NCBI GenBank assembly: GCA_948146395.1
Contig: OX411543.1
Coordinates: forward strand, 66,847,474-66,911,473
Source of the DNA: Fragum whitleyi
Lineage: Eukaryota > Mollusca > Bivalvia > Cardiida > Cardiidae
Reading direction: 5' to 3'
DNA length: 64,000 bases
Below, one piece after another: positions 1-64,000 of this stretch. The position numbers and the translations under genes are program-made. The first letter of the stretch is position 1; the number at the start of each line of letters is the position of its first letter. Below the pieces are notes generated by a model. It ran no database searches and was not told where the DNA came from. It worked only from the letters and a program-made list of their open reading frames with translations.

Positions 1-1860
1 GTGTCGCAATGAATTCATGTATCTATTCAAGAATTTTTAAAGATCGGGAAATAGTATATGTCTAACAGATTTTATAGTCATGAACAGTTTTCTATACATA
101 GAGACATAATTATACAAAATATACTAGAACTATTTGGGATCTTAAAGTTTCCAATTCAAAATTCCTCCGCCGCAAATTATCTCAAACATCTAAAACAGCG
201 ACACAAACACTTAAAACCTGTCTCCCGTGAATTCTAGGTGCGAAGAATATGATGTCGTAAGCGTCATGAAAGACAATTTGCATATTCATGAGATATTGCG
301 TGTAAGGAAATGCTTGGTGAAATGGTTTACATGGACTAAACAAAAATAATAACTGATGAAAATGGACAATCTGACCTCGTTTTCATTATCTTTATCATTT
401 TAACTATAAACCTGCGGAAAGCGAGATAGCTTTTTAACTATTATACTGGTGAATTTGCTTTATTCGTCCGTCCTTCCGTCCTATTTATGTTGTAAAAGAT
501 AATATAAACCTTACAATAATTGTTGATAAAATTTAACATAAAGGGCCACATGAAGCCATTGCGCCATAATTGAAATAAAATAATGCTGAAAGTGGTATTG
601 GACATACGAATCAAGGTCAACTACACAGTTTTTGTTCTAATAGTTAACGAGGGTTTTCTATCCAAAAATTAACATTATGTTAAGAATAAGATAAGAATAT
701 GGCCATTTACGTGTATGTTCTAACTGAAAATGGAATAACTTTAATTACACAAAAACTATTTAATGGACTATAAAGATTATTGTGGTCTGGATCACAAGTA
801 TATCTTTCATCAATTTCGGATTTCAAGTTAAAAGAAAACCATTCAAGTCTTAATTTCAAACTCGGTGTCTCGACACTTAGTTTACCGAATACAAGCGTCA
901 GGACATATATAATATCGATTTTATCAGTGGCAAAATGACAAATATCGGCTTCATAATTATCCATTTGGGACACTTTGATAAGTGTATCTACAAAATTCAC
1001 AATAGGAGAGGTCATGTTCTTGACCAATTTACTCAAAACAACTGCATCAATAGTGTTGATACATTTTTGCTTGACTTTTTTTCAATGTCCAGCATTGTTA
1101 TAAATAGTGAAAAATCAAGTTAGATGTTCAAAGAGTCGCAACAAAGTAGTGCGAACTTAGATACAATTCACTATTTTTCAAGACTTGTCTACGTGAAACA
1201 GCTTTGTATTTTACAAATGGTAAGATACAATGATTCTAAACAATTTGTACGTAGTGTTAGGTCTCCTTTAAACAATAGACCAGGTAAGTACGTCAATTAC
1301 TGCCGGACCGGCAAGGGTTGCCTTCATGAACACAGAAATTGCAGTTTTCTATTATGTGTGTGTGTTTTCGTAGTCTAAGGGTTGTAAATTACAACAAACT
1401 GGCTTATAAATTTGTATCACTATTAACCATACAATTATAACTGGTTTATCGAAGACGGTATACTAGTCTTCCATGAAAGAAAGGTGTTTTCGGCTGATTA
1501 TCTGATCATTTTAAATATTTAGTTTATAATGTCAGAGCCGAACATTAGAGCTTAAATATTCTATGACGTCTAGTGAGGTTAGATGTTAAGAGCGTCATTC
1601 CTAGTTGAAGAGGACCTATGGCTTTTGATCGGGATGAGCAATTGCTACAAGTTCAACTTATGTGAAATCATACGATTTACTTGCACGATCACGAATTGAC
1701 CGCTCGGTAGTCATTGCTCGACTTGGATGTATTATAAGGTTCCGTTTCAAAAAAAGAAGAACTAGATCTATATTGTTTTACATCCGTCTGTGTTTCAGTC
1801 GGTTCGTCGGTATGTTAAAATTTTCGGTACTGTAATTAAAGACATGCAAGCTATAATCAT
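1..1860. other. anonymous AT-rich DNA, no gene seen
   Basis: The only open frames are short (about 60-110 codons), overlap on both strands and resemble no family I know. No splice-flanked exon, RNA gene or clear transposon end was seen. Confidence 0.5.
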
Positions 1861-2110
1861 GATACCTTATATGATGATGGAGTTCATTTGGGAGATGTGC
1901 AATGCACAAGGGCCATAATTCAACTCTATATATGCTTTGAGTCAGTGCGCTATGTTAACTATTAACCTCAATATTGTCCGGAGCATAACTAAAATATACA
2001 TGCTAGGATCATAACACGTTGCAAGTGTATATATTATTGAGGAGAAGCGCTATGCGCAAGGGCCATGACTCGACTTTTCATACTTCTGTAGTTATTACTC
2101 TTTTATGATT
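1861..2110. repeat. two diverged ~149 bp modules
   Basis: The phrase ATGCACAAGGGCCATAATTC near 1904 recurs as ATGCGCAAGGGCCATGACTC near 2052, giving a period close to 149 bases. The intervening text includes TTGTCCGGAGCATAACT, a phrase I associate with dispersed bivalve repeats. It looks like a remnant of the modular non-autonomous elements seen elsewhere in the window. Confidence 0.45.
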
Positions 2111-2299
2111 TATTTCTAGCTAGTTCCATCATTTTTTGGGTGGTTTTGGGTGGTTTTAGTTCTCCATGAAAACAATTTTGAGTATGCAGCTATTTTGTTA
2201 ACATCCGTACAAAGTAGTTCTATAAGTAATCTGTTTCTTTTTTTACAAATCTTTACATTTTTTGTTTCATGATATCAAAGTATTAGATATGAAGAGATT

Positions 2300-2422
2300 A
2301 TTTGTTGAGTTTATGGAGGTATGAAACTATAAACCTTATAAGGCTAACATATGAATCGGCTAATCGTTATCGTATAGTATGATTATGCTTTTTAGTTTCA
2401 TACCTCCATAAAATAAACAAAT
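2300..2422. repeat. inverted repeat, small MITE-like hairpin
   Basis: A left arm at 2300-2333 (core TTATGGAGGTATGAAACT) is complementary to a right arm at 2389-2422 (core AGTTTCATACCTCCATAA), with about 55 bases between. The arms match at most positions over about 33 bases. No transposase is present. Target duplication is unclear, so this could be a MITE or a foldback sequence. Confidence 0.6.
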
Positions 2423-3939
2423 ATGAGGAGTATTCCGAAAGTTTTGAAACAGAAAAAAGAACCAGTACACCAAACGTTCAATGTTAAGCGTGTGATAAGT
2501 ACAATATTTAATAAGTAGGCGTAGAAAATTCCATTTGAATCAAAACAATGGTAAAATTATTACAAATGTTTAAACACACAATGATACCACAATACGAAGC
2601 AGATTAACGACGTCTACGACGTCAAATAAAACGTTTCTTAAACAAAACGGCCTTATGTCTTTCGGCATTCCTTGGGTAATGTTACATACAACCATAAAAT
2701 ATCTCTTGACAATGCTCTGTCTGTAATAAGGCCTAAAAGCTAGCGTTATATCAAATTTAATTTCGAAATCTATTAAGTCTTAAAAAATACCAATCTGCAT
2801 GGGTCTGTCAAAGGTCAGTTATCTACTCCGATGTTTGCCGTCAATGCAACAAACTATTCGCTTGTTTTCGGTGCTATATTTTTTTAAAAAAAGATACAGA
2901 AGTTTCGATGCTCACGAATTGTTCGAATCTTAGCCCTTGGAATGAATTTTAATATAATCCTAAGAGTCATATCTATGAAAATAGAGCGGTGTAATACAAC
3001 TTGGCGGTTTCTTATAAACGTCGACGTCGGTATTTTCGTGATCATTTCAAATACTTGCTTCATCATTTTACCTATTTGTGTACAATACTCGTTCAGAAAC
3101 GTCAAAACATTCATCAAATTGTCAACGAAATATTATCGGCTCAGTATATTTGGAATTGTTTTCATGTCGACCTGAACGAAAAAAATAAAACAAAAGTGAT
3201 TCGTAGCGCTCAACTAGCATGTCTTTAGTATTGTATTTTTGTAATACATGTAATAAGTTCATCCACGTACAGCTCTTAAGTATATTTCTAATTCGATAAA
3301 TACAAAAGCATAGCTCGAAAGGTATACAAGAATGTAATGAAAGCTTGCAGGTGGAAAAATTGTAGCAAGGAAAATGAAATTTCTTTGTTGATCCAAGAGT
3401 TAAGATATACACATGTTTCTGAAAAATGCTAAATTAATGTACATTCCGAGTAATTGGTTGTTCTTAAGTATTTCAAATCATGTTTTATTGTAAAAGAACA
3501 TCTTCAGAAGTATGAAACGACAAATGCATTATTAAACAAATAAGAATAATCTACATTGTTCTCGATTTAAATCAGACTTAATATGAATGTTTGACGCGAT
3601 TTCGACATATTCCTTGATTATTTCATTCTTATTTTGACCTTTGATCTTTAAGCATGACCTTTAATTTCGATTTACTTACATAGAAGAAGTATATGACACA
3701 TCACTTCGATGTGGTATACAATTTTGCCAAGCCATTAACTCATTTGACTATAAATGCCAGCGTTATTGAAACAACATCATAATTTTACCCAAATTTTGAC
3801 CTTTTCCCTTTGAGTGTGGCCCTGACATTTGATCTGAAGTCATGAATATTTCAATTAACATTTCCACATACGATGATTAGCACATATACCGAGTTTTTTT
3901 CAATTACATCACTAAATACCAGAGATATTAAAATTCTGA
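2423..3939. other. anonymous DNA, no gene seen
   Basis: Overlapping short frames on both strands at 2884-3412 are mutually exclusive and match nothing I recognise. No repeat structure was detected. Confidence 0.4.
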
Positions 3940-3976
3940 TTTTTTTTTTTTTTTTTTTTTTTTTTTGGGGGGGGGG
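3940..3976. repeat. homopolymer pair T27 then G10
   Basis: Twenty-seven T are followed directly by ten G. A C15-A20 pair at 61230 reads the same way on the other strand (T run then G run). Confidence 0.9.
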
Positions 3977-4631
3977 TGGTAATTTTATTGTCATGGTAAC
4001 AACTTTTTTATGGAAAAAATAGCGTGTAAACACATCTTTTTATTTCTGATCTCGTTATCAAGTTTCAAATAAAATATCTCTTGACAATGCTCAATAACAT
4101 AGATCTATCAAAAAATGAAAAAAATGTAATGATTTTTTGTATCTTTTCGAAAAATAACAAATGTTCACTATTTCTTTTACAATCCAGGGGTCTAACATAT
4201 TTTCTTCAGATATCTTAGATATAATATTTTTCTTCATTAAATCAAAATTTAGAATTTGTCACAAAGTTAACGATGTTTAAGTGTCTTATTAAAATGTCAA
4301 ATTCCATATCATCGTCATTCGAAGAGTTTTTTTTTTTCTTTTTTTTTTATGTAATAACTAGCACGTAAACATACTTTTTTTATTTTTGTACTCGCCACTG
4401 AATATTATGCAAAAATTGAAGTTTTTATATAAGGATCATGTTTTCTAAAAGAACCATAACTGTCTACTCTTTATCATTGTTTACATAAAATAATATACAT
4501 GTAATTCAATGATAATCAAATTTCCTTTCCAAATACAGTTATTAGTGTGCTCGGAATATTATGTGACTTGGAGAATTTTCATCTTTTCTTTTTTATCTTA
4601 TTTTTAAGAAAAAAATATTCAATCTCATTAA
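3977..4631. other. T-rich anonymous DNA
   Basis: Contains interrupted T runs near 4327-4349. No gene or element end was recognised. Confidence 0.45.
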
Positions 4632-5076
4632 CAGTTAGTAAAATCATGAAATTGGCATTCATCTCAATCACAAACATTCTTAATCGATCACTCAGCGAGC
4701 GCTCCATTCATTCATTCCAAACACTCACTCAAACCATTCAAAATGCAAAATGACTAAAAAAAAACTTCAAATCAACAGCTACATTTAAATGAATATTACT
4801 AGAAAAAATGCGATTTCACAGACATAATTGAATTTGTAAGCTTCTGAATGGTTCTTGAAGATATATGAATCGATCGATAGAACTTTTTTGCATATTTTAT
4901 TAAAAGGGGGGGTGGGGGGTAATAAATATCGCTAATTTTGTTAATCCTGAATTAAATCGGCGGCTATTGGATTATCTCCCTTTAATTTCACTCAAAAGTC
5001 ACTCATTTAAATTCAATTCCATTTCAAAATCATTCCAAAATCATTCACCTTGTCAATTGCACGATTATATTAACTG
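4632..5076 (-). mobile_element. TIR element, family T1 copy A (Tc1/mariner-type MITE)
   Basis: This 445 bp element starts CAGTTAGTAAAATCATGAAA and ends with ATTATATTAACTG, degenerate inverted versions of the family TIR (consensus by eye CAGTTAACAACATCGTGAAA). Inner landmarks match the other copies in reverse orientation: TCACTCAGCGAGCGCTCC near the left end, and GATTATCTCCCTTTAATTTCACTC and TTCCAAAATCATTCACCTTG near the right end. TA follows the right end at 5077. Shared TIRs, the CAG start and TA flanks on several copies point to the Tc1/mariner superfamily. There is no coding capacity, so it is non-autonomous. Confidence 0.75.
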
Positions 5077-5119
5077 TACAAGCAAATTCCAACATCTAGG
5101 CAATCAGTGCTTACACATA

Positions 5120-6241
5120 CGAGGGCTCTCCGGAAAGTTCGTAGATAGTCTGAAATTCTTATTTATTACTTCCTTTTTATTCATTATTCTTATGTTAACC
5201 GCTACCCTAATTATCACTGACTTCACAATCGAAGAAAAATGTTTATCTTTTTTATTGACATCTATATATATGTCAGTTGCCTTAGCAACCCACCTAACGG
5301 TACCCGGAGCACGTCGAAGTTATAAACGTTTACCGATAACGATTGAATACTAAAACAAATTTTTTAGGGTTATATCTTTTGAGAATATTAAAATTAACAT
5401 GTATTTATGATGCCCCATTTATGAGTTTTATCTTGTAATACTTCAAGGTGATCGCTTCGTAAATACTTGAATGAAAGAGTATTATAGCAAACCGTGAACT
5501 CAATGTTACGGAAAATGACGTCTACGGTTAAATAGCGTCTAATCTGCATTTTTCTTACGAATCCAGGAAACGCGAAGAAATATACCTCTGGACCTTTTAT
5601 AACAACTACAGGAACACATTGCAAGTTCTTCTCAACACATTGTATTTTTTTCAGTTGAAAATTTCCATTTACTAGTAATAAATAGTTTTTTTAGCAAAGA
5701 TGCTTCAATGCGAAGTCAGCGTTTTATCTGGGAACGTCATTATGACGAAAAAAAGAAGTTTGATAGTGTCGTTCTTCAATGATAAGTGGACAATTGATAT
5801 AGATGACAGTCAATGAACAGTTTATGAATTGATTATTCCATTTTTGCGCGTTTTTGGCATGGCTTTTAAGAAAACGAACGTTACAAGACTACCGTAATCC
5901 GGGAGACACATGACCTGAATTTGCCTCAGCTACCAGCATTGGTTGAAACCTTTATGGTTTATTTGTGGTATCTCGAAATTAAGTCGAATTTCTTTAATCT
6001 TGGATTGATATTGTAAGTTGCAAAACAAAGCGGCAAAATTTCGTTTTTTTCTTTTTTTCATTGGTTATAAGCAATACACCTTTTTTCTTAAAGTGGACAA
6101 AGCTTGCTCTTTTATAACCATGACATAATACAACGGGTAGGTTGAATGATATTTAATATTGACTTGTAATATTAAAAACCCTAGATAAACATTTTTTTTA
6201 ATGTACTAGACGATGACTATGAACTTTCCGGACAACCCTCA
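5120..6241. mobile_element. mariner-type TIR pair enclosing ~1.1 kb
   Basis: The left end CGAGGGCTCTCCGGAAAGTT, preceded by TA, is inverted at the right end as AACTTTCCGGACAACCCTCA. The GAGGG-TCCGGAAAGTTC pattern is typical of mariner-family terminal repeats. The inside is AT-rich. I could not recognise the catalytic blocks of a transposase on either strand, so this is either a non-autonomous derivative or a heavily decayed copy. The TA duplication is not evident at the right side. It lies 44 bases from T1 copy A. Confidence 0.65.
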
Positions 6242-7684
6242 TTTCAACGGAATTCTGTGAAGAAGAAGGGAAAATACCGGATATAGAACATTAAGAGATC
6301 GGAAAAGTTACTTGCCACAAGCTATACCCCTCCTATCTTTAAAGACATTTTCTTTACCGTTTTCCAAATGTACGTTGATTGATAGCAAACAGATCTATAT
6401 GTATTCAAGATACACAAAAACATTCGGAGAAAGTCACCATAAAAGAACAGAACAGAACAATCGTTGTAATAGACGTGTACGCAGTACATAGTCACAATTT
6501 AAATACATAATTTTTTCAAGGTCATAACGCATTTCCCCCTCTCACTCTCTCACTCTCTGCTCGTCAGTCGTCTCACATATTCTCATATCTCTCCCCTCCC
6601 TTGCTCTTGCTCCCACATCATAGTTGAATAAAAAATGTTAACAAAGTTGAATGAAAAGTAAAAAGTCTAATTTGAAAAAATCTTGTCTATTTCAGTAAAA
6701 AACCTAGGCTTTACGAGGATGACACTACTCTTACACAACGTATATGCTCATTGTGCACGATAATGTCACGGTTAGTGCAGGTCGATGGTTTGCATTTACA
6801 GCACCGCGTACACACAGCTCTAAATAAGCTCTAAATAAGCTGTAGTTTCGAAGCCACAGAAGCGAAACAGCGACCAAATCAATGAAAGTTCTAAAGAATA
6901 TTAGTTATACTGTGTCTCAAATCGTAAAGTAGAAGCTAATTTAAGGTAACTGCTGAACTTTGTTAATGTAGTGAAATCGCTGCTTAAAAGGTTGATAAAT
7001 TTATACCTACTTGTTTTTACCCAATAATACCTATCAATAAATCTTTTTCATAACATAACTATAAAAGGAGAAACAACTTCAAAAAAGGGGAAAATCGACT
7101 GTTACCAATATATTTTATCTACAGTTTGAACAAAGCTATTGTTACCCGGATTTAGTATCTCACCAAAATTATTTATTTTGTTTATTACACAGCTTTATTG
7201 TGTCCCGTCAATATTATGCACATAAAAAGAGGTCCAGTTAAAATATGATGCATGCAGACATGCGCAAAGTCGTAATCATAATTTATATTGGATAATATAA
7301 AATTTTCATTCGTACGTGTTGCAATTATCCTGATTTGTACGAAGACGGAGATCACTGATGTGACTGCTCACTTGATGTTCATACATGTAACAAATTGAAA
7401 TTGAGACTTGTCAAACTTGGATCAAGACATTTTGCATTTACCATTATTTTCAAATCAACATATACTGAAAGTTAAGGAATATTGGAATTATTAGTTTGAC
7501 AATTTTTACAGGTCTTCGTGTTACTTGTGGCCTGGTGTACCCCTGCAGCATTTGCCCTATTTGACACCAATTGATCATTAGTATCATGTAACTAACGAAC
7601 AGAACGTGAATCAACTTTGAATTTCGACTACAGTCATTTTCTGTATCAAGGACATCTTTATCGACTTTAACCGGTACATGTTAG
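6242..7684. other. anonymous DNA with a CT-rich stretch
   Basis: A CTCTCACTCTCTC-like stretch lies at about 6535-6605. CTAAATAAGCT occurs twice in tandem near 6820-6840. No gene was seen. Confidence 0.45.
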
Positions 7685-7708
7685 AAAAAAAAAAAAAAAA
7701 AAAAAAAA
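7685..7708. repeat. A24 homopolymer
   Basis: Twenty-four consecutive A. No SINE body was recognised immediately upstream, so I do not call it a retroposon tail. Confidence 0.85.
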
Positions 7709-7952
7709 CAATAAAACCTTAACCCACATCGAAAAATCTTAAATAGGAATATCATATTGGTACAACATGAAGTGTTTTCATATAAAGAAAGGTAAAGTTA
7801 TTTGTAAAAATCGAAGTTTGTCTGATACTGAATCTGATCACGCAATATGCTCGTCAAGAAGTATCCAAGAAAGGGCATTGGAATATGACCAATAGAAGAC
7901 ACTTCTTGTAGGCTAAATGACATGTGTTTATTTAACTTCCACGGGCGTGCAT

Positions 7953-8200
7953 CAGTTAAAGTAAGGATCATACTGAAATTGGCATTTGAATTGATACTGG
8001 AATGATTTAGGAATGAACTTGAATGAGTGTGATGAGAGTGTGTGATCGCATATTAAATCCACTATTTTTTACATTCTTATAAAAATACGTACTTTTCTTT
8101 TTGTTGCTTTCATGGACAAATCATTCGCTTAAAAATCAACACAAGCAATTATTTGATCGCTTTGAACAATTTTAGAGCGTTCTTGAGTGATTCTACGGGA
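7953..8200 (+). mobile_element. decayed T1 family copy G
   Basis: CAGTTAAAGTAAGGATCATACTGAAATTGGC is recognisable as a diverged left TIR, read here in two parts: CAGTTAAAG at 7953 and ACTGAAATTGG shortly after. GGAATGATTTAGGAATGAAC and TTGAATGAGTGTGATGAG follow, as in the better copies. GAACAATTTTAGAGCG near 8164 matches an inner block of copy D. The right TIR is not found. Confidence 0.45.
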
Positions 8201-9568
8201 ACAGTTTAGATAACGCGTGTGTAACAATGCAAAAAACAACAACAACAAACATAACACATATATCGTCAAAGGTTCTTTTTTATTTTCGCAATGGCTGCCT
8301 CCATCGAGAATGATAATCTTGCGAGATTTCGCCATTTTTATTTATAATTATTTTTTATTTATTCACCGGTATTTTTTTAAGATTGTATTTCTACCGATCC
8401 CTATCAAAACTTAGATTGTAGTTAACGTAAAAATAGGATTAAAAGCAGCCAACATTTCTTATTTGATCAATTTTGCTTAGATTCTTGTCTGTTTTACCAT
8501 CTGCAATTGACGTCAATCTAAGCTTAGCAAAACACCGCAATTTCACTTCTAAATCATTGTAACTACAGCTACTTAGCTAAAGCTTTGTTGGGCAACATCT
8601 TGCTGGAATCATATCCTTAAGGATTTAGACCTTAAATAGTTGCTCTTATACGAGCGCCCTCCCTTATAGTACCCCCCCTCCCTACAATGTTTTACTAAGA
8701 AAAATACATTTCAGTTTATCGAAATAACTGTAAGAAAACAATCAAACTAGAAACAAATGACAAAAAAACAAATAGCCATCGATTTGATAGATTGCCTTAC
8801 TCTTTTTTTCTAATGACAATATTTTCGGAGTGGACAAAGGTCAACGAAGGATTTAAATTTGTTTGTTTTGATCGCATATGACTTAGAAATGTTAAATGTT
8901 GGAAATTTTTGATATTACACGGATGTTATTACACTTGTGGAATAACTATGCTAATGAGCTAAGAATTGAAAGCAATGTTATATTTTCGTTGTGAAAAAGA
9001 CGTCATAAACGTTTGTTGACGTCATTTCGCAAACGGCGTTTTATGCTTCTTGGAATAAATCGAACTCACGGAATTTCTTCGATATATTCAAAAAAATCAG
9101 ATCATATTGTAAATAGAATATCAAATTGTGCTCATAAAATACCGAATTTATCAAACTCGTCATTTAAAACAGATAAAAACTCGGCACAGCCTCGTTTTTA
9201 TCCGTTTAAAGATTACTTGTTTAATAAATTTGTTATTCAAAGATCGTTCATTTAATATCATCAACCCATTAGTACGGAAGGTGGATTCATTAAAATTATG
9301 AACGTGCCCTGTAACAAAAGTTTATGAGAAGCACAATATTTTAATCTAGCCTGTCTAGCCGCTATACATTTATGCAAAGCGATTTCTCGTGGAAACAAAT
9401 CTGTAAAGGATCAGGCCTAGAACAACCAAAGGTATTGTTATAAAACATTCTCTTTAAACATATGTCTCTGCACCAAAGTAACTTCCTTATCTTAGATTTC
9501 TGGTATTTATTGCGATTAAAAACGGCAATCAAATAAACAAAGAGGATACTGCACAGTATATTGATTTC
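8201..9568. other. anonymous AT-rich DNA
   Basis: No convincing gene. The 80-codon frame at 9013-9255 has no recognisable domain. Confidence 0.4.
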
Positions 9569-9848
9569 GTTTGAATTGGGTTTAACGGTGCTTTAAACAA
9601 CCTTTCAGTCCAATCACGGCGGCTGGAACAATGAACCATATTTCCCTGGTATTTTTCCGACCTATTCTACCACCGTCACATATTTACCAAATAACCAGCA
9701 GCTCATCTTACGAAGGCTCACGATTATTAGCCCATTGGTGGGAAACAAATGTCGCAAAAAATGCATACCGCCGTTAAGTATCGTACCCGGGACCCATTCT
9801 TAAGATTCCAAAGCGCGACTAACTGCGCTATGACGGTGATGTATTTTT
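9569..9848 (-). mobile_element. tRNA-derived SINE, family S1
   Basis: Read on the minus strand, a tRNA-like head at 9848-9776 contains a good A box (TAGCGCAGTTAG) and a degenerate B box (GGGTACGATAC). Next comes the conserved inner block CCACCAATGGGCTAATAATC, also found at 33434 and 54640. A 3' core near 9580-9626 then reads CCAGCCGCCGTGATTGGACT on the minus strand and is shared with 33520, 55525, 27910 and 40400. The order head, block, core is the same as in the 33.3 kb copy. The 3' core resembles a motif common in mollusc SINEs. Confidence 0.75.
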
Positions 9849-11107
9849 AATCAATACTTAGTTCTACATGTATCCCACTGCTCGATCTGAGTTGGACGAT
9901 TTGCGAATGAGTTTTACCTTTCTTTTGATTAAGTACCAAAGGTCAGGAGTTCATCATTAGAATTTCTTTTTTGTAGAGCTTCTCACAAATACCGATGTAC
10001 TAACCTCTCCCCTTTCCTGCTCTTTTCCCAAGCTGACTTTCCATTTTAGTAACTTTAGAGTGTACTTGTTTAGAGGGAAATGGCGGGTATCAAGATTATT
10101 TTGATCCTTTGCACATTTGCGTCAGCTCAGATAAATTTTAGCCACGTTTAATAAATTTTGACAAATGTCCTCTGTCGACTTGGTAGGAATATGTAAATCG
10201 CTCAGTGAAATAGGATGTAGAAACGAAAATATATGCATACATTGTTAAAAATCAAAGCACTGAAGTACTGATGTTGAACATTTCTGATGGCATTCTAGAG
10301 TGATACATATATATTGAATTCGTTTAGAAAAGAGAAATTATATATGTAAAAAAAAAAAAAAAAAAAATAAGGAAAATTTTTTCGACAAAATTTCGGCAAT
10401 TCTCCATGTAGTTTCAATTTTGTTTGCATGTCGAATTTGTTCTCAATTATTTCAATGAAAAGGAAAACATGGAAGACCACAGTAAACATAGTGAAATTTT
10501 GTTTTCGTCTTGTTGTTGTTGTTTTAATCTACATTTCGGTTCATAATACAAACGGAATTTGATAGCATTTGCTGAATATTTGAGTTTTCTATATGCTCCG
10601 ATTGGCAGCGTTTTGCTTCTCTTATATCGTAACACCATTTCTTTCTTAACTCGAAAAAAAGTCAGAAAGTTAATTGAATTTCAACACGCGGAATCCATAT
10701 TTTACGAGATCAAACAGCAGTCTTTCTGTATTTCGACTATAAAACGTAATCCTTTTTGGCTCTGGAACTTTAATGACCTGAATGAGGTCCACGTCCCCCT
10801 AATCCAAAGACTGCTGTTTCGTCCTCAACCAAAACACTGTATTTAAAAAGGTTTGGTCTCTTTCGGTAATTTGCAGAGTTTTGTGAAAGAATGATTATCT
10901 GATGCCATTGTGTAAAAAGAACAAAAGAAAAACAATATGATTTATGTAGGTAGGTAAATTGTACAGCTAATGAATTGCCCAAAAAATGCGTAGTTTAAGG
11001 TCTTTTGTTCCTACCAATTAGTATGTATTCGTAAAGCCAATGGGGTAGAAGTCGAAGGCTAGGTAAGGATGTACGCTGATAATAGATCTGGTGCGAGAAA
11101 TACCAGC
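9849..11107. other. anonymous DNA, no gene seen
   Basis: Contains a run of twenty A at 10348-10367. Short frames on both strands overlap each other and show no known domain. Confidence 0.4.
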
Positions 11108-11110
11108 AAT

Positions 11111-11128
11111 CATCTACATCTACATCTA
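11111..11128 (-). repeat. possible 3' terminal microsatellite of the LINE
   Basis: Three copies of CATCTA on the plus strand (GTAGAT on the element strand), about 160 bases after the RT stop codon. Its position suits a LINE 3' end. Confidence 0.5.
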
Positions 11129-11285
11129 CTGTTTAACCCAACAATCGATTGCCGATTATAACTGGGTGCGGGTGTGCTAATAACCGGTAAAAGAGCTGTT
11201 AAGAAAAGAGAAGATATTTTACATTGTTAAAATTCTATAAAAGAAGATAGTATGCTACAGTTAAAAAGTAAAAGCAGATAGTAGT

Positions 11286-12851
11286 TTATACAAGATTGAC
11301 TGCCGCTAGTCTTTCGGAGAATATGCCGAGACTAGGGCTGGACTTGACACTAGTTGGTAGAGTGTCCCACTGTTTCACTGTCCTGGGGAAAAAGGAATTA
11401 GTGAAGTATTGGGTCTTTGAGAACGGAATAAGATAGTTAAGATTTCTTGTTTGTATAAGGTGACTGTTATCTACAGCTATTGTACCGGCTCTGATTTTAT
11501 AAAATAGTATGAGGGAATTATGTAGCCTTCTTTCATGTAGGGATTTCCAGTTAAGGGTGTTAATCATTTGGGTGACACTATTGGTGTAGTTGTAGTCATT
11601 CATGACATACCTAGCTGCTGATCTTTGCACTCTTTCGATATTATGGGAGAGGGTTTTTTGCCAGGGATGCCATATGCATGAGCAATATTCTAATTGAGGT
11701 CTAATATATGTGTTATAGGCAGCAGTTTTGACCTGTTTGTTATTGGTCCGTACGTTTCTTTGGATGAAGCGGAGGGTTGATGTTGCTTTTGATGTGATGT
11801 TTTCTATGTGCTTAGACCAATTTAAGTCAGAAGTGATGGTGACACCTAGATACTTGGCTGCATTGGTTGCCTTTAGTTCTGTATTATGAAGTTTGTAAGG
11901 GTAGATTAGTGGATGTCTCTTCCTCGTTATTCTTAAAATTTCACACTTATCAGGGTTAAATTCCATTGACCAGGTTCTCTCCCAGTTTTCTAAGTTATGT
12001 AGATCTTGCTGAAGGGATAGGGTATCATTTTTTGTGTGGATGGTTAAGTAAACAATAGTATCATCGGCAAACATTCTAGCGTTACATTTGACTGAATCTG
12101 GGAGGTCATTAATGTATATGAGGAAGAGACAGGGGCCTAGAACTGATCCCTGAGGGACACCAGAAAGAACTGGAAGTTCACTGGAAAATTGACCTTCTAC
12201 AGCAACTCTTTGGGAACGATTACTAAGGAAAGATTTGATCCAGTTGACAATTTGAGGGTTTATACCGAGTTGCTGTAGTTTGAACAAGAGGGAAAGGTGG
12301 TCCACTTTGTCAAAGGCTTTAGAAAAATCCATGACAACAACATCAGTTTGATACCCAGATTCCAAGTTGTTGAATAAATCCCTAGTAAAGTTAAGTAGTT
12401 GGGTTTCACAGCTGTGGCCTGAACGAAAACCATGTTGGAATGGACTGAGAATACTGTTTTTATCGAGGTAGGACATAAGATTTGAAACAATGATATGCTC
12501 TAAGAGTTTAGACGCAATACAGGTAAGGGAGATGGGTCTGTAATTACTGGGCTGGGACTTTTGGCCTTTTTTGAAGACTGGAGCTACAGTGGCTTTCTTC
12601 CAGTCTTCAGGGACAATACCAGTGCGGAGCGACAAATTAAAGATTTCTGCAAGGATGGGGGCTATTTCGTGGCTAAGTTCTTTCAGAATTCGGGGGGATA
12701 TCTCGTCGGGCCCACTTGCCTTATGGGGTGATAATCCTTGAAGGAGTTCTTCTACTCCACAGGTGGTGACCACAATTTCGTTCATGTTTGTGTTTGCAGG
12801 TTTAAGTATCCTAGAGCATAAATGTGACAGACTGAGGGGTTTTGGGGGGGG
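11286..12851 (-). CDS. LINE polyprotein, 3' part: reverse transcriptase (separated by frame change)
   Basis: About 520 codons from the C8 run to the stop at 11286. The frame is open a little further upstream (to 12917) but begins there with GTG and overlaps the end of the previous frame, so it has no start of its own. This is the second half of one protein. Motifs in order: NYRPISL, FQHGFRSGHS, motif A VVMDFSKAFD (catalytic D), motif B SGVPQGSVLGP, motif C FADD (catalytic pair), then thumb-like sequence and a C-terminal FFPRTVKQWDTLP block. All three catalytic acids are present. It would copy the element RNA at the nicked target. The break means this copy probably makes no full protein unless the ribosome slips or the C8 run is an assembly error. 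Confidence 0.86.
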   Translation of the reverse strand, partial: PPPKPLSLSHLCSRILKPANTNMNEIVVTTCGVEELLQGLSPHKASGPDEISPRILKELSHEIAPILAEIFNLSLRTGIVPEDWKKATVAPVFKKGQKSQPSNYRPISLTCIASKLLEHIIVSNLMSYLDKNSILSPFQHGFRSGHSCETQLLNFTRDLFNNLESGYQTDVVVMDFSKAFDKVDHLSLLFKLQQLGINPQIVNWIKSFLSNRSQRVAVEGQFSSELPVLSGVPQGSVLGPCLFLIYINDLPDSVKCNARMFADDTIVYLTIHTKNDTLSLQQDLHNLENWERTWSMEFNPDKCEILRITRKRHPLIYPYKLHNTELKATNAAKYLGVTITSDLNWSKHIENITSKATSTLRFIQRNVRTNNKQVKTAAYNTYIRPQLEYCSCIWHPWQKTLSHNIERVQRSAARYVMNDYNYTNSVTQMINTLNWKSLHERRLHNSLILFYKIRAGTIAVDNSHLIQTRNLNYLIPFSKTQYFTNSFFPRTVKQWDTLPTSVKSSPSLGIFSERLAAVNLV

Positions 12852-14733
12852 AGAAAACGGACTCAAATTGTTTGTTGAGGATGTTGGCTTTGGAGACCGG
12901 GTCGGTATATATGACACCCTCTGATTTTAAAGGGGCTATGCCAACATTCTCTTTCTTGTTATGTTTGATATAAGTGTAAAATTTCTTATTCCTGCCTGGT
13001 TGGGAGTCATGGTTAAATATGATGTTTTCCATGTATGACCAGTAAGAAGACCTTATCAATTTTTGGATGGTAGACTTAAGGGACTTTAACCCTTCTTGCC
13101 TACGAGTATCGAACTTGTGTTTGAGCTTTGAATAAAGCTTATCACGCTTATGGATAAGTCTTTTCAGTTTAGGGGTTATCCAAGGCAAGTCAGCACGTGG
13201 CTTGCAGATCTTTGTTGGTATGTGCTTGCTACAGGAGTGGTTGAGGCTATCCTTAAATGACACCCAGGCTTTGTTAGGGTCATCATGATTTGTTTGGAAA
13301 AAATTACAGGAGAAATTGACCATGTCTGATTTGATACTGTCCCAGTTTGTTTTCTTGTAATTTCTAATTGGACGCCTAGGCTGTAGGGGGCGACCCCGGT
13401 TTAATTTAATTTCATGGAAAATTATGTCATGGTCTGAATTTGCGAGACTGGGAAGGGACTTGGTTTGGTGTACGATAGACGGGTGGCTAGTGAAGAAAAG
13501 GTCCAAGGTGTTATTTTGCCTGGTAGGGATTTTGACCATTTGCTCAAGATTGTGATGGGACATATTTTCAAGGAAATCTGCGTAGAAGGATCTATTCTTG
13601 CAGTTATCTTTAATTGATTCCCTGTCCCAATCAATGTCGAGAAGGTTGAAATCACCCAGAAGCCAAACAATACTGTCTTTTGGGATCTTATGGAGGGAGG
13701 ACCACAATTCTTTGAGAGATGACGTGTCCAATTCATGGGGCTTATAAAAGGTTCCAACAAAGATATTGCGGATGCCTGGTAGTCTGATTTTGGACCAAGA
13801 AATGTTACAGCTTGTTTTTAATTCAGGCTGGTCTTGGCTAAATAGGGATTTGCTAATAGCTACTATTACACCTCCTCCTTGGCCGTCACATCTATCGTCC
13901 CTGTATATGTTAAAATTGAGGTTGTCAGGGAAGATTTCGGAGGAGCATGTTTCAGGTTTTAACCATGTCTCAGTGAGACAGACAATATCGGGCTTTACCT
14001 GCTCAATTACTTGATGCAAGTCAGGTATTTTATTTCTGACTGACCGACAATTCACATTAATAATCGTTATACGTTCAGAATTCTTAAGCTTTGTTGGTTT
14101 GGGTTTGGGCTTCAGTTGGATAGGGGTGGAGGTATGTTTGGGAGACACAGATGGCATACTGGAGTTTTCAAGTGTTCCATTGGGGTCTGGCAGGTTACTG
14201 AGGGGCCAGTAAAATGAAGTGTCACTTAATGTATCAAGTGACTCAGTAAGGAGATGGTGAAAATTTGATGAACCACACAAACAGCAGTACCAACTAACTT
14301 TGGAATCTGAGAGCCTATCATAGGTAGAGTCACCTATACCCTCGCAGTTAATATGGAACCAGGTGTCACAATTGTTGCAGCAAATACCTTTGTGGGACCA
14401 AGACACATTCACATTACAAAGTCCGCATGGGTAGTTGGAGTGTTCATCAGCACTGGATGTTGAGATGTTTGTTGGCCCTGGGTTGGGCTCAATATCATAT
14501 GTTTCACTGGCTAAAAGGCAGAACAGAAAAATAAGTGAACTGACTTTGGAGTTTGCATCACATCGTTTATGTGAGATGACATGTTTGAAAACATTAGTGA
14601 GTGAAGCTCCAATAAGGCTACGGTATGGCACAGCAGTGTCACAGAGAAGAATATTCTCATTAATTATCTTAGGTGACAATCTAATAGCAAGCACAATGGT
14701 AAAAATCATAAGTAAAGTAACTTTAAAGTCCAT
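12811..14733 (-). CDS. LINE polyprotein, 5' part: leader, 2A motif, PHD finger, endonuclease
   Basis: About 640 codons. I start at the first in-frame ATG (14733): the frame is also open from a TTG at 14763, but a TAA precedes that and a TTG start is unlikely in an animal. Residues 3-19 are strongly hydrophobic (FKVTLLMIFTIVLAIRL), like a signal or anchor, and a second hydrophobic run is at about 64-76. DIEPNPGP lies at 80-87, the 2A ribosome-skipping consensus, predicted to separate G86 from P87. A C4HC3 PHD-type finger follows (C103, C106, C119, C122, H127, C130, C150, C153). The APE-like endonuclease spans about 220-440 with NVNCRS (N228), TETW (E255), GDFN (D361, N363) and SDH (D434, H435), the expected catalytic set for nicking target DNA. 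The frame runs out at 12811 just after the C8 run, and the reverse transcriptase continues in the next frame. Confidence 0.88.
   Translation of the reverse strand: MDFKVTLLMIFTIVLAIRLSPKIINENILLCDTAVPYRSLIGASLTNVFKHVISHKRCDANSKVSSLIFLFCLLASETYDIEPNPGPTNISTSSADEHSNYPCGLCNVNVSWSHKGICCNNCDTWFHINCEGIGDSTYDRLSDSKVSWYCCLCGSSNFHHLLTESLDTLSDTSFYWPLSNLPDPNGTLENSSMPSVSPKHTSTPIQLKPKPKPTKLKNSERITIINVNCRSVRNKIPDLHQVIEQVKPDIVCLTETWLKPETCSSEIFPDNLNFNIYRDDRCDGQGGGVIVAISKSLFSQDQPELKTSCNISWSKIRLPGIRNIFVGTFYKPHELDTSSLKELWSSLHKIPKDSIVWLLGDFNLLDIDWDRESIKDNCKNRSFYADFLENMSHHNLEQMVKIPTRQNNTLDLFFTSHPSIVHQTKSLPSLANSDHDIIFHEIKLNRGRPLQPRRPIRNYKKTNWDSIKSDMVNFSCNFFQTNHDDPNKAWVSFKDSLNHSCSKHIPTKICKPRADLPWITPKLKRLIHKRDKLYSKLKHKFDTRRQEGLKSLKSTIQKLIRSSYWSYMENIIFNHDSQPGRNKKFYTYIKHNKKENVGIAPLKSEGVIYTDPVSKANILNKQFESVFSPPKTPQSVTFML
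12844..12851 (-). other. C8 homopolymer at the LINE frame break
   Basis: On the coding strand eight C lie between TTTTCT and AAAACC, exactly where the endonuclease frame and the reverse transcriptase frame cross. A one-base length change of the run accounts for the break. It may be a mutation, a sequencing or assembly error, or less likely a programmed slip. Confidence 0.75.
14473..14496 (-). other. 2A-type ribosome-skipping motif (DIEPNPGP)
   Basis: The codons for D-I-E-P-N-P-G-P fit the D(V/I)ExNPGP consensus exactly. It is preceded by the hydrophobic stretch SSLIFLFCLLAS and then ETY. 2A-like motifs are documented in APE-type non-LTR elements of sea urchins and molluscs. Predicted products are an 86-residue hydrophobic leader and a PHD-endonuclease-RT protein starting with proline. 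Efficiency here is unknown; the residue just before D is Y rather than the common G. Confidence 0.8.
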
Positions 14734-14790
14734 ATTTGGAGATGTATTTGTGAAAGAGGGCAATTAGATATCAGTTGTCCGAAAATTGGT

Positions 14791-16127
14791 ATTATCCGAG
14801 TACTGGTACAGTTGCATGAAGACAAGATTTCACCTGAACTGTGAAGATTTATTCAAAATAAAGGTCTCACAGTTTGTTATTGGTTAGTTATCTTACTAAT
14901 AGGCTTACCACCACCAAAAAGTATAGCATAGAAGAGACTTTAGAAAGAAAATAATTAAATTTGGTGAAGAGGTTCGAAAACAGGAAGTGACTCTTTCCCG
15001 GCGTTCACACACCTATCACAATCTATGTTTAGGTGTTCCAGTCCACAGGCGATTGGTTCACAATCCAAATTTCGTCTTATAGGTTTTTATATATTGACAT
15101 GTATGACAAAACTCGGATTATAAAAATCGCCTGTGCTTCAACCACCGCGATTTTACAGATAAATTATTGATAGCGGCGTTCATCCCTATTAAAACAAAAT
15201 CCACAAGAAAGGTTTTACATTTAAAACACGTGTCGTCTTGAAACCCGTCTCGAGACTACTGTCGCATGTTGAAAAGTTATGTAAAAGCCCTATTGCATAG
15301 ATGCATAGATGTACGGTTGAAGTAAATACAGGAGTCACGACCTAGAAACTTATAATATTCCAGCAAATTACTACAAGTTACAATAGCGAGGACTTAGGTC
15401 GTAAACATAGTATGTGTCTATACAGTGTATAGATACAAACCTTGTTTTTGCTCTAAACTCTCGATAAGCGTACGCGAATCATTAACTCGCCCGATTGAAT
15501 ATTTTAACTTCATTTTAAATTGAAAGGGAAATTTTGCATTATATTCACATGTTAAAGAATTCTAGTAAATTCACGCCATAAACGAAATAAACAATGATTT
15601 TGAAAAATAATAAATTGAGTCTTATTGAGTCGAAGCTAATAAGAACCTACCAGGTGTTTTTTACGTAGTAACACTGGTGGATGAAAACTTTTTTCACCAG
15701 CAATAGAATACTTTTTTGTGAGAATTTACTGTACATTGGGTTCCAACGAAATATTTTTTAAAATAAATTCTTAAATCATTCACTATCATTTTAGTGATAA
15801 TTCATTTTGTAAAACGGTAAAAAAATCAGAATTTGATATGACCCATTGTAATTTCGATAACATTATGTTAACGATGTTATTCCCCATTGAGATACGTGCT
15901 TAAAATATTGTTAAATGAGTGTACTGTAGATATAAAATCATCTAACGAATTTGTATGTATACATTACTTTTATTAGGTTATTTGATGTTATATGTTTTAC
16001 TCCTAAAACACTTTTCAACAATCCATAAGTCCTCCTTGATTTACCATACATGATACATACATGATCGTCTCATAGAATGGACAATCTTTTGAACGCTACT
16101 GCGGAGACTGACTAGGTGAACACTTAC
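14791..16127. other. anonymous DNA, possibly including LINE 5' UTR at its left edge
   Basis: No coding frame or repeat end was recognised. The first few hundred bases may belong to the LINE. Confidence 0.4.
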
Positions 16128-16159
16128 CTATAGATTCATGCATTTTCATGAATCTATAG
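16128..16159. repeat. perfect 13-bp stem hairpin
   Basis: CTATAGATTCATG at 16128 and its exact complement CATGAATCTATAG at 16147 surround a six-base loop. Function unknown. It lies 22 bases before T1 copy B. Confidence 0.8.
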
Positions 16160-16181
16160 TCATTTATTTTACCTTCTTATA

Positions 16182-16610
16182 CAGTTAACAAAATCGTGAA
16201 ATTTACAAAGTAAATGATTTTAGAATGAATTTGAAATGAAATTTAATGAGTACGAGGAGTAAGCTTTGAATGAATTTAAAGGGAGGTAATCCAATTTCGC
16301 TATTTTTGTCAAAATTGGCCATATTTATTACAACCTTTTAAGAAAACATGCATACCAGTTCTGCAAATAGCTTTTTATGCCTTTCCAAACCATTTAGACG
16401 CTTTCAAAATCAATATAGTCGATAAAATCATGGATTTTTTCTAGAAATCTTTATCCTGCATTTTTTGCTGATCTAGTATTTTAGTAATTTTGGAACGTTT
16501 TTGAATTGTTTGAATGATTATTTGTAATAAATAAGTGGAGCATCGGGTGAGCGACTTAAAATGTCTTTGATCGGGATGAGAGTCGATTTAATTAAATGCT
16601 ACATCCGGTT
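16182..16610 (+). mobile_element. T1 family copy B (right TIR decayed)
   Basis: TA then CAGTTAACAAAATCGTGAAA begins the element. Inner landmarks follow in order: AATGATTTTAGAATGAATTT, AAAGGGAGGTAATCCAA, and near the end AGTGGAGCATCGGGTGAGCG and TTTGATCGGGATGAGAG. The expected right TIR is badly diverged, so the end is approximate. Confidence 0.7.
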
Positions 16611-17074
16611 TACCTCTGGTGGATCTATAATATCGTTATTATCAGATTAAATAATATTTAGTTTTCGAGTTTACAGATGGTCCCATTTCGACAAACGGGT
16701 CATATTTAAGTAAATGTCTAAATAAACCTTGAATGTTACTTTTTCCTTCATGTACATGCATGATCATTTAGTATAAAACAACAATCAGAATGTCGGTTAA
16801 TTCAATGTCATAGACATTCTCCGAATTGCTTTTAGTTTAATATCGACGTACCTGACGTCGCGCACGCTAATGCTTAAAACATTTTGTTACGTCGATTTTG
16901 CCATTTCGACTTAATTACATCTTTTTTTCTGAAGCGCTTCTTGTTTATCGCTTTAGATATGTCATGCGTATTTAATTTCAATTGCTATATCAAATATATT
17001 CCCAATAAGGAAGAATTAACTTTTTTCTGCTGGAAGCATTTTCACTATCAATCTTATTCCGTACATATATAGAG

Positions 17075-17230
17075 AAAGGGGCAATTGCTTGTAACCACTG
17101 CCACCCACTTTTGCAGCTGGTTGGACTGGGACTGTGTTTGTGAAGTGTCCTGCCCAAATACACTACCCGCCTCCGGTGGGGCTCGATCATGCAACCGTCA
17201 GGTTACGAACCAGACTGTGAGTGGTCGGGG
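17075..17230 (-). mobile_element. tRNA-derived SINE fragment, family S2
   Basis: On the minus strand: ACCTGACGGTTGCATGATCG with a degenerate B box (GATCGAGCCCC), then TTTGGGCAGGACACTTCACA, then CAGTCCAACCAGCTGCAAAA and GTGGGTGGCAG. This order closely resembles a SINE body widespread in marine invertebrates (a TTGGGCAAGGCACTTTA-type block followed by a CCACCCAGCTG-type block). The 5' part with the A box was not recognised, so it is probably truncated. A G13 run at 17276-17288 lies nearby. Confidence 0.65.
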
Positions 17231-17447
17231 ATGTGTGGGAGGCGAATGTCAGGGATGGGGAGGGGGTTGTATAACGGGGGGGGGGGGGTGAACGTTTGTT
17301 CATAGATTAGTGCTTTTGGTATAATCAATAAACAGCATTAAGGCTTAATTTGTATGTTCAAAGTGAGTGCGATTTTGAAAAAAAAATACAATGTATTGCA
17401 AGGGCTGTACATATTTATGTACCAGTATTTATTTATATATAAATATA

Positions 17448-17932
17448 CAGTTAACAGCATCGTGAAATTGACAAGTTAAATGATTTTGGAATGAAATCGA
17501 ATTTGTGTGTGGAGCGAGTTTTGAGCGCATTTAATGGGATGAATCCAATATTTATACCCCCCCCCCCCCTTTAATGAAATATGCCTACAAGTTCTATAAA
17601 TAGCTTCCTATTTTTCCAAGAATCTATCAGACGCTTACAACTTGAAATATGTCAGTGAAATCAAGATTTTTTTCTAGCTTTATTAATTTTTAATGAAGTT
17701 GTTTGATTCTATCTTTTCAAGTTTCAAGAGAGCCTATCAGTTCAAATATGTCAGTGAAATCGCGTTTTTTCTAGCTTTATTCATTTTGAATGACGTTGAT
17801 GGTACTATCTTTTTCTGTGATTTTGAAGCGGTTTGAAATGGTTTGAGTAAGTGTTGGAAATAAATGACTGGAGCGCTGAGCGAGTGATTTTGAATGGTTT
17901 TGATCTAGTCAATTTCACGGTGTTGTTAACTG
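17448..17932 (+). mobile_element. T1 family copy C, both TIRs and TA duplication present
   Basis: This is the clearest copy (485 bp): TA, CAGTTAACAGCATCGTGAAA ... TTTCACGGTGTTGTTAACTG, TA. The inside carries TGGAGCGAGTTTTGAGCG, a C13 run (17557-17569), a GTCAGTGAAATC motif that occurs twice about 100 bases apart, and GAGCGCTGAGCGAGTGATT near the right end. No coding capacity. Confidence 0.85.
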
Positions 17933-19619
17933 TAATCTTAAAATTTTGTGGATAAAATTAAAAAGCGACATTAAGCTCAGATGAAATTGTAAACACAAGG
18001 GTTAAAGCGAAAAATCCGCCAAGACGTCATGTCCGCGTTTGATTTGAAAGTTCATGAGGTTTACAATTCTATGTATACAAACAAGACTTTAGATGTTTTC
18101 GTTTGTCTAGGAGCATCAATATTGTTTTCCCACTCGATAGAACATGCAGAGCGAGTCTTAATTATCTTCAGGGCAGCGAGAGTAATTAGCCAGAATCAAA
18201 ATATTTAGATATCCTCGAGTACCCATTTAATTGCAATGATATAGGTAGGATAGATAGAAGTGCTCCCTTTCAGTAAAAAGCATATAACAAGCGATCTAGA
18301 GAACTATTTTTGACTTTTACTTTCCTGTCTTATGAAATAGGAAATTGCTAGAAAGAAACGTTCCACATTAAAAGCCGACACAAGAAGTAAGATGTTCATT
18401 TACGTATTTTGTGTTACTGAATTGCGATAGTCACCAAAAGTAACTTGCAATCTCTCTCAAAGCAATCCGTATGGGATAAATGACAAGAAAGATACAGTTT
18501 AAATTGAACATAGGGCATTTTAATGAAATGCCGTAAAATACATACACGTTTTTATTCTAAAATGAAATGTAGGAAAATTCAAATGAACCTAGGTCAAAAT
18601 ATTCACTATGGTATGGATTTTATCCCATAAGTGGACATGAACTACGCATCTCCTAGACACAATTTATGCACACAAATTCATTGAATGCAAGTATATCTTA
18701 GTTTATGCAAGTTTATATCACAAGCTCGACGTTATGGTGTTACTATTAATTAGCATGTTAAAAGACTTTTTTTGTGGGTACAGTGATATCTTTTCAAATA
18801 AAATCGGAAAATTCCAATGAATGTTTATAAAAAATGAAGAATGTTTTCGACATTTATTTTTTCAATATACAACAATTAAAAAATACTTTTAGTCAAACCT
18901 GTCAAAAAAATTAGCGAATTTTTTAACGTACTGCGTTTGTCTTTTTTCCAAATTTCGACGTTATGGTAATAAACTTTGATCCCCTATTGTAGAAACGTCA
19001 CAAAAAGATGCGAGCATATAAAACGGAAACAGAAAAAAAGAAATATCAAATTTTAGACAAATTTCATCGGGCCATTTTTTTAAAAAAAATAGTTTAATGC
19101 TATTATTTCCGGTCTCAAATATTTGAACATTTTACTTTTATTCAATCACATTTTTTATCGTTGAATATAAGTATTTCCTGATTACATGCTAATGTTCTCA
19201 ATTTATTTAGCGTCATTTTGATGTTTTCAATTGAGTTGAATCGTCTTTAATTTGATCACGGTACATGTAAGCGTTTAAGTAGGTGTGGGGCCATTTGTGA
19301 AAAACGCGCGAAATCGTCATTTTATTGACGTCATGGTAACGTTAATTCTACATTGAACGTGAAAAAAATATACACCGTTGAGATCGCAATAGACATAGAT
19401 TATATAGATACAGATTTTTATGCACTTATCTAAAAAAAAAAACGCTATTGACCTCTTCCATCTTAAAACTCCTTTATCGAAGAACCGCGTTCTTTTGATA
19501 TACGCCATTCATTAATCAACGCAAGCAATCTATCTATATAAAAGAATCGGCAAGAGACAACTTTTAAGCAAACACATACATATACCTTTCCACTGCAAAC
19601 TTATTTTTGTTATAATATA
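17933..19619. other. anonymous AT-rich DNA
   Basis: No gene, RNA or element end was recognised. Confidence 0.4.
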
Positions 19620-20055
19620 CATTAAGGAATATCGTGAAATTGCCAAGGTGAATGATTTCTGAATGAAATTGGAATGAAATTGAATGAGTGCAAAGGGTGA
19701 GATTTGAGTGAAATTTCAGAGAGGTAGTACAATACTACTAATTTGGACGAAATTACTGATAATTTTTACCCTTTGATAAAATAAACCCATTTTCTGTTAG
19801 TTTGTCTTCATGGACCAAACCAATCGGACGCTTCATAATCCACATCAGATAATATAACAGCGAAATAATTTATTCGGCATGAATGAAATTTTAATTTTTT
19901 TGAAATATTTCAAAGTGTTTTTGAACAATTTCGGAGCATTTTTGTGTCATTGTAGTGAACGTTTAAGTTACACTAAATGCAGCGTTGAGTGAGCGATTTA
20001 TAGTGTTTTTGATCGACGTGAATCACGATTTCACAATTTAATTTTTTTCTAATTG
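19620..20055 (+). mobile_element. T1 family copy D
   Basis: TA, CATTAAGGAATATCGTGAAA at left; AATCACGATTTCACAATTTA and TCTAATTG then TA at right, both diverged. GATTTCTGAATGAAATTGGA and GAGAGGTAGTACAA lie in the left part and GCAGCGTTGAGTGAGCGATT in the right part, in family order. Confidence 0.65.
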
Positions 20056-22420
20056 TACATGGTTAACTTTCATGAACATTATGAACAGGCATTATCGATA
20101 CGTGTTAAATTGACATGTACATGTATTTAGCAAACTGTGCATCTGAGCAATTACAAGTTACAAAACTTTATGAAGTGTTTTTGAAACAATAATTATTTTG
20201 ACCGTTTCTGTACCCTGAATTCTTCTCCGTTTTGCGAAAACTCGAAATCCAATGACATTACACTTATATCGACACTCCCTCATTCTAGCCCGAGTCATAA
20301 TAAAGTTTCACAGGTGTTGCCCTGAAATACAGTGTGATATTAATCGAACTAATTTTTCATGTCAAGTCTTAATATTATCTTACGTCCAAACAATTGAAAT
20401 ATTTATTATTCCCGAATACTTTGATAGCGCAATCCAAGATGACAACAAGAAACTATTAAACACAGACCTTTCTTAGTATTAAAGTGCTAAAGATTTTTTT
20501 TTTTGGAAATATATAGTAATCATAATTATCACTTTGTTATATCTGATATGAAAAATATCTAAGTCAAATATTCGTTTTTAACGCCTAATAATTCATACTC
20601 GTGAGATATTTGTCTTATCAGACGTAACAAGTTCAGCATCCTATTTCTATGAATTAAATATAATTTATGTTGTTAAATTTATAGAAAAATTACATAATAA
20701 TGTATACACAGATGATATAATCCGAGAGTACCATAGAAGCATGTATGGTTACTTTGTTCTTTTAAGCGTGACCCATGCGGTTCTTCTCGCCTGTTCATAA
20801 CCCCAGACTTTAGAATTTTTTATGAAGATAGCATAAAAACAGACATTGAACGAGTTTTTTGGCTGGATTTCAGCGTTTGTTTCCGATAATTTGAAAACCT
20901 GTTCCAACTTTTACCTGTTCATAACGTTTGATGTTGAAGTGTATTTATTCAATGCCACTTGAAGTAAAATAAAAGCTCGTTTTATGAGATGTTGCTTATA
21001 CATGTATATGAATTATTTCTATTGAAAGCTGTTCAACGAAATATTCGCTGAATTTCAACTCCCATTCCTGTCGAATGTAGTGAAAAATATTCAATATACT
21101 TATTCAATTGCAAAAGAAATATGTTGTTTTTGTAAAAGTAATAACGACTATGGGTAGATTTTGCGCGGAAATATACTTTTACTTAAAGATTCCCGTGCCA
21201 TTTCTTCGTTAGAGATAAATACAGGTTTAAATAACACTTGAAAAAAAAACTTACAAAATACCTTGCAAATGAAATTTCGGTTGTCTTAAATGGCAAGTTT
21301 TACTCATATATGTTTATGAAACAATTACCTAGTAGGAAAAAAAAGATAGCTTACAAAGTATGCAATTTTATTAGTTACCATTCTTCTCGCGCTTCTGAGA
21401 CTTTTCCTTATTTATACCTGTAACTTTAACCGATCTCTGGTAACGTCCCTTAACCGCTTACATGGCAGATTTTAAAACGCTATATTACAGTAAAATATAT
21501 CGTTTAGCACAAAACACGAAAAGTGAATCGTTTTGGTCCAACACAAAATTAGATAAGCTGTAATTATCACGTTTATACTCCCCAGTGTTCCGCAAACGTG
21601 TTTGACAAAAATGGCGGAAGTCAACAGTAGTCTTCCTATCGTTTTGAATTTCGGGCCTTGATCTAACTTCATGCATTTTTTTCTATAGTTCCACATTTAC
21701 TTCATTACATCATCAAAACCCATATTTATTCATAATGATAAACCCAGACACTTTTATTTATCAGCGCAATGAGCGCAACATAGTTAAAGGTTTTACTGTC
21801 AGGAGAACCTTACACCTATAAGCGTCTGCCATTTTTACGGATCATAGAGATAAAGGTACAGAAGATAATGTTATAAATCCATAGGAGAGCGTACCTTCTT
21901 TCGGAGTAATTGCGCTGCGCATCAGCGCTGCGCCATTTGTGATGAGTTTGTGATGTTGATTTAAGTGTTCATGTGAATTGGTTTATTATTGATATAAGCA
22001 AATTGTCCTGGTCAAAAAATTAAGTCTTTGCTAGAAAAAAATACTTTTTTTCAATTCTCTTAATTTGAAAATGCGATAGATTTTACATGGTTGCTGATAA
22101 TTTTGCTAATTACTCCTTTTTCTGGAAAAAAAAAACATTATAAATGACGAACTCTCTTTTATCTCGAAAAAAATGACCAACAATCTAAAGGATCGGTCGT
22201 AGCCGACGCTGCATTAACATATTAACGTTACTTTGAGCTTTTTGATCTAAAAATGAAATAAAATTTATCGTTATTCTTTTTTTTCAATTGCGGATTTTTC
22301 TGAAATGTTTAAATTTATGTTCGGTTTATGTTATTGTCTTTTTTTTTTTATTATATCTTCTGTTAGTAAAATTTTGTTTTTCATTGATATAAGCGCATAA
22401 TTAAATTACGTTTTTGACTT
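20056..22420. other. anonymous AT-rich DNA
   Basis: No gene seen. GCGCTGCGC occurs twice, four bases apart, near 21912-21933. The 74-codon frame at 20252-20476 and the 74-codon minus frame at 21472-21696 lack any known domain. Confidence 0.4.
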
Positions 22421-22488
22421 AGTCCTTTCGATTTAATGTGTTGTTTGGTTTGTTTACGGTTGGTATTTTTATTAAAATCGAAAGGAGT
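22421..22488. repeat. inverted repeat with 17-18 bp arms
   Basis: AGTCCTTTCGATTTAAT at 22421 pairs with ATTAAAATCGAAAGGAGT at 22471. The CCTTTCGATTT phrase recurs once more in the loop of the MITE at 22610. Confidence 0.65.
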
Positions 22489-22609
22489 TGATCATCGATA
22501 CAAGAAGCAATAATCATTGAAATAATGTTTAGATTATTTATTTATTCGATCAAAAGTCTGATTTTCAATAAAATTTAATTTAATGCGAATGAGTAAAGAA
22601 ATAATTATA

Positions 22610-22804
22610 CATTAGTAAATAGATGAGAAATGATTTATTTGGTGTTTTATCTCGGTGTTTGTTCTTGACTTTTCCTTTCGATTTTTTGCCTCTTTACCCG
22701 CGTATTGATTTAGCGTGTCTGGGGACTACTTATTTACATAACCACATTTTCACAAACACCGAGATAAAACACCAAATAAATCATTCCTCATCTATTTACT
22801 AATG
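22610..22804. mobile_element. 195 bp MITE with 51 bp near-perfect TIRs and TA flanks
   Basis: The left arm (22610-22660) starts CATTAGTAAATAGATGAG and runs to CTCGGTGTTT. The right arm (22753-22804) is its complement with about two differences, ending CTCATCTATTTACTAATG. TA flanks both sides (22608 and 22805). The loop of about 92 bases is non-coding. The near-identity of the arms suggests a young or gene-converted element. Confidence 0.85.
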
Positions 22805-23284
22805 TAACAGCGCTGAAGCCGGGCTATAGTCAGATTCTCTGACAATTCTAGTTCAAATTTAAACCTAGAGTCACAAATCAAAATGTAGCCTCCAAATTAC
22901 ATTAATAAAGCCATTTAGTGCATGTAGATGTAAATGTGCAATTAAAATATTCTGTTGTTTTGTTAATAGTTTATTTTCTCACAATTTATTGTACAGTCCC
23001 GGTAAATAAACTGTAAAGGTAAAAAGTACTAAATTCTGAGAATCTGAGAGAAAAGAGAAACTTCAGGGAGAAACCTGCCAGAGAGAAAAGAAAAATTTCT
23101 CTTTTATTTCTCCAATAAAATATAGTACATGCTCAGGGAGAAAAATGAAAAGTGGACTTTTTTTTTCTTTACCAGGACTGTGTGTGTGTATAGTTTATGT
23201 TTGCAATATTAGCATAAAAATGAGCCTGTGCGTGACAAAACTAACAATTTGATTTTCTGACCAGGGTTGACACAAACCAGGTTG

Positions 23285-23824
23285 TGCAGCAACAAAAGAT
23301 ATCTAAATGCTTGAAATTTCCTAAGTACTGAGTAGAGGACTTGTACTATTTGTGTAGCGAAAACAAAAGCGCTGATCAGGTTTGTGGTTTATTGCCAAGC
23401 TGATCTTCATTTTTGTTTTTACTTTCAATGGCAAATTGTTGGTTTTCTCACACAGTGGCTAAAATGGAAATAAGATATGCAAGGGACAAGCAAATAAATG
23501 CAGTGGACCAACTTACATGTATATTTTGACATTTGTTTCAAATGCTCCTTTCATATATTTGACTTCAAAAGTGCATTTCAATTCAAAACAGGTGGGTGGT
23601 TAACTTTACCATACCCTTTTTAAGAGCTGGGTAAACAATACTATAAGCTTATGACAAACAAAACAAAATAAGCTTTCTCATGATGAAACCGACATTTTTC
23701 CTGACTAGGTAATACACACCAACCTGTACACACCAAAAAATAGCTAGAGGCTTGAAGTTTCGTATTCAGAAAGCAAAGGAATTGTACTATCATTTGGGTC
23801 TTTTTTTCTGCAATGCAAATTGTT
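23285..23824 (+). repeat. two diverged copies of a ~170 bp dispersed repeat
   Basis: Shared phrases in order: ATATCTAAATGCTTGAAATT / AATAGCTAGAGGCTTGAAGT, then GGACTTGTACTATTTGTG / GGAATTGTACTATCATTTG, then GCAAATTGTTG. A third copy is at 26195. Identity unknown; no coding signal. Confidence 0.6.
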
Positions 23825-24325
23825 GCTTTTCCCATGAGCGAGCTCAAATACTGCCCATTGTTGTGTTCATGTAAATTTTGTTGTTCATAGACAAACAAGC
23901 CATCTTTTACTAGTCATGTTCTTTTTACATTTTATATCACAAGTTTACCCCCGTTTCTAAGATGAATGTTGAATTTTTCTTGATTGTATATGCTTTTCCC
24001 ATGAGCGAGCTCAAATACTGCCCATTGTTGTGTTCATATAAATTTTGTTGTTCATAGACAAACAAGCCATCTTTTACTAGTCATGTTCTTTTTACATTTT
24101 ATATCACAAGTTTACCCCCGTTTCTAAGATGAATGTTGAATTTTTCTTGATTGTATATGCTTTTCCCATGAGCGAGCTCAAATACTGCCCATTGTTGTGT
24201 TCATATAAATTTTGTTGTACATAGACAAACAAGCCATCTTTTACTAGTCATGTTCTTTTTACATTTTATATCACAAGTTAACCCCCGTTTCTAAGATGAA
24301 TGTTGAATTTTTCTTGATTGTTGTA
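23825..24325 (+). repeat. 3 x ~167 bp tandem repeat, almost identical units
   Basis: TGCTTTTCCCATGAGCGAGC begins units at 23825, 23991 and 24158. Units differ at only a few sites (for example CATGTAAA versus CATATAAA, and one one-base gap). The array starts inside the second copy of the neighbouring dispersed repeat, so it probably grew by unequal exchange or replication slippage there. Confidence 0.9.
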
Positions 24326-24825
24326 TACATTTGATTATATCATGTGAACCTTGTCTAGAATGTGCTGTCAACTTATTCTGATTTTTCAATATGTTTGATT
24401 CACAGCCATCAACTAACACTCCATGACCAAATCAGAAAAATAGTGAACAAATAATGTTTGTTTACAATAGCAAAGTACCAGCCTTAGAAAGAACAAGATG
24501 TTCTAGTGCTGGAATTGCAAAAGCTTCCATTGTAAGGTATATCCTCAAAACTCGGATAAGCACAGACTGCATGTGTACTGCATAACATACACCATAATTA
24601 TTGTACTTACCGTTTCAGGTTTCCAAACCAATGTGTCAGTAAGTGTGTTATGCAAAGTCATCTATTTGTTTTTACAAAATGCATTGTATTCATTAATAAA
24701 AGAAATTGCTGTTTAAAAAATGTTCATTTTCATTTAACCCCAAAATCTAATTAATGCCAATAAACAACAGACAATGACTCCCTTCAAGGAATTTAATCTT
24801 AAAAGAGCTTTTGCCGATGCTTTCA
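24326..24825. other. anonymous DNA between repeats
   Basis: No gene or structure recognised. Confidence 0.4.
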
Positions 24826-26029
24826 CAAAACTAGAAAGCCATGAATGGCTTGAGTCGCTCCACAGGCTTGAAATTCTTGTAAAAGCAAATAAATGTTTTG
24901 ACTAGATTTTTAGATATTTGGGGTTCTACTGATGTTGAAAATGATTTTCAAAGTTTGAACTAAATACAGAATAGAGAAATGACTTCCGCTCTTAAAAGAC
25001 ATATTTCTCATCAAATCAAAATGAATTTTGGCTGCATGATAATGGGTCACACAAAGATCATACCAAAACTTTTGATTGATATCCATCAGTTACATTCTGA
25101 GAAAATGATTTTCAAAGTTTCCAAAATTTAACTCATTGAGAAATGACCTCCACCCATAAAATGCATATTTTTCATCCAATCAAAATAATTTTTGGTACAC
25201 TGATAAAGGGTCACTCAAGGATCATTCCAGTGAAATTTGGTTGGTATCAAAATATTAGATTCTGAGAAAATGCTTTTCAAAGTTTCCAAAATATAACATA
25301 TGGAGAAATGACCTCTGCCCATAAAATGCATATTTTTCATCTGATCACAAGGATTTTTTGTAGACTGATAAAGGGTCACCCAAGGATCATTCCAGTGAAA
25401 TTTGGTTGATATCCATGAGTTACTTTCTGAGAAAATGATTTTCAAAGTTTCCACTATATAACATATAGATAAATGACCTCCGCCCATAAAATGCATATTT
25501 TTCATCCGATCACAATGATTTTTTGTAGACCGATAAAGGGTCACTCAAGGATCATTCCAGTGAAATTTGGTTGATATCCATGGGTTACATTCTCAGAAAA
25601 TGATTTTCAAAGTTTCCACTATATAACATATAGACAAATGACCTCCGCCCATAAAATGCATATTTTCCATCCGATCACAATGATTTTGTAGACTGTTAAA
25701 GGGTCACCCAAGGATCATTCATGTAAAATTTAATTGGTATCCATTGATTAGAATCTGAGAAAACTCATTTTTTACCATATTTGGAAATTAGCCACGCCCA
25801 TTAAATCCATGTTTGTCATTGGATCAAAATTTCTTGAACAACTTTGAAAGAGGGTCACCCAAGGATCATTCCTGTGAAGTTTGGTTGAAATCTATCCAGT
25901 AGTTTCTGAGGAGAAGATTTTTAAAGAAAAGTTTACGACCGGACGGACGGACGCACGCACGGACGGACGGACGGACGCACGACGGACACAACGCCATGAC
26001 AATAGCCCCAGTGGCTTTCAGCCAGTGGA
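24826..26029 (+). mobile_element. modular hairpin/CTAA element H1 (pearl/Helitron-like, non-autonomous)
   Basis: Left end ACAAAACTAGAAAGCC with a small hairpin (AGCCATGAATGGCT), then GAGTCGCTCCACAGGCTTG. The core is a tandem array of about six units with a 165-base period: AATGATTTTCAAAGTT or a close variant at 24939, 25104, 25269, 25434 and 25599, then a diverged unit. An ACGG/ACGC microsatellite follows at about 25936-25990. The right end is an imperfect hairpin AGCCCCAGTGGCTTTCAGCC ... AGTGGAG closing with CTAA at 26025-26029. Left arm, tandem core, ACGG microsatellite and right arm is the layout described for bivalve pearl elements, often grouped with Helitrons. No replicase is encoded. 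Confidence 0.75.
25936..25990 (+). repeat. ACGG/ACGC microsatellite of H1
   Basis: An interrupted run of GGAC and GCAC tetramers between the tandem core and the right terminal hairpin. Confidence 0.85.
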
Positions 26030-26194
26030 GCTAAAAACTGTCAGTCATATATTGTAAGAAAAGAATAGTTCACATTCAAGAATGGATTGGTTGATTTTGC
26101 GTTGTACGTCCTACTCAACAGTTAAGGTCATAATTGAGCCGCGACGTCAGAAAACCAACAATGTGGTTTTCGACCAGGTCCGAAAAAAAAAAAC

Positions 26195-26372
26195 GGGCAG
26201 TGAAGCGACAGAAGATAACTAGAAGCTTAATTTCGTATTAAGAAAATAGAGGGATTGCACTATCGGTGTAGCAAAAACAAGGGCGCTGATCAGCTTCGGG
26301 GCTACCGCAAAGCTGATCTATGCCTTTATTTTCGCATATGCAGATTGTTGCTTTTCCCATGAGGCGGCTCAA
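26195..26372 (+). repeat. third copy of the 23.3 kb dispersed repeat
   Basis: GGATTGCACTATCGGTGTAG, AAGGGCGCTGATCAGCTT, AAAGCTGATCTATGCC and GCAGATTGTTGCTTTTCCC match phrases at 23340-23420 and 23815-23835 in the same order. Confidence 0.65.
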
Positions 26373-26799
26373 TTTATGGAGACTGGATTTTGGTTTAAAG
26401 TCTAATCAAAAAGACTGCAGAAACCCATCTCAACCCATCTAGTGATGTAATGATCATCCAGTGGTATTGATTAGTGAGTTACGATAATCGATTACACTTT
26501 GTCATAATCGATCATAGGAAAACATGGATAAACAGTAGAAAAAATCATTTTGAATAAACAACATTTCATTTCCGCAGCGCTTTCTCCTTTGCTCCAAACT
26601 GGAGCAATTCTTTACTTGTTTTATATAGTTTTAGGTCTCGCAGAGTTGCCATCACGAGGCCGTCAAGGGGTCGGCCTCAATTATAGGAATCAGCTACAGT
26701 AATCGACGAATAATTTCTCAATCTTTATTACTAGAACGATAGCAATTCGCTTGCTGAAAGGCCGCCTAGGTTTTAGCTATGATTATTATAAATAAATAA
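26373..26799. other. anonymous DNA
   Basis: Short ATAATCGAT motifs repeat near 26480-26510. No gene seen. Confidence 0.4.
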
Positions 26800-27480
26800 T
26801 TAGAAAATCTTCTCCTCTAAAAATACTTTACTTCATTGATATGATCCTAGGGTCATGCTCTTTCAAAATACTTCTAAGATTTTGAATCGGGACAAAATGG
26901 GGTCAAAAAGTGTTAAAAAGGTCCAATCTTAGAAAAAATCTTCTCATCTGAAACTAGTCATCAAAATTTGACCACATTTCACAGATATGATCCTAGAGTA
27001 ATGCTCTATCAAACTACTTCAAAGGTTTAATCGGGGTCATAGGGTGGTCAAAGATAGGGTCCCCGAAAGGTCACATCTTATTTTTTATCTAGATGTCACA
27101 GTTTTGGCACAATCTTTCTCAAACTTGATCAGAATGTTTGTCTAAGCTTAAGAAAAATTCTTATACATTTCTGTTGCAATCTGACTCATGTCAAGGTAAA
27201 AGGCTTCTTATAGACAAATATCTTATTATCACCCCAGGGGTCACTATTTTGGCTCTATCTTTCTTATGCTAAAGGAAAAGGCGCCTTAAATATTATATAG
27301 CCATAGGATTATCCTTTAATTGGATCTGTAGACCTAGATTTTGACCCTGCTTGACCTGATTGGAATTTTGTGTAAGATTTCATCATGGCAATCAATCAGA
27401 AAGGTTAATTGGGCAAGATTAAGACTTACTTATTTCCCTTAGTTTGGCCTTCAATCGGAGGTCAAAAGGGGAGGTAAATA
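26800..27480 (+). repeat. diverged ~145 bp modules
   Basis: GATATGATCCTAGGGTCATG at 26838 recurs as GATATGATCCTAGAGTAATG at 26983, period 145. Further right, GATTTCATCATGGCAATCAA and GGTTAATTGGGCAAGA resemble the module of the 46-47 kb array. No ends were found. Confidence 0.55.
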
Positions 27481-27534
27481 GGTCTAGAGTTGGTCGCCTT
27501 CTGATTCTCACTCTAGCTTACTGACAAAAACACT

Positions 27535-27655
27535 CACGCATACAATACGCATGCAGTCATGCACCCAAGCGCCCACGCACTCTCAAACACACACACGCAC
27601 GCAAACCCACATGCACAGACGCACGCACATGCACACAAACACGCACTCACTTTCG
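27535..27655 (+). repeat. CA/CACG-rich microsatellite
   Basis: Interrupted CACGCA, CACACA and CATGCA repeats. The 102-codon frame across it (histidine- and threonine-rich) is a by-product of the repeat. Confidence 0.85.
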
Positions 27656-27904
27656 TATAATATTATTTTTTGCTCTAGTTGTATCATTTATTTGTTTGTG
27701 TTATTTGTGCTTTGTATGTGTTGTATGAGATGTATGTTTGTACAAATCTTGAATGAGAACAATTTCCTTGTAAATATTGGACTGCTGTATGTAAATACAA
27801 ATACATGTATATGGTTGCAAAACATTCGAAGCATTTATCAATATGTTTGCACAATGTGAATGCTAATTGTAATTAGAACATTTCTTTTTATTACTTCTTG
27901 AAGA

Positions 27905-28050
27905 AGGTTTTTAATGAGGTTTAACGCTGCTTTCAACAATTTTTCGGTTATATCGCCCGGCTGAAGCACCTAACAGTGGGTTCCTGGTATTTCTTACACT
28001 GGTCAGTGCTTCTATTACACCCATTTCTAGCCTCCAGCTGCTATTCCACA
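27905..28050 (-). mobile_element. S1 SINE 3' part
   Basis: TTTAACGCTGCTTTCAACAA, TTCGGTTATATCGCCCGGCT and TTCCTGGTATTTC match the 9.58 kb SINE, in minus orientation. The tRNA-like head is missing. Confidence 0.65.
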
Positions 28051-29576
28051 TACGTCTATTCATTATTGGGTTATATCACTTATTTCGCGTTTATGTGGGC
28101 GTTGACATATTTAGGGCCTCTGCAAATGCTTACGTTCATAAAATTGTAATTTGACGCTATTACTGCATACAATGAAAGACCGGAATATCTAATCAAAAGG
28201 AGGATCGCATAACAACTGTGAACTACATATAGATCAACGTCGTTGGTAATTTGCTCAAAATTAATGTAAAACATTCTAAACGTCGCGTCGAATGTTAACA
28301 AAAAGTTTCCTTTTCAACGGATGAAACTAAACGTTGTTTACCTTTTTATCAGTTCATTTAAAATATTTTGGATCACCTAAATGCTCGAAAATATGTAAAG
28401 ATTTATTTCACGCCACAAAATCAGCGTAGTTCACCGGAGAATTTTTGTGAATTCTATGTTTGTATTTAAATAAACAAAGGTGAGAAAGAAAGAATCGAAA
28501 GAACGAAATATAAAATATAAAAGCTTTAACGACAAATCCGGATTAATTGAAATTTACACGATTAAAGCTTTTGTTAAAATATTCTTGTGAATTTAGCCAT
28601 GGTTAAATCGATCTATTCCTGGGTGAAAAACATAGTGGTACCCAATCCGAAGGCGAGGGATGACATCATTTACAAGCTGGGAAAGAGTCTTTTTGTACCC
28701 GGGAAAAAACGTATAATAATTTATTTAAAACTTGGAGTTTGTAAAGAATTTTTAATTGATATATTCTTGTTTTCGACTACAACTGAAAATTATTTTCCAT
28801 CGACGAGCTTCAGCCTTCTTAGTGACGTCATGCAATATAATACTCCGTAAAGTGGTTGGAGGTTTAGAAACGCGCCATGAATTTACGTAAAACTGCTTCC
28901 TCCGAAGGAAATAAAAGATTCACATAACTAGCCATTTTATAATTACAAATGTGCATAAAAAGAGAAAATAAATCGACGAATAAATGATTTATCTCTTAAA
29001 AGCGTCATTCTTTACTACTTGAAATATACAAGTGTGTTTGTGATTCAACATTTGTCCCTTGTTTCGTGACGGGTCCCATTTAGTTTTGCAATAAAGAGTG
29101 TTATTCTAAAGCAATAATTCATATCAAGAATCGCATATTTAAGATATCAAATTTACGATGGAATGCCAATAAATCATAAATTTAGAAAGCTTGCAACTGA
29201 GAAGTTATTTACGTGATTTCGCAACATATCAAAATAAGACACCAAAAGATAGAACATGCATTTTTTGTTAAGGCTTACATGCATAAATATATAAAGCCAT
29301 CATACAAAAAGGGGACGTCGTCTTCCGTTTCTCTCCTGACTACGCATTCAGATGAAATTTCTTGAGACTTTAAGGAAAGAGTTACAATGAAATTTTGAGA
29401 AAGTCATAGTGTTGTTCAAACGGTCGATTTTTCGGTTTCTGAAAACAGAATTTCTTCCTAAAAACCAAATGTGGTCGGAGCGACTCCAGCAGCTACAGTA
29501 TCTTACCCTATTAAACAAAGTTCAATACTTTCGAAAAAAAGGTTGGCAATATTTGCACTTACTATAGTTTTTGCCA
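28051..29576. other. anonymous DNA, one weak frame
   Basis: The 87-codon plus-strand frame at 28587-28850 lacks a recognisable domain and I do not call it a gene. No repeat structure seen. Confidence 0.4.
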
Positions 29577-29995
29577 CTCGGGAACCTTCGGCGATTCTAC
29601 GGGAAAGACCTCGGGAATGATATGGGCGCAGCCATGAAAGCGCGTCATTCGCACGTGGGTTTATATGACGTAACAAGCAACAACGATCCTGCTAAGGATG
29701 ACGTTGCATGCAACAAAATCAACGAAAGAATAAAGTGGGCATATTATTATGTGATGACAAAACTCCGATTTTACTGCGTTTTGTCATCAACTTATGATAT
29801 GCCTAAAAGGACCTTCACAGCAAACGGAAAGAATTAACAAAATGTGAATTTCATCAAGGGTATTTAATAATAGAGGTAGATCCACCACCAGAAGCATTAT
29901 TACCATAATAATGTCCCAAATTTATTACAATTACGTTCGAGGTACTTTCTGATTTACGGAGAAGCCCGAGTGATGTTACGAATGAGTTTTTGCTA
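29577..29995 (+). repeat. unidentified dispersed repeat R1, copy 1
   Basis: GAACCTTCGGCGATTCTACG, TTTATATGACGTAACAAGCA and ACGTTCGAGGTACTTTCTGA occur in this order. Copy 2 at 37215 has the same three blocks slightly closer together. The 88-codon frame here (29571-29837) is not conserved in copy 2, which argues against coding. Confidence 0.65.
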
Positions 29996-30228
29996 GCAGA
30001 AAAAAAATGTGTTCGATATACTTAGACGCTTTATTCTCCTTTATAAACCTGAACTTTATAGTCGGTGTACCAGTTTAACGTTCTCTGTCAAGAAATATGG
30101 CAACAAAGTTAAGAGAATTACACGCATCATTGGTTGTATTCCATACTATGACCTGACAGTAAGGCTACAGGCATCCTTTTTAAGCCTCCATTTATTTGAA
30201 TGAATTGTAAAAAAACCGCTAAGCTAAA

Positions 30229-30672
30229 ATGTTTCTAAACTTCAAAATGCAATTTGCAAACATGGTTTCTTGTGACAAAACAAAGGTTCATGATTTCGAA
30301 CCGGTTATAAAACTTGGAAACAAAATTTGGCTAACCAATTACGGTAGGATGCTTGTAGTTGCTAATGAGAGCACAAAGATAGTCCTATTTTTCATATTCT
30401 TCACTAATAATGGTTAAGCCGTACAAATCCTGTTGTCGAAGGGCAAACAGTTACAGGTCGGCATGACCGAGATGTTGTATTGAAAAGGCTCGAGAATCCT
30501 ATTAGAACCGACTGTGTAAAGGCATTAAGGCATGTTTACCTTCTTCATGATATTGCTCCATCACATACACTGTAGCTTTTAAATCCATTTTTGACGTCTA
30601 AAAAGGTGACCGTCTTGCCATACCCACCATACCCTCAGGATCTAGCACCATACGCCTTTTTCCATGCAAGAT
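30229..30672 (+). pseudogene. mariner-type transposase fragment, dead
   Basis: Conceptual translation shows the mariner catalytic core in order. VSCDKTKVHDFEP corresponds to the family TGDETW-HHFEP block with the first D at 30274. GQTVTGRH follows, then VYLLHDIAPSHT, equivalent to HDNAPSH, with the second D at 30549. PYPPYPQDLAPYAFF, equivalent to YSPDLAPSDYFLFP, comes last. From the second D to the expected third acid there are 34 residues (DD34D), but the third position is alanine (GCC at 30654). A stop follows TNNG (near 30414), a one-base frame change lies before GQTVTG (near 30440), and another stop follows PSHTL. The N-terminal DNA-binding region is not recognisable and the 3' end runs into a tandem array. 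Confidence 0.85.
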
Positions 30673-31125
30673 GGAACTTTGGAGTCTCAACAACCAAATG
30701 ATTTAAGGGTTATCTCCCCTCGAATTTGGACAATATTTACTCTCTATATACATTGTACGTAATCAACTAATTTTATGACTATTTTTTGTCGCTAACACCT
30801 TAATTTTTTCTTCAAAACCAATTACCACAAATTGAACTTTGCAAAACGGAAATTTGAAGACTCAACTTCCCCATGGTTTAAGAATTTTCCTCCTCTGCAC
30901 CTAGAACATAATTACTCTTTAAATACATAAACTACTAATTTTATTACCAGTCATGTGGTGCTAACTCCTTTTTTCGGTTATGCTTCAAAACATATGAAAC
31001 TTCATACAACTAGCAATCACAAATTGAAGTTTTGTAAGTCGCAATTTTGGATTCTAAACATCCCCCATGGTTGAGGAGTTTATCTCCTCTTGAACTTAGA
31101 CAATATTTACTCTCGATATAACCCT
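30673..31125 (+). repeat. tandem array, ~180-190 bp, 2.5 diverged units
   Basis: ACAATATTTACTCTCTATAT at 30729, ACATAATTACTCTTTAAATA at 30906 and ACAATATTTACTCTCGATAT at 31099 mark successive units. GGTTTAAGAATTTTCCTCCT-like lines precede each. It starts directly where the mariner fragment stops. Confidence 0.7.
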
Positions 31126-31470
31126 TTCTACACTTTTTCATTCATGAATTATTAAATTACTAATGACATATTGATTACTCGTTGACAATGGGAACTTGAA
31201 TCAACTTTCTTTGCTTAAAGTTCCTATTCTCAAAAAGTATCTCATTCTGCGTAAGCACTTGCGGGAGTATTAAGTCTGATTATGTGACAAGCTTTCGTTT
31301 TTCCCCTAAACCCAAGTTATTATCTGATCGTCGAAACAAGCCCCGACAGGCTGTTTGGCTCTGCCGTCAGTCTGTGCCTCAGAGGTAAACCTGAAACAGC
31401 ATATCGTGACGCATTTCAGAAATGGATTCAGAAATTGTGTATTTCAAATGTTTTCGGATACCATACAGTA
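31126..31470. other. anonymous DNA
   Basis: Nothing recognised. Confidence 0.4.
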
Positions 31471-32377
31471 CTAAGAGGTTAACTAACATGATCGAGTACA
31501 ATACTGAATTCTATTGGATGAGTACCCTGCTGAACCAGTCTATATTTGACGAGGCGACATCTTTATTTCCCACCAGGTCGTTAAAATTCTCTTCAAAAAG
31601 TAGCACAAACTTATTTTCTAAATACCAAAAAAGGAATATATTAGGAACTGGTGGATATCATCCGAATAAAGGGAGCAAAATTGCTAATAAATAAGAATAT
31701 GATGATGAAATTGAAACTTACACATGTTCTATAAATAGGAATTCAAATTAAATGTTTATTTTTAATATGTCGAATCGGCCAGTGTCACTGAAAATAGTGT
31801 TCGCATGATAAGATACGTCAGCATTTCTTTGTATCTTTCGTTGCTACATGCAGTCTTGTTTCACTTGCAAAGCTATGTAACAAATATGACACAAATTTTC
31901 AGTATATTTACAAGTTCAAATTTAATGCTATACCTCCGACGGTACGTTAAGATATATTAAAAATGCATCAAAAGTGTTGAAATCGATATTCGGGACTGTA
32001 GCCTTACTTTCACTTTCGTCCAATCTACCTTGCCTCGTTTTCACTGAACACGCTTGTCTCGTTTTCATCGTACAATATAGGTTGCCTCGATTTGGAAAAA
32101 AATCCGCATTGCACAGTAGCCTCATTTTGGTTGTACACTATAGAGCTAGATATTTCACTCTCACGTGATGCAAAATAAGCAATTTCATTGGTCTAAATTA
32201 CTGAGGTGTGAAATAAACAAAACTGATCTAACTACCATTATATCCACCAAATTCTAAGAGGTTATTTAACATGATCGTGTACAATACTGAATTCTATTGG
32301 ATGAGTACCCTGCAGAGCCAGTCTTTATTTGACGAGGCGATAGCCGAGTCAAAATATAGACTGGTTCTGCAGGGTAC
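31471..32377. repeat. 87 bp direct repeats 783 bp apart, second one extended into a 73-base palindrome
   Basis: Copy 1 (31471-31557) and copy 2 (32254-32340) share CTAAGAGGTTA, TGAATTCTATTGGATGAG and CCAGTCT-TATTTGACGAGGCGA. At 32305-32377 the sequence GTACCCTGCAGAGCCAGTCT is followed by its complement AGACTGGTTCTGCAGGGTAC, making a long cruciform-capable palindrome. Between the direct repeats, at 32015-32150, TTGCCTCGTTTTCAC-like phrases recur about every 30 bases. This could be a terminal-repeat element or a foldback end; class unknown. Confidence 0.65.
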
Positions 32378-33339
32378 GAATGTTCATTTCAAAATCACAT
32401 AAAACCGTCGATGTGACGATGTTAAATCTTGTGACCAGCCATGGAACAGAAATTGCATAGTCGAGTTTACGTAGCTTGCTGTCAAAAGGCCCTGTAATGT
32501 CGACGACTAGTCGGGGATACCAAATAGATAATGTCATGTAAGAAAAGACAAAAATGTTGTAAAATGTTCTCCGGAACCTGAGGAAGAAGCTTGCGTTTTA
32601 ATCCATTTGTTATATGTTTATTAACTTTTCTTGTTGTCATTGTATCATATGTTGTAAATGACCTGTACATGTTAAACAAATAAACTATGTTTATACCAAA
32701 AAACAAAATAAGTCTGCGATGTGTACAGAATCGCTCGGAGGCGATTACCCGTCGGTAAAATAACGACTTCCGCAAATTTAAAGACTAGTCAGTAGATTAA
32801 TATTCATAGATTAAACCAACCAACTCTTGACCCCAAATACCAATTGTCTTGTCGCCGATTTTATCACCGATTCCACTAAAAGTTGTCGGCGAGACGATGC
32901 ATCAGCCGGAGCGGTAGCACCGACTTAAAGCATCATTAGGTTGTTGTTAATGGAATTATTTCCTAAGCGAGAAAGTAAAGAAGGTAACAATTAATACAAA
33001 AAATAATTTGTAAAAAAATGAAGACTTAAGTCCAATAAAGGATCTTCCGACAAACGTAATATCTCGACCACAAATTTCAAAACGTTAATGTATCTCAATA
33101 TCTCAACCTAGCAGTGAGCAAAATATCGATTTTTAAATGTACTGAGATGTTTATACTGTCAGACTAAAAGTGGGGGAGTAAGCCTAGTGGGGATTCCAGT
33201 CTATTTGTAATGCGCCTTTGATAAATTTGGAAAATGTTGATCATATTCTTCTCTTTGATTTATAGAAAGCAGAACTTACCAACATTAAGTGCTGAAATCT
33301 TTATCAATAAGATGAATAAAAAAATAAAAGAAATAGCTG
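32378..33339. other. anonymous DNA
   Basis: GTCGCCGATTTTATCACCGA near 32850 recalls the CG-rich repeat at 46.3 and 53.2 kb, but weakly. No gene seen. Confidence 0.4.
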
Positions 33340-33598
33340 AACCTTTCAGCGCAAAGGTAGAGCATCAGACTATCATTCTAAAAGTCCCGAGTTTGATTCC
33401 CGACGGCGGAACGTGTTCGTCCCGACTCTTCCACCAATGGGTTGATGATCGTATCCTTAAGAGGTATAGCAGCTAGAAGTTAGAAAACGATGTGATGGTT
33501 TTACCAGGGATCCATTACCATGTGCTCCAGCCCCCGCAATATAACTGAATGATTGTTGAAACCGGCATAAAATTCCATTCAAACAAACAAATACAAGA
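33340..33598 (+). mobile_element. tRNA-derived SINE, family S1, most complete copy
   Basis: tRNA-like head 33340-33411: TTCAGCGCAAAGGTAGAGCA carries the A box region and GAGTTTGATTCCCGAC the B box (close to GGTTCGATTCC). Then the block CCACCAATGGGTTGATGATC, then the 3' core GTGCTCCAGCCCCCGCAATA and AACTGAATGATTGTTGAAAC, ending in CAAACAAACAAATAC. About 260 bp. The head, block, core order defines the family. An 80-codon frame across it is incidental. Confidence 0.8.
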
Positions 33599-33894
33599 GT
33601 CCACAGCTTCAGATTGCGGGTGTACAATGGATATCATGTCTACATATTGTAACATTAATGTTACAAACCCATTATTATATGTTCTAAATGACATGATCCC
33701 AAAGGGGCAATCAAAACGAGTACCCACAACATATGGTTTCAATGAGAAATGAAGAACATAAAACCGCTATAATCCCTCTTATTAAACTGCCGGAACCACA
33801 TTGATTGATATATCGGAGACGTGTACATGAAAGCGTTTATAAAGTGGGGGAAGCGGAAGTATGAAGATCAACAAACAGAATAAAATCGGTGATA

Positions 33895-34306
33895 CAGTTA
33901 TCAACATCGTGAAATTGACAACATGAATGGTTTTGGAATGAAGTTGATTGAGTGTTTGGAGCGAGTTTTGAATGAATCTAAAGGGAGGTAATTCAACACC
34001 GCTTATTTTGTTCATACCGAACAAAATGAGCGATATTTATTACCCCCCTTTACAAATTATTACCCTCCATAACTTCTATACATATCTTCCTATCTGACGC
34101 TTATAATGTACAATTTTAATTATGTCAGTGAAATCGCGTTTGTTTAGCTTCATTCATTTTAGGGACGTTGGTGGTACTTTATAAGGGAATTTGTAGCGTT
34201 TTTAAAATGTTTGAGTTAGTGTTTGGAATGATTGAATGGAGCGCTGAGTGAGCGATTGAGTTGGTTGTGATCGAGATGATTGTCAATTTTACGATGTTGT
34301 TAATTG
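33895..34306 (+). mobile_element. T1 family copy E, both TIRs and TA flanks
   Basis: TA, CAGTTATCAACATCGTGAAA at left; ATTTTACGATGTTGTTAATTG, TA at right, over 412 bp. Inside are TTTGGAGCGAGTTTTGAATG, AAAGGGAGGTAATTCAA, GTCAGTGAAATCGCG and GGAGCGCTGAGTGAGCGATT. Non-coding. Confidence 0.85.
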
Positions 34307-35014
34307 TATTGGCGTCATGGCTAGCTTATAAAGAAATTCACTGATATATATTGTTGACGGAGGGCGAGAGACTATCGTACCGAAACATAAGCTTCATACA
34401 TTATGTAATAATAATATTTTGATTTCTCAAAGACGAAATTGAAAAATAACATCACTAAATTTGAATGCATGCTCAACTTACGAATCGAACATAATTATCT
34501 AGTACTTATCTTTTGAACAAGATCGGTTCTTTACTAATAACTAATGAAAAAAACATGTATTAATTTTGTTTTAAAATATGACTCATTTAAATTTAATTTA
34601 ATTATTGAAAAATGCATAAAACCACTTACAGCATATACCAATAAACATAATGTAAAACGTAACTTAGGCGAGACTTATTACACTTGTATACCAGTCGTTG
34701 TAATATATTAAACGATTTTGAACAAGCGGAATTTCAATATGCCAATCTGAAATTAATTCATTCAATAAACCTAGATTAATATTATTATTCAATTAAGGTA
34801 TTTTGAAAATTTAATCACAAGAAGACTCATACTTCATATCCTTTCGAGAACGTGTGTATCCTCTACATAAGCCTGTATTCGTTTGAAATTGTTACTTATT
34901 AATCCGCAATGCTAATCCGCTTCCCGGAAATAAAGGTAATTTACTTTGGCCCCGGGCGTCTGATTCACCATTTTGTCGTTATGAACGCTGTGAACGATTT
35001 TTTCTTTAAACCCC
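34307..35014. other. anonymous AT-rich DNA
   Basis: No gene or repeat recognised. The 94-codon frame beginning at 34909 is low-complexity and hydrophobic with no known domain. Confidence 0.4.
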
Positions 35015-35069
35015 TTTTTTTCAAAATTATACAAAAAATTTGTACGGTTATCGATATTTCTAGCATTCT
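35015..35069 (+). repeat. 55 bp direct repeat, copy 1
   Basis: TTTTTTCAAAATTATACAAA, then CGG-NNN-TCGATATTT-TAGCATT. The partner is at 35963, 948 bases away, with about eight differences. Confidence 0.75.
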
Positions 35070-35426
35070 TGTTCCTTTGATTTTAATTGAAGTAATTGTA
35101 AACTCATTCATTCATTGGTTTTTCAATCACAATACACATATACATATAACAATTCATTTACAGTACCTCAATTCTCTACATCAAATTAATTAAGAAATAT
35201 CTGTTCTGATAAATTCTATTCATTTTTATATTGTTTATCAAAGTGATTGACGTGAAAATTTGAGCTCTGCTGATTTTAAGTGTCAATAGTTATGTGCACG
35301 GTATATAGGTATGGTACAGTTATAACTTCTTTCGGTTATATCATAACTTAAGAAACGTTCGTTGGTATGGATTAAATGATTGAAATTTGAGATGACTACA
35401 AATAAACGCTTTTGGACGATACTTTT

Positions 35427-35958
35427 TTAGCTCACCTGGGCACAACGTGCTCAAGGAGAGCTTCTAGTTACAATCTTATAAACTTCTTCTTCACCTGAAC
35501 CACTCGGCCGATTTCAATGAAATATTACCAGAATGTTCCATATGTGACCCTTTTCAAAATTGTTCGCAAAATATTGATTGGTCCATAGATATGGGCGTGC
35601 GTCGCATTTTTTCACTTGGAAATCTTTTAACGATATCTCCTGAGCCACTGGACCGATTTCAATGAATCTTTACCCGAATCTTCCTTTGGAAATCCTTTTT
35701 AAAAAATGTTCGCAAAATTTTGATTGGACCATAAATATTGGTGTGGCAGGGCAGAGCTTATTTTGAGCCCGAAATCTTTGAACGACATCTCCTCCTGAAC
35801 CACTGGGCCGATTTCAATGAAACTTTACCAGAATCTTCCTTTGGAAACCCTTTTCAAAAAATGTTCCCGGTATTTTTATTGGCCCATAAGTATTGTCGTG
35901 GGAGGGCGGGGCCAATAAGGTTCAGGTGAGCGGTTTATGACCCTTTTAGCCCTCTTGA
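35427..35958 (-). mobile_element. modular hairpin/CTAA element H4
   Basis: On the minus strand the right end is a hairpin (stem AGCTCTCCTTGAGCAC / GTGCCCAGGTGAGCT, loop about 3) closing in CTAA at 35430-35427. The core has three modules of about 145-155 bp, each with CCGATTTCAATGAA (35508, 35653, 35808), GACCCTTTTCAAAA-like and TTGGCCCATAAGTAT-like phrases. The left end on the minus strand is TCAAGAGGGCTAAAAGG, then CGCTCACCTGAAC. Compact at about 530 bp. A 63-codon frame inside is incidental. Confidence 0.7.
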
Positions 35959-35962
35959 ATTT

Positions 35963-36017
35963 TTTTTTCAAAATTATACAAAAAAGTTGCCCGGCTTTCG
36001 ATATTTATAGCATTTTA
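35963..36017 (+). repeat. 55 bp direct repeat, copy 2
   Basis: TTTTTTCAAAATTATACAAA and TTTCGATATTTATAGCATT match copy 1 at 35015. It begins within five bases of the end of H4. Confidence 0.75.
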
Positions 36018-37214
36018 TTTTTACATCGAAAGTTAAACTGTTGTTCACTTAATCTTAAACTGTCGATTTTTTTACAGTGGAAATAAGGTTCGATGTTGTT
36101 TTGATAGAATATATAATGTATTAACAATTGTATGAATTTTACTGAACTCTTTGATTATGCAATAAATATTCAGCATAAAAATCCACTATTTCGTAGTTTT
36201 TGCTTTTTATTTTTGATGACTGTAGTCTACTGAATTAAGACGTTTGATGATTCATATTTCCCTAGGTGGCGCAACTTTCCTCAATTTATGAAAACTTTCG
36301 AAATCCCGTTCATCTCTTGTGTATTTTCAAACGTTGTTAAATCAACGAATTGCCATGGTACACACATATATATCAGGGGCGACTTTGATCAGATCAGTGT
36401 ATCTCATAAGGACTTGAAAAACACATTTAGTGGTCAATTACATACCGCATTGTTGTGGAAGCAAAACGATCTGATAAGTAAATATTGATGTAACAGTTAT
36501 CTTGTTTAAACAATGCATTCTACCTAAAATAATTGGATGGTAACTGGATGATTGTATAGTGGCAATGTATTCTGTGCATTTATACGGCATTACGGCTATT
36601 ACTCGGTCTGGTCGACAAATGTTTCTACAAACCTTTGACTAAATGCTTTCTTGATATTTCGTTTAATATGTGTCTACAACGTCGACAAATACTATAGACC
36701 CTTCTTACAGTATAGTTCTAGCGAGTCGTAGACATGTAGGTACCGGTTTCTGTCGACCCATGTTTACGTGCATTGTAGACGAGAAATAATATGACCATGA
36801 TCATTATATTCTTTCTACGATGACCAGGCCAAATTGAAAATATCAATCACAAACCTTATTCTATAAGAAACATGCAATTCATTTCAAGAAACTGATATAT
36901 TAGTAAAGATAACCCAACACAAACAAGGTTATCTGATAATTTTCCGGCTTAACAGTTTTTTTTTCTTGGAACAAAATGCAAACGACAGGTGTAGCTATCT
37001 TTTCAATTTATTTATGAAGTTAAGATAAACCACGTTATTATAACAGACCCGTATCGTTAGTTGTTAGAACAGGTCGGCTTCAAGGAAGCATATCCCAAAT
37101 GAGAAAAGTTGAATTCGGTCGTATTTTCTGGATGATGTCCAAACATTTTGATTTGCTAGGGGGAGATAATGACGTTGAAAGTCGATGATCAGGCCAGTTT
37201 TGATTTTGAACCCT
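36018..37214. other. anonymous DNA
   Basis: No gene called. The 66-codon frame at 36288-36488 has no known domain. Confidence 0.4.
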
Positions 37215-37590
37215 TCGACCAATCGTGAACCTTCGCCGATTCGACGGAATAGATCTCGGGAAAAAAATAAGAGCGCATCCATAAAAGCGCACCACTTCGC
37301 AAGTGGTTTTATATGACGTCACAAGCAAAATAGAAGATGACGTTGCGTAAAACAACATTAAAAAAGTTTAAAACTGTTATTTTAAAACTTGAAAAGTTTC
37401 CATGTTAAAACATGGCAAAATGATCTCGACGGACGATCGAAGGTCATCAAAAGAATTTATTTATTGACCAAAGTAGCACCAGAAGCCAAATTACCTACAA
37501 AATGACCCAAAATTACTACACTTACGTCCGAGGTACTTTTCAGTTTACGGAAATGTGCGATTGCTGTTCCGAATGCCCTTCGACGACGAT
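37215..37590 (+). repeat. unidentified dispersed repeat R1, copy 2
   Basis: GAACCTTCGCCGATTCGACG, TTTATATGACGTCACAAGCA and ACGTCCGAGGTACTTTTCAG align with 29577-29995 in the same order, with a net gap of roughly 60 bases between blocks. Confidence 0.65.
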
Positions 37591-38249
37591 AACGTATATA
37601 TTTCAAATATAAAGTGAAATCAAGAAATCACATTTGAATTATCTGATTTCAAAATGATTATGACTTTGTGATTTTAAAATTAGTATTGTGCGAGCTACCG
37701 TCTGTTTTCTTTGCATTATCATTATCTTAACTCACATACCATATTAGGTCACGACAGATTACTTTGCAGGACAAACAGCAAATGAAGGACCGACTATAAT
37801 CTGTTCATACACTCTTTACACATAGCACTGACAGTGTATTCACTTTACTATCCATCTGCCATGTATTTTCTGTTACTGTACTTTATCAGATTTCTCCATT
37901 CATCAATATTGGCTCTTATAGATGATTGGAAGTGTTTATAGGAGCGAAGGAATACCAGGAATTATGGTGTTTTGATATGATTGGATTTACAAGTGTTCAA
38001 TTATTGTAGGGGTGTGTTTGATTAAATCTGTACAGATCTAGGATTGATACACCGATTCAGTAATAAGAAATGAAAATGTGATGTGTTAAAATGTATAAAT
38101 ATAGATTAAACATTTAGAATCGGATCGTGTACTAGTGATATCCATCTTGTGTAAAAGCAGTTTTCAGGTACACAGTTGTTTTTACTTGATCTGTATCTGT
38201 ATAAGGTCGGGGTTCTCATAGAGGGGATTTATAAGACTCTTTTTTATAT
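37591..38249. other. anonymous DNA
   Basis: Nothing recognised. Confidence 0.4.
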
Positions 38250-38455
38250 CACCTGAGCACAATGCAAATCTTGATGAAACTTTAAAGAAATGTTTTTGGG
38301 TCATGCTCTACCGAAGTTGTTCATATAATTAATCCGCCCTTGCCATAACATCAAAAAGGGGGTAAGCAAGAAAATAGTTTTTTTTAAAAAAAAAAATCTT
38401 CTCTGAGACCAGAGGGCAGACAGTCTGGTTTGTTTTGTCGTCTCACCTATTTGGC
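38250..38455. repeat. decayed module element fragment
   Basis: TATCACCTGAGCACAATGC recalls the H-type terminal hairpin. TTGATGAAACTTTAAAGAAA and GGGTCATGCTCTACC recall the 26.8 kb modules. CTCTGAGACCAGAGGGCAGACAG follows. No intact end. Confidence 0.4.
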
Positions 38456-38523
38456 ATTAATCAATGTCAGGCATATCAATGCTAACATAGAAACATACAA
38501 AAAACGATTTAGAAAAATAACAA

Positions 38524-38525
38524 CA

Positions 38526-38560
<35 letters not shown>

Positions 38561-38566
38561 AAAACA
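38524..38566 (+). repeat. A-run and CA microsatellite
   Basis: A18 followed by CACACACACACAC and a further A run. Confidence 0.85.
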
Positions 38567-40255
38567 CATCTGTGTAACTAACAGACGGACGGTTTTCGTA
38601 CCATAACGATTTATTCTAAGAATATGAATGTGTGCGAGACAAAAACATGAGAATCTTAACGAAAAAGAGCACTAAAGCCAATTTTACTGTTAATTGTGCG
38701 TTTTTTTCATATTTCATAAGGCATTTATTTCTTCCTCTGAAAAAATAAATTGTCCGTTTACAAGTTTATGAGTGTATTACTAGCCTTATTTGTTTAGAGA
38801 AAATATATTACTAGCCTTATATTTAACAAAATACAATCACTCAAAAGGTATAGTATATGAAAAATAACCTGGAAAATTTGCATAAAGACCAACCCGTCGT
38901 CGTGAATGCTTTCTCTTGAAGCCCAACTAATGGGGATTTCCGACGAAAAATGATTTTTCCCGTTTTGAGTCTAATGTGCTTTACGCAAGTTTAGATTTGT
39001 GAATATACACGTGGGCAAGAATTTGACAATTTTGGGGAATTACTGTAACGATCAATCTTCATTATTACCCTCCAAATTCCTAGACCATATCGATTGGCCC
39101 TTCATCTCCTAAGTTTCAAATAGCCGAACACATACTAACTAAGGCTGTCAAAGTAAGACTATTTGAACGGACCTATTTTTAAAGGTGGATTTAATTTCGG
39201 ATATAAAAAGCGGGAAAGATCTCTTTTCAATTACATGTAACCTTTGAACTATACTTGATTTAATTTCGGAATCACGAATGAATCAACTTCCTATATAAAC
39301 AGTCAATGGCCTTTTATCACTAAAAACATAATCTGGTGGCATTTTGTATATAACTAGCCCATTTTACTCCGGGTCAATATGTTTATTAATTAATACCTAA
39401 TTCTTGAAAACAGCAGGTCTCGATAAAGGCATTTCCATCAATTTTACATTAGCTTTGAATTGTTTCGATAATAGAGTCCCTTGTTTATACTACAGCATAA
39501 TATTACGATCGATTAATTGACTTTCTATAATGCTTACTGTTTATATTTTGATATGTTTCGTCCCATGTCCTTTCAGCCCAAACTACTCGTATATCATTAT
39601 AACAAAAACCAAAATGAAAAAAATAAAATATATCGATATTTTACCAGAATTCAAATAACTGAAGGTTTTTAACAATTTAAGTGCAGTTGATAAACATACA
39701 TGACCGTTTTGATAAATGATACAATTTAAAGAAAAGAAAGGTTTTCATTTTTACCCATGTATAATATGCTCGTGAAATTCTCCTCCCACAAAAAAGTCAC
39801 TCTAAATCAAAAGTTAAGCGCTCGTCCAATCATGACATGTACCACTCACTCCAATCTATTTAAATAATCTGAAATTGCTTTATACGGTCCGCAACATTAA
39901 TCATATCTGTCTGATTTCATTGGCTCCCATGAATTTTGAAATTCTACGAAAACGAAAATCCATACAAATGTAATTAAAGATAAGTTAATAATTATGTCTT
40001 ATCAAAAGGAGATTATCACTGATTCCGTTCCTTTCTTTCATTTAGTTCATTCATGAACAAACTGAGCGACTATCTATGAACTGCCTTTCGTGGTATTAAA
40101 GACACCCTCATTACACTTATTTAGTTGATTTCTATTGTTCTTTGTTTTACTTCGATTTTCCTTGTGCTTTCTGTATATATTTAATCGTAAGCTATAGGCG
40201 GTCTTTAGACAGAGCCTTCGACCCGGTCCAGTCTTAATCCACTTTCGGACAATGA
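38567..40255. other. anonymous AT-rich DNA
   Basis: No gene, RNA or element end recognised. Confidence 0.4.
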
Positions 40256-40324
40256 GATTGCGTGGTCGAATGGTCTAGCATGCACTCCCAAGGATACAAA
40301 TGTCGTTAGTTCGAATCTCGACGT

Positions 40325-40327
<3 letters not shown>
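40256..40327 (+). tRNA. tRNA-like sequence (pseudogene or SINE head)
   Basis: About 72 bases with an A-box-like TGGTCGAATGG, anticodon-loop-like ACTCCCAAG (by position reminiscent of Gly-CCC) and a good B box AGTTCGAATCTC. The ends ATTGCGT and ACGTAAC pair at six of seven positions with one wobble. D, anticodon and T stems are imperfect, so a working tRNA is doubtful. A T33 run follows directly. Confidence 0.4.
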
Positions 40328-40361
<34 letters not shown>

Positions 40362-40455
40362 ATTTATTTGTTCTTTTGATTTACTTGTTTGAATGAAGTT
40401 TTTTCGGCTGCTTTCAAGATTCTTTTATCTATATCGCGGCGACTGGAAATTTTAT
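40328..40455 (-). mobile_element. S1 SINE 3' fragment with a 33-base A tail
   Basis: On the minus strand the S1 core (CGCCGCGATATAGATAAAAG, AGCAGCCGAAAAAACTTC) leads through CATTCAAACAAGTAAATC to A33 (T33 at 40328-40360 on the plus strand). The long pure tail is consistent with retroposition of a truncated SINE next to the tRNA-like sequence. Confidence 0.6.
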
Positions 40456-43080
40456 TTGAAAACGTTTCAATAATTTTGCAGAAATTCTAAGTTTCATGAA
40501 AGGGTTGTTACATGATAATTTCACCAACAAACCAGTGAACTTATCAATATGAAAAACTTATTTAGACAAATTCAGTTCTTTTCAAATCATTTATTAGATG
40601 TATTTGTCGTCTTTGGGAGTGCAACTTCTTTATCATTAAAAAATCATTTAAATATTGTAGATCCCATATCTCAACTTATTTCATATAATCTGTAATTGCT
40701 AGCAAATTATTCTCTGACTACCAGAGTTATTGTAAAATACGTTACTTTCAAATATTCTACACAGGAAATATAATCGGGACTTATCACATAACCTCTGTAG
40801 TAACATTTGTGATAACAATTATACACAATGATAAAGCTTGCTAAGAAAGGTTTAATATCTAAATACGGCCGATCACAAGTACTACGTGTAGATATAACGA
40901 AAATACTTGTAAAATATGTTTTATCCCTTAATAATTGGCTGCATTTAAGTTTTGATGTCTATTTTTCTTATTTTTAAGCCGCTATATTTCTCATAAAAGC
41001 AATGTTATAAAATACGACAAACCATGATAGAATGTAAAATTCCTTAGTAATTAAAATGGCGTTTTGAAATTAAGGGCGCAGTATACGGTTTCCGTCTAAA
41101 AATATTCGAATTGGCCAGGGTCAAAAAATGAAATAGTGAAATAAACAGCATTTCAAAGGTATTATGAGGGATAAAAAATGTTTTTGTTCACTTAAATCAA
41201 ATAATAATGCCAGAATGAGCGATTTGAGAATCCAGGTCTCAACCGTCTCTTCTTTGTTTCATTGATGCAGACTGAAAATTCGAGTACATGGCTGGCAGAG
41301 CTAGGCGTCAAAATTTAGCGCAGTATTGTGGGTAGAGTAAGTTAATTCAAAATAGCTGATAATCGGAATGGATGGAGTATGCCTCTTACAACACTAGTTC
41401 AATGCATATTAAATTTGCTTTCTATTCATCGTGGTTTGCTTTGTAAAGAATACTGCATTATGTCTGTGGTGTATCATTGAAATAGCGCCAAATTGCTGAA
41501 ATTAGGCCCAATTTTTTGTTGCCGTTAGGACAAGAAATACTTTAATGCCATGTATTTGAGGATGTGTCTATGCAAGTCTCTAGTACTGCCCGAGAGCTTT
41601 GGAACTAATAAAAGCATAATTGCATTTCGTTTCATTCCAGACTGTAATTTGAACAGCCTTGGAATAGACTTGTGAAGCCTTGTGTGTCGGCTGCAAGAAT
41701 TTCTGCTTAGAACTGTATGTTGCCACCAAACTATCACACCGAAGGTTTTATGCACTAATCAGAGTAGTAAAATACATGCCACAATGTTACCATCGCGGTT
41801 GCTTTGAACTAATCAATGGCTCATTATTTAATGAGATAGAATTATGTCAAAACAATTCTGCAATTTTACCATACACTTATACCCAATCTTAAACTCTAAA
41901 TAATTGAAACGCGCATTTGTATAATTATACTGATAATTGAATGTTATTTACGTCACACAATCAATGGTCTAAGCTATTTTCTTTATCATCTAAAACTTAG
42001 GAAAACACCTCAGAAGGAAAAAGGGGGAGCTTGAAACTCGCATTACTGAGTTAAACACACTGTTAATATCTAATTTATAACAAATTTGTTTGCAAGTTAT
42101 GTTTTATCACGGACTTATATAAGCTGTATTGCTACGCTATTTTAAGGTATGTCTTATTCAATAAGCTACGGTTTACCACATAAAGCAACGGCAGAACAAT
42201 GATATAGAAAGACATATGATGATTAACGTCCCTCCACCAACAGTAGAATGAAAAAAGATAGTGTCGCGTATTTTGTCCCCTACGACGGTTTGAGCAGCAA
42301 AGAATAAGATATTATATCCTGATACAAGAGATTTGTTTCTTTCTATCAAGTCTAATTTCATTTTGATGTGGACGAAATTTGACCGACGCATTGGCAGCAC
42401 TGTACGATATTGGCGTAACTAAGCGGGTGTTAGCTAGTGTATGAAAAACAGTGGTCTCGCGATAACTCGAACACACATGGGACCGACCAATTTGCTCGAG
42501 TCATCGTATGATTCGAGTTAATGCCAGTTGGCTAAATTGTCCTCTTGGAAGACGTTTCACTGCGTTTAAAACTAACCTTCGAATATATGAAAATATGCGG
42601 TACCTATGTAAAATACTCCTCGAGGAGAGAATGAAATATCAAACTCTCATTTAAAACGATTTTTAAAATCAGGCGATTAAATTTGGTCAAATCGTCAGCG
42701 TTGAAAAGAGAGAAAAACAAAGCAAACGCAAGGGTCGTTGAAGACGTCCGCGTCTATGTAAGTGGTGTCAGTTCTCTGCATGTAGGTCATTGAAATGACA
42801 AGAGTTTAGGTATGACCAGTTGAATGAGAGGCACTATACCAAGCATATTATTTCTTCCTTACAATATTTTTATAGCTGTCGTTGCTTAAAAATGAATTTT
42901 TTTAGATGTTTTATCAGTCAGAAGATAGGCTAGGTTGCAAGCAATTCTTTCTTTCTCACAATGTTTTCTTGAGAGCTTACTTCCATGGTTCCTCAAACTA
43001 TTAAGTTCCCTTCAATTCGCTTTTTGTATTTCTTAATTCATTATTATTGCATACCGCTGTAAATTGCTAACCTATACATC
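40456..43080. other. anonymous DNA
   Basis: No gene called. The overlapping frames at 41525-41892 lie on opposite strands without known domains. CAGTGGTCTCGCGATAACTC at about 42449 resembles Tigger/pogo-type ends, and the palindrome CTCGAGTCAT-CGT-ATGATTCGAG follows at 42495-42517, but no partner end was found. Confidence 0.4.
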
Positions 43081-43732
43081 TTAGAAATCGTTGAACTTTT
43101 GGTAATATAAAATCCATATAAAATCCCAAACACATACCGAACCACCGCCAAACCTAACCCGTTCAACGACGCACGCGTCTGTGTAATGTTCGCTGCGACG
43201 AAGGTAAACACGACGTCGGTCGTCCGAACGGTAGAGAATGACCCGAGATACGTCAGTGAAGAATACCAAGAATACCTGTCTCCATTGCCTCTTAGGAAAA
43301 TTTCGTTTAGAGTGTGCTTTATAACCAAGCCAGACGGCGTTGGCGGCGCACAAGAGTTAATGGCAGACCGACATAGGGATGTCGGGCTCTTATTCCATTG
43401 GCGCGTATGCGGTCTCGAACCATATCGGGATCAATATGGTAATTATGACTGCCTTTAGCGTTATTTGCAGTTTCGCTAGCTGTGAGATGGCGACTACGTA
43501 AGTGAGAAAGTGTCATAAACTGATCCTGGCGTGGCGTCGTGACGCGCGGACGTCTACTTCGCGGTCGATCCTTTAACCCTTCCTGTCACTCGCAGACGTT
43601 GAACAAGACGTTCAATAGTTCGAATACCCACACCAAATGTGCAGCAATCTGCTGTTGGCCTTGACCCTGCCCAAGCATTGCTATAGCTAGACCCTGCTCG
43701 TCTTCCGACAATCGCGGCAATGATGCAAATTG
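43081..43732 (-). pseudogene. Tc1-like transposase, 5' two thirds, dead
   Basis: Minus-strand conceptual translation shows a Tc1-type protein through three or more frame changes. The first helix-turn-helix region is LPRLSEDEQGLAIAML and QQIAAHFGVGIRTIERLV, the latter after a one-base shift. RPRVTTPRQDQFMTLSHLRS is the second DNA-binding part. ARHPYVGLPLTLVRRQRRLA and, in another frame, FFTDVSRV (first catalytic D; the family motif is FTDESRF) follow, then RFGGGSVCVW. At least one in-frame stop lies between the two DNA-binding parts. The second D and last acid are missing beyond 43081, so it is truncated. The region is richer in CG than its surroundings. Confidence 0.85.
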
Positions 43733-43829
43733 CCCAATTTGAAGTAATCGTTGAAAAATTGGTCTGAATTCTTGAACAGTATCAAATAGACTGAATTTTT
43801 CCTTTTTTTCAATATATAACGTTTAAAAC

Positions 43830-44576
43830 TCTTTACCACCAAAACCATTGACAGGCTTCAATGAAATTTGGTATGGATTTTCCTTTGGTGACCTTTCACA
43901 TTATTAAAGAAATTAAGAATGACCCCAAAATATGGGCGTGGTTGGGGGCGGAGGGGGTATAGAGCCGCTTTTCAATATAAAATCTTTAAAAAAAAAAACT
44001 TCTCCTCCCAAACCGTTGGGTGGAAGTCAACAAAACTTTGTATGAATGTTCCTAGGTTTACCCTTTACTTAAATTGATCAAGATATTTAGATTGCACCCT
44101 TTATATGGGCTAGGCAGGGCGGGGCTTTTTTTTTTCAATTTTAAATCTTTCAAATTCCTCTTCTCCCCTTTCATCGGGTCAATTTTAATTAAACTGGTCG
44201 TCATATTTTGATGTTGGTGTGACAGAGCGGGGCCAATTTTCACTTTAAAATCTCGAAAATCTTCTCCCGATCAAATAGACTAATTTAAATGAATCTTGGC
44301 ATGCATGAATGGCCCTCTACATTAATTGTTTCTGAAAATATTTTGAGTGTTCTTATAATTTCAATCATCTTGTAATGATGTAATAAGATGTGTAAAGGGT
44401 ATTCAGGTAGATGGTGATAGAGAGTTTTGGTGCAATGTGGACAAGACCCAGTTAAACATAAAAATAGCTAATTAGAGATTTCAAAGTGTTGTTTTCATTC
44501 AAAATAAACTTTATTTAAGGTAAGTCTAAAGACGTAAAAACCAGTGGAGCGATACAGGTCCTCTTGGGTTTCTTGT
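43830..44576 (-). mobile_element. modular element H3, truncated
   Basis: Same family as H2: TTGGTGCAATGTGGACAAGA, AAATAAACTTTATTTAAGG and CAGTGGAGCGATACAGGTCC near the right match 62016-62135. Modules carry CTCCTCCCAAACCGTTGGG, ATATGGGCGTGG and TTTTCACTTTAAAATCTC phrases. On the minus strand it starts ACAAGAAACCCAAGAGGACC. The terminal hairpin/CTAA is missing; sequence breaks off beside the Tc1 pseudogene. Confidence 0.7.
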
Positions 44577-46239
44577 ATTGGCGGCAACAGGACAAAATCT
44601 ATTAAGGGATGGTTGCCGAAGTTATTTAGCCTGGTGAGGCCTTATGTCGCGAAAATGCTCACACTTAGAAAGATTTAGTCTAAACCACCAGTCTAAAATG
44701 TTGTCAACTTGAAACTTCTGTTGTGGTTAGATCTCTTTAAGTTGAATTGCGGTGCAAATGAGGTTCAACTCTTGCTAGCTTAAGAGGTAGAATTTTTTTA
44801 AGAAGAAGGGCATCCACAAGAACACTAGATCTAGCTGGCTTCAATTTACTCACAAAATTGTCAAAATACATGGCCCTTTTGAATATAGTATGATATAATG
44901 AATTCAAAGTCGTCATATCTATTTCAGGAATATACCAGGACTAAATGAATAAAGAATGAATAAGGACTATTTAAAACACGGGTACATAGACACATGGATT
45001 TAGATGGATATATGGGAACTAGTCCGGGAAGGTGCTAGGGGTGGTACGCGACAGGTGTAGCCATGGCCTCTATTCTAATAGGAATTCAATAAGGTAAGAT
45101 AATCGTTCTCAATTTAGATTGTTTTGATAATTGTTTATAAATTATATTTATATACACGTGTACATGTATTTTGCGTAATTTATCACTTGGAAGGGCGCGG
45201 CTTAACCGTGACGTGATTTGGCGAGTTTCCTTTTCAATATATCGGGTTTTTCTCATGAAGAAGGTCGGCAATTATCGTGAATGCGTTAAAGTTATTGTAT
45301 CCCAGAACCAAAAGGACGATTGTGCTTAGAGAAAATGAACACATTTCATCGTTGGGTTACTAAATCCTCGTAATTTCATGTTTTCCAACCTGAGGTTACA
45401 AGGGTTTTGTTCTAACCCACGACTTTGGGTTCAATTTGTATATATCAACTGTCTATGATAATCAATAATTGTAGATAAATGCCAATTTACCGTAGCATTA
45501 AGAGCATCGACCAGTTACTAGGCTCCGTCCTGCCAGGACAAAAATAATGGATTATTCAGGTTCTTCAAAACGCGGTGTTTAGTTGCCTTTGTTAAAATAT
45601 TATTTATAAGATCGAATTTGAACTTGGCTTCGAATGTCTGGTACAGTTATTCGTTGTAAAATTGGACTGAAGAATATGAGTAATATAGTATATTTCTGCT
45701 TACGAGCGACAAGCCGTATCGCGATAATTTGGAATAATCACGATAAACGAAATTTTCTTCAAACTTTCATATACTTGTATTATAGCGTGCAGTTTCTATA
45801 TTTAAGTATACATGTATTTTATCTAAGTGTTTTAACCGGTGTCTAGATTTTATTGACGCGCATACCTATACCCGAAAAACTTTTTATGTGTTGACATTCT
45901 TAGTGTAATTGAAAACCACCTGTATTTACGGTTCCTAAATTGCCAATAAAGGACATTGTTCCTGATTTCTTTGAAAAGATAAATTCTATCGTATGAGCCA
46001 CAATATCTATGCTGTATTAAACCTTGTTAAACGATCGAAATAAAGATACCGATAATATAATGCTAAACTCACATAAACATGTCGGCAAATCCTATTTTCC
46101 ATAGGCCAATTAGAGAAAAATTGCACTAGTCGGGCGCCAGCGATAATGGGACAAATTATTTATATTGCAGTCCCATAAACCCCGACCAACCTCTCGATGC
46201 TTTTTTTTCTTGACCAATGATGATTATATTATGAGAATT
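44577..46239. other. anonymous DNA
   Basis: No gene or RNA recognised. The 70-codon frame at 45634-45846 has no known domain. Confidence 0.4.
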
Positions 46240-46335
46240 CAGGGTCGATTAAATATAGCGTGCTGACAATACGCCGGCGAGATGACATCGGCTTATCGAC
46301 GTTACGCCGCCGGCGATTCGACGCCGACTAGTCGC
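46240..46335 (+). repeat. CG-rich dispersed repeat R2, copy 1
   Basis: TAGCGTGCTGACAATACGCC and GGCGAGATGACATCGGCTT match the complement of 53155-53235. The sequence continues with CGCCGGCGATTCGACGCC, conspicuously rich in CG and TCG for this window. Confidence 0.6.
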
Positions 46336-46439
46336 CGTTACCAACCGGGAATGAAGAATTGTGAGAAATAGAAAGATGAATGACTGAGCTAAACTGTTGC
46401 TTCTATACAACTTGAGAATCCTTTGTTCACAAATATAAG

Positions 46440-47639
46440 GTTGACTAACAAGGATTTTCTATAATTGATTTCGTGACCTAGTTTTTTACCCCAGATGACC
46501 CAATTTCAATCTAATCCGAGATTTCACCAAGACAATCATGCTGACCAAATTTCAGGTTGATTGGGCAAAAATTGTAGCCTCTACAGTGCAAACAAGGTTT
46601 TTCCTAGATTTGACCCTGTAACCTTGTTTTTGACCCAAGTTGACCCAATTTTGAACTCGTTCGAGATTTCATCAAGACAATCATTCTGTTTAGATTTCAG
46701 GTTGGGCGGGCAAGAAATGTGGCCTCTAGAGTGCATACAAGGTTTTTCTTAAAGTTAACCCTGTGACCCAGTTTTTGACTCCAGTTGTCCCTATTTCAAA
46801 GTCGTTTGAGATTTCACCAAGACAATCATTCTGACCAAAATTCAGGTTGAACGGGCAAAAAATGTGGCCCCTAGAGTGCATACAAGGTTTGTCTGAGATT
46901 TGACTCCGTGCCCTAGTTTTTGACCCAATTTCAAACTCGTCCGAGATTTCATCAAGACAATTATTCTTACCAAGAATTCAGGTTGAACGGACAAAAAATG
47001 TGGCCTCTAGAGTGCAAACAAGGTTTTTTCCTAGATTTGACCCTGTGACCTAGTTTTTGACCCCAGTTAACCCAATTTCAAAATCGTTTGAGATTTGATC
47101 AAGACAATCATTCTGACCAAATTTCAGGTTGATTAGGCAAAAAATGTGTCAGGAAAAAAATGTTTCTTAAATTTTACCTCGTGACTTAGGTTTCATTAAG
47201 ATAATTATTCTGACCAAAATTCAGGTTGAACGGGCAAAAAATGTGGCCTCTACAGTGCAAACAAGGTTTATTTAAGATTTGAACCCTCGACCTAGTTTTT
47301 GACCCAAGTTGACCCGATTTCGAAGTCGTCCGAGATTTTATCAAGACAATCATTCTGACACAATTTCAGGTCGAACGAGCAAAAACTATGGCCTCTAGAG
47401 TACATACAAGGTTTTACTAAGATTTGACCCTGTGACCTAGTTTTTGACCCCAGTTGACCCAATTTTGAACTCGTCCGAGATTTCATCAAGACAATCATTC
47501 TGACCAAAATTCAGGTTAAACAAGTAAAAATGTGGCCTCTAGAGTGCATACAAGGTAAATGTTGCGACGGATGACGGACGACGGACATCCACCTAACCAC
47601 AATAGCTCACCTTGAGCACTTCGTGCTCAGGTGATCTAA
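46440..47639 (+). mobile_element. modular hairpin/CTAA element H5 with eight ~145 bp units
   Basis: The phrase TCAAGACAATCATTCTGACC or a variant marks units at about 46531, 46676, 46821, 46956, 47103, 47203 (shortened), 47345 and 47490. Each unit also has TTGACCCTGTGACCTAGTTT and GTGGCCTCTAGAGTGCATAC. A GACGGAC-type microsatellite follows at 47565-47587, then the terminal hairpin AGCTCACCTTGAGCAC / GTGCTCAGGTGATCT and CTAA at 47636-47639. The left end is not resolved. Confidence 0.75.
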
Positions 47640-47689
47640 ATAAAGGACAAAGAATACATCTTAGATGTAAGGCTCTGCCGATCCTCGAT

Positions 47690-47930
47690 TATTGTCTTCA
47701 ACAAATATTAAGGACGTTGTCGACTGATCGGAAGATTTTAAAGGTTTTTTTTTAACAATTTTGCCTCAGCTTGACCAAGTTTCGACCTTGGGTGATGACC
47801 GTAAAAATATTCTGACTAAGTTTCAAGACATTTGGTTCATGAATTTGACATTTAGAGAGCACCAAATATGTTGACGGACCACCGGACGACGGACACAGCT
47901 AGACCTCAATAGCTCAACCTCGAGGAATTT
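47690..47930 (+). repeat. decayed H-type element tail
   Basis: AAAAATATTCTGACTAAGTT, TTGACGGACCACCGGACGAC and CCTCAATAGCTCAACCTCGA follow the same order as the end of H5, without an intact hairpin or CTAA. Confidence 0.5.
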
Positions 47931-48875
47931 AGAATCAGATTTACACGTTTTTTTTTATGTGGTGCATTTTAATAATATATGTAAAGACCAAGAAATAACT
48001 GTAACTTTTCGTTATTACGCTTAGTTATCAAAAATAGACGAGAGAAGGTGAAACAACTTTGAAATAATCAGGTGAAAACATATAACCCCGTTAGCTTAGG
48101 AAATATTCAAAACCCTAGAAATTGAGTCATTAAACGAACCATAAAGTATTTGTGTAGATTTTGACTTTCGGCATTTCATCTGTCGATGGTAAAAATTACT
48201 TCAGGTTAGGGATAATATAAATTATTTTAACTATCATAAATCGTAGAAGTGAGAAGTTTCTGGGCTAGACTATATGTATTATACTAGGTTATATTTGAGA
48301 TATATAAGAAAAAAATAGAATTGTCCTAAGTGAACTGAATATTTGTACAAGTGAGGCTAGGCATGTAGATGGCGGTTAGTCAATTTTATTTTTCGCTGTC
48401 CCTAGCCCCGTAACGGTCAATAGTATACGACAATAATATCTCTATTATTATTCATTATCGTCCAACGTTATCAATAGAAAAAGTCAATTCCTTTGATTGT
48501 CAATATCATTGTTCGTTTGTGGGCAGGCAATATTACAGATCGAGAATTTGCAAATTTGTCTTCTTAAAAACAATTAAGGAGAATACTCAGTGATTATAAA
48601 GACACGCTATATACGCCTGTAGTAGGACCATCCTAATTTCTGCAGCCCATATCAAATGAAGATTTATATTTGACGTGTACAACACTGCAATTGCTCATTA
48701 AAACTAAATGGTATTGATCAAAAGCGACCATTCATATCTCAGAAACCTTGAGATCAAAAGAAGAAGACAGGCTATTTCCTAACACCATGGGATCGATTTA
48801 GAAATCCCATTTTAGTCGCATGTTTTATATTGGAAAGGTACTCTTCACATTTATGTTTTTCTTGCAGAACAAACA
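47931..48875. other. anonymous DNA
   Basis: Nothing recognised. Confidence 0.4.
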
Positions 48876-48945
48876 AACAAATCTCACACACGCATACAGG
48901 CACTCACGCGCTCACACACAAACACACGCACACACACATATTCTT
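48876..48945 (+). repeat. CA/CACG microsatellite
   Basis: Interrupted ACACACGC, CTCACGCG and CACACACA repeats. The 99-codon frame across it is incidental. Confidence 0.8.
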
Positions 48946-51684
48946 TCTGTATGGATAAACCTCAAAAGGAATATTATGATTTGTTTTATTTGTAAAGACA
49001 ATTTTTGCCGATCAATTGAAATTCAAAGCGTCTCCTACAAACCTTTGTGTGCAGATCACCGTTTATCATTTTTTTTTCGAAATCGCGACAATGGAAAGGT
49101 ATGGATAATTGATGATTGATTGATACCAAAATGGTCCCTGTTCGTATCTTGTCATCGTCGCGCCCTATTCTTTGATTCTGCTGATCTTGTTGTTGATATA
49201 ATACTAAATGTATGCTTATTTTTGTATTTTATTTGTACTTACTCTAAAAGTTACGTCCACAAATATATGTTCTCTTAAAACCTAAACCGTTTATGACTTA
49301 TTTGAATTTTTTTAATCTTAATTCCTGTCATAACTGACTGCCTTTTAAAGATCGGGGTTTCTTACTTTTAGGTTCCATGTTCCTGTCCGTAGAAACGCCT
49401 TCTTCGTAAACGTGCCCCTTTACCTTGCTGGTCTGATGCACAAAGTTTTGGTGAAAATAATTAATGTGCATTAAAAGACACTTTAGCGCATAGCAATAAA
49501 CCATTTTTGAAAATGTTTAAATATTCGCTGACGTCTAAAGTAAGGTGAGAACGTGAATTGGGTCTAAAGAGTGAAGCCATTAAAAGTAGGCGTTGTACTA
49601 TGAAAACATACTATTCCTGGAGCATGAGGGAGAGGAGGGTTAAAAACATTTATACTAATTTGAATAAATTTCCAATTGAATATCAAAGACTGGTGCAAGC
49701 AACCACGTGTTTTAGTCTTTGCTGGTTACTGCACAGACATGATAGCGACATCAAGTCGTTTTGTTGTTTGATTATAGTGGACGCGCACAAATAATTTACA
49801 AATCTGGTTAAAATGATGGCCCCTGCAAAACGGTCAGTATAGCCTTTTACTAGCCAATTTTCTAAAAGAATTTGGCGATTTGAAAGCCAGCTTAATAATT
49901 GTAGAATCAGCATTCTACTGTCACTCAGCAAGCCTCCTAAAGCATTAATTTCCAGATATCATCCTCATGAGGAAATTTTTTCACACTGATCACAGGATTA
50001 ATGCTTATCCCACCCACTCTCCAGCTATGCAATGTGAGTGAGCTACGAAAGATCTATCAGACAAAATGCAAAACTTTTTTACACCGATTTTTGTGTGGGC
50101 ATCACAGTAGAGTTCACTTGCGAAATGGGTACTCTTAATTCATGATGGAAATGCTATTTGTATGCTTGTGAACTTTTTTTGATAGTGGTGTAGAGCAAGG
50201 CGCATCTGTTTAACAACGGTCTCTGGACGTATAATTATTTTCACCCGTACATATGGTTATGTGATTGTTCTACCAAACGTTATAAAGAAAGATTAAAATT
50301 CGTAAAAGGGTTTACATTTATTTCAACATATATTTTGTGGTTTTTTTTCTTTTGGAGGTAAGGATTTAAAGATATTAGATGATTTAATATGCGTAATGCA
50401 ACCCATGAAAAAACCTCAAATGTCGCATGCAGGAGCAAACTCAAGTTTTCCATATTCTGCCGTTTATATCAACTGGAATACACGACTGAGAAACAATTGA
50501 AAGTTTTTTTTGAAAGTACTTGTATATGTTTAGATGGCAAAATCACTTAAATGGATTGATTCCGTGCTTGTAAACAATACTGTGAATATCTTGCGCGGAT
50601 TTAGTAAGGAATAACTCGCCGTGAATTCCCGAGGATTTATTTGAAAGCTTCAAGGAATATTTGGTTACGCCTCGGTTCTAATTGATATGCAGTCAATCAA
50701 CGAATCGGATTGATTTTCTTGTATGACGTCATAGATGTCAATCAGGGGAAATGAACATGGGCAATAAACAACATCATTAGGAGATCAGAAATCGTCATGA
50801 TGTATATACATATATTTATTTTCCTATTCGATTTACCCTTTGTGCTTTCTTTCTACGCACTACGCACTTTCATGTTGTTGTTTTTTTCCCCATTATTATT
50901 ATTTTCGTTTTTTCTACTGATTGAATCCAAATGCATGAAGGAGGGAGAAAACATTCATTAAATAAGACGTTGTGGGAAAACTGTTCAATTTTAGATAACA
51001 GCTTTTTTTCTATCTTCATCTTTTTCTTTTATCCCTAATTGTGGGACATTGAAACACAACAGAGAAATACTTCACAAATGGAACATCAATCTTAACACTA
51101 TGGCTAAACATATTTTTGGTATGAAAAAGACTCTGCAAAAATGGTACTTTCTGGTCTTCCGGATGCCTACCAATATCAATTGTTCAATATCAACGGTTTC
51201 TGCTACTTGTAAAAGTTGTTTTTTAAACGCCTCAAAAATGTGTTTCCTACGACGATAGTCTTGTCAAACGACAATGTTCCAGCAAAAGTTTTACTTAAAG
51301 TAGAACTAGAGCTGTGAGTTCACGAAAAGAAAAAAAGGACGACGTTTTCCATCGTACGTCCTCAAAGTAAACCATAGAAAAATATTGTCGCGTTCTTATA
51401 TGAAATGGTTTACTTGTTGGTTAAAGGAAATCTGAAGTGAACTTTATTTCTTGCTCTATAGGTTAAAATTGAACGATTTCATTATATATGTAGTTGAACA
51501 TACATGCATTTAGGCCTACTTTGTATATGAGTTCTTGAATTCACCTGGATAATTACGGCTCATTAAATCAATAATTATACATAGGTTTGAAGCTTGTTCC
51601 ATTTCGCCAGCGCGATTCTATTCAGAAATAATATCGAACAAAAGTTGAAGCATACTCATTGAGTTTTTGATAAAATGTACCTTA
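48946..51684. other. anonymous DNA
   Basis: No gene called; the 78- and 82-codon frames at 49558-49931 overlap on opposite strands and have no known domain. Confidence 0.4.
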
Positions 51685-52400
51685 AGGCCTGGTCCCACTC
51701 CAAAACGGACAAAAAAAACGTATGCTTAACTGACACGACGGAAGAGTGAAATTTTCATCCGTTTTAATACGCTTGATAAAAACTGATAATAATTGGAGAA
51801 AACTGAACGGAAAATATAGGACGCGTAAAGTATGTAGCAGGGCTTTTGGTTGGATGTTCATCGGAAGCCTTGAGCGGATGACAGCTGATAAGAGGTTACT
51901 GGGTGTATGTCTGACGTATAGATAGCGGAAAGAGTGGATGCAAAAAGCATTGGACGTATACACAACGTATGCTTATCGGAAACAAAACGGATACAGCGCG
52001 GATAATTATATTGTACGTGATGTATGCGCTTAAATACTTAAATATCCTTGTTACTTCCCTTTTATAAACCTTTCATATACCTAATAATTCCTCCCTCTTG
52101 TACGTTTTCATCCAAGGCGGATTTGAGTTCCGAGGATGGATTAAGAATACAGCGGAAGTGTAACGGATGGATTCGGATACACAGCGTTCGTTCCTCGTAT
52201 AAGCTTTTACATCGCACAAAGCGGCAAGTTTATCCACTCTTCTGCGCGGATGAAATCACAATGGATGGACGCTCGACGGACAGAGCGTATATAAAGCGTT
52301 TGCACAGGGCAAGAAACAGAGGCAAAGCGTCTTTTCGGATATAAGAAAAATCCATTCGTTTTACATCCCCAAACATCCGTAAGTATAGTTGGACCGGGCC
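51685..52400. mobile_element. 716 bp element with GGCCTGGTCCC inverted ends
   Basis: Left end TTAAGGCCTGGTCCCACTCC and right end GTTGGACCGGGCCTTTA are inverted copies over about 18 bases with few differences. Flanks read TTAA and TTTA, suggesting a possible TTAA target. The inside has many diverged copies of ACGGAT, GCGGA and CGTAT words but no transposase. Superfamily not assigned. Confidence 0.65.
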
Positions 52401-53149
52401 TTTACTATTATCTCATAAAGCTCGTTACACAGATCAAAACGGGTTTAATGAAATATGTTAAAGGTATTTCAGGATGGATCTAAGACTTCATATTTACTCG
52501 TGAGAAGACTTAAAATCAATTCGTACTCTTCTCAAAGACACATCTAAATACATAAATTGCAAATGTATATCGTCTGTGTTATTCTTTTATCTGCAAAGAG
52601 ATTAAGAAATGACATTTCCAACATGTCTGAATCCGGTGAATTTTACACGTACAAGTATTTCAATGATTGGTATTACTTGGCCGATTTCATTGAAACTTTG
52701 CTAGAAAAAAAATCCAATTGGCCCATAAGTATAAGTGGGACCATTTCACAACTCGACTTTGAGCTTCTTGAAAAGTTCGCCGGGTCGATGTAGGCCCCGA
52801 ACAACGTCAGGGACGTTATTACAATAACTAATATACCGTTATTAAATCGATTTAATGCTGAAGTCATATAAACACTCCGACGCGTCCGACTTTGAATCGG
52901 TGATAAACTCTTCGACTAGATTGGTACATGGGCCGATAAATAAACAGATTTTTCAGAGGTCGACGACGCTTCGGTGAATGTTATCATCAAATTGAAAACC
53001 CCCGACATGTCGGCTAGGTCTTTAAGATTTATGGAAGTCGACATTGTATTGAAGACTAATATAAGGCTATTGGCCGATTTTGCAAACATCGCAGACTTTT
53101 GGCTATCTTTGTTCTTTTCTGACCTTTTCATTTCTATTTGGTATTGGTA
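52401..53149. other. anonymous DNA with a module remnant
   Basis: GGCCGATTTCATTGAAACTT and AATTGGCCCATAAGTATAAG at 52679-52735 are internally deleted H4-type module phrases, so the 78-codon frame at 52557-52793 is not a gene. Confidence 0.5.
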
Positions 53150-53245
53150 TTGACAAATAATCGGCGACGCCTAAAGCCGATTTGTCTACAAGTATGACAT
53201 CTCGCCGGCGTATTATCAATACGCTACGTTCAATTCACCATGCAA
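53150..53245 (-). repeat. CG-rich dispersed repeat R2, copy 2
   Basis: Minus strand TAGCGTATTGATAATACGCC and GGCGAGATGTCAT match 46253-46290. CGCCAGCGACCGGCTGGAGC nearby (53331) may belong to the same element. Confidence 0.6.
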
Positions 53246-53439
53246 TTTCTGCGTCATCACTGGCCAAGAAATAAGACATTGTCACGTTGGCTGTTTCGTA
53301 TGACAGCAAAATACAAAGTTTATCATGATTTCGCCAGCGACCGGCTGGAGCTTATTATAACATTCGGTCGTTCATGAAAAAAAAAGGAATCGGTGACGTG
53401 TTGGCGACGCCAATTTTTAGAAGTGCTCAATGTGAGTTA

Positions 53440-54450
53440 TTGAGATCAATCAATGTCCTGCTTCCGCCCGTTTGTCCGTCAATCCGTCCGTCTGTCCGCC
53501 CGTCTGCCATCCAAAACTATCCATCAAACTTAAATCAAACTTCACGGGAATAATCCTGGGGATAATGTTTTTTTTTTCTTCAAATACTTCACACAATTGG
53601 AGTCCATGAAGAACTGTGGTTTTCATGGCATTGTAGTAAACAAAATTCTTCTCCTCCCAAACCGTAATGACTAAGGCTTTCTTATTTGGTATGAAGCGTT
53701 GTCCAATGCTTTTCTACCAAAAATCTTCAAATTATTACTCTTAAAAATTAGCCCAGTGTTGTATGATACCAGAATTTACATAGAAATAATGCACAAAAAT
53801 CTTCAAAAATCGTTTAATCTTAAACAAAATAGCTCAAACCTTATTGATTTGGCATGACACATTTGCCTAAACCCTTTAACAAAAATAGGTAATTGAACTA
53901 TTTCTATTTTTAGCCCCATGTTGTGGAACCCATAATTTAACATAGAAAACTAGAACAAAATCTTTCGAAATCTAATACTATAAACTATTTAGCTTAAATC
54001 TCTTATAATTTGGATGACTTATGATCTCCAGATTATTAAGCAGAAATTGGTGAATAAGTGTGCCCCCGTGTGCCAAATAAAAAAAAAAACAACAGCAACA
54101 AAAAAACAACAACCTATTTTGTGGGGTCCAAAAATTCTGCATAAAGATAAAGAATATTCTCTTTCAAAACAATAAGCCATATATCCTTCAAATTTTCCTA
54201 GAGAATTACCATAAGGCTCAAAACAAAACTCTGTAAATTACTTTCAGATCAAAATTAAGCCTTCGCTGTAGGGAATCTTTTCATTAGCCAGATATCAAAA
54301 TAAAATTCTTAAAAAAATCCTCTTAAACATCCAGGCCTGATACGTTTCATTTTATTGTTTCAGCATTGATTCGCACTGTCTTAAAATCAAAATAAGCCTT
54401 ATGGTGTAGGGCAGCATTTAAAATAGAGGTGGAAGAAGTTCAACACTTTT
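53440..54450. repeat. module array with terminal CCGTCC microsatellite
   Basis: A TCCGTCCGTCTGTCCGCC stretch at 53475-53505 precedes diverged units of about 165-195 bases marked by GTGTTGTATGATACCAG (53757), CATGTTGTGGAACCCAT (53920) and TTTTGTGGGGTCCAAAA (54117). The unit is shared with the 59.2-60.5 kb array. Confidence 0.6.
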
Positions 54451-54538
54451 TATGACATCAAATTTCTTTTGTGGTATTGTTTCTCATCGATACTTCAAAA
54501 TAATTCAGTTTCTGTTCTTCTTATAATAAAAATTATAT

Positions 54539-55598
54539 ACCCTGTGATGTCGCGTCGGAATGTCAATCTAGAGCTCCCGGGTATTAAAATCCCCGACGGC
54601 GGCACTCATCCTTTCCGGGAATTTGTCTTCCACCAATGGGTTGATAATCGTAGACCTATATTAGATAGCAACTGCAAACTAGAATAGAATTTAATGGAAG
54701 TACATGTACTATTGTGAAAGAAACTTTTTTAAAGCATACTTTGCGCTTCAGACTTCAAACATTTTATCATTTAAGTGTGTAGTCGGAAAAGTGTGAAGTG
54801 GAAGTCTGAATTTGGAAGTCTACAAATCTAAAGTCTAAACCTTAACTGTGAAGTCGGAAGTGTGAAGTTGGAAGAGTGAATTATGTTGTGTTAAATGTGA
54901 AGTTTGAAGCGTGATGTGTGAACTTTGAAGTCCGAAAATGTGAAGTTGAAAGGCGGGTGTGAAAAGACGGAGGTATGAAATGTGAGGTGTAAAGTCGTAA
55001 GTTTGAAATGTGAAAATTGAAGTGTGAAGTTCGAAGAGTGAATAATGAAATGCGAAGTCAGAATTTTGAAAGTGGAGGGCAAAATTGCTAAAATTGAAAT
55101 GTGAAATCGAAAGTATGATGTTTGAAGCGTGTAGTGTGAACGTTGAAGTTTACGCTGTGAACTGTGAAGATAACACTTCAAACTGCATTGTTCAAACTTC
55201 GGACTTGCTACTTCGAACTTCACACTTTCGACTTCATGCACCCGTCTTCACACTTCACAGTTCATTCTTCAGACTTTAAACTTCACACTTATGACTTCTC
55301 AGTTCACATTTCAAAGTTCACATTTCACTGATGACACTTAATAAATGAAATATGCTTGCAGTGAGTATGCGTGTGATATTTGAATTCTCAGAAGTCAACA
55401 CAGGTTCACGCTTCTCAGTTCGCATTTCAAAGATTATGTTTTTAAGTGTGAAGCGTTAAATGTGAAGTAAAGAAGTCACCGGTCTTTCATAAGTATGCGA
55501 TATACAAGGAGTTCATTGTAGGGTGCTCCAGCCGCCGCGATATAACTGAAAGATTTTAGAAAGCGGCGTATATCCCATTCAGACAAAACAAATTGTAT
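54539..55598 (+). mobile_element. S1 SINE apparently split by heptamer satellite
   Basis: The head and conserved block are at 54541-54700 (GTATTAAAATCCCCGACGGC, CCACCAATGGGTTGATAATC). The 3' core is at 55522-55598 (GGGTGCTCCAGCCGCCGCGA, AACTGAAAGATTTTAGAAAG, CAGACAAAACAAATTG). In the uninterrupted copy at 33340 these parts are about 70 bases apart; here they are about 870 apart, and the excess is the heptamer satellite. Confidence 0.7.
54770..55470. repeat. degenerate heptamer satellite with strand switch
   Basis: About 54770-55170 is dominated by GTGAAGT-type heptamers (GTGAAGTTGGAAGTGTGAAG and variants). From about 55172 to 55330 the complementary ACTTCAC-type heptamers dominate, making a large imperfect inverted repeat. 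After a short break, both orientations recur near 55410-55470. Because 7 and 3 share no factor, the frame stays open and a 116-codon minus frame repeats seven residues (such as FKLHTSH). Confidence 0.85.
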
Positions 55599-55669
55599 GA
55601 TCCTTTATATGACTTTATGTCATAGAGAAATTGATTTTTATTTTATTTTTTTTTTAAATATGGAATTCT

Positions 55670-56525
55670 CATTCTCAGGTGACCGATATCTTATCACCAT
55701 GGTCTTTTTTATTTCAGAAATCTTCATGAAACTTAACATATGTGTTCATAGTCACAAGATCGTGAGCTATTGTGACCGATGAATGTCCTTCGTCAGTCTG
55801 TCTGTCTTTAAGCATGTCCGTTCGCAAAAAAACCTTAAAACAATATTCTCGTCCAAACCAATTCATAAGGTTTCAACTAAACACCACAGGGGTGATTCTT
55901 AGGTTAAGCATTTTCAAAATTATTCACGAAATCGGAGATTTCAAAGATTTCTTGTTGCCATGGCAACATAATGATTTTCTTTTATAAATTTGACACGAAA
56001 AAATTCTCAAGGCCTGGCCCGCCAACAGCCGAGGCCATTTTGGGCGCTAGAATAATTCGAGTTCTTTTTTTTATTATTTATTTTTCAATACCCTTTGAAT
56101 GGTAAACGATAGGGGCTTCATATTTCACATATCCGTATTGCTTTTTATGATACCTTTCTAATGCTAAGTCAAAGTCAATATAATTCTTTACGGTCAAAAA
56201 CGTGTATTTTTTTTATTTTTATTTTTTTACATTGACTATGACTTTGGAATGGTAATTGTCTCCATATATCAGACCTTTATTGCTTTTGACAGAACCTTTC
56301 AGTGGACATCAACGTCAAGAACATTAGTCAAGGTTAAAGTCATCTTTCAAAGTTAGATTTATATGGTCCATACTTTGAATCGAAAAGTGTTATCCTTTTA
56401 TTAGATTCAGAGCCATGTGTGATTCAAGGTTATTTTTCAAATATTAGTCATAGAGAATAAAAGACTTTATTTCTAAGACATATATATTCAGGTGAACGAT
56501 ATAAGCCCATCGTGATCCTCTAGCT
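55670..56525. repeat. H-type element termini and diverged modules
   Basis: TCAGGTGACCGATATCTTATC (55676) and TTCAGGTGAACGATATAAGC (56491) both resemble the complement of an H-type left end (compare CGCTCACCTGAAC at H4). Between them lie GTGACCGATGAATGTCCTTC and rough 140-150 base modules. Boundaries are uncertain; possibly two nested elements. Confidence 0.5.
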
Positions 56526-56771
56526 CATTTACTCATGTATCTATTTTTGCATGTTTTTGAAAACTCCTGCTTTATCTTTACTGAATGAAATTGTCTAACA
56601 AAAGGAAAACTAATTTTGTCAGAGAGAAAAAAAGAGCCGTTGGTTAATTAACGTCAATTTTGATAAATTACAATGCTTCTTCTAATTGCATTTATCTGTA
56701 GAAGAACGCTTTTCGTTTAAAGGCAGTCGAAATTTAGATTAAATGTTTTATAATACAATAAGCGTTGTTTG
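56526..56771. other. short anonymous stretch
   Basis: Nothing recognised. Confidence 0.4.
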
Positions 56772-57255
56772 GCTAACCTGAGCGCAACGTGCTCAATGGG
56801 AGCTTAAATAATCACCATGAGTCCATCGTTTGTCATCCGTCGTGCATCGTCAACTTTCTTCAATCTTCTTCGCCTCCTCAGGCGGTTAGCATTGAAATTT
56901 TGCCAGAATGTTCCTTTGGTGACCATCTTCAAAAAATTTGTTCGCAGAGTTTTGAAATACCCCAAAAATATCGACTGGGCTTATTTTGACCCTGTCATCT
57001 TAAAACACCTTCTAATTTGAAACCTTTAGATGAATTTCAACCAACGTTGGCTCTTTAGAAACATTGTTTGAAAAACTTTAATTGACCCCAAAATATAGCT
57101 TGGTATTACCAGAGTGGCGCTTATTTTTTACCATTACATCTTTAAACCTTCTCTCCTTAGATGCATTTGGGTGTATTTCAATTAAACTTGGCAGAAATTT
57201 TGCTTAGGTGGCCCTTCTCAAAATTATTTGTTCAATTTGGATTCCTAAATGCCAC
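56772..57255 (-). mobile_element. modular hairpin element H6
   Basis: Plus strand TAACCTGAGCGCAACGTGCT CAATGGGAGCTT is the terminal hairpin read from its end, with the CTAA now changed to CCAA-like. TCCATCGTTTGTCATCCGTC follows, then modules with CCAGAATGTTCCTTTGGTGA and CCCCAAAAATATCGACTGGG. It is cut on the right by T1 copy F. Confidence 0.6.
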
Positions 57256-57263
57256 CCAGTTTA

Positions 57264-57400
57264 CAGTTAAGTAAATTTTGAAGGTGAGTGATTTATAAAT
57301 GATTTCGGAATGATTTGTATCGGCGTGCGGAGCAAGTTATGAATTGAATTCAGGGGAGATAATGCTATTTCGCTTATTTGGTCTAAGTTTTTTTTATCAA
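57264..57400 (+). mobile_element. T1 family copy F, left part only
   Basis: TA, CAGTTAAGTAAATTTTGAAG, then GATTTCGGAATGATTTG, GTGCGGAGCAAGTTATGAA and TTCAGGGGAGATAATGC in family order. The right half is not found. Confidence 0.6.
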
Positions 57401-58617
57401 TTCATTAATTTTGGTTTTGAAAATTTACATAGCTAAATCAGCATGATGTTTAGTATAGATAAAGCACGAATATGTTGAGTAGATTCTAGGTTTTAAAGCA
57501 CTCCTTGTAGATAAAAATACCACCAGAACCTGCTATTGAACGTCAAACTTGATGAATTACAAAACTTTTACTAATTGCATTTGTCTGCGAAATCGCAATT
57601 ACGTGTGTTAACTGTCATTGTTCAACGTCTGTTTATTAATATAAGTGGTTAGTGTGCTGTCCTCAGTCGAGAGATAGGGTGCCTGATCTTACTAAACTTC
57701 TTACAAAAAATCGTAAGGCGAAACGCAAATCGTACCTGCTGATTTCATTAATTATAAGATTGTGCCTTGCAATATCTCAAATATTGCACATGGATGGTGT
57801 TTGACGGAACTTTAAATTTAGTTACTACTGTAGAAGCAAATTTAATTTTTGACTAACGCTAGAAAGATCGTAAGGTGTTTAGTAAAAACACTCGATTCCT
57901 AGGAGTGGCTGTCGATCTTGGTTCTCTCATGGTCTCAAAATTTCGGCATGGTTACTGATTTATCTATAGGAAGAAGAATGTAGAGGGAATAAACTAAGTT
58001 GCTAGGACTTTTATCCAAATCGATGATAACTTAAGAGATTTAAACCGATAGAAAGAAAGGAAACCCTTAAATTATTAAATAATCACATTTTAATTGTGTT
58101 CTCCATGAAAACAGCATTTAGTTTACAACTGTGTTGTAAGCTTTCGCACTGCCATGAATTCAAAGATACTATATTCACATCTTAAATGTATCGTCCTTAG
58201 GTAAAACGGGGCTTTATTGACCCGAATCTAACGCCTGCTATTTAGATGAATATAAATCTGATTATTCCTGATTATTCGGCTTTGCACGTGCTTTCATAGG
58301 AATAAATGACAACCGGTATTGAATTTAATATGTATGTTGTTAATTGATAAAATTATTTAAGCATATTTTCATCAAAGGTCAAATTCGGGTCAAATAAACT
58401 AAGGTATAACAGTTCGATTCCAAAGCTCAGTTCTTTTCTTGGCTCAATGCTGTTCTATGTTTGATACAACATAGAGCTTGGTATTATCGACCACTCAGTG
58501 TCGATTCTAGGATCCACTAGAATGTGAATAATGGCGTTTAATACACTCGTTTTCATTAGACGAATGGACCAGCAAAATTGAACAGTAAGGACTAACAGAC
58601 TTCTTCAAAATGTGTAT
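57401..58617. other. anonymous DNA
   Basis: No gene or structure recognised. Confidence 0.4.
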
Positions 58618-58863
58618 CAGGGCCTGAGATTATAAAAATTTTCTCAGACTCGACTGAGAATTTTCTCAAATTTCAAATTTAAATAAATGTATGAAAATAA
58701 AAGATAATATTAATAAGTTATTATCTATAACAACTTATTTATATTATCTTTTATGTTCATGAATTTATCCTAGAATTACGACAGAATTTAGGCTGTAATC
58801 CAAATCAAAATTAGAGAAAAAATTAAGTTGAGAATGAGAAAAGTTTTATAACCTTGGACCCAG
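58618..58863. mobile_element. 246 bp MITE, hAT-like ends
   Basis: Left CAGGGCCTGAGATTATAAAA and right TTTTATAACCTTGGACCCAG (inverted) begin TIRs that match imperfectly for over 50 bases, including TTTTCTCA blocks. The middle has a second palindrome (AAAAGATAATATTAATAAGTT / AACTTATTTATATTATCTTTT). A CAGGG start suits hAT elements, but no 8 bp target duplication is visible. Confidence 0.7.
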
Positions 58864-59205
58864 ATTCGCTCTGATGCTTCGGAAAGAAATCAATTTATGT
58901 TATTTGGCATTTATCAAAAAAAACTATATTCAATATAGAAACTCCTTTTGTTAATTTTACTAATTCATAACTACTGGTAAATAATGACAAGGAAAGAATC
59001 TAGGGAAAATCTTACGAGCTAAAGAATCATACAAAGTAATCAATTCTTTGTTTGGAAGGTTAACAGATTCCCGGTTATATGTCTACACAAATTTGTTAAA
59101 ACCTTCACGGAATAATTCACTTATTGCATAATTCACATAGAAACGTCTATTACATGTCACAAATAAAGTCATACAAATAGCCTTACTCATCGTCGCAATT
59201 TCTAC

Positions 59206-60560
59206 TTTTAGCTCCTTTTTAGCTCCCAAGGGCAAACTCCCCAAGATGAGGAATTGTGATCGATGAATGTCCGGTGTCAGACCTTCTGTCCCTCCGTCCG
59301 TTAGCCTGTCTGTCAACAATTTTAAGTGCATCTCCTCTCCTCAAAAACTATCCAACAGATTCCAACCAAACTTTACAAAATGAAAGGTTAAGCAATTCCA
59401 AAATATTACGCAGAATCGGAATCTATATAAAGCTCTTGTTGTCATAGCAATGGATCCTTAGATCAAGCTATTCCAAAAGCTCTGGTTACCATAGCAACCG
59501 AGTGAAATAAAAAGCGTAAAACACCGTCTCCTTCAAAGCTTTAAGACGTATGGCATAAAGTTGTTCAAGGCCAATTTACCATAAAAACTTAAAATTATTG
59601 CTATATCTTAGACCTATGTTATAGGATCCCGGATAAGAATGGCAAAATGTATATATAAAAAATGTCCTAAACAAAAATGCGTAAACCAAAGATATTATAT
59701 ATGCCAAAAAAGAAAAACACTCAAATGTATTTCTCTATCTTGAAAATAACCCCATGTCATGGAGTCCTTGATTTAGTATAGAAATAAATCTTAAAGGTCT
59801 GTGGAAATAAACTTCTTTTACCAAACCAAAATGCTTACACTATGATTTATTTTGAACGACTCATGGCCTAAAACCCTTTGCCAGGAAATTTGAAAGTTAA
59901 TTATCCAACTTGATTATAAGTCCTATGTTGTGGGGTCCGGTATTTTACATAGAATAAAGAAAGGATTCTAAAAGATTATTTTTTTACCTCGAAATTATAT
60001 AACTTACTACTTTTGTAGTTTAAAGGACACATACTTTTTATACCATTGAGCAAAATAAAAGATGAAATAATTGTGCCAACTATATTTTAAGGCCTGTGTT
60101 GCAGGATGCATACTTTTAAGCAGTAATAAAGAATTAAACACCAAGAATCTTCTCTTTCGGAACAACAGGCCTTATATCTTTTATATTTTGCATATAGAAC
60201 TGACTTATACACATATAATGATTTTTAAGCAGTAATAAAGAATTAAACACCAAGAATCTTTTTGTCGGAACAACAGGCCTTATATCTTTTATATTTTGCA
60301 TATAGAACTGACTTAGAGACATAAAATGATTTTTTTTTAAATTTAGGCCAATGATGGTATCATTACCTGTGGACAAGATCAAAGAAGCAAATGTGGTTTA
60401 CTGCCATTTTCTGCTTTAAAATGGCATTGATTTTTATGTCAAATATGAGCTTGTAATATGAATAAGGTTGAAGTTGGAAATCTTTCGTTCGCAGATTAAA
60501 ATTCCGAAGACCGACAGACAGACAGACGGACAGGCAGGCAGACAGACAGACCGAATGACA
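59206..60560. repeat. module array with inverted microsatellite ends
   Basis: Begins TTTTTAGCTCCCAAGGGC (a CTAA-type end on the minus strand), then CCCTCCGTCCGTTAGCCTGT. Units of about 145-180 bases carry CATGTCATGGAGTCC (59753), TATGTTGTGGGGTCC (59931) and TGTGTTGCAGGATGC (60096). Ends in GACAGACAGACGGACAGGCA at about 60518-60550. Same unit family as 53.4-54.4 kb. Confidence 0.6.
60114..60330 (+). repeat. recent 109 bp tandem duplication
   Basis: CAGTAATAAAGAATTAAACA at 60121 recurs at 60230. The two units are nearly identical (TCTCTTTCGG versus TTTTGTCGG and a few changes). It lies inside the module array. Confidence 0.9.
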
Positions 60561-61047
60561 CCCTTATTACAATTTGTTTCCGATCTAACGATCATAAAAA
60601 TAGTATCGAGCTTTGAAAAGAGCTTCTGAAGTTTAATGTAGTTCTCACATCTATGGCAAACGTTTCCATTATAAAGGCAGGGAATATTTCCTGAGACGAC
60701 CCTCCTTGATCGATTGGGAGAAAGAAATAGTTAGCTTGTGGTATCAATCCATTTCTCATGTCAAAATTTGATAGATTTACATGGAATCATTACGAGTCTT
60801 CTGCCCTCTCTCGGCTGTAGTGATTGACTTACAAAATAGCTATCAATAGTTATTTTTATCTTTGAGAACCCAATGATCGTTTATCTGTCTGTGCATTTGA
60901 CTGTTTGTTTGACTAAGTTCTAACTTATAGCATTAAACAAAGATCTGACAGAAAAATATAATTGTTTTAAACTAATTACGTTTTGCGTTCTTTGCCTAAT
61001 TAAAGGATTTATTTGGCCGTTTATGCAATTATAAAATGGACTGCTTT
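60561..61047. other. anonymous DNA
   Basis: Nothing recognised. Confidence 0.4.
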
Positions 61048-62150
61048 TTAGCTCCACAAGCCAAAAGCCAGCGAGCTATTGCCATGGCGGCGTGTCTGTC
61101 GTGAGTGCGTGCGTCCCTACGTAAGTCCTTCGTGTGCCCTAGCATTTTCATTTAAACATCTTCTCCTCCCAAACCAAGGGACCGTTCATTGGATGACCCT
61201 CTTCTTAAGATGCTACAGAAAAGTAATTGCCCCCCCCCCCCCCCAAAAAAAAAAAAAAAAAAAATGGGCGTGGCCGGGTGGAGCTTATTTTTACTTTAAA
61301 ATCTCAAAAAATCTTCCCCTTCCAAACCATATTTAGCCGGTTTTTGCAGGGCTTTTTCACTAAAAGAATCTTTAAAAAAAACTTTTCCACCTACACCATT
61401 GGGATTTCAATGAAGCCTGGTATAATTTTTCCTTGTGTGACCCTTTAATTGAATTGTTAAAGAGATTTTGGGTATTTTCACCAAAAAATCTTTAAAAAGT
61501 TCTCCTTCCAAACAATTTGACAGATATCAATGAAACTCGCCATGGATGTTTTTTGAGTAGTCCCTTTCTTCAATTGTTAAAGTTTAGATGGTCCCAAACA
61601 TGGGCGTGGTAGGGCCCATAAAATCTATAAAAGCTAAAACAATCATCTCCTTGGAAACTCATGGACCGAAATCAAGAAAATTCTTAATCTCCCCTCTCAT
61701 TGGGACAATTATAATTTAACTTGGCATAAATATTCCTTAGGTGCACTTTTTCTTAAATCGGTCAAGACATTTTGATGGGCCCGTCAATGTGGATGTGACC
61801 CGGTAAGGCCAGTTTTCACTTTAAAATATAATAAAAACACCTTCTCCCAATCAAGTGGACTGATTTCAATAAATCTTAGTATGCATGTTCCGTGAATGAT
61901 TCTCTATTTCAATTGGATTCTGAATGTGATTAGAATGTTCTACTTATTTCAATCACCTTTATGTTTTAATAAGAACGGTAAAGGGTTTTCAGTTGAATGA
62001 TGATTGAGTACTTTGGTGCAATGTGCGCGAGACCCTGTTAATCATTATAAAATAGTTCTTCAGAGAATTCATTCAAAGTAAGCTTTATTGAATGAAAGTA
62101 TAGAGATATTTAAGCCTGTGGAGCGATGCAGGCCCTCTTGGACATCTTGT
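61048..62150 (-). mobile_element. modular hairpin/CTAA element H2
   Basis: On the minus strand it starts ACAAGATGTCCAAGAGGGCC, then GCATCGCTCCACAGGCTT. Modules of about 130-170 bases follow, each with CTCCTCCCAAACC-, ATATGGGCGTGG- and CAATGAAACT-like phrases (as read on plus). It ends GGCTTTTGGCTTGTGGAG, CTAA at 61051-61048. H1 and H3 share both the left end and the modules. About 1.1 kb, no coding capacity. Confidence 0.75.
61230..61264 (+). repeat. C15-A20 homopolymer pair inside H2
   Basis: It sits just before TGGGCGTGG, where other modules read CCCCAAAATATGGGCGTGG, so it looks like slippage growth of the CCCCAAAA motif. Confidence 0.85.
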
Positions 62151-62235
62151 AATTTATCATCTTATGAGTGTCAACTTGTGATGGTCACACTATTATGTAT
62201 TTTTATTTTGTTACGCCATACTGCAGTTTTTAAGT

Positions 62236-62317
62236 GTGCCAGTCCGGGAATCGATCACGTGTTATCGAACTTCAATCGTTTTAAAGTCAGCTGTTCTACC
62301 GACTGAGCTAATGGGGC
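62236..62317 (-). tRNA. tRNA-like sequence with perfect A box (pseudogene or SINE head)
   Basis: The minus strand begins GCCCCATTAGCTCAGTCGGT, a perfect A box (TAGCTCAGTCGG), then a GACTTTAAAAC anticodon-loop-like stretch and a near B box (GATCGATTCCC). The spacing is about ten bases longer than a normal tRNA and the acceptor ends do not pair well, so it is more likely a SINE head or a tRNA pseudogene. Confidence 0.5.
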
Positions 62318-63057
62318 TAAGTATTTATACAATACGTTCAGTTACAACCATTTATTCAGAAGCATAATCCGTCCGTGAAAGCTCAAGGAAATGCAAAACA
62401 TCTTTATGTTATCAATTTGTACAGGATTTTTTTTTGTATTTCAACAAGCGAAAAATACTTTCTTTGAATGCAACTTACAAAAACATATGGCGTGTAGAAC
62501 CGTTGTTAAAATCAATGCTTTGAAACCACATCTCGTATCTGAGTCATTAATTAGACATTTTTATAGCTCCCAGAATACGACTGGTCTCTCGACAAATGTA
62601 TTGGGATTTCTTATGCTAAATATCAAGTCACTTATCCGATACAATTTTAACCCTCTTTCAAACCTTACAAACATGTAAAATGCTAAGATAAAGATTGAAA
62701 TACACACAGATTTGATTAAAATTAAAATTGAATGACTACACTATGACGGTAAAATTTAATTTTTGAAGCACATTAATTTATAAAAATGAATTCGCGAATA
62801 TCACTAAGTTAATTAAAACGATGTTCTGCAACCACGCATTAGATCTAAGTTGAATTTTGTTTCTGTGATATCGGTTATTTCTGGGTACATAAAATAAACT
62901 GATCATGACGTCTTCGATTGATAAAATGACCTATATTATAAAGCAAATTCTACAACCGAGGCAAAAACAATCCCGTGCACCAAACCTTGACTATGTTCGG
63001 AAAGAATAATGATTTAAAGGCAAATCATATATCAATATATCATGCGATCATATACCT
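62318..63057. other. anonymous DNA
   Basis: No gene called; the 95-codon frame at 62391-62678 has no known domain. Confidence 0.4.
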
Positions 63058-63775
63058 ACATACGTCATGAAATCGACAATAATTCGGATTAACGCATTTC
63101 AAAATCCTTCGCTTAACGTCCCAATTATTCATTCCAAACACTCACTTCAATCACACAAAACACTTCAAAATTGTTAAAAAACGCTTCGAAGTGGTCACAG
63201 GATCACCATTTCAATTAAATCGATCAAATTACTACATGTTTCTATTTGATGGTGTTGCTATATCCTTTGTGTCGTCGTCGTTGTCGTCGTCTTTATCGTC
63301 ATCGTCGTTGTTGTTGTCGTCGTGGTCGGGCGAAAATTTGAACATTTTATGATATCTCTGGCTCTACTGAAGGCATTCACTTTTAACGCTGACACACTTG
63401 TTCACCATCAAAAGAGTAACACATTCTTTCAATGGGGATAACTCTAGATGAATTTGGTGCAAATTACGCCCCCTTTTCAACTTAGTTTTTCATCCAACAT
63501 CCAGCAAGTTTAACCATCATCCAGCAATCAAGAGCCGAGCGTAGGCACCCATAAGCGGTGATTTTGTTAAGCTTTTCATTTTCTGCACGAAGACACAAAA
63601 ACAGAAAGTTCGTATATTTTAGTAAAGTGAAGTAAAATTATCGAAATTTCGTCCAAGTGGACGAAATTATCGATTGTGTTTACCTTCCGTACAAATCATC
63701 CAAAACTCGCTCATCGCACTCAATCAACTTCATTCCAAAATCATCAATCCCGTCGTTTTCACCGTGTCTCTTACT
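63058..63775 (-). mobile_element. T1 family copy H, expanded
   Basis: ACGTCATGAAATCGACAATA and ATTCATTCCAAACACTCACT at left, and AACTCGCTCATCGCACTCAA, TTCATTCCAAAATCATCAAT and TTACTGTA at right match copy A in order. At about 720 bp it is larger than other copies, partly through a TCG repeat. Confidence 0.55.
63271..63328 (+). repeat. imperfect TCG/TTG microsatellite
   Basis: GTCGTCGTCGTTGTCGTCGT and GTTGTTGTTGTCGTCGTGG are interrupted triplet repeats inside T1 copy H. Confidence 0.85.
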
Positions 63776-64000
63776 GTATATCCCTGAACCGTTCGACGAA
63801 CTTTTTTTATACCATGGTGTGTACATTAACAAAACCTGTGAAAAGCAATTAGTATCGATCCAGGTCAGACAGCTCTCGTTTCTGATACTATCTAGAAAGG
63901 ATGTATAACATTCTTAGTTTCTAAATACGATCTATGGTTGACTTCTATGACGACTGATATCGTTTTATTTTTGCTTTAAAGGTCCCTTCTGGCATGGCGA

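Follow-up and report, generated by a model that had tools for sequence, protein, structure and literature searches.

The window analysed here, a 64,000-nucleotide stretch of the Fragum whitleyi genome, contains on its minus strand a non-LTR retrotransposon (Table 1). This identity had been put forward in an earlier note on the DNA and is borne out by the presence of both an APE-like endonuclease (EN) and a reverse transcriptase (RT). Positions 14733 to 14473 of the minus strand translate to 87 residues, which end in ...FLFCLLASETYDIEPNPGP and form the start of a 640-aa frame. They comprise a leader of 79 residues with two hydrophobic runs, as the note had described, followed by DIEPNPGP; across all six reading frames, NPGP appears nowhere else in the window. 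The main start codon is flanked by A at -3 and G at +4, and the 5' UTR of the window copy includes two short uORFs (13 and 17 codons; positions -196 and -84). A separate ORF1 is absent from full-length copies, in which only two short uORFs lie upstream of the leader.

Table 1. Coordinates of the element's features in the window, with the observations on which each is based
Feature	Position	Strand	Observation
5' UTR	14734..15011	-	8 of 10 family copies compared begin alike, about -277 to -280 from the ATG (~279 bp)
640-aa frame (leader, 2A, PHD, EN)	12811..14733	-	ATG to stop; closes early, frame break near 12.83 kb
h1, signal-like hydrophobic segment at the N terminus, aa 5-17	14683..14721	-	13-aa Kyte-Doolittle (KD) mean 2.55 (L046)
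h2, hydrophobic segment immediately preceding the 2A core, aa 64-76	14506..14544	-	KD 2.42 (L046); no change at L73 and L74 across 8 aligned sequences
2A/StopGo core DIEPNPGP, aa 80-87	14473..14496	-	Predicted break between G86 and P87
PHD finger, aa 103-153, C4HC3 spacing	14275..14427	-	PF00628, E 1.7e-4, 22 bits, just below the cut-off of 24
APE-type endonuclease, about aa 220-445	13399..14076	-	PF03372, E 3.9e-8 at aa 226-435
Reverse-transcriptase frame, 499 aa from first ATG	11286..12785	-	PF00078, E 5.5e-39
3' end, (TAGATG)n tail	11111..11128	-	Exact string in 4 of 10 copies (window, L047, L048, L044)

The note had further proposed a single PHD-endonuclease-RT protein. This holds for three intact copies (L046, L047, and L048), whose reading frame runs uninterrupted for 1148-1150 aa from the ATG and encodes leader, 2A, PHD, EN, and RT, but not for the window copy, in which the RT lies in the next frame because of the frame break. 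The PHD finger was compared with Pygopus PHD chains, for which the best E value was 6.6e-8. In a fold search the EN filled the matches listed and the PHD finger was not among them, and a second protein search returned no match at E 0.01 or better.

A protein search of the 1.22 Gb assembly (38 contigs) returned at least 70 matches on many contigs, many of them beginning part-way into the protein. Copies of the window family are mostly 95-99% identical and many are 5'-truncated; most other matches in this search are 49-59% identical. Copy numbers are lower bounds, since scoring covered 69 of the 3895 candidates from the genome search. Copies are bounded by the 5' UTR start and a short-repeat tail. 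Among the ten family copies compared, the 5' ends of L046 and L027 are truncated inside the 5' UTR, and the exact tail string is not found in L046 and L049, both of which reach the 3' region, while the other four loci end before it. Taken together, the intact copies, the shared 5' end, and the high identity among copies identify the element as a young, single-ORF APE-type non-LTR retrotransposon that has been recently active in an animal genome, and of which the window holds a frame-broken copy.

Two further features were observed in this family and its surroundings. In L005 and L027, an extra block of ~190-290 bp with inverted ends (ATGCCCCCGA...TCGGGGGCAT) is found at the same point of the 5' UTR, about -28 to -19 from the ATG. 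Additionally, tandem arrays with periods of 108-167 bp are present elsewhere in the window, at 23824-25771, 35494-35908, 46473-47556, and 60114-60334.

The octapeptide DIEPNPGP had been read as a 2A consensus, and it does match the core (D/G/C/N)(V/I)ExNPGP. Rather than being absent from most related copies, the core is intact in 24 of the 27 that keep the region. These 27 are the copies, among 70 matches, that span the 2A region; L040, L041, and L045 were left out, as their matches begin after the core and the leader is unreadable. Within the window family, 13 of 14 copies keep the core as DIEPNPGP, and the remaining one (L010) is frameshifted inside it. In copies of other families (~50% identical), the core is intact in 11 of 13 in the form DIE(T/L)NPGP, including the copy at C1:18417515-18419398 (partly seen as L053), and L035 and L043 have one substitution each. 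Stop codons are present in the loci of the three copies without an intact core, but also in those of L014, L022, L037, and L039, which retain the core, and therefore the presence of a core in a given copy is in itself no proof of use.

Among the first 100 residues of six complete leaders from six families, only M1, L73, L74, D80, I81, E82, N84, P85, G86, and P87 are invariant; an eight-row alignment, two rows of which lack the N-terminal part, leaves the same core residues together with L73 and L74. The codons of the core nevertheless differ synonymously among seven families. NG86 pN/pS is 0.20-0.56 for h2 and 2A together (21 pairs), which is similar to the PHD finger (0.15-0.51) and near the EN (0.16-0.32), in comparison to 0.65-1.17 for the mid-leader (15 pairs), although these ratios are rough because synonymous sites are close to saturation. 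Judged by these substitutions, the core is under coding constraint. A reading of the leader as a misread 5' UTR was rejected on the grounds of that constraint and of full-length copies that start upstream of the leader.

Leaders were collected from 36 database proteins and six families of this genome (the window's included), each with a core and a leader of at least 55 aa; shorter leaders, mostly truncated, were left out. Segments counted as h1 were those that lie more than 25 residues ahead of the skip glycine and have a 13-residue Kyte-Doolittle mean of 1.6 or higher. Far from lacking in most related sequences, a segment of this kind is present in 35 of the 42 leaders and absent in seven, and in the rest of the proteins 7.5% of equal-length windows on average reach the threshold. 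For L046, the h1 value is reached by a fraction of 0.000 of equal-length windows in the rest of the protein, and the AF2 model has a helix at residues 3-19 (block pLDDT 73-75) followed by aa 20-62 with pLDDT under 50 and no confident fold. The first run of the window copy itself falls at the same residues as in L046. In P0031, P0049, and P0032, h1 begins further in, at residue 31-52. Conservation of h1 at the level of individual residues is loose (pN/pS 0.29-1.17). Shuffling of the leader residues reaches the h1 value in 9.7% of cases for the window family and in 0.2-3.2% for the other five families, which share ancestry, and two of the five alternative frames of L033 match h1 in hydrophobicity. 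The mid-leader has a positive net charge in 31 of 36 rows, in which the window and L046 represent one family. The flanking-charge difference is below zero in 25 of 36 rows, zero in five, and above zero in six; no orientation is claimed for h1 because this result is mixed.

The spacing between h1 and the core is relevant to when each could act. The strongest h1 segment ends 55-114 residues before the skip glycine (median 78), and P0038 and P0055 have a further, weaker hydrophobic segment that ends 39-40 residues before it. The ribosomal exit tunnel holds roughly 30-40 residues. Therefore, h1 should be outside the tunnel before skipping, while h2 would be inside it at the moment of predicted skipping.

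A profile search identified 178 proteins at E 1e-10 or better, of which 120 were used. Hosts among the matches listed include Mercenaria, Ruditapes, Pinctada, Mytilus, Glandiceps, and Amphiura. NPGP is present in 46 of these 120 listed proteins, two of which (P0113 and P0121) are without a 2A-like core. Among the proteins listed that have a PHD pattern (P0003 left out), 41 have a 2A-like core before the PHD finger and 15 do not. In a tree of 41 sequences, built from the relatives found here only, 34 sequences spread over the main branches have NPGP; two clades (P0016-P0018, and P0026 with P0028) lack it, and in the single sequences P0029 and P0062 it is altered. Three observations on individual relatives can be added. 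P0113 and P0121 are more distant LINE proteins, in which N-terminal hydrophobic stretches are followed by NPS(M/I)xNPGP, in which the acidic residues found in a 2A core are missing. P0003 (Mytilus galloprovincialis, 499 aa) is a predicted gene in which the PHD finger and EN start of the element are fused to an unrelated signal-like N-terminus, possibly by capture or through a gene-model error. Finally, P0016-P0018, P0026, P0028, and P0100 lack the 2A and keep the hydrophobic segment, with a Met between this segment and the PHD finger, near the usual place of the 2A.

A Met at most 36 aa before the PHD finger is found in 13 of the 15 PHD proteins without a core, versus nine of 35 with a core and a PHD finger at least 60 aa in. 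Six of the 13 simply start at such a Met (P0021, P0061, P0068, P0079, P0087, and P0094), one (P0029) is a variant close to 2A, and the remaining six comprise P0016-P0018, P0026, and P0028, which fall into two clades, and P0100, which was not included in the tree. For these reasons, a switch of 2A-less relatives to an internal start is a lead only.

The core is also widespread in the genome at large. The pattern D(V/I/M)ExNPGP occurs at 503 sites and the reversed pattern at none, and a chance motif was rejected on this comparison. Twenty sites were sampled (every fifth of 100 among the 503), and downstream of these were a PHD-type pattern (7), a cut-off PHD start (1), an endonuclease-like start directly (4), or other sequence (8); the non-PHD classes were assigned by eye, and some of the eight are coiled-coil-like. 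Three of the non-PHD types sampled, L059, L062, and L063, are other 2A-bearing LINE types of the same genome, with leaders of 51-53 aa that have no hydrophobic start of the h1 kind.

Two aspects of these sites were noted separately. L059, L060, L062, and L063 share a leader start like MG(V/I)(D/N)I before the 2A. Outside the window, near the end of contig C2 (G000:C2:99943958-100101728), ten 2A core sites with identical 23-mers lie on one strand at a spacing of 16.6-20.4 kb, the last of them ~14 kb from the contig end, as a tandem array in which each unit has a 2A site. A coiled-coil-like stretch follows the 2A in both of the units sampled (L068 and L069).

2A-like cores in the ORF of APE LINEs were reportedly described by Odon et al. 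in 2013 and Luke et al. in 2014 for the CR1, L2, L2A, Rex1, Crack, and Ingi clades, where their presence is said to correlate with one ORF and several are said to be active in vitro. The window element likewise has a 2A-like core in an APE LINE ORF, together with a conserved signal-like segment that ends 55-114 residues before the skip bond. None of the matches listed in the literature searched, whose coverage excludes most subscription papers as well as Odon et al., Luke et al., and Rao et al., deals with a LINE in which a signal-like leader precedes the 2A. With its PHD finger upstream of the EN and no separate ORF1, the element falls under the Type IIIA single-ORF PHD LINEs, which include L2 subgroup 4 and CR1 subgroup 6 (Metcalfe & Casane 2014, PMC4120745). 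It shares an N-terminal PHD finger and an apparent single ORF with these elements, and its layout resembles that of PHD-bearing CR1/L2 elements of the Jockey superfamily. The top match of the L2_4 PHD finger is 2vpb (PMC4120745), which is Pygopus 1 in the PHD comparison made here. In the available text of that paper, the words transmembrane, hydrophobic, signal, 2A-like, ribosome, and skipping do not occur.

The nearest parallel for a leader of this type is the sea-urchin SpNLR2A, in which an N-terminal hydrophobic sequence likewise ends in a 2A core (PMC4981915). The SpNLR2A leader is reported to have a dual role as signal and recoding site, whereas both roles are only predicted for the window element. 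Moreover, the sea-urchin leader has 26 aa, with signal and 2A as one stretch, in contrast to 79 aa and a separate h1 that is predicted to clear the tunnel, and the downstream protein is an NLR rather than a LINE enzyme (PMC4981915). 2A in one-ORF APE LINEs, single-ORF PHD LINEs, and 2A-linked signals are known; the conserved long signal-like leader is a new variation on these within the literature searched.

In comparison to viral StopGo/2A sequences (F2A and others), the window element has the same core, D(V/I)ExNPGP, and both residues that are essential in F2A, D12 and N16 (PMC12846837). The residue before the core D (p11) is Y in the window family, and the upstream hexapeptide, LASETY, fits by eye no named upstream motif class of that source. 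Among 20 relatives with the exact core, p11 is G in ten, S in eight, F in one, P in one, and Y in none, and among the 20 sampled genome sites it is G in 11 and Y in none. Viral 2A sites with D at p12 have a strong preference for G at p11, and the upstream context can be essential (PMC12846837). The window family thus has Y where G is usual for p12 = D, together with a hydrophobic run upstream, and from these comparisons the Tyr is the weak point of the skipping predicted for this family.

The recurrence of leader and 2A in many relatives suggests that the leader is made and then released before the enzyme. On this reading, the element is probably a single-ORF LINE with a detachable leader, consisting in order of a signal-like segment, a spacer that evolves fast and is mostly basic, another hydrophobic run, and the StopGo/2A core. 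From the observed layout, conservation, core constraint, and spacing, we infer that skipping takes place, that h1 is read as a signal, and that the leader has a purpose of its own. At NPG|P, the ribosome would free the leader as a peptide of ~86 residues, and translation would resume at P87 to give a PHD-endonuclease-RT protein that begins with Pro. As this protein would carry no signal, it is expected to stay cytosolic and to be able to enter the nucleus. Since h1 would be clear of the exit tunnel before skipping, it could act first: it may be read by SRP or inserted in a membrane, so that the leader is membrane-inserted, or the ribosome and element RNA are docked at the ER, before the enzyme is released.

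Several other explanations were considered. The leader could serve as nascent-chain context for the 2A only, with h1 incidental, the freed peptide waste, and the 2A trimming an untidy N-terminus. The nearly unconstrained mid-leader and the loosely conserved h1 are in keeping with this, as are the other LINE types of the genome that pair 2A with short leaders lacking h1. However, most leaders have h1 despite its distance from the skip bond, and because it ends beyond the tunnel it is unlikely to be tunnel context; furthermore, the six 2A-less relatives P0016-P0018, P0026, P0028, and P0100 still have a hydrophobic segment. This explanation is consequently rated unlikely. A similarly doubtful proposal is that the freed leader stands in for ORF1p, as a small basic membrane-associated peptide that would aid RNP assembly or localisation. 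For the esterase ORF1p of a zebrafish L2 element, roles at membranes have been put forward (PMC3905857), and both the absence of a separate ORF1 and the prevalent positive charge of the mid-leader would fit, although the spacer sequence turns over fast and aa 20-62 have no confident fold.

Incomplete skipping offers a third explanation, along the lines of the membrane targeting of unskipped protein raised in the note, in which the skipped product would be cytosolic, the unskipped fusion would go to or into a membrane, and the ratio would be set by the sequence before the core. Such dual targeting has been demonstrated in HeLa and plant cells with the sea-urchin protein SpNLR2A6 (PMC4981915), and the non-canonical Y at p11 could lower skipping efficiency. 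On the other hand, a retrotransposon has no known reason to place an endonuclease-RT in a membrane or the ER lumen, and relatives with G or S before the core have the same leader layout as the window family. We regard it as improbable for this element. It is very improbable that the motif has no recoding activity and is a product of chance or a peptide in decay, since its unusual Y-D context is outweighed by the excess of core over reversed sites, by synonymous turnover beneath an invariant peptide, and by the spread of the motif across the tree.

Within the preferred reading of a detachable leader, a more specific and rather speculative version is that the leader localises its own RNA. In this case, h1 would take the ribosome and mRNA to the ER or nuclear envelope, StopGo would free the enzyme on the cytosolic side beside its template, and membrane pull might modulate skipping; in 2A-less sub-clades, a nearby start codon would make a leaderless enzyme instead.

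StopGo has been described as rare in cellular sequence (PMC12846837). If the cores found here are genuine, they occur on a large scale in one animal genome, with 503 sites, of which the sampled ones are mostly in LINE-like frames. A conserved, detachable, membrane-type leader would, if confirmed, offer a concrete answer to how single-ORF LINEs function without an ORF1 protein, and it would link LINE biology to co-translational targeting.
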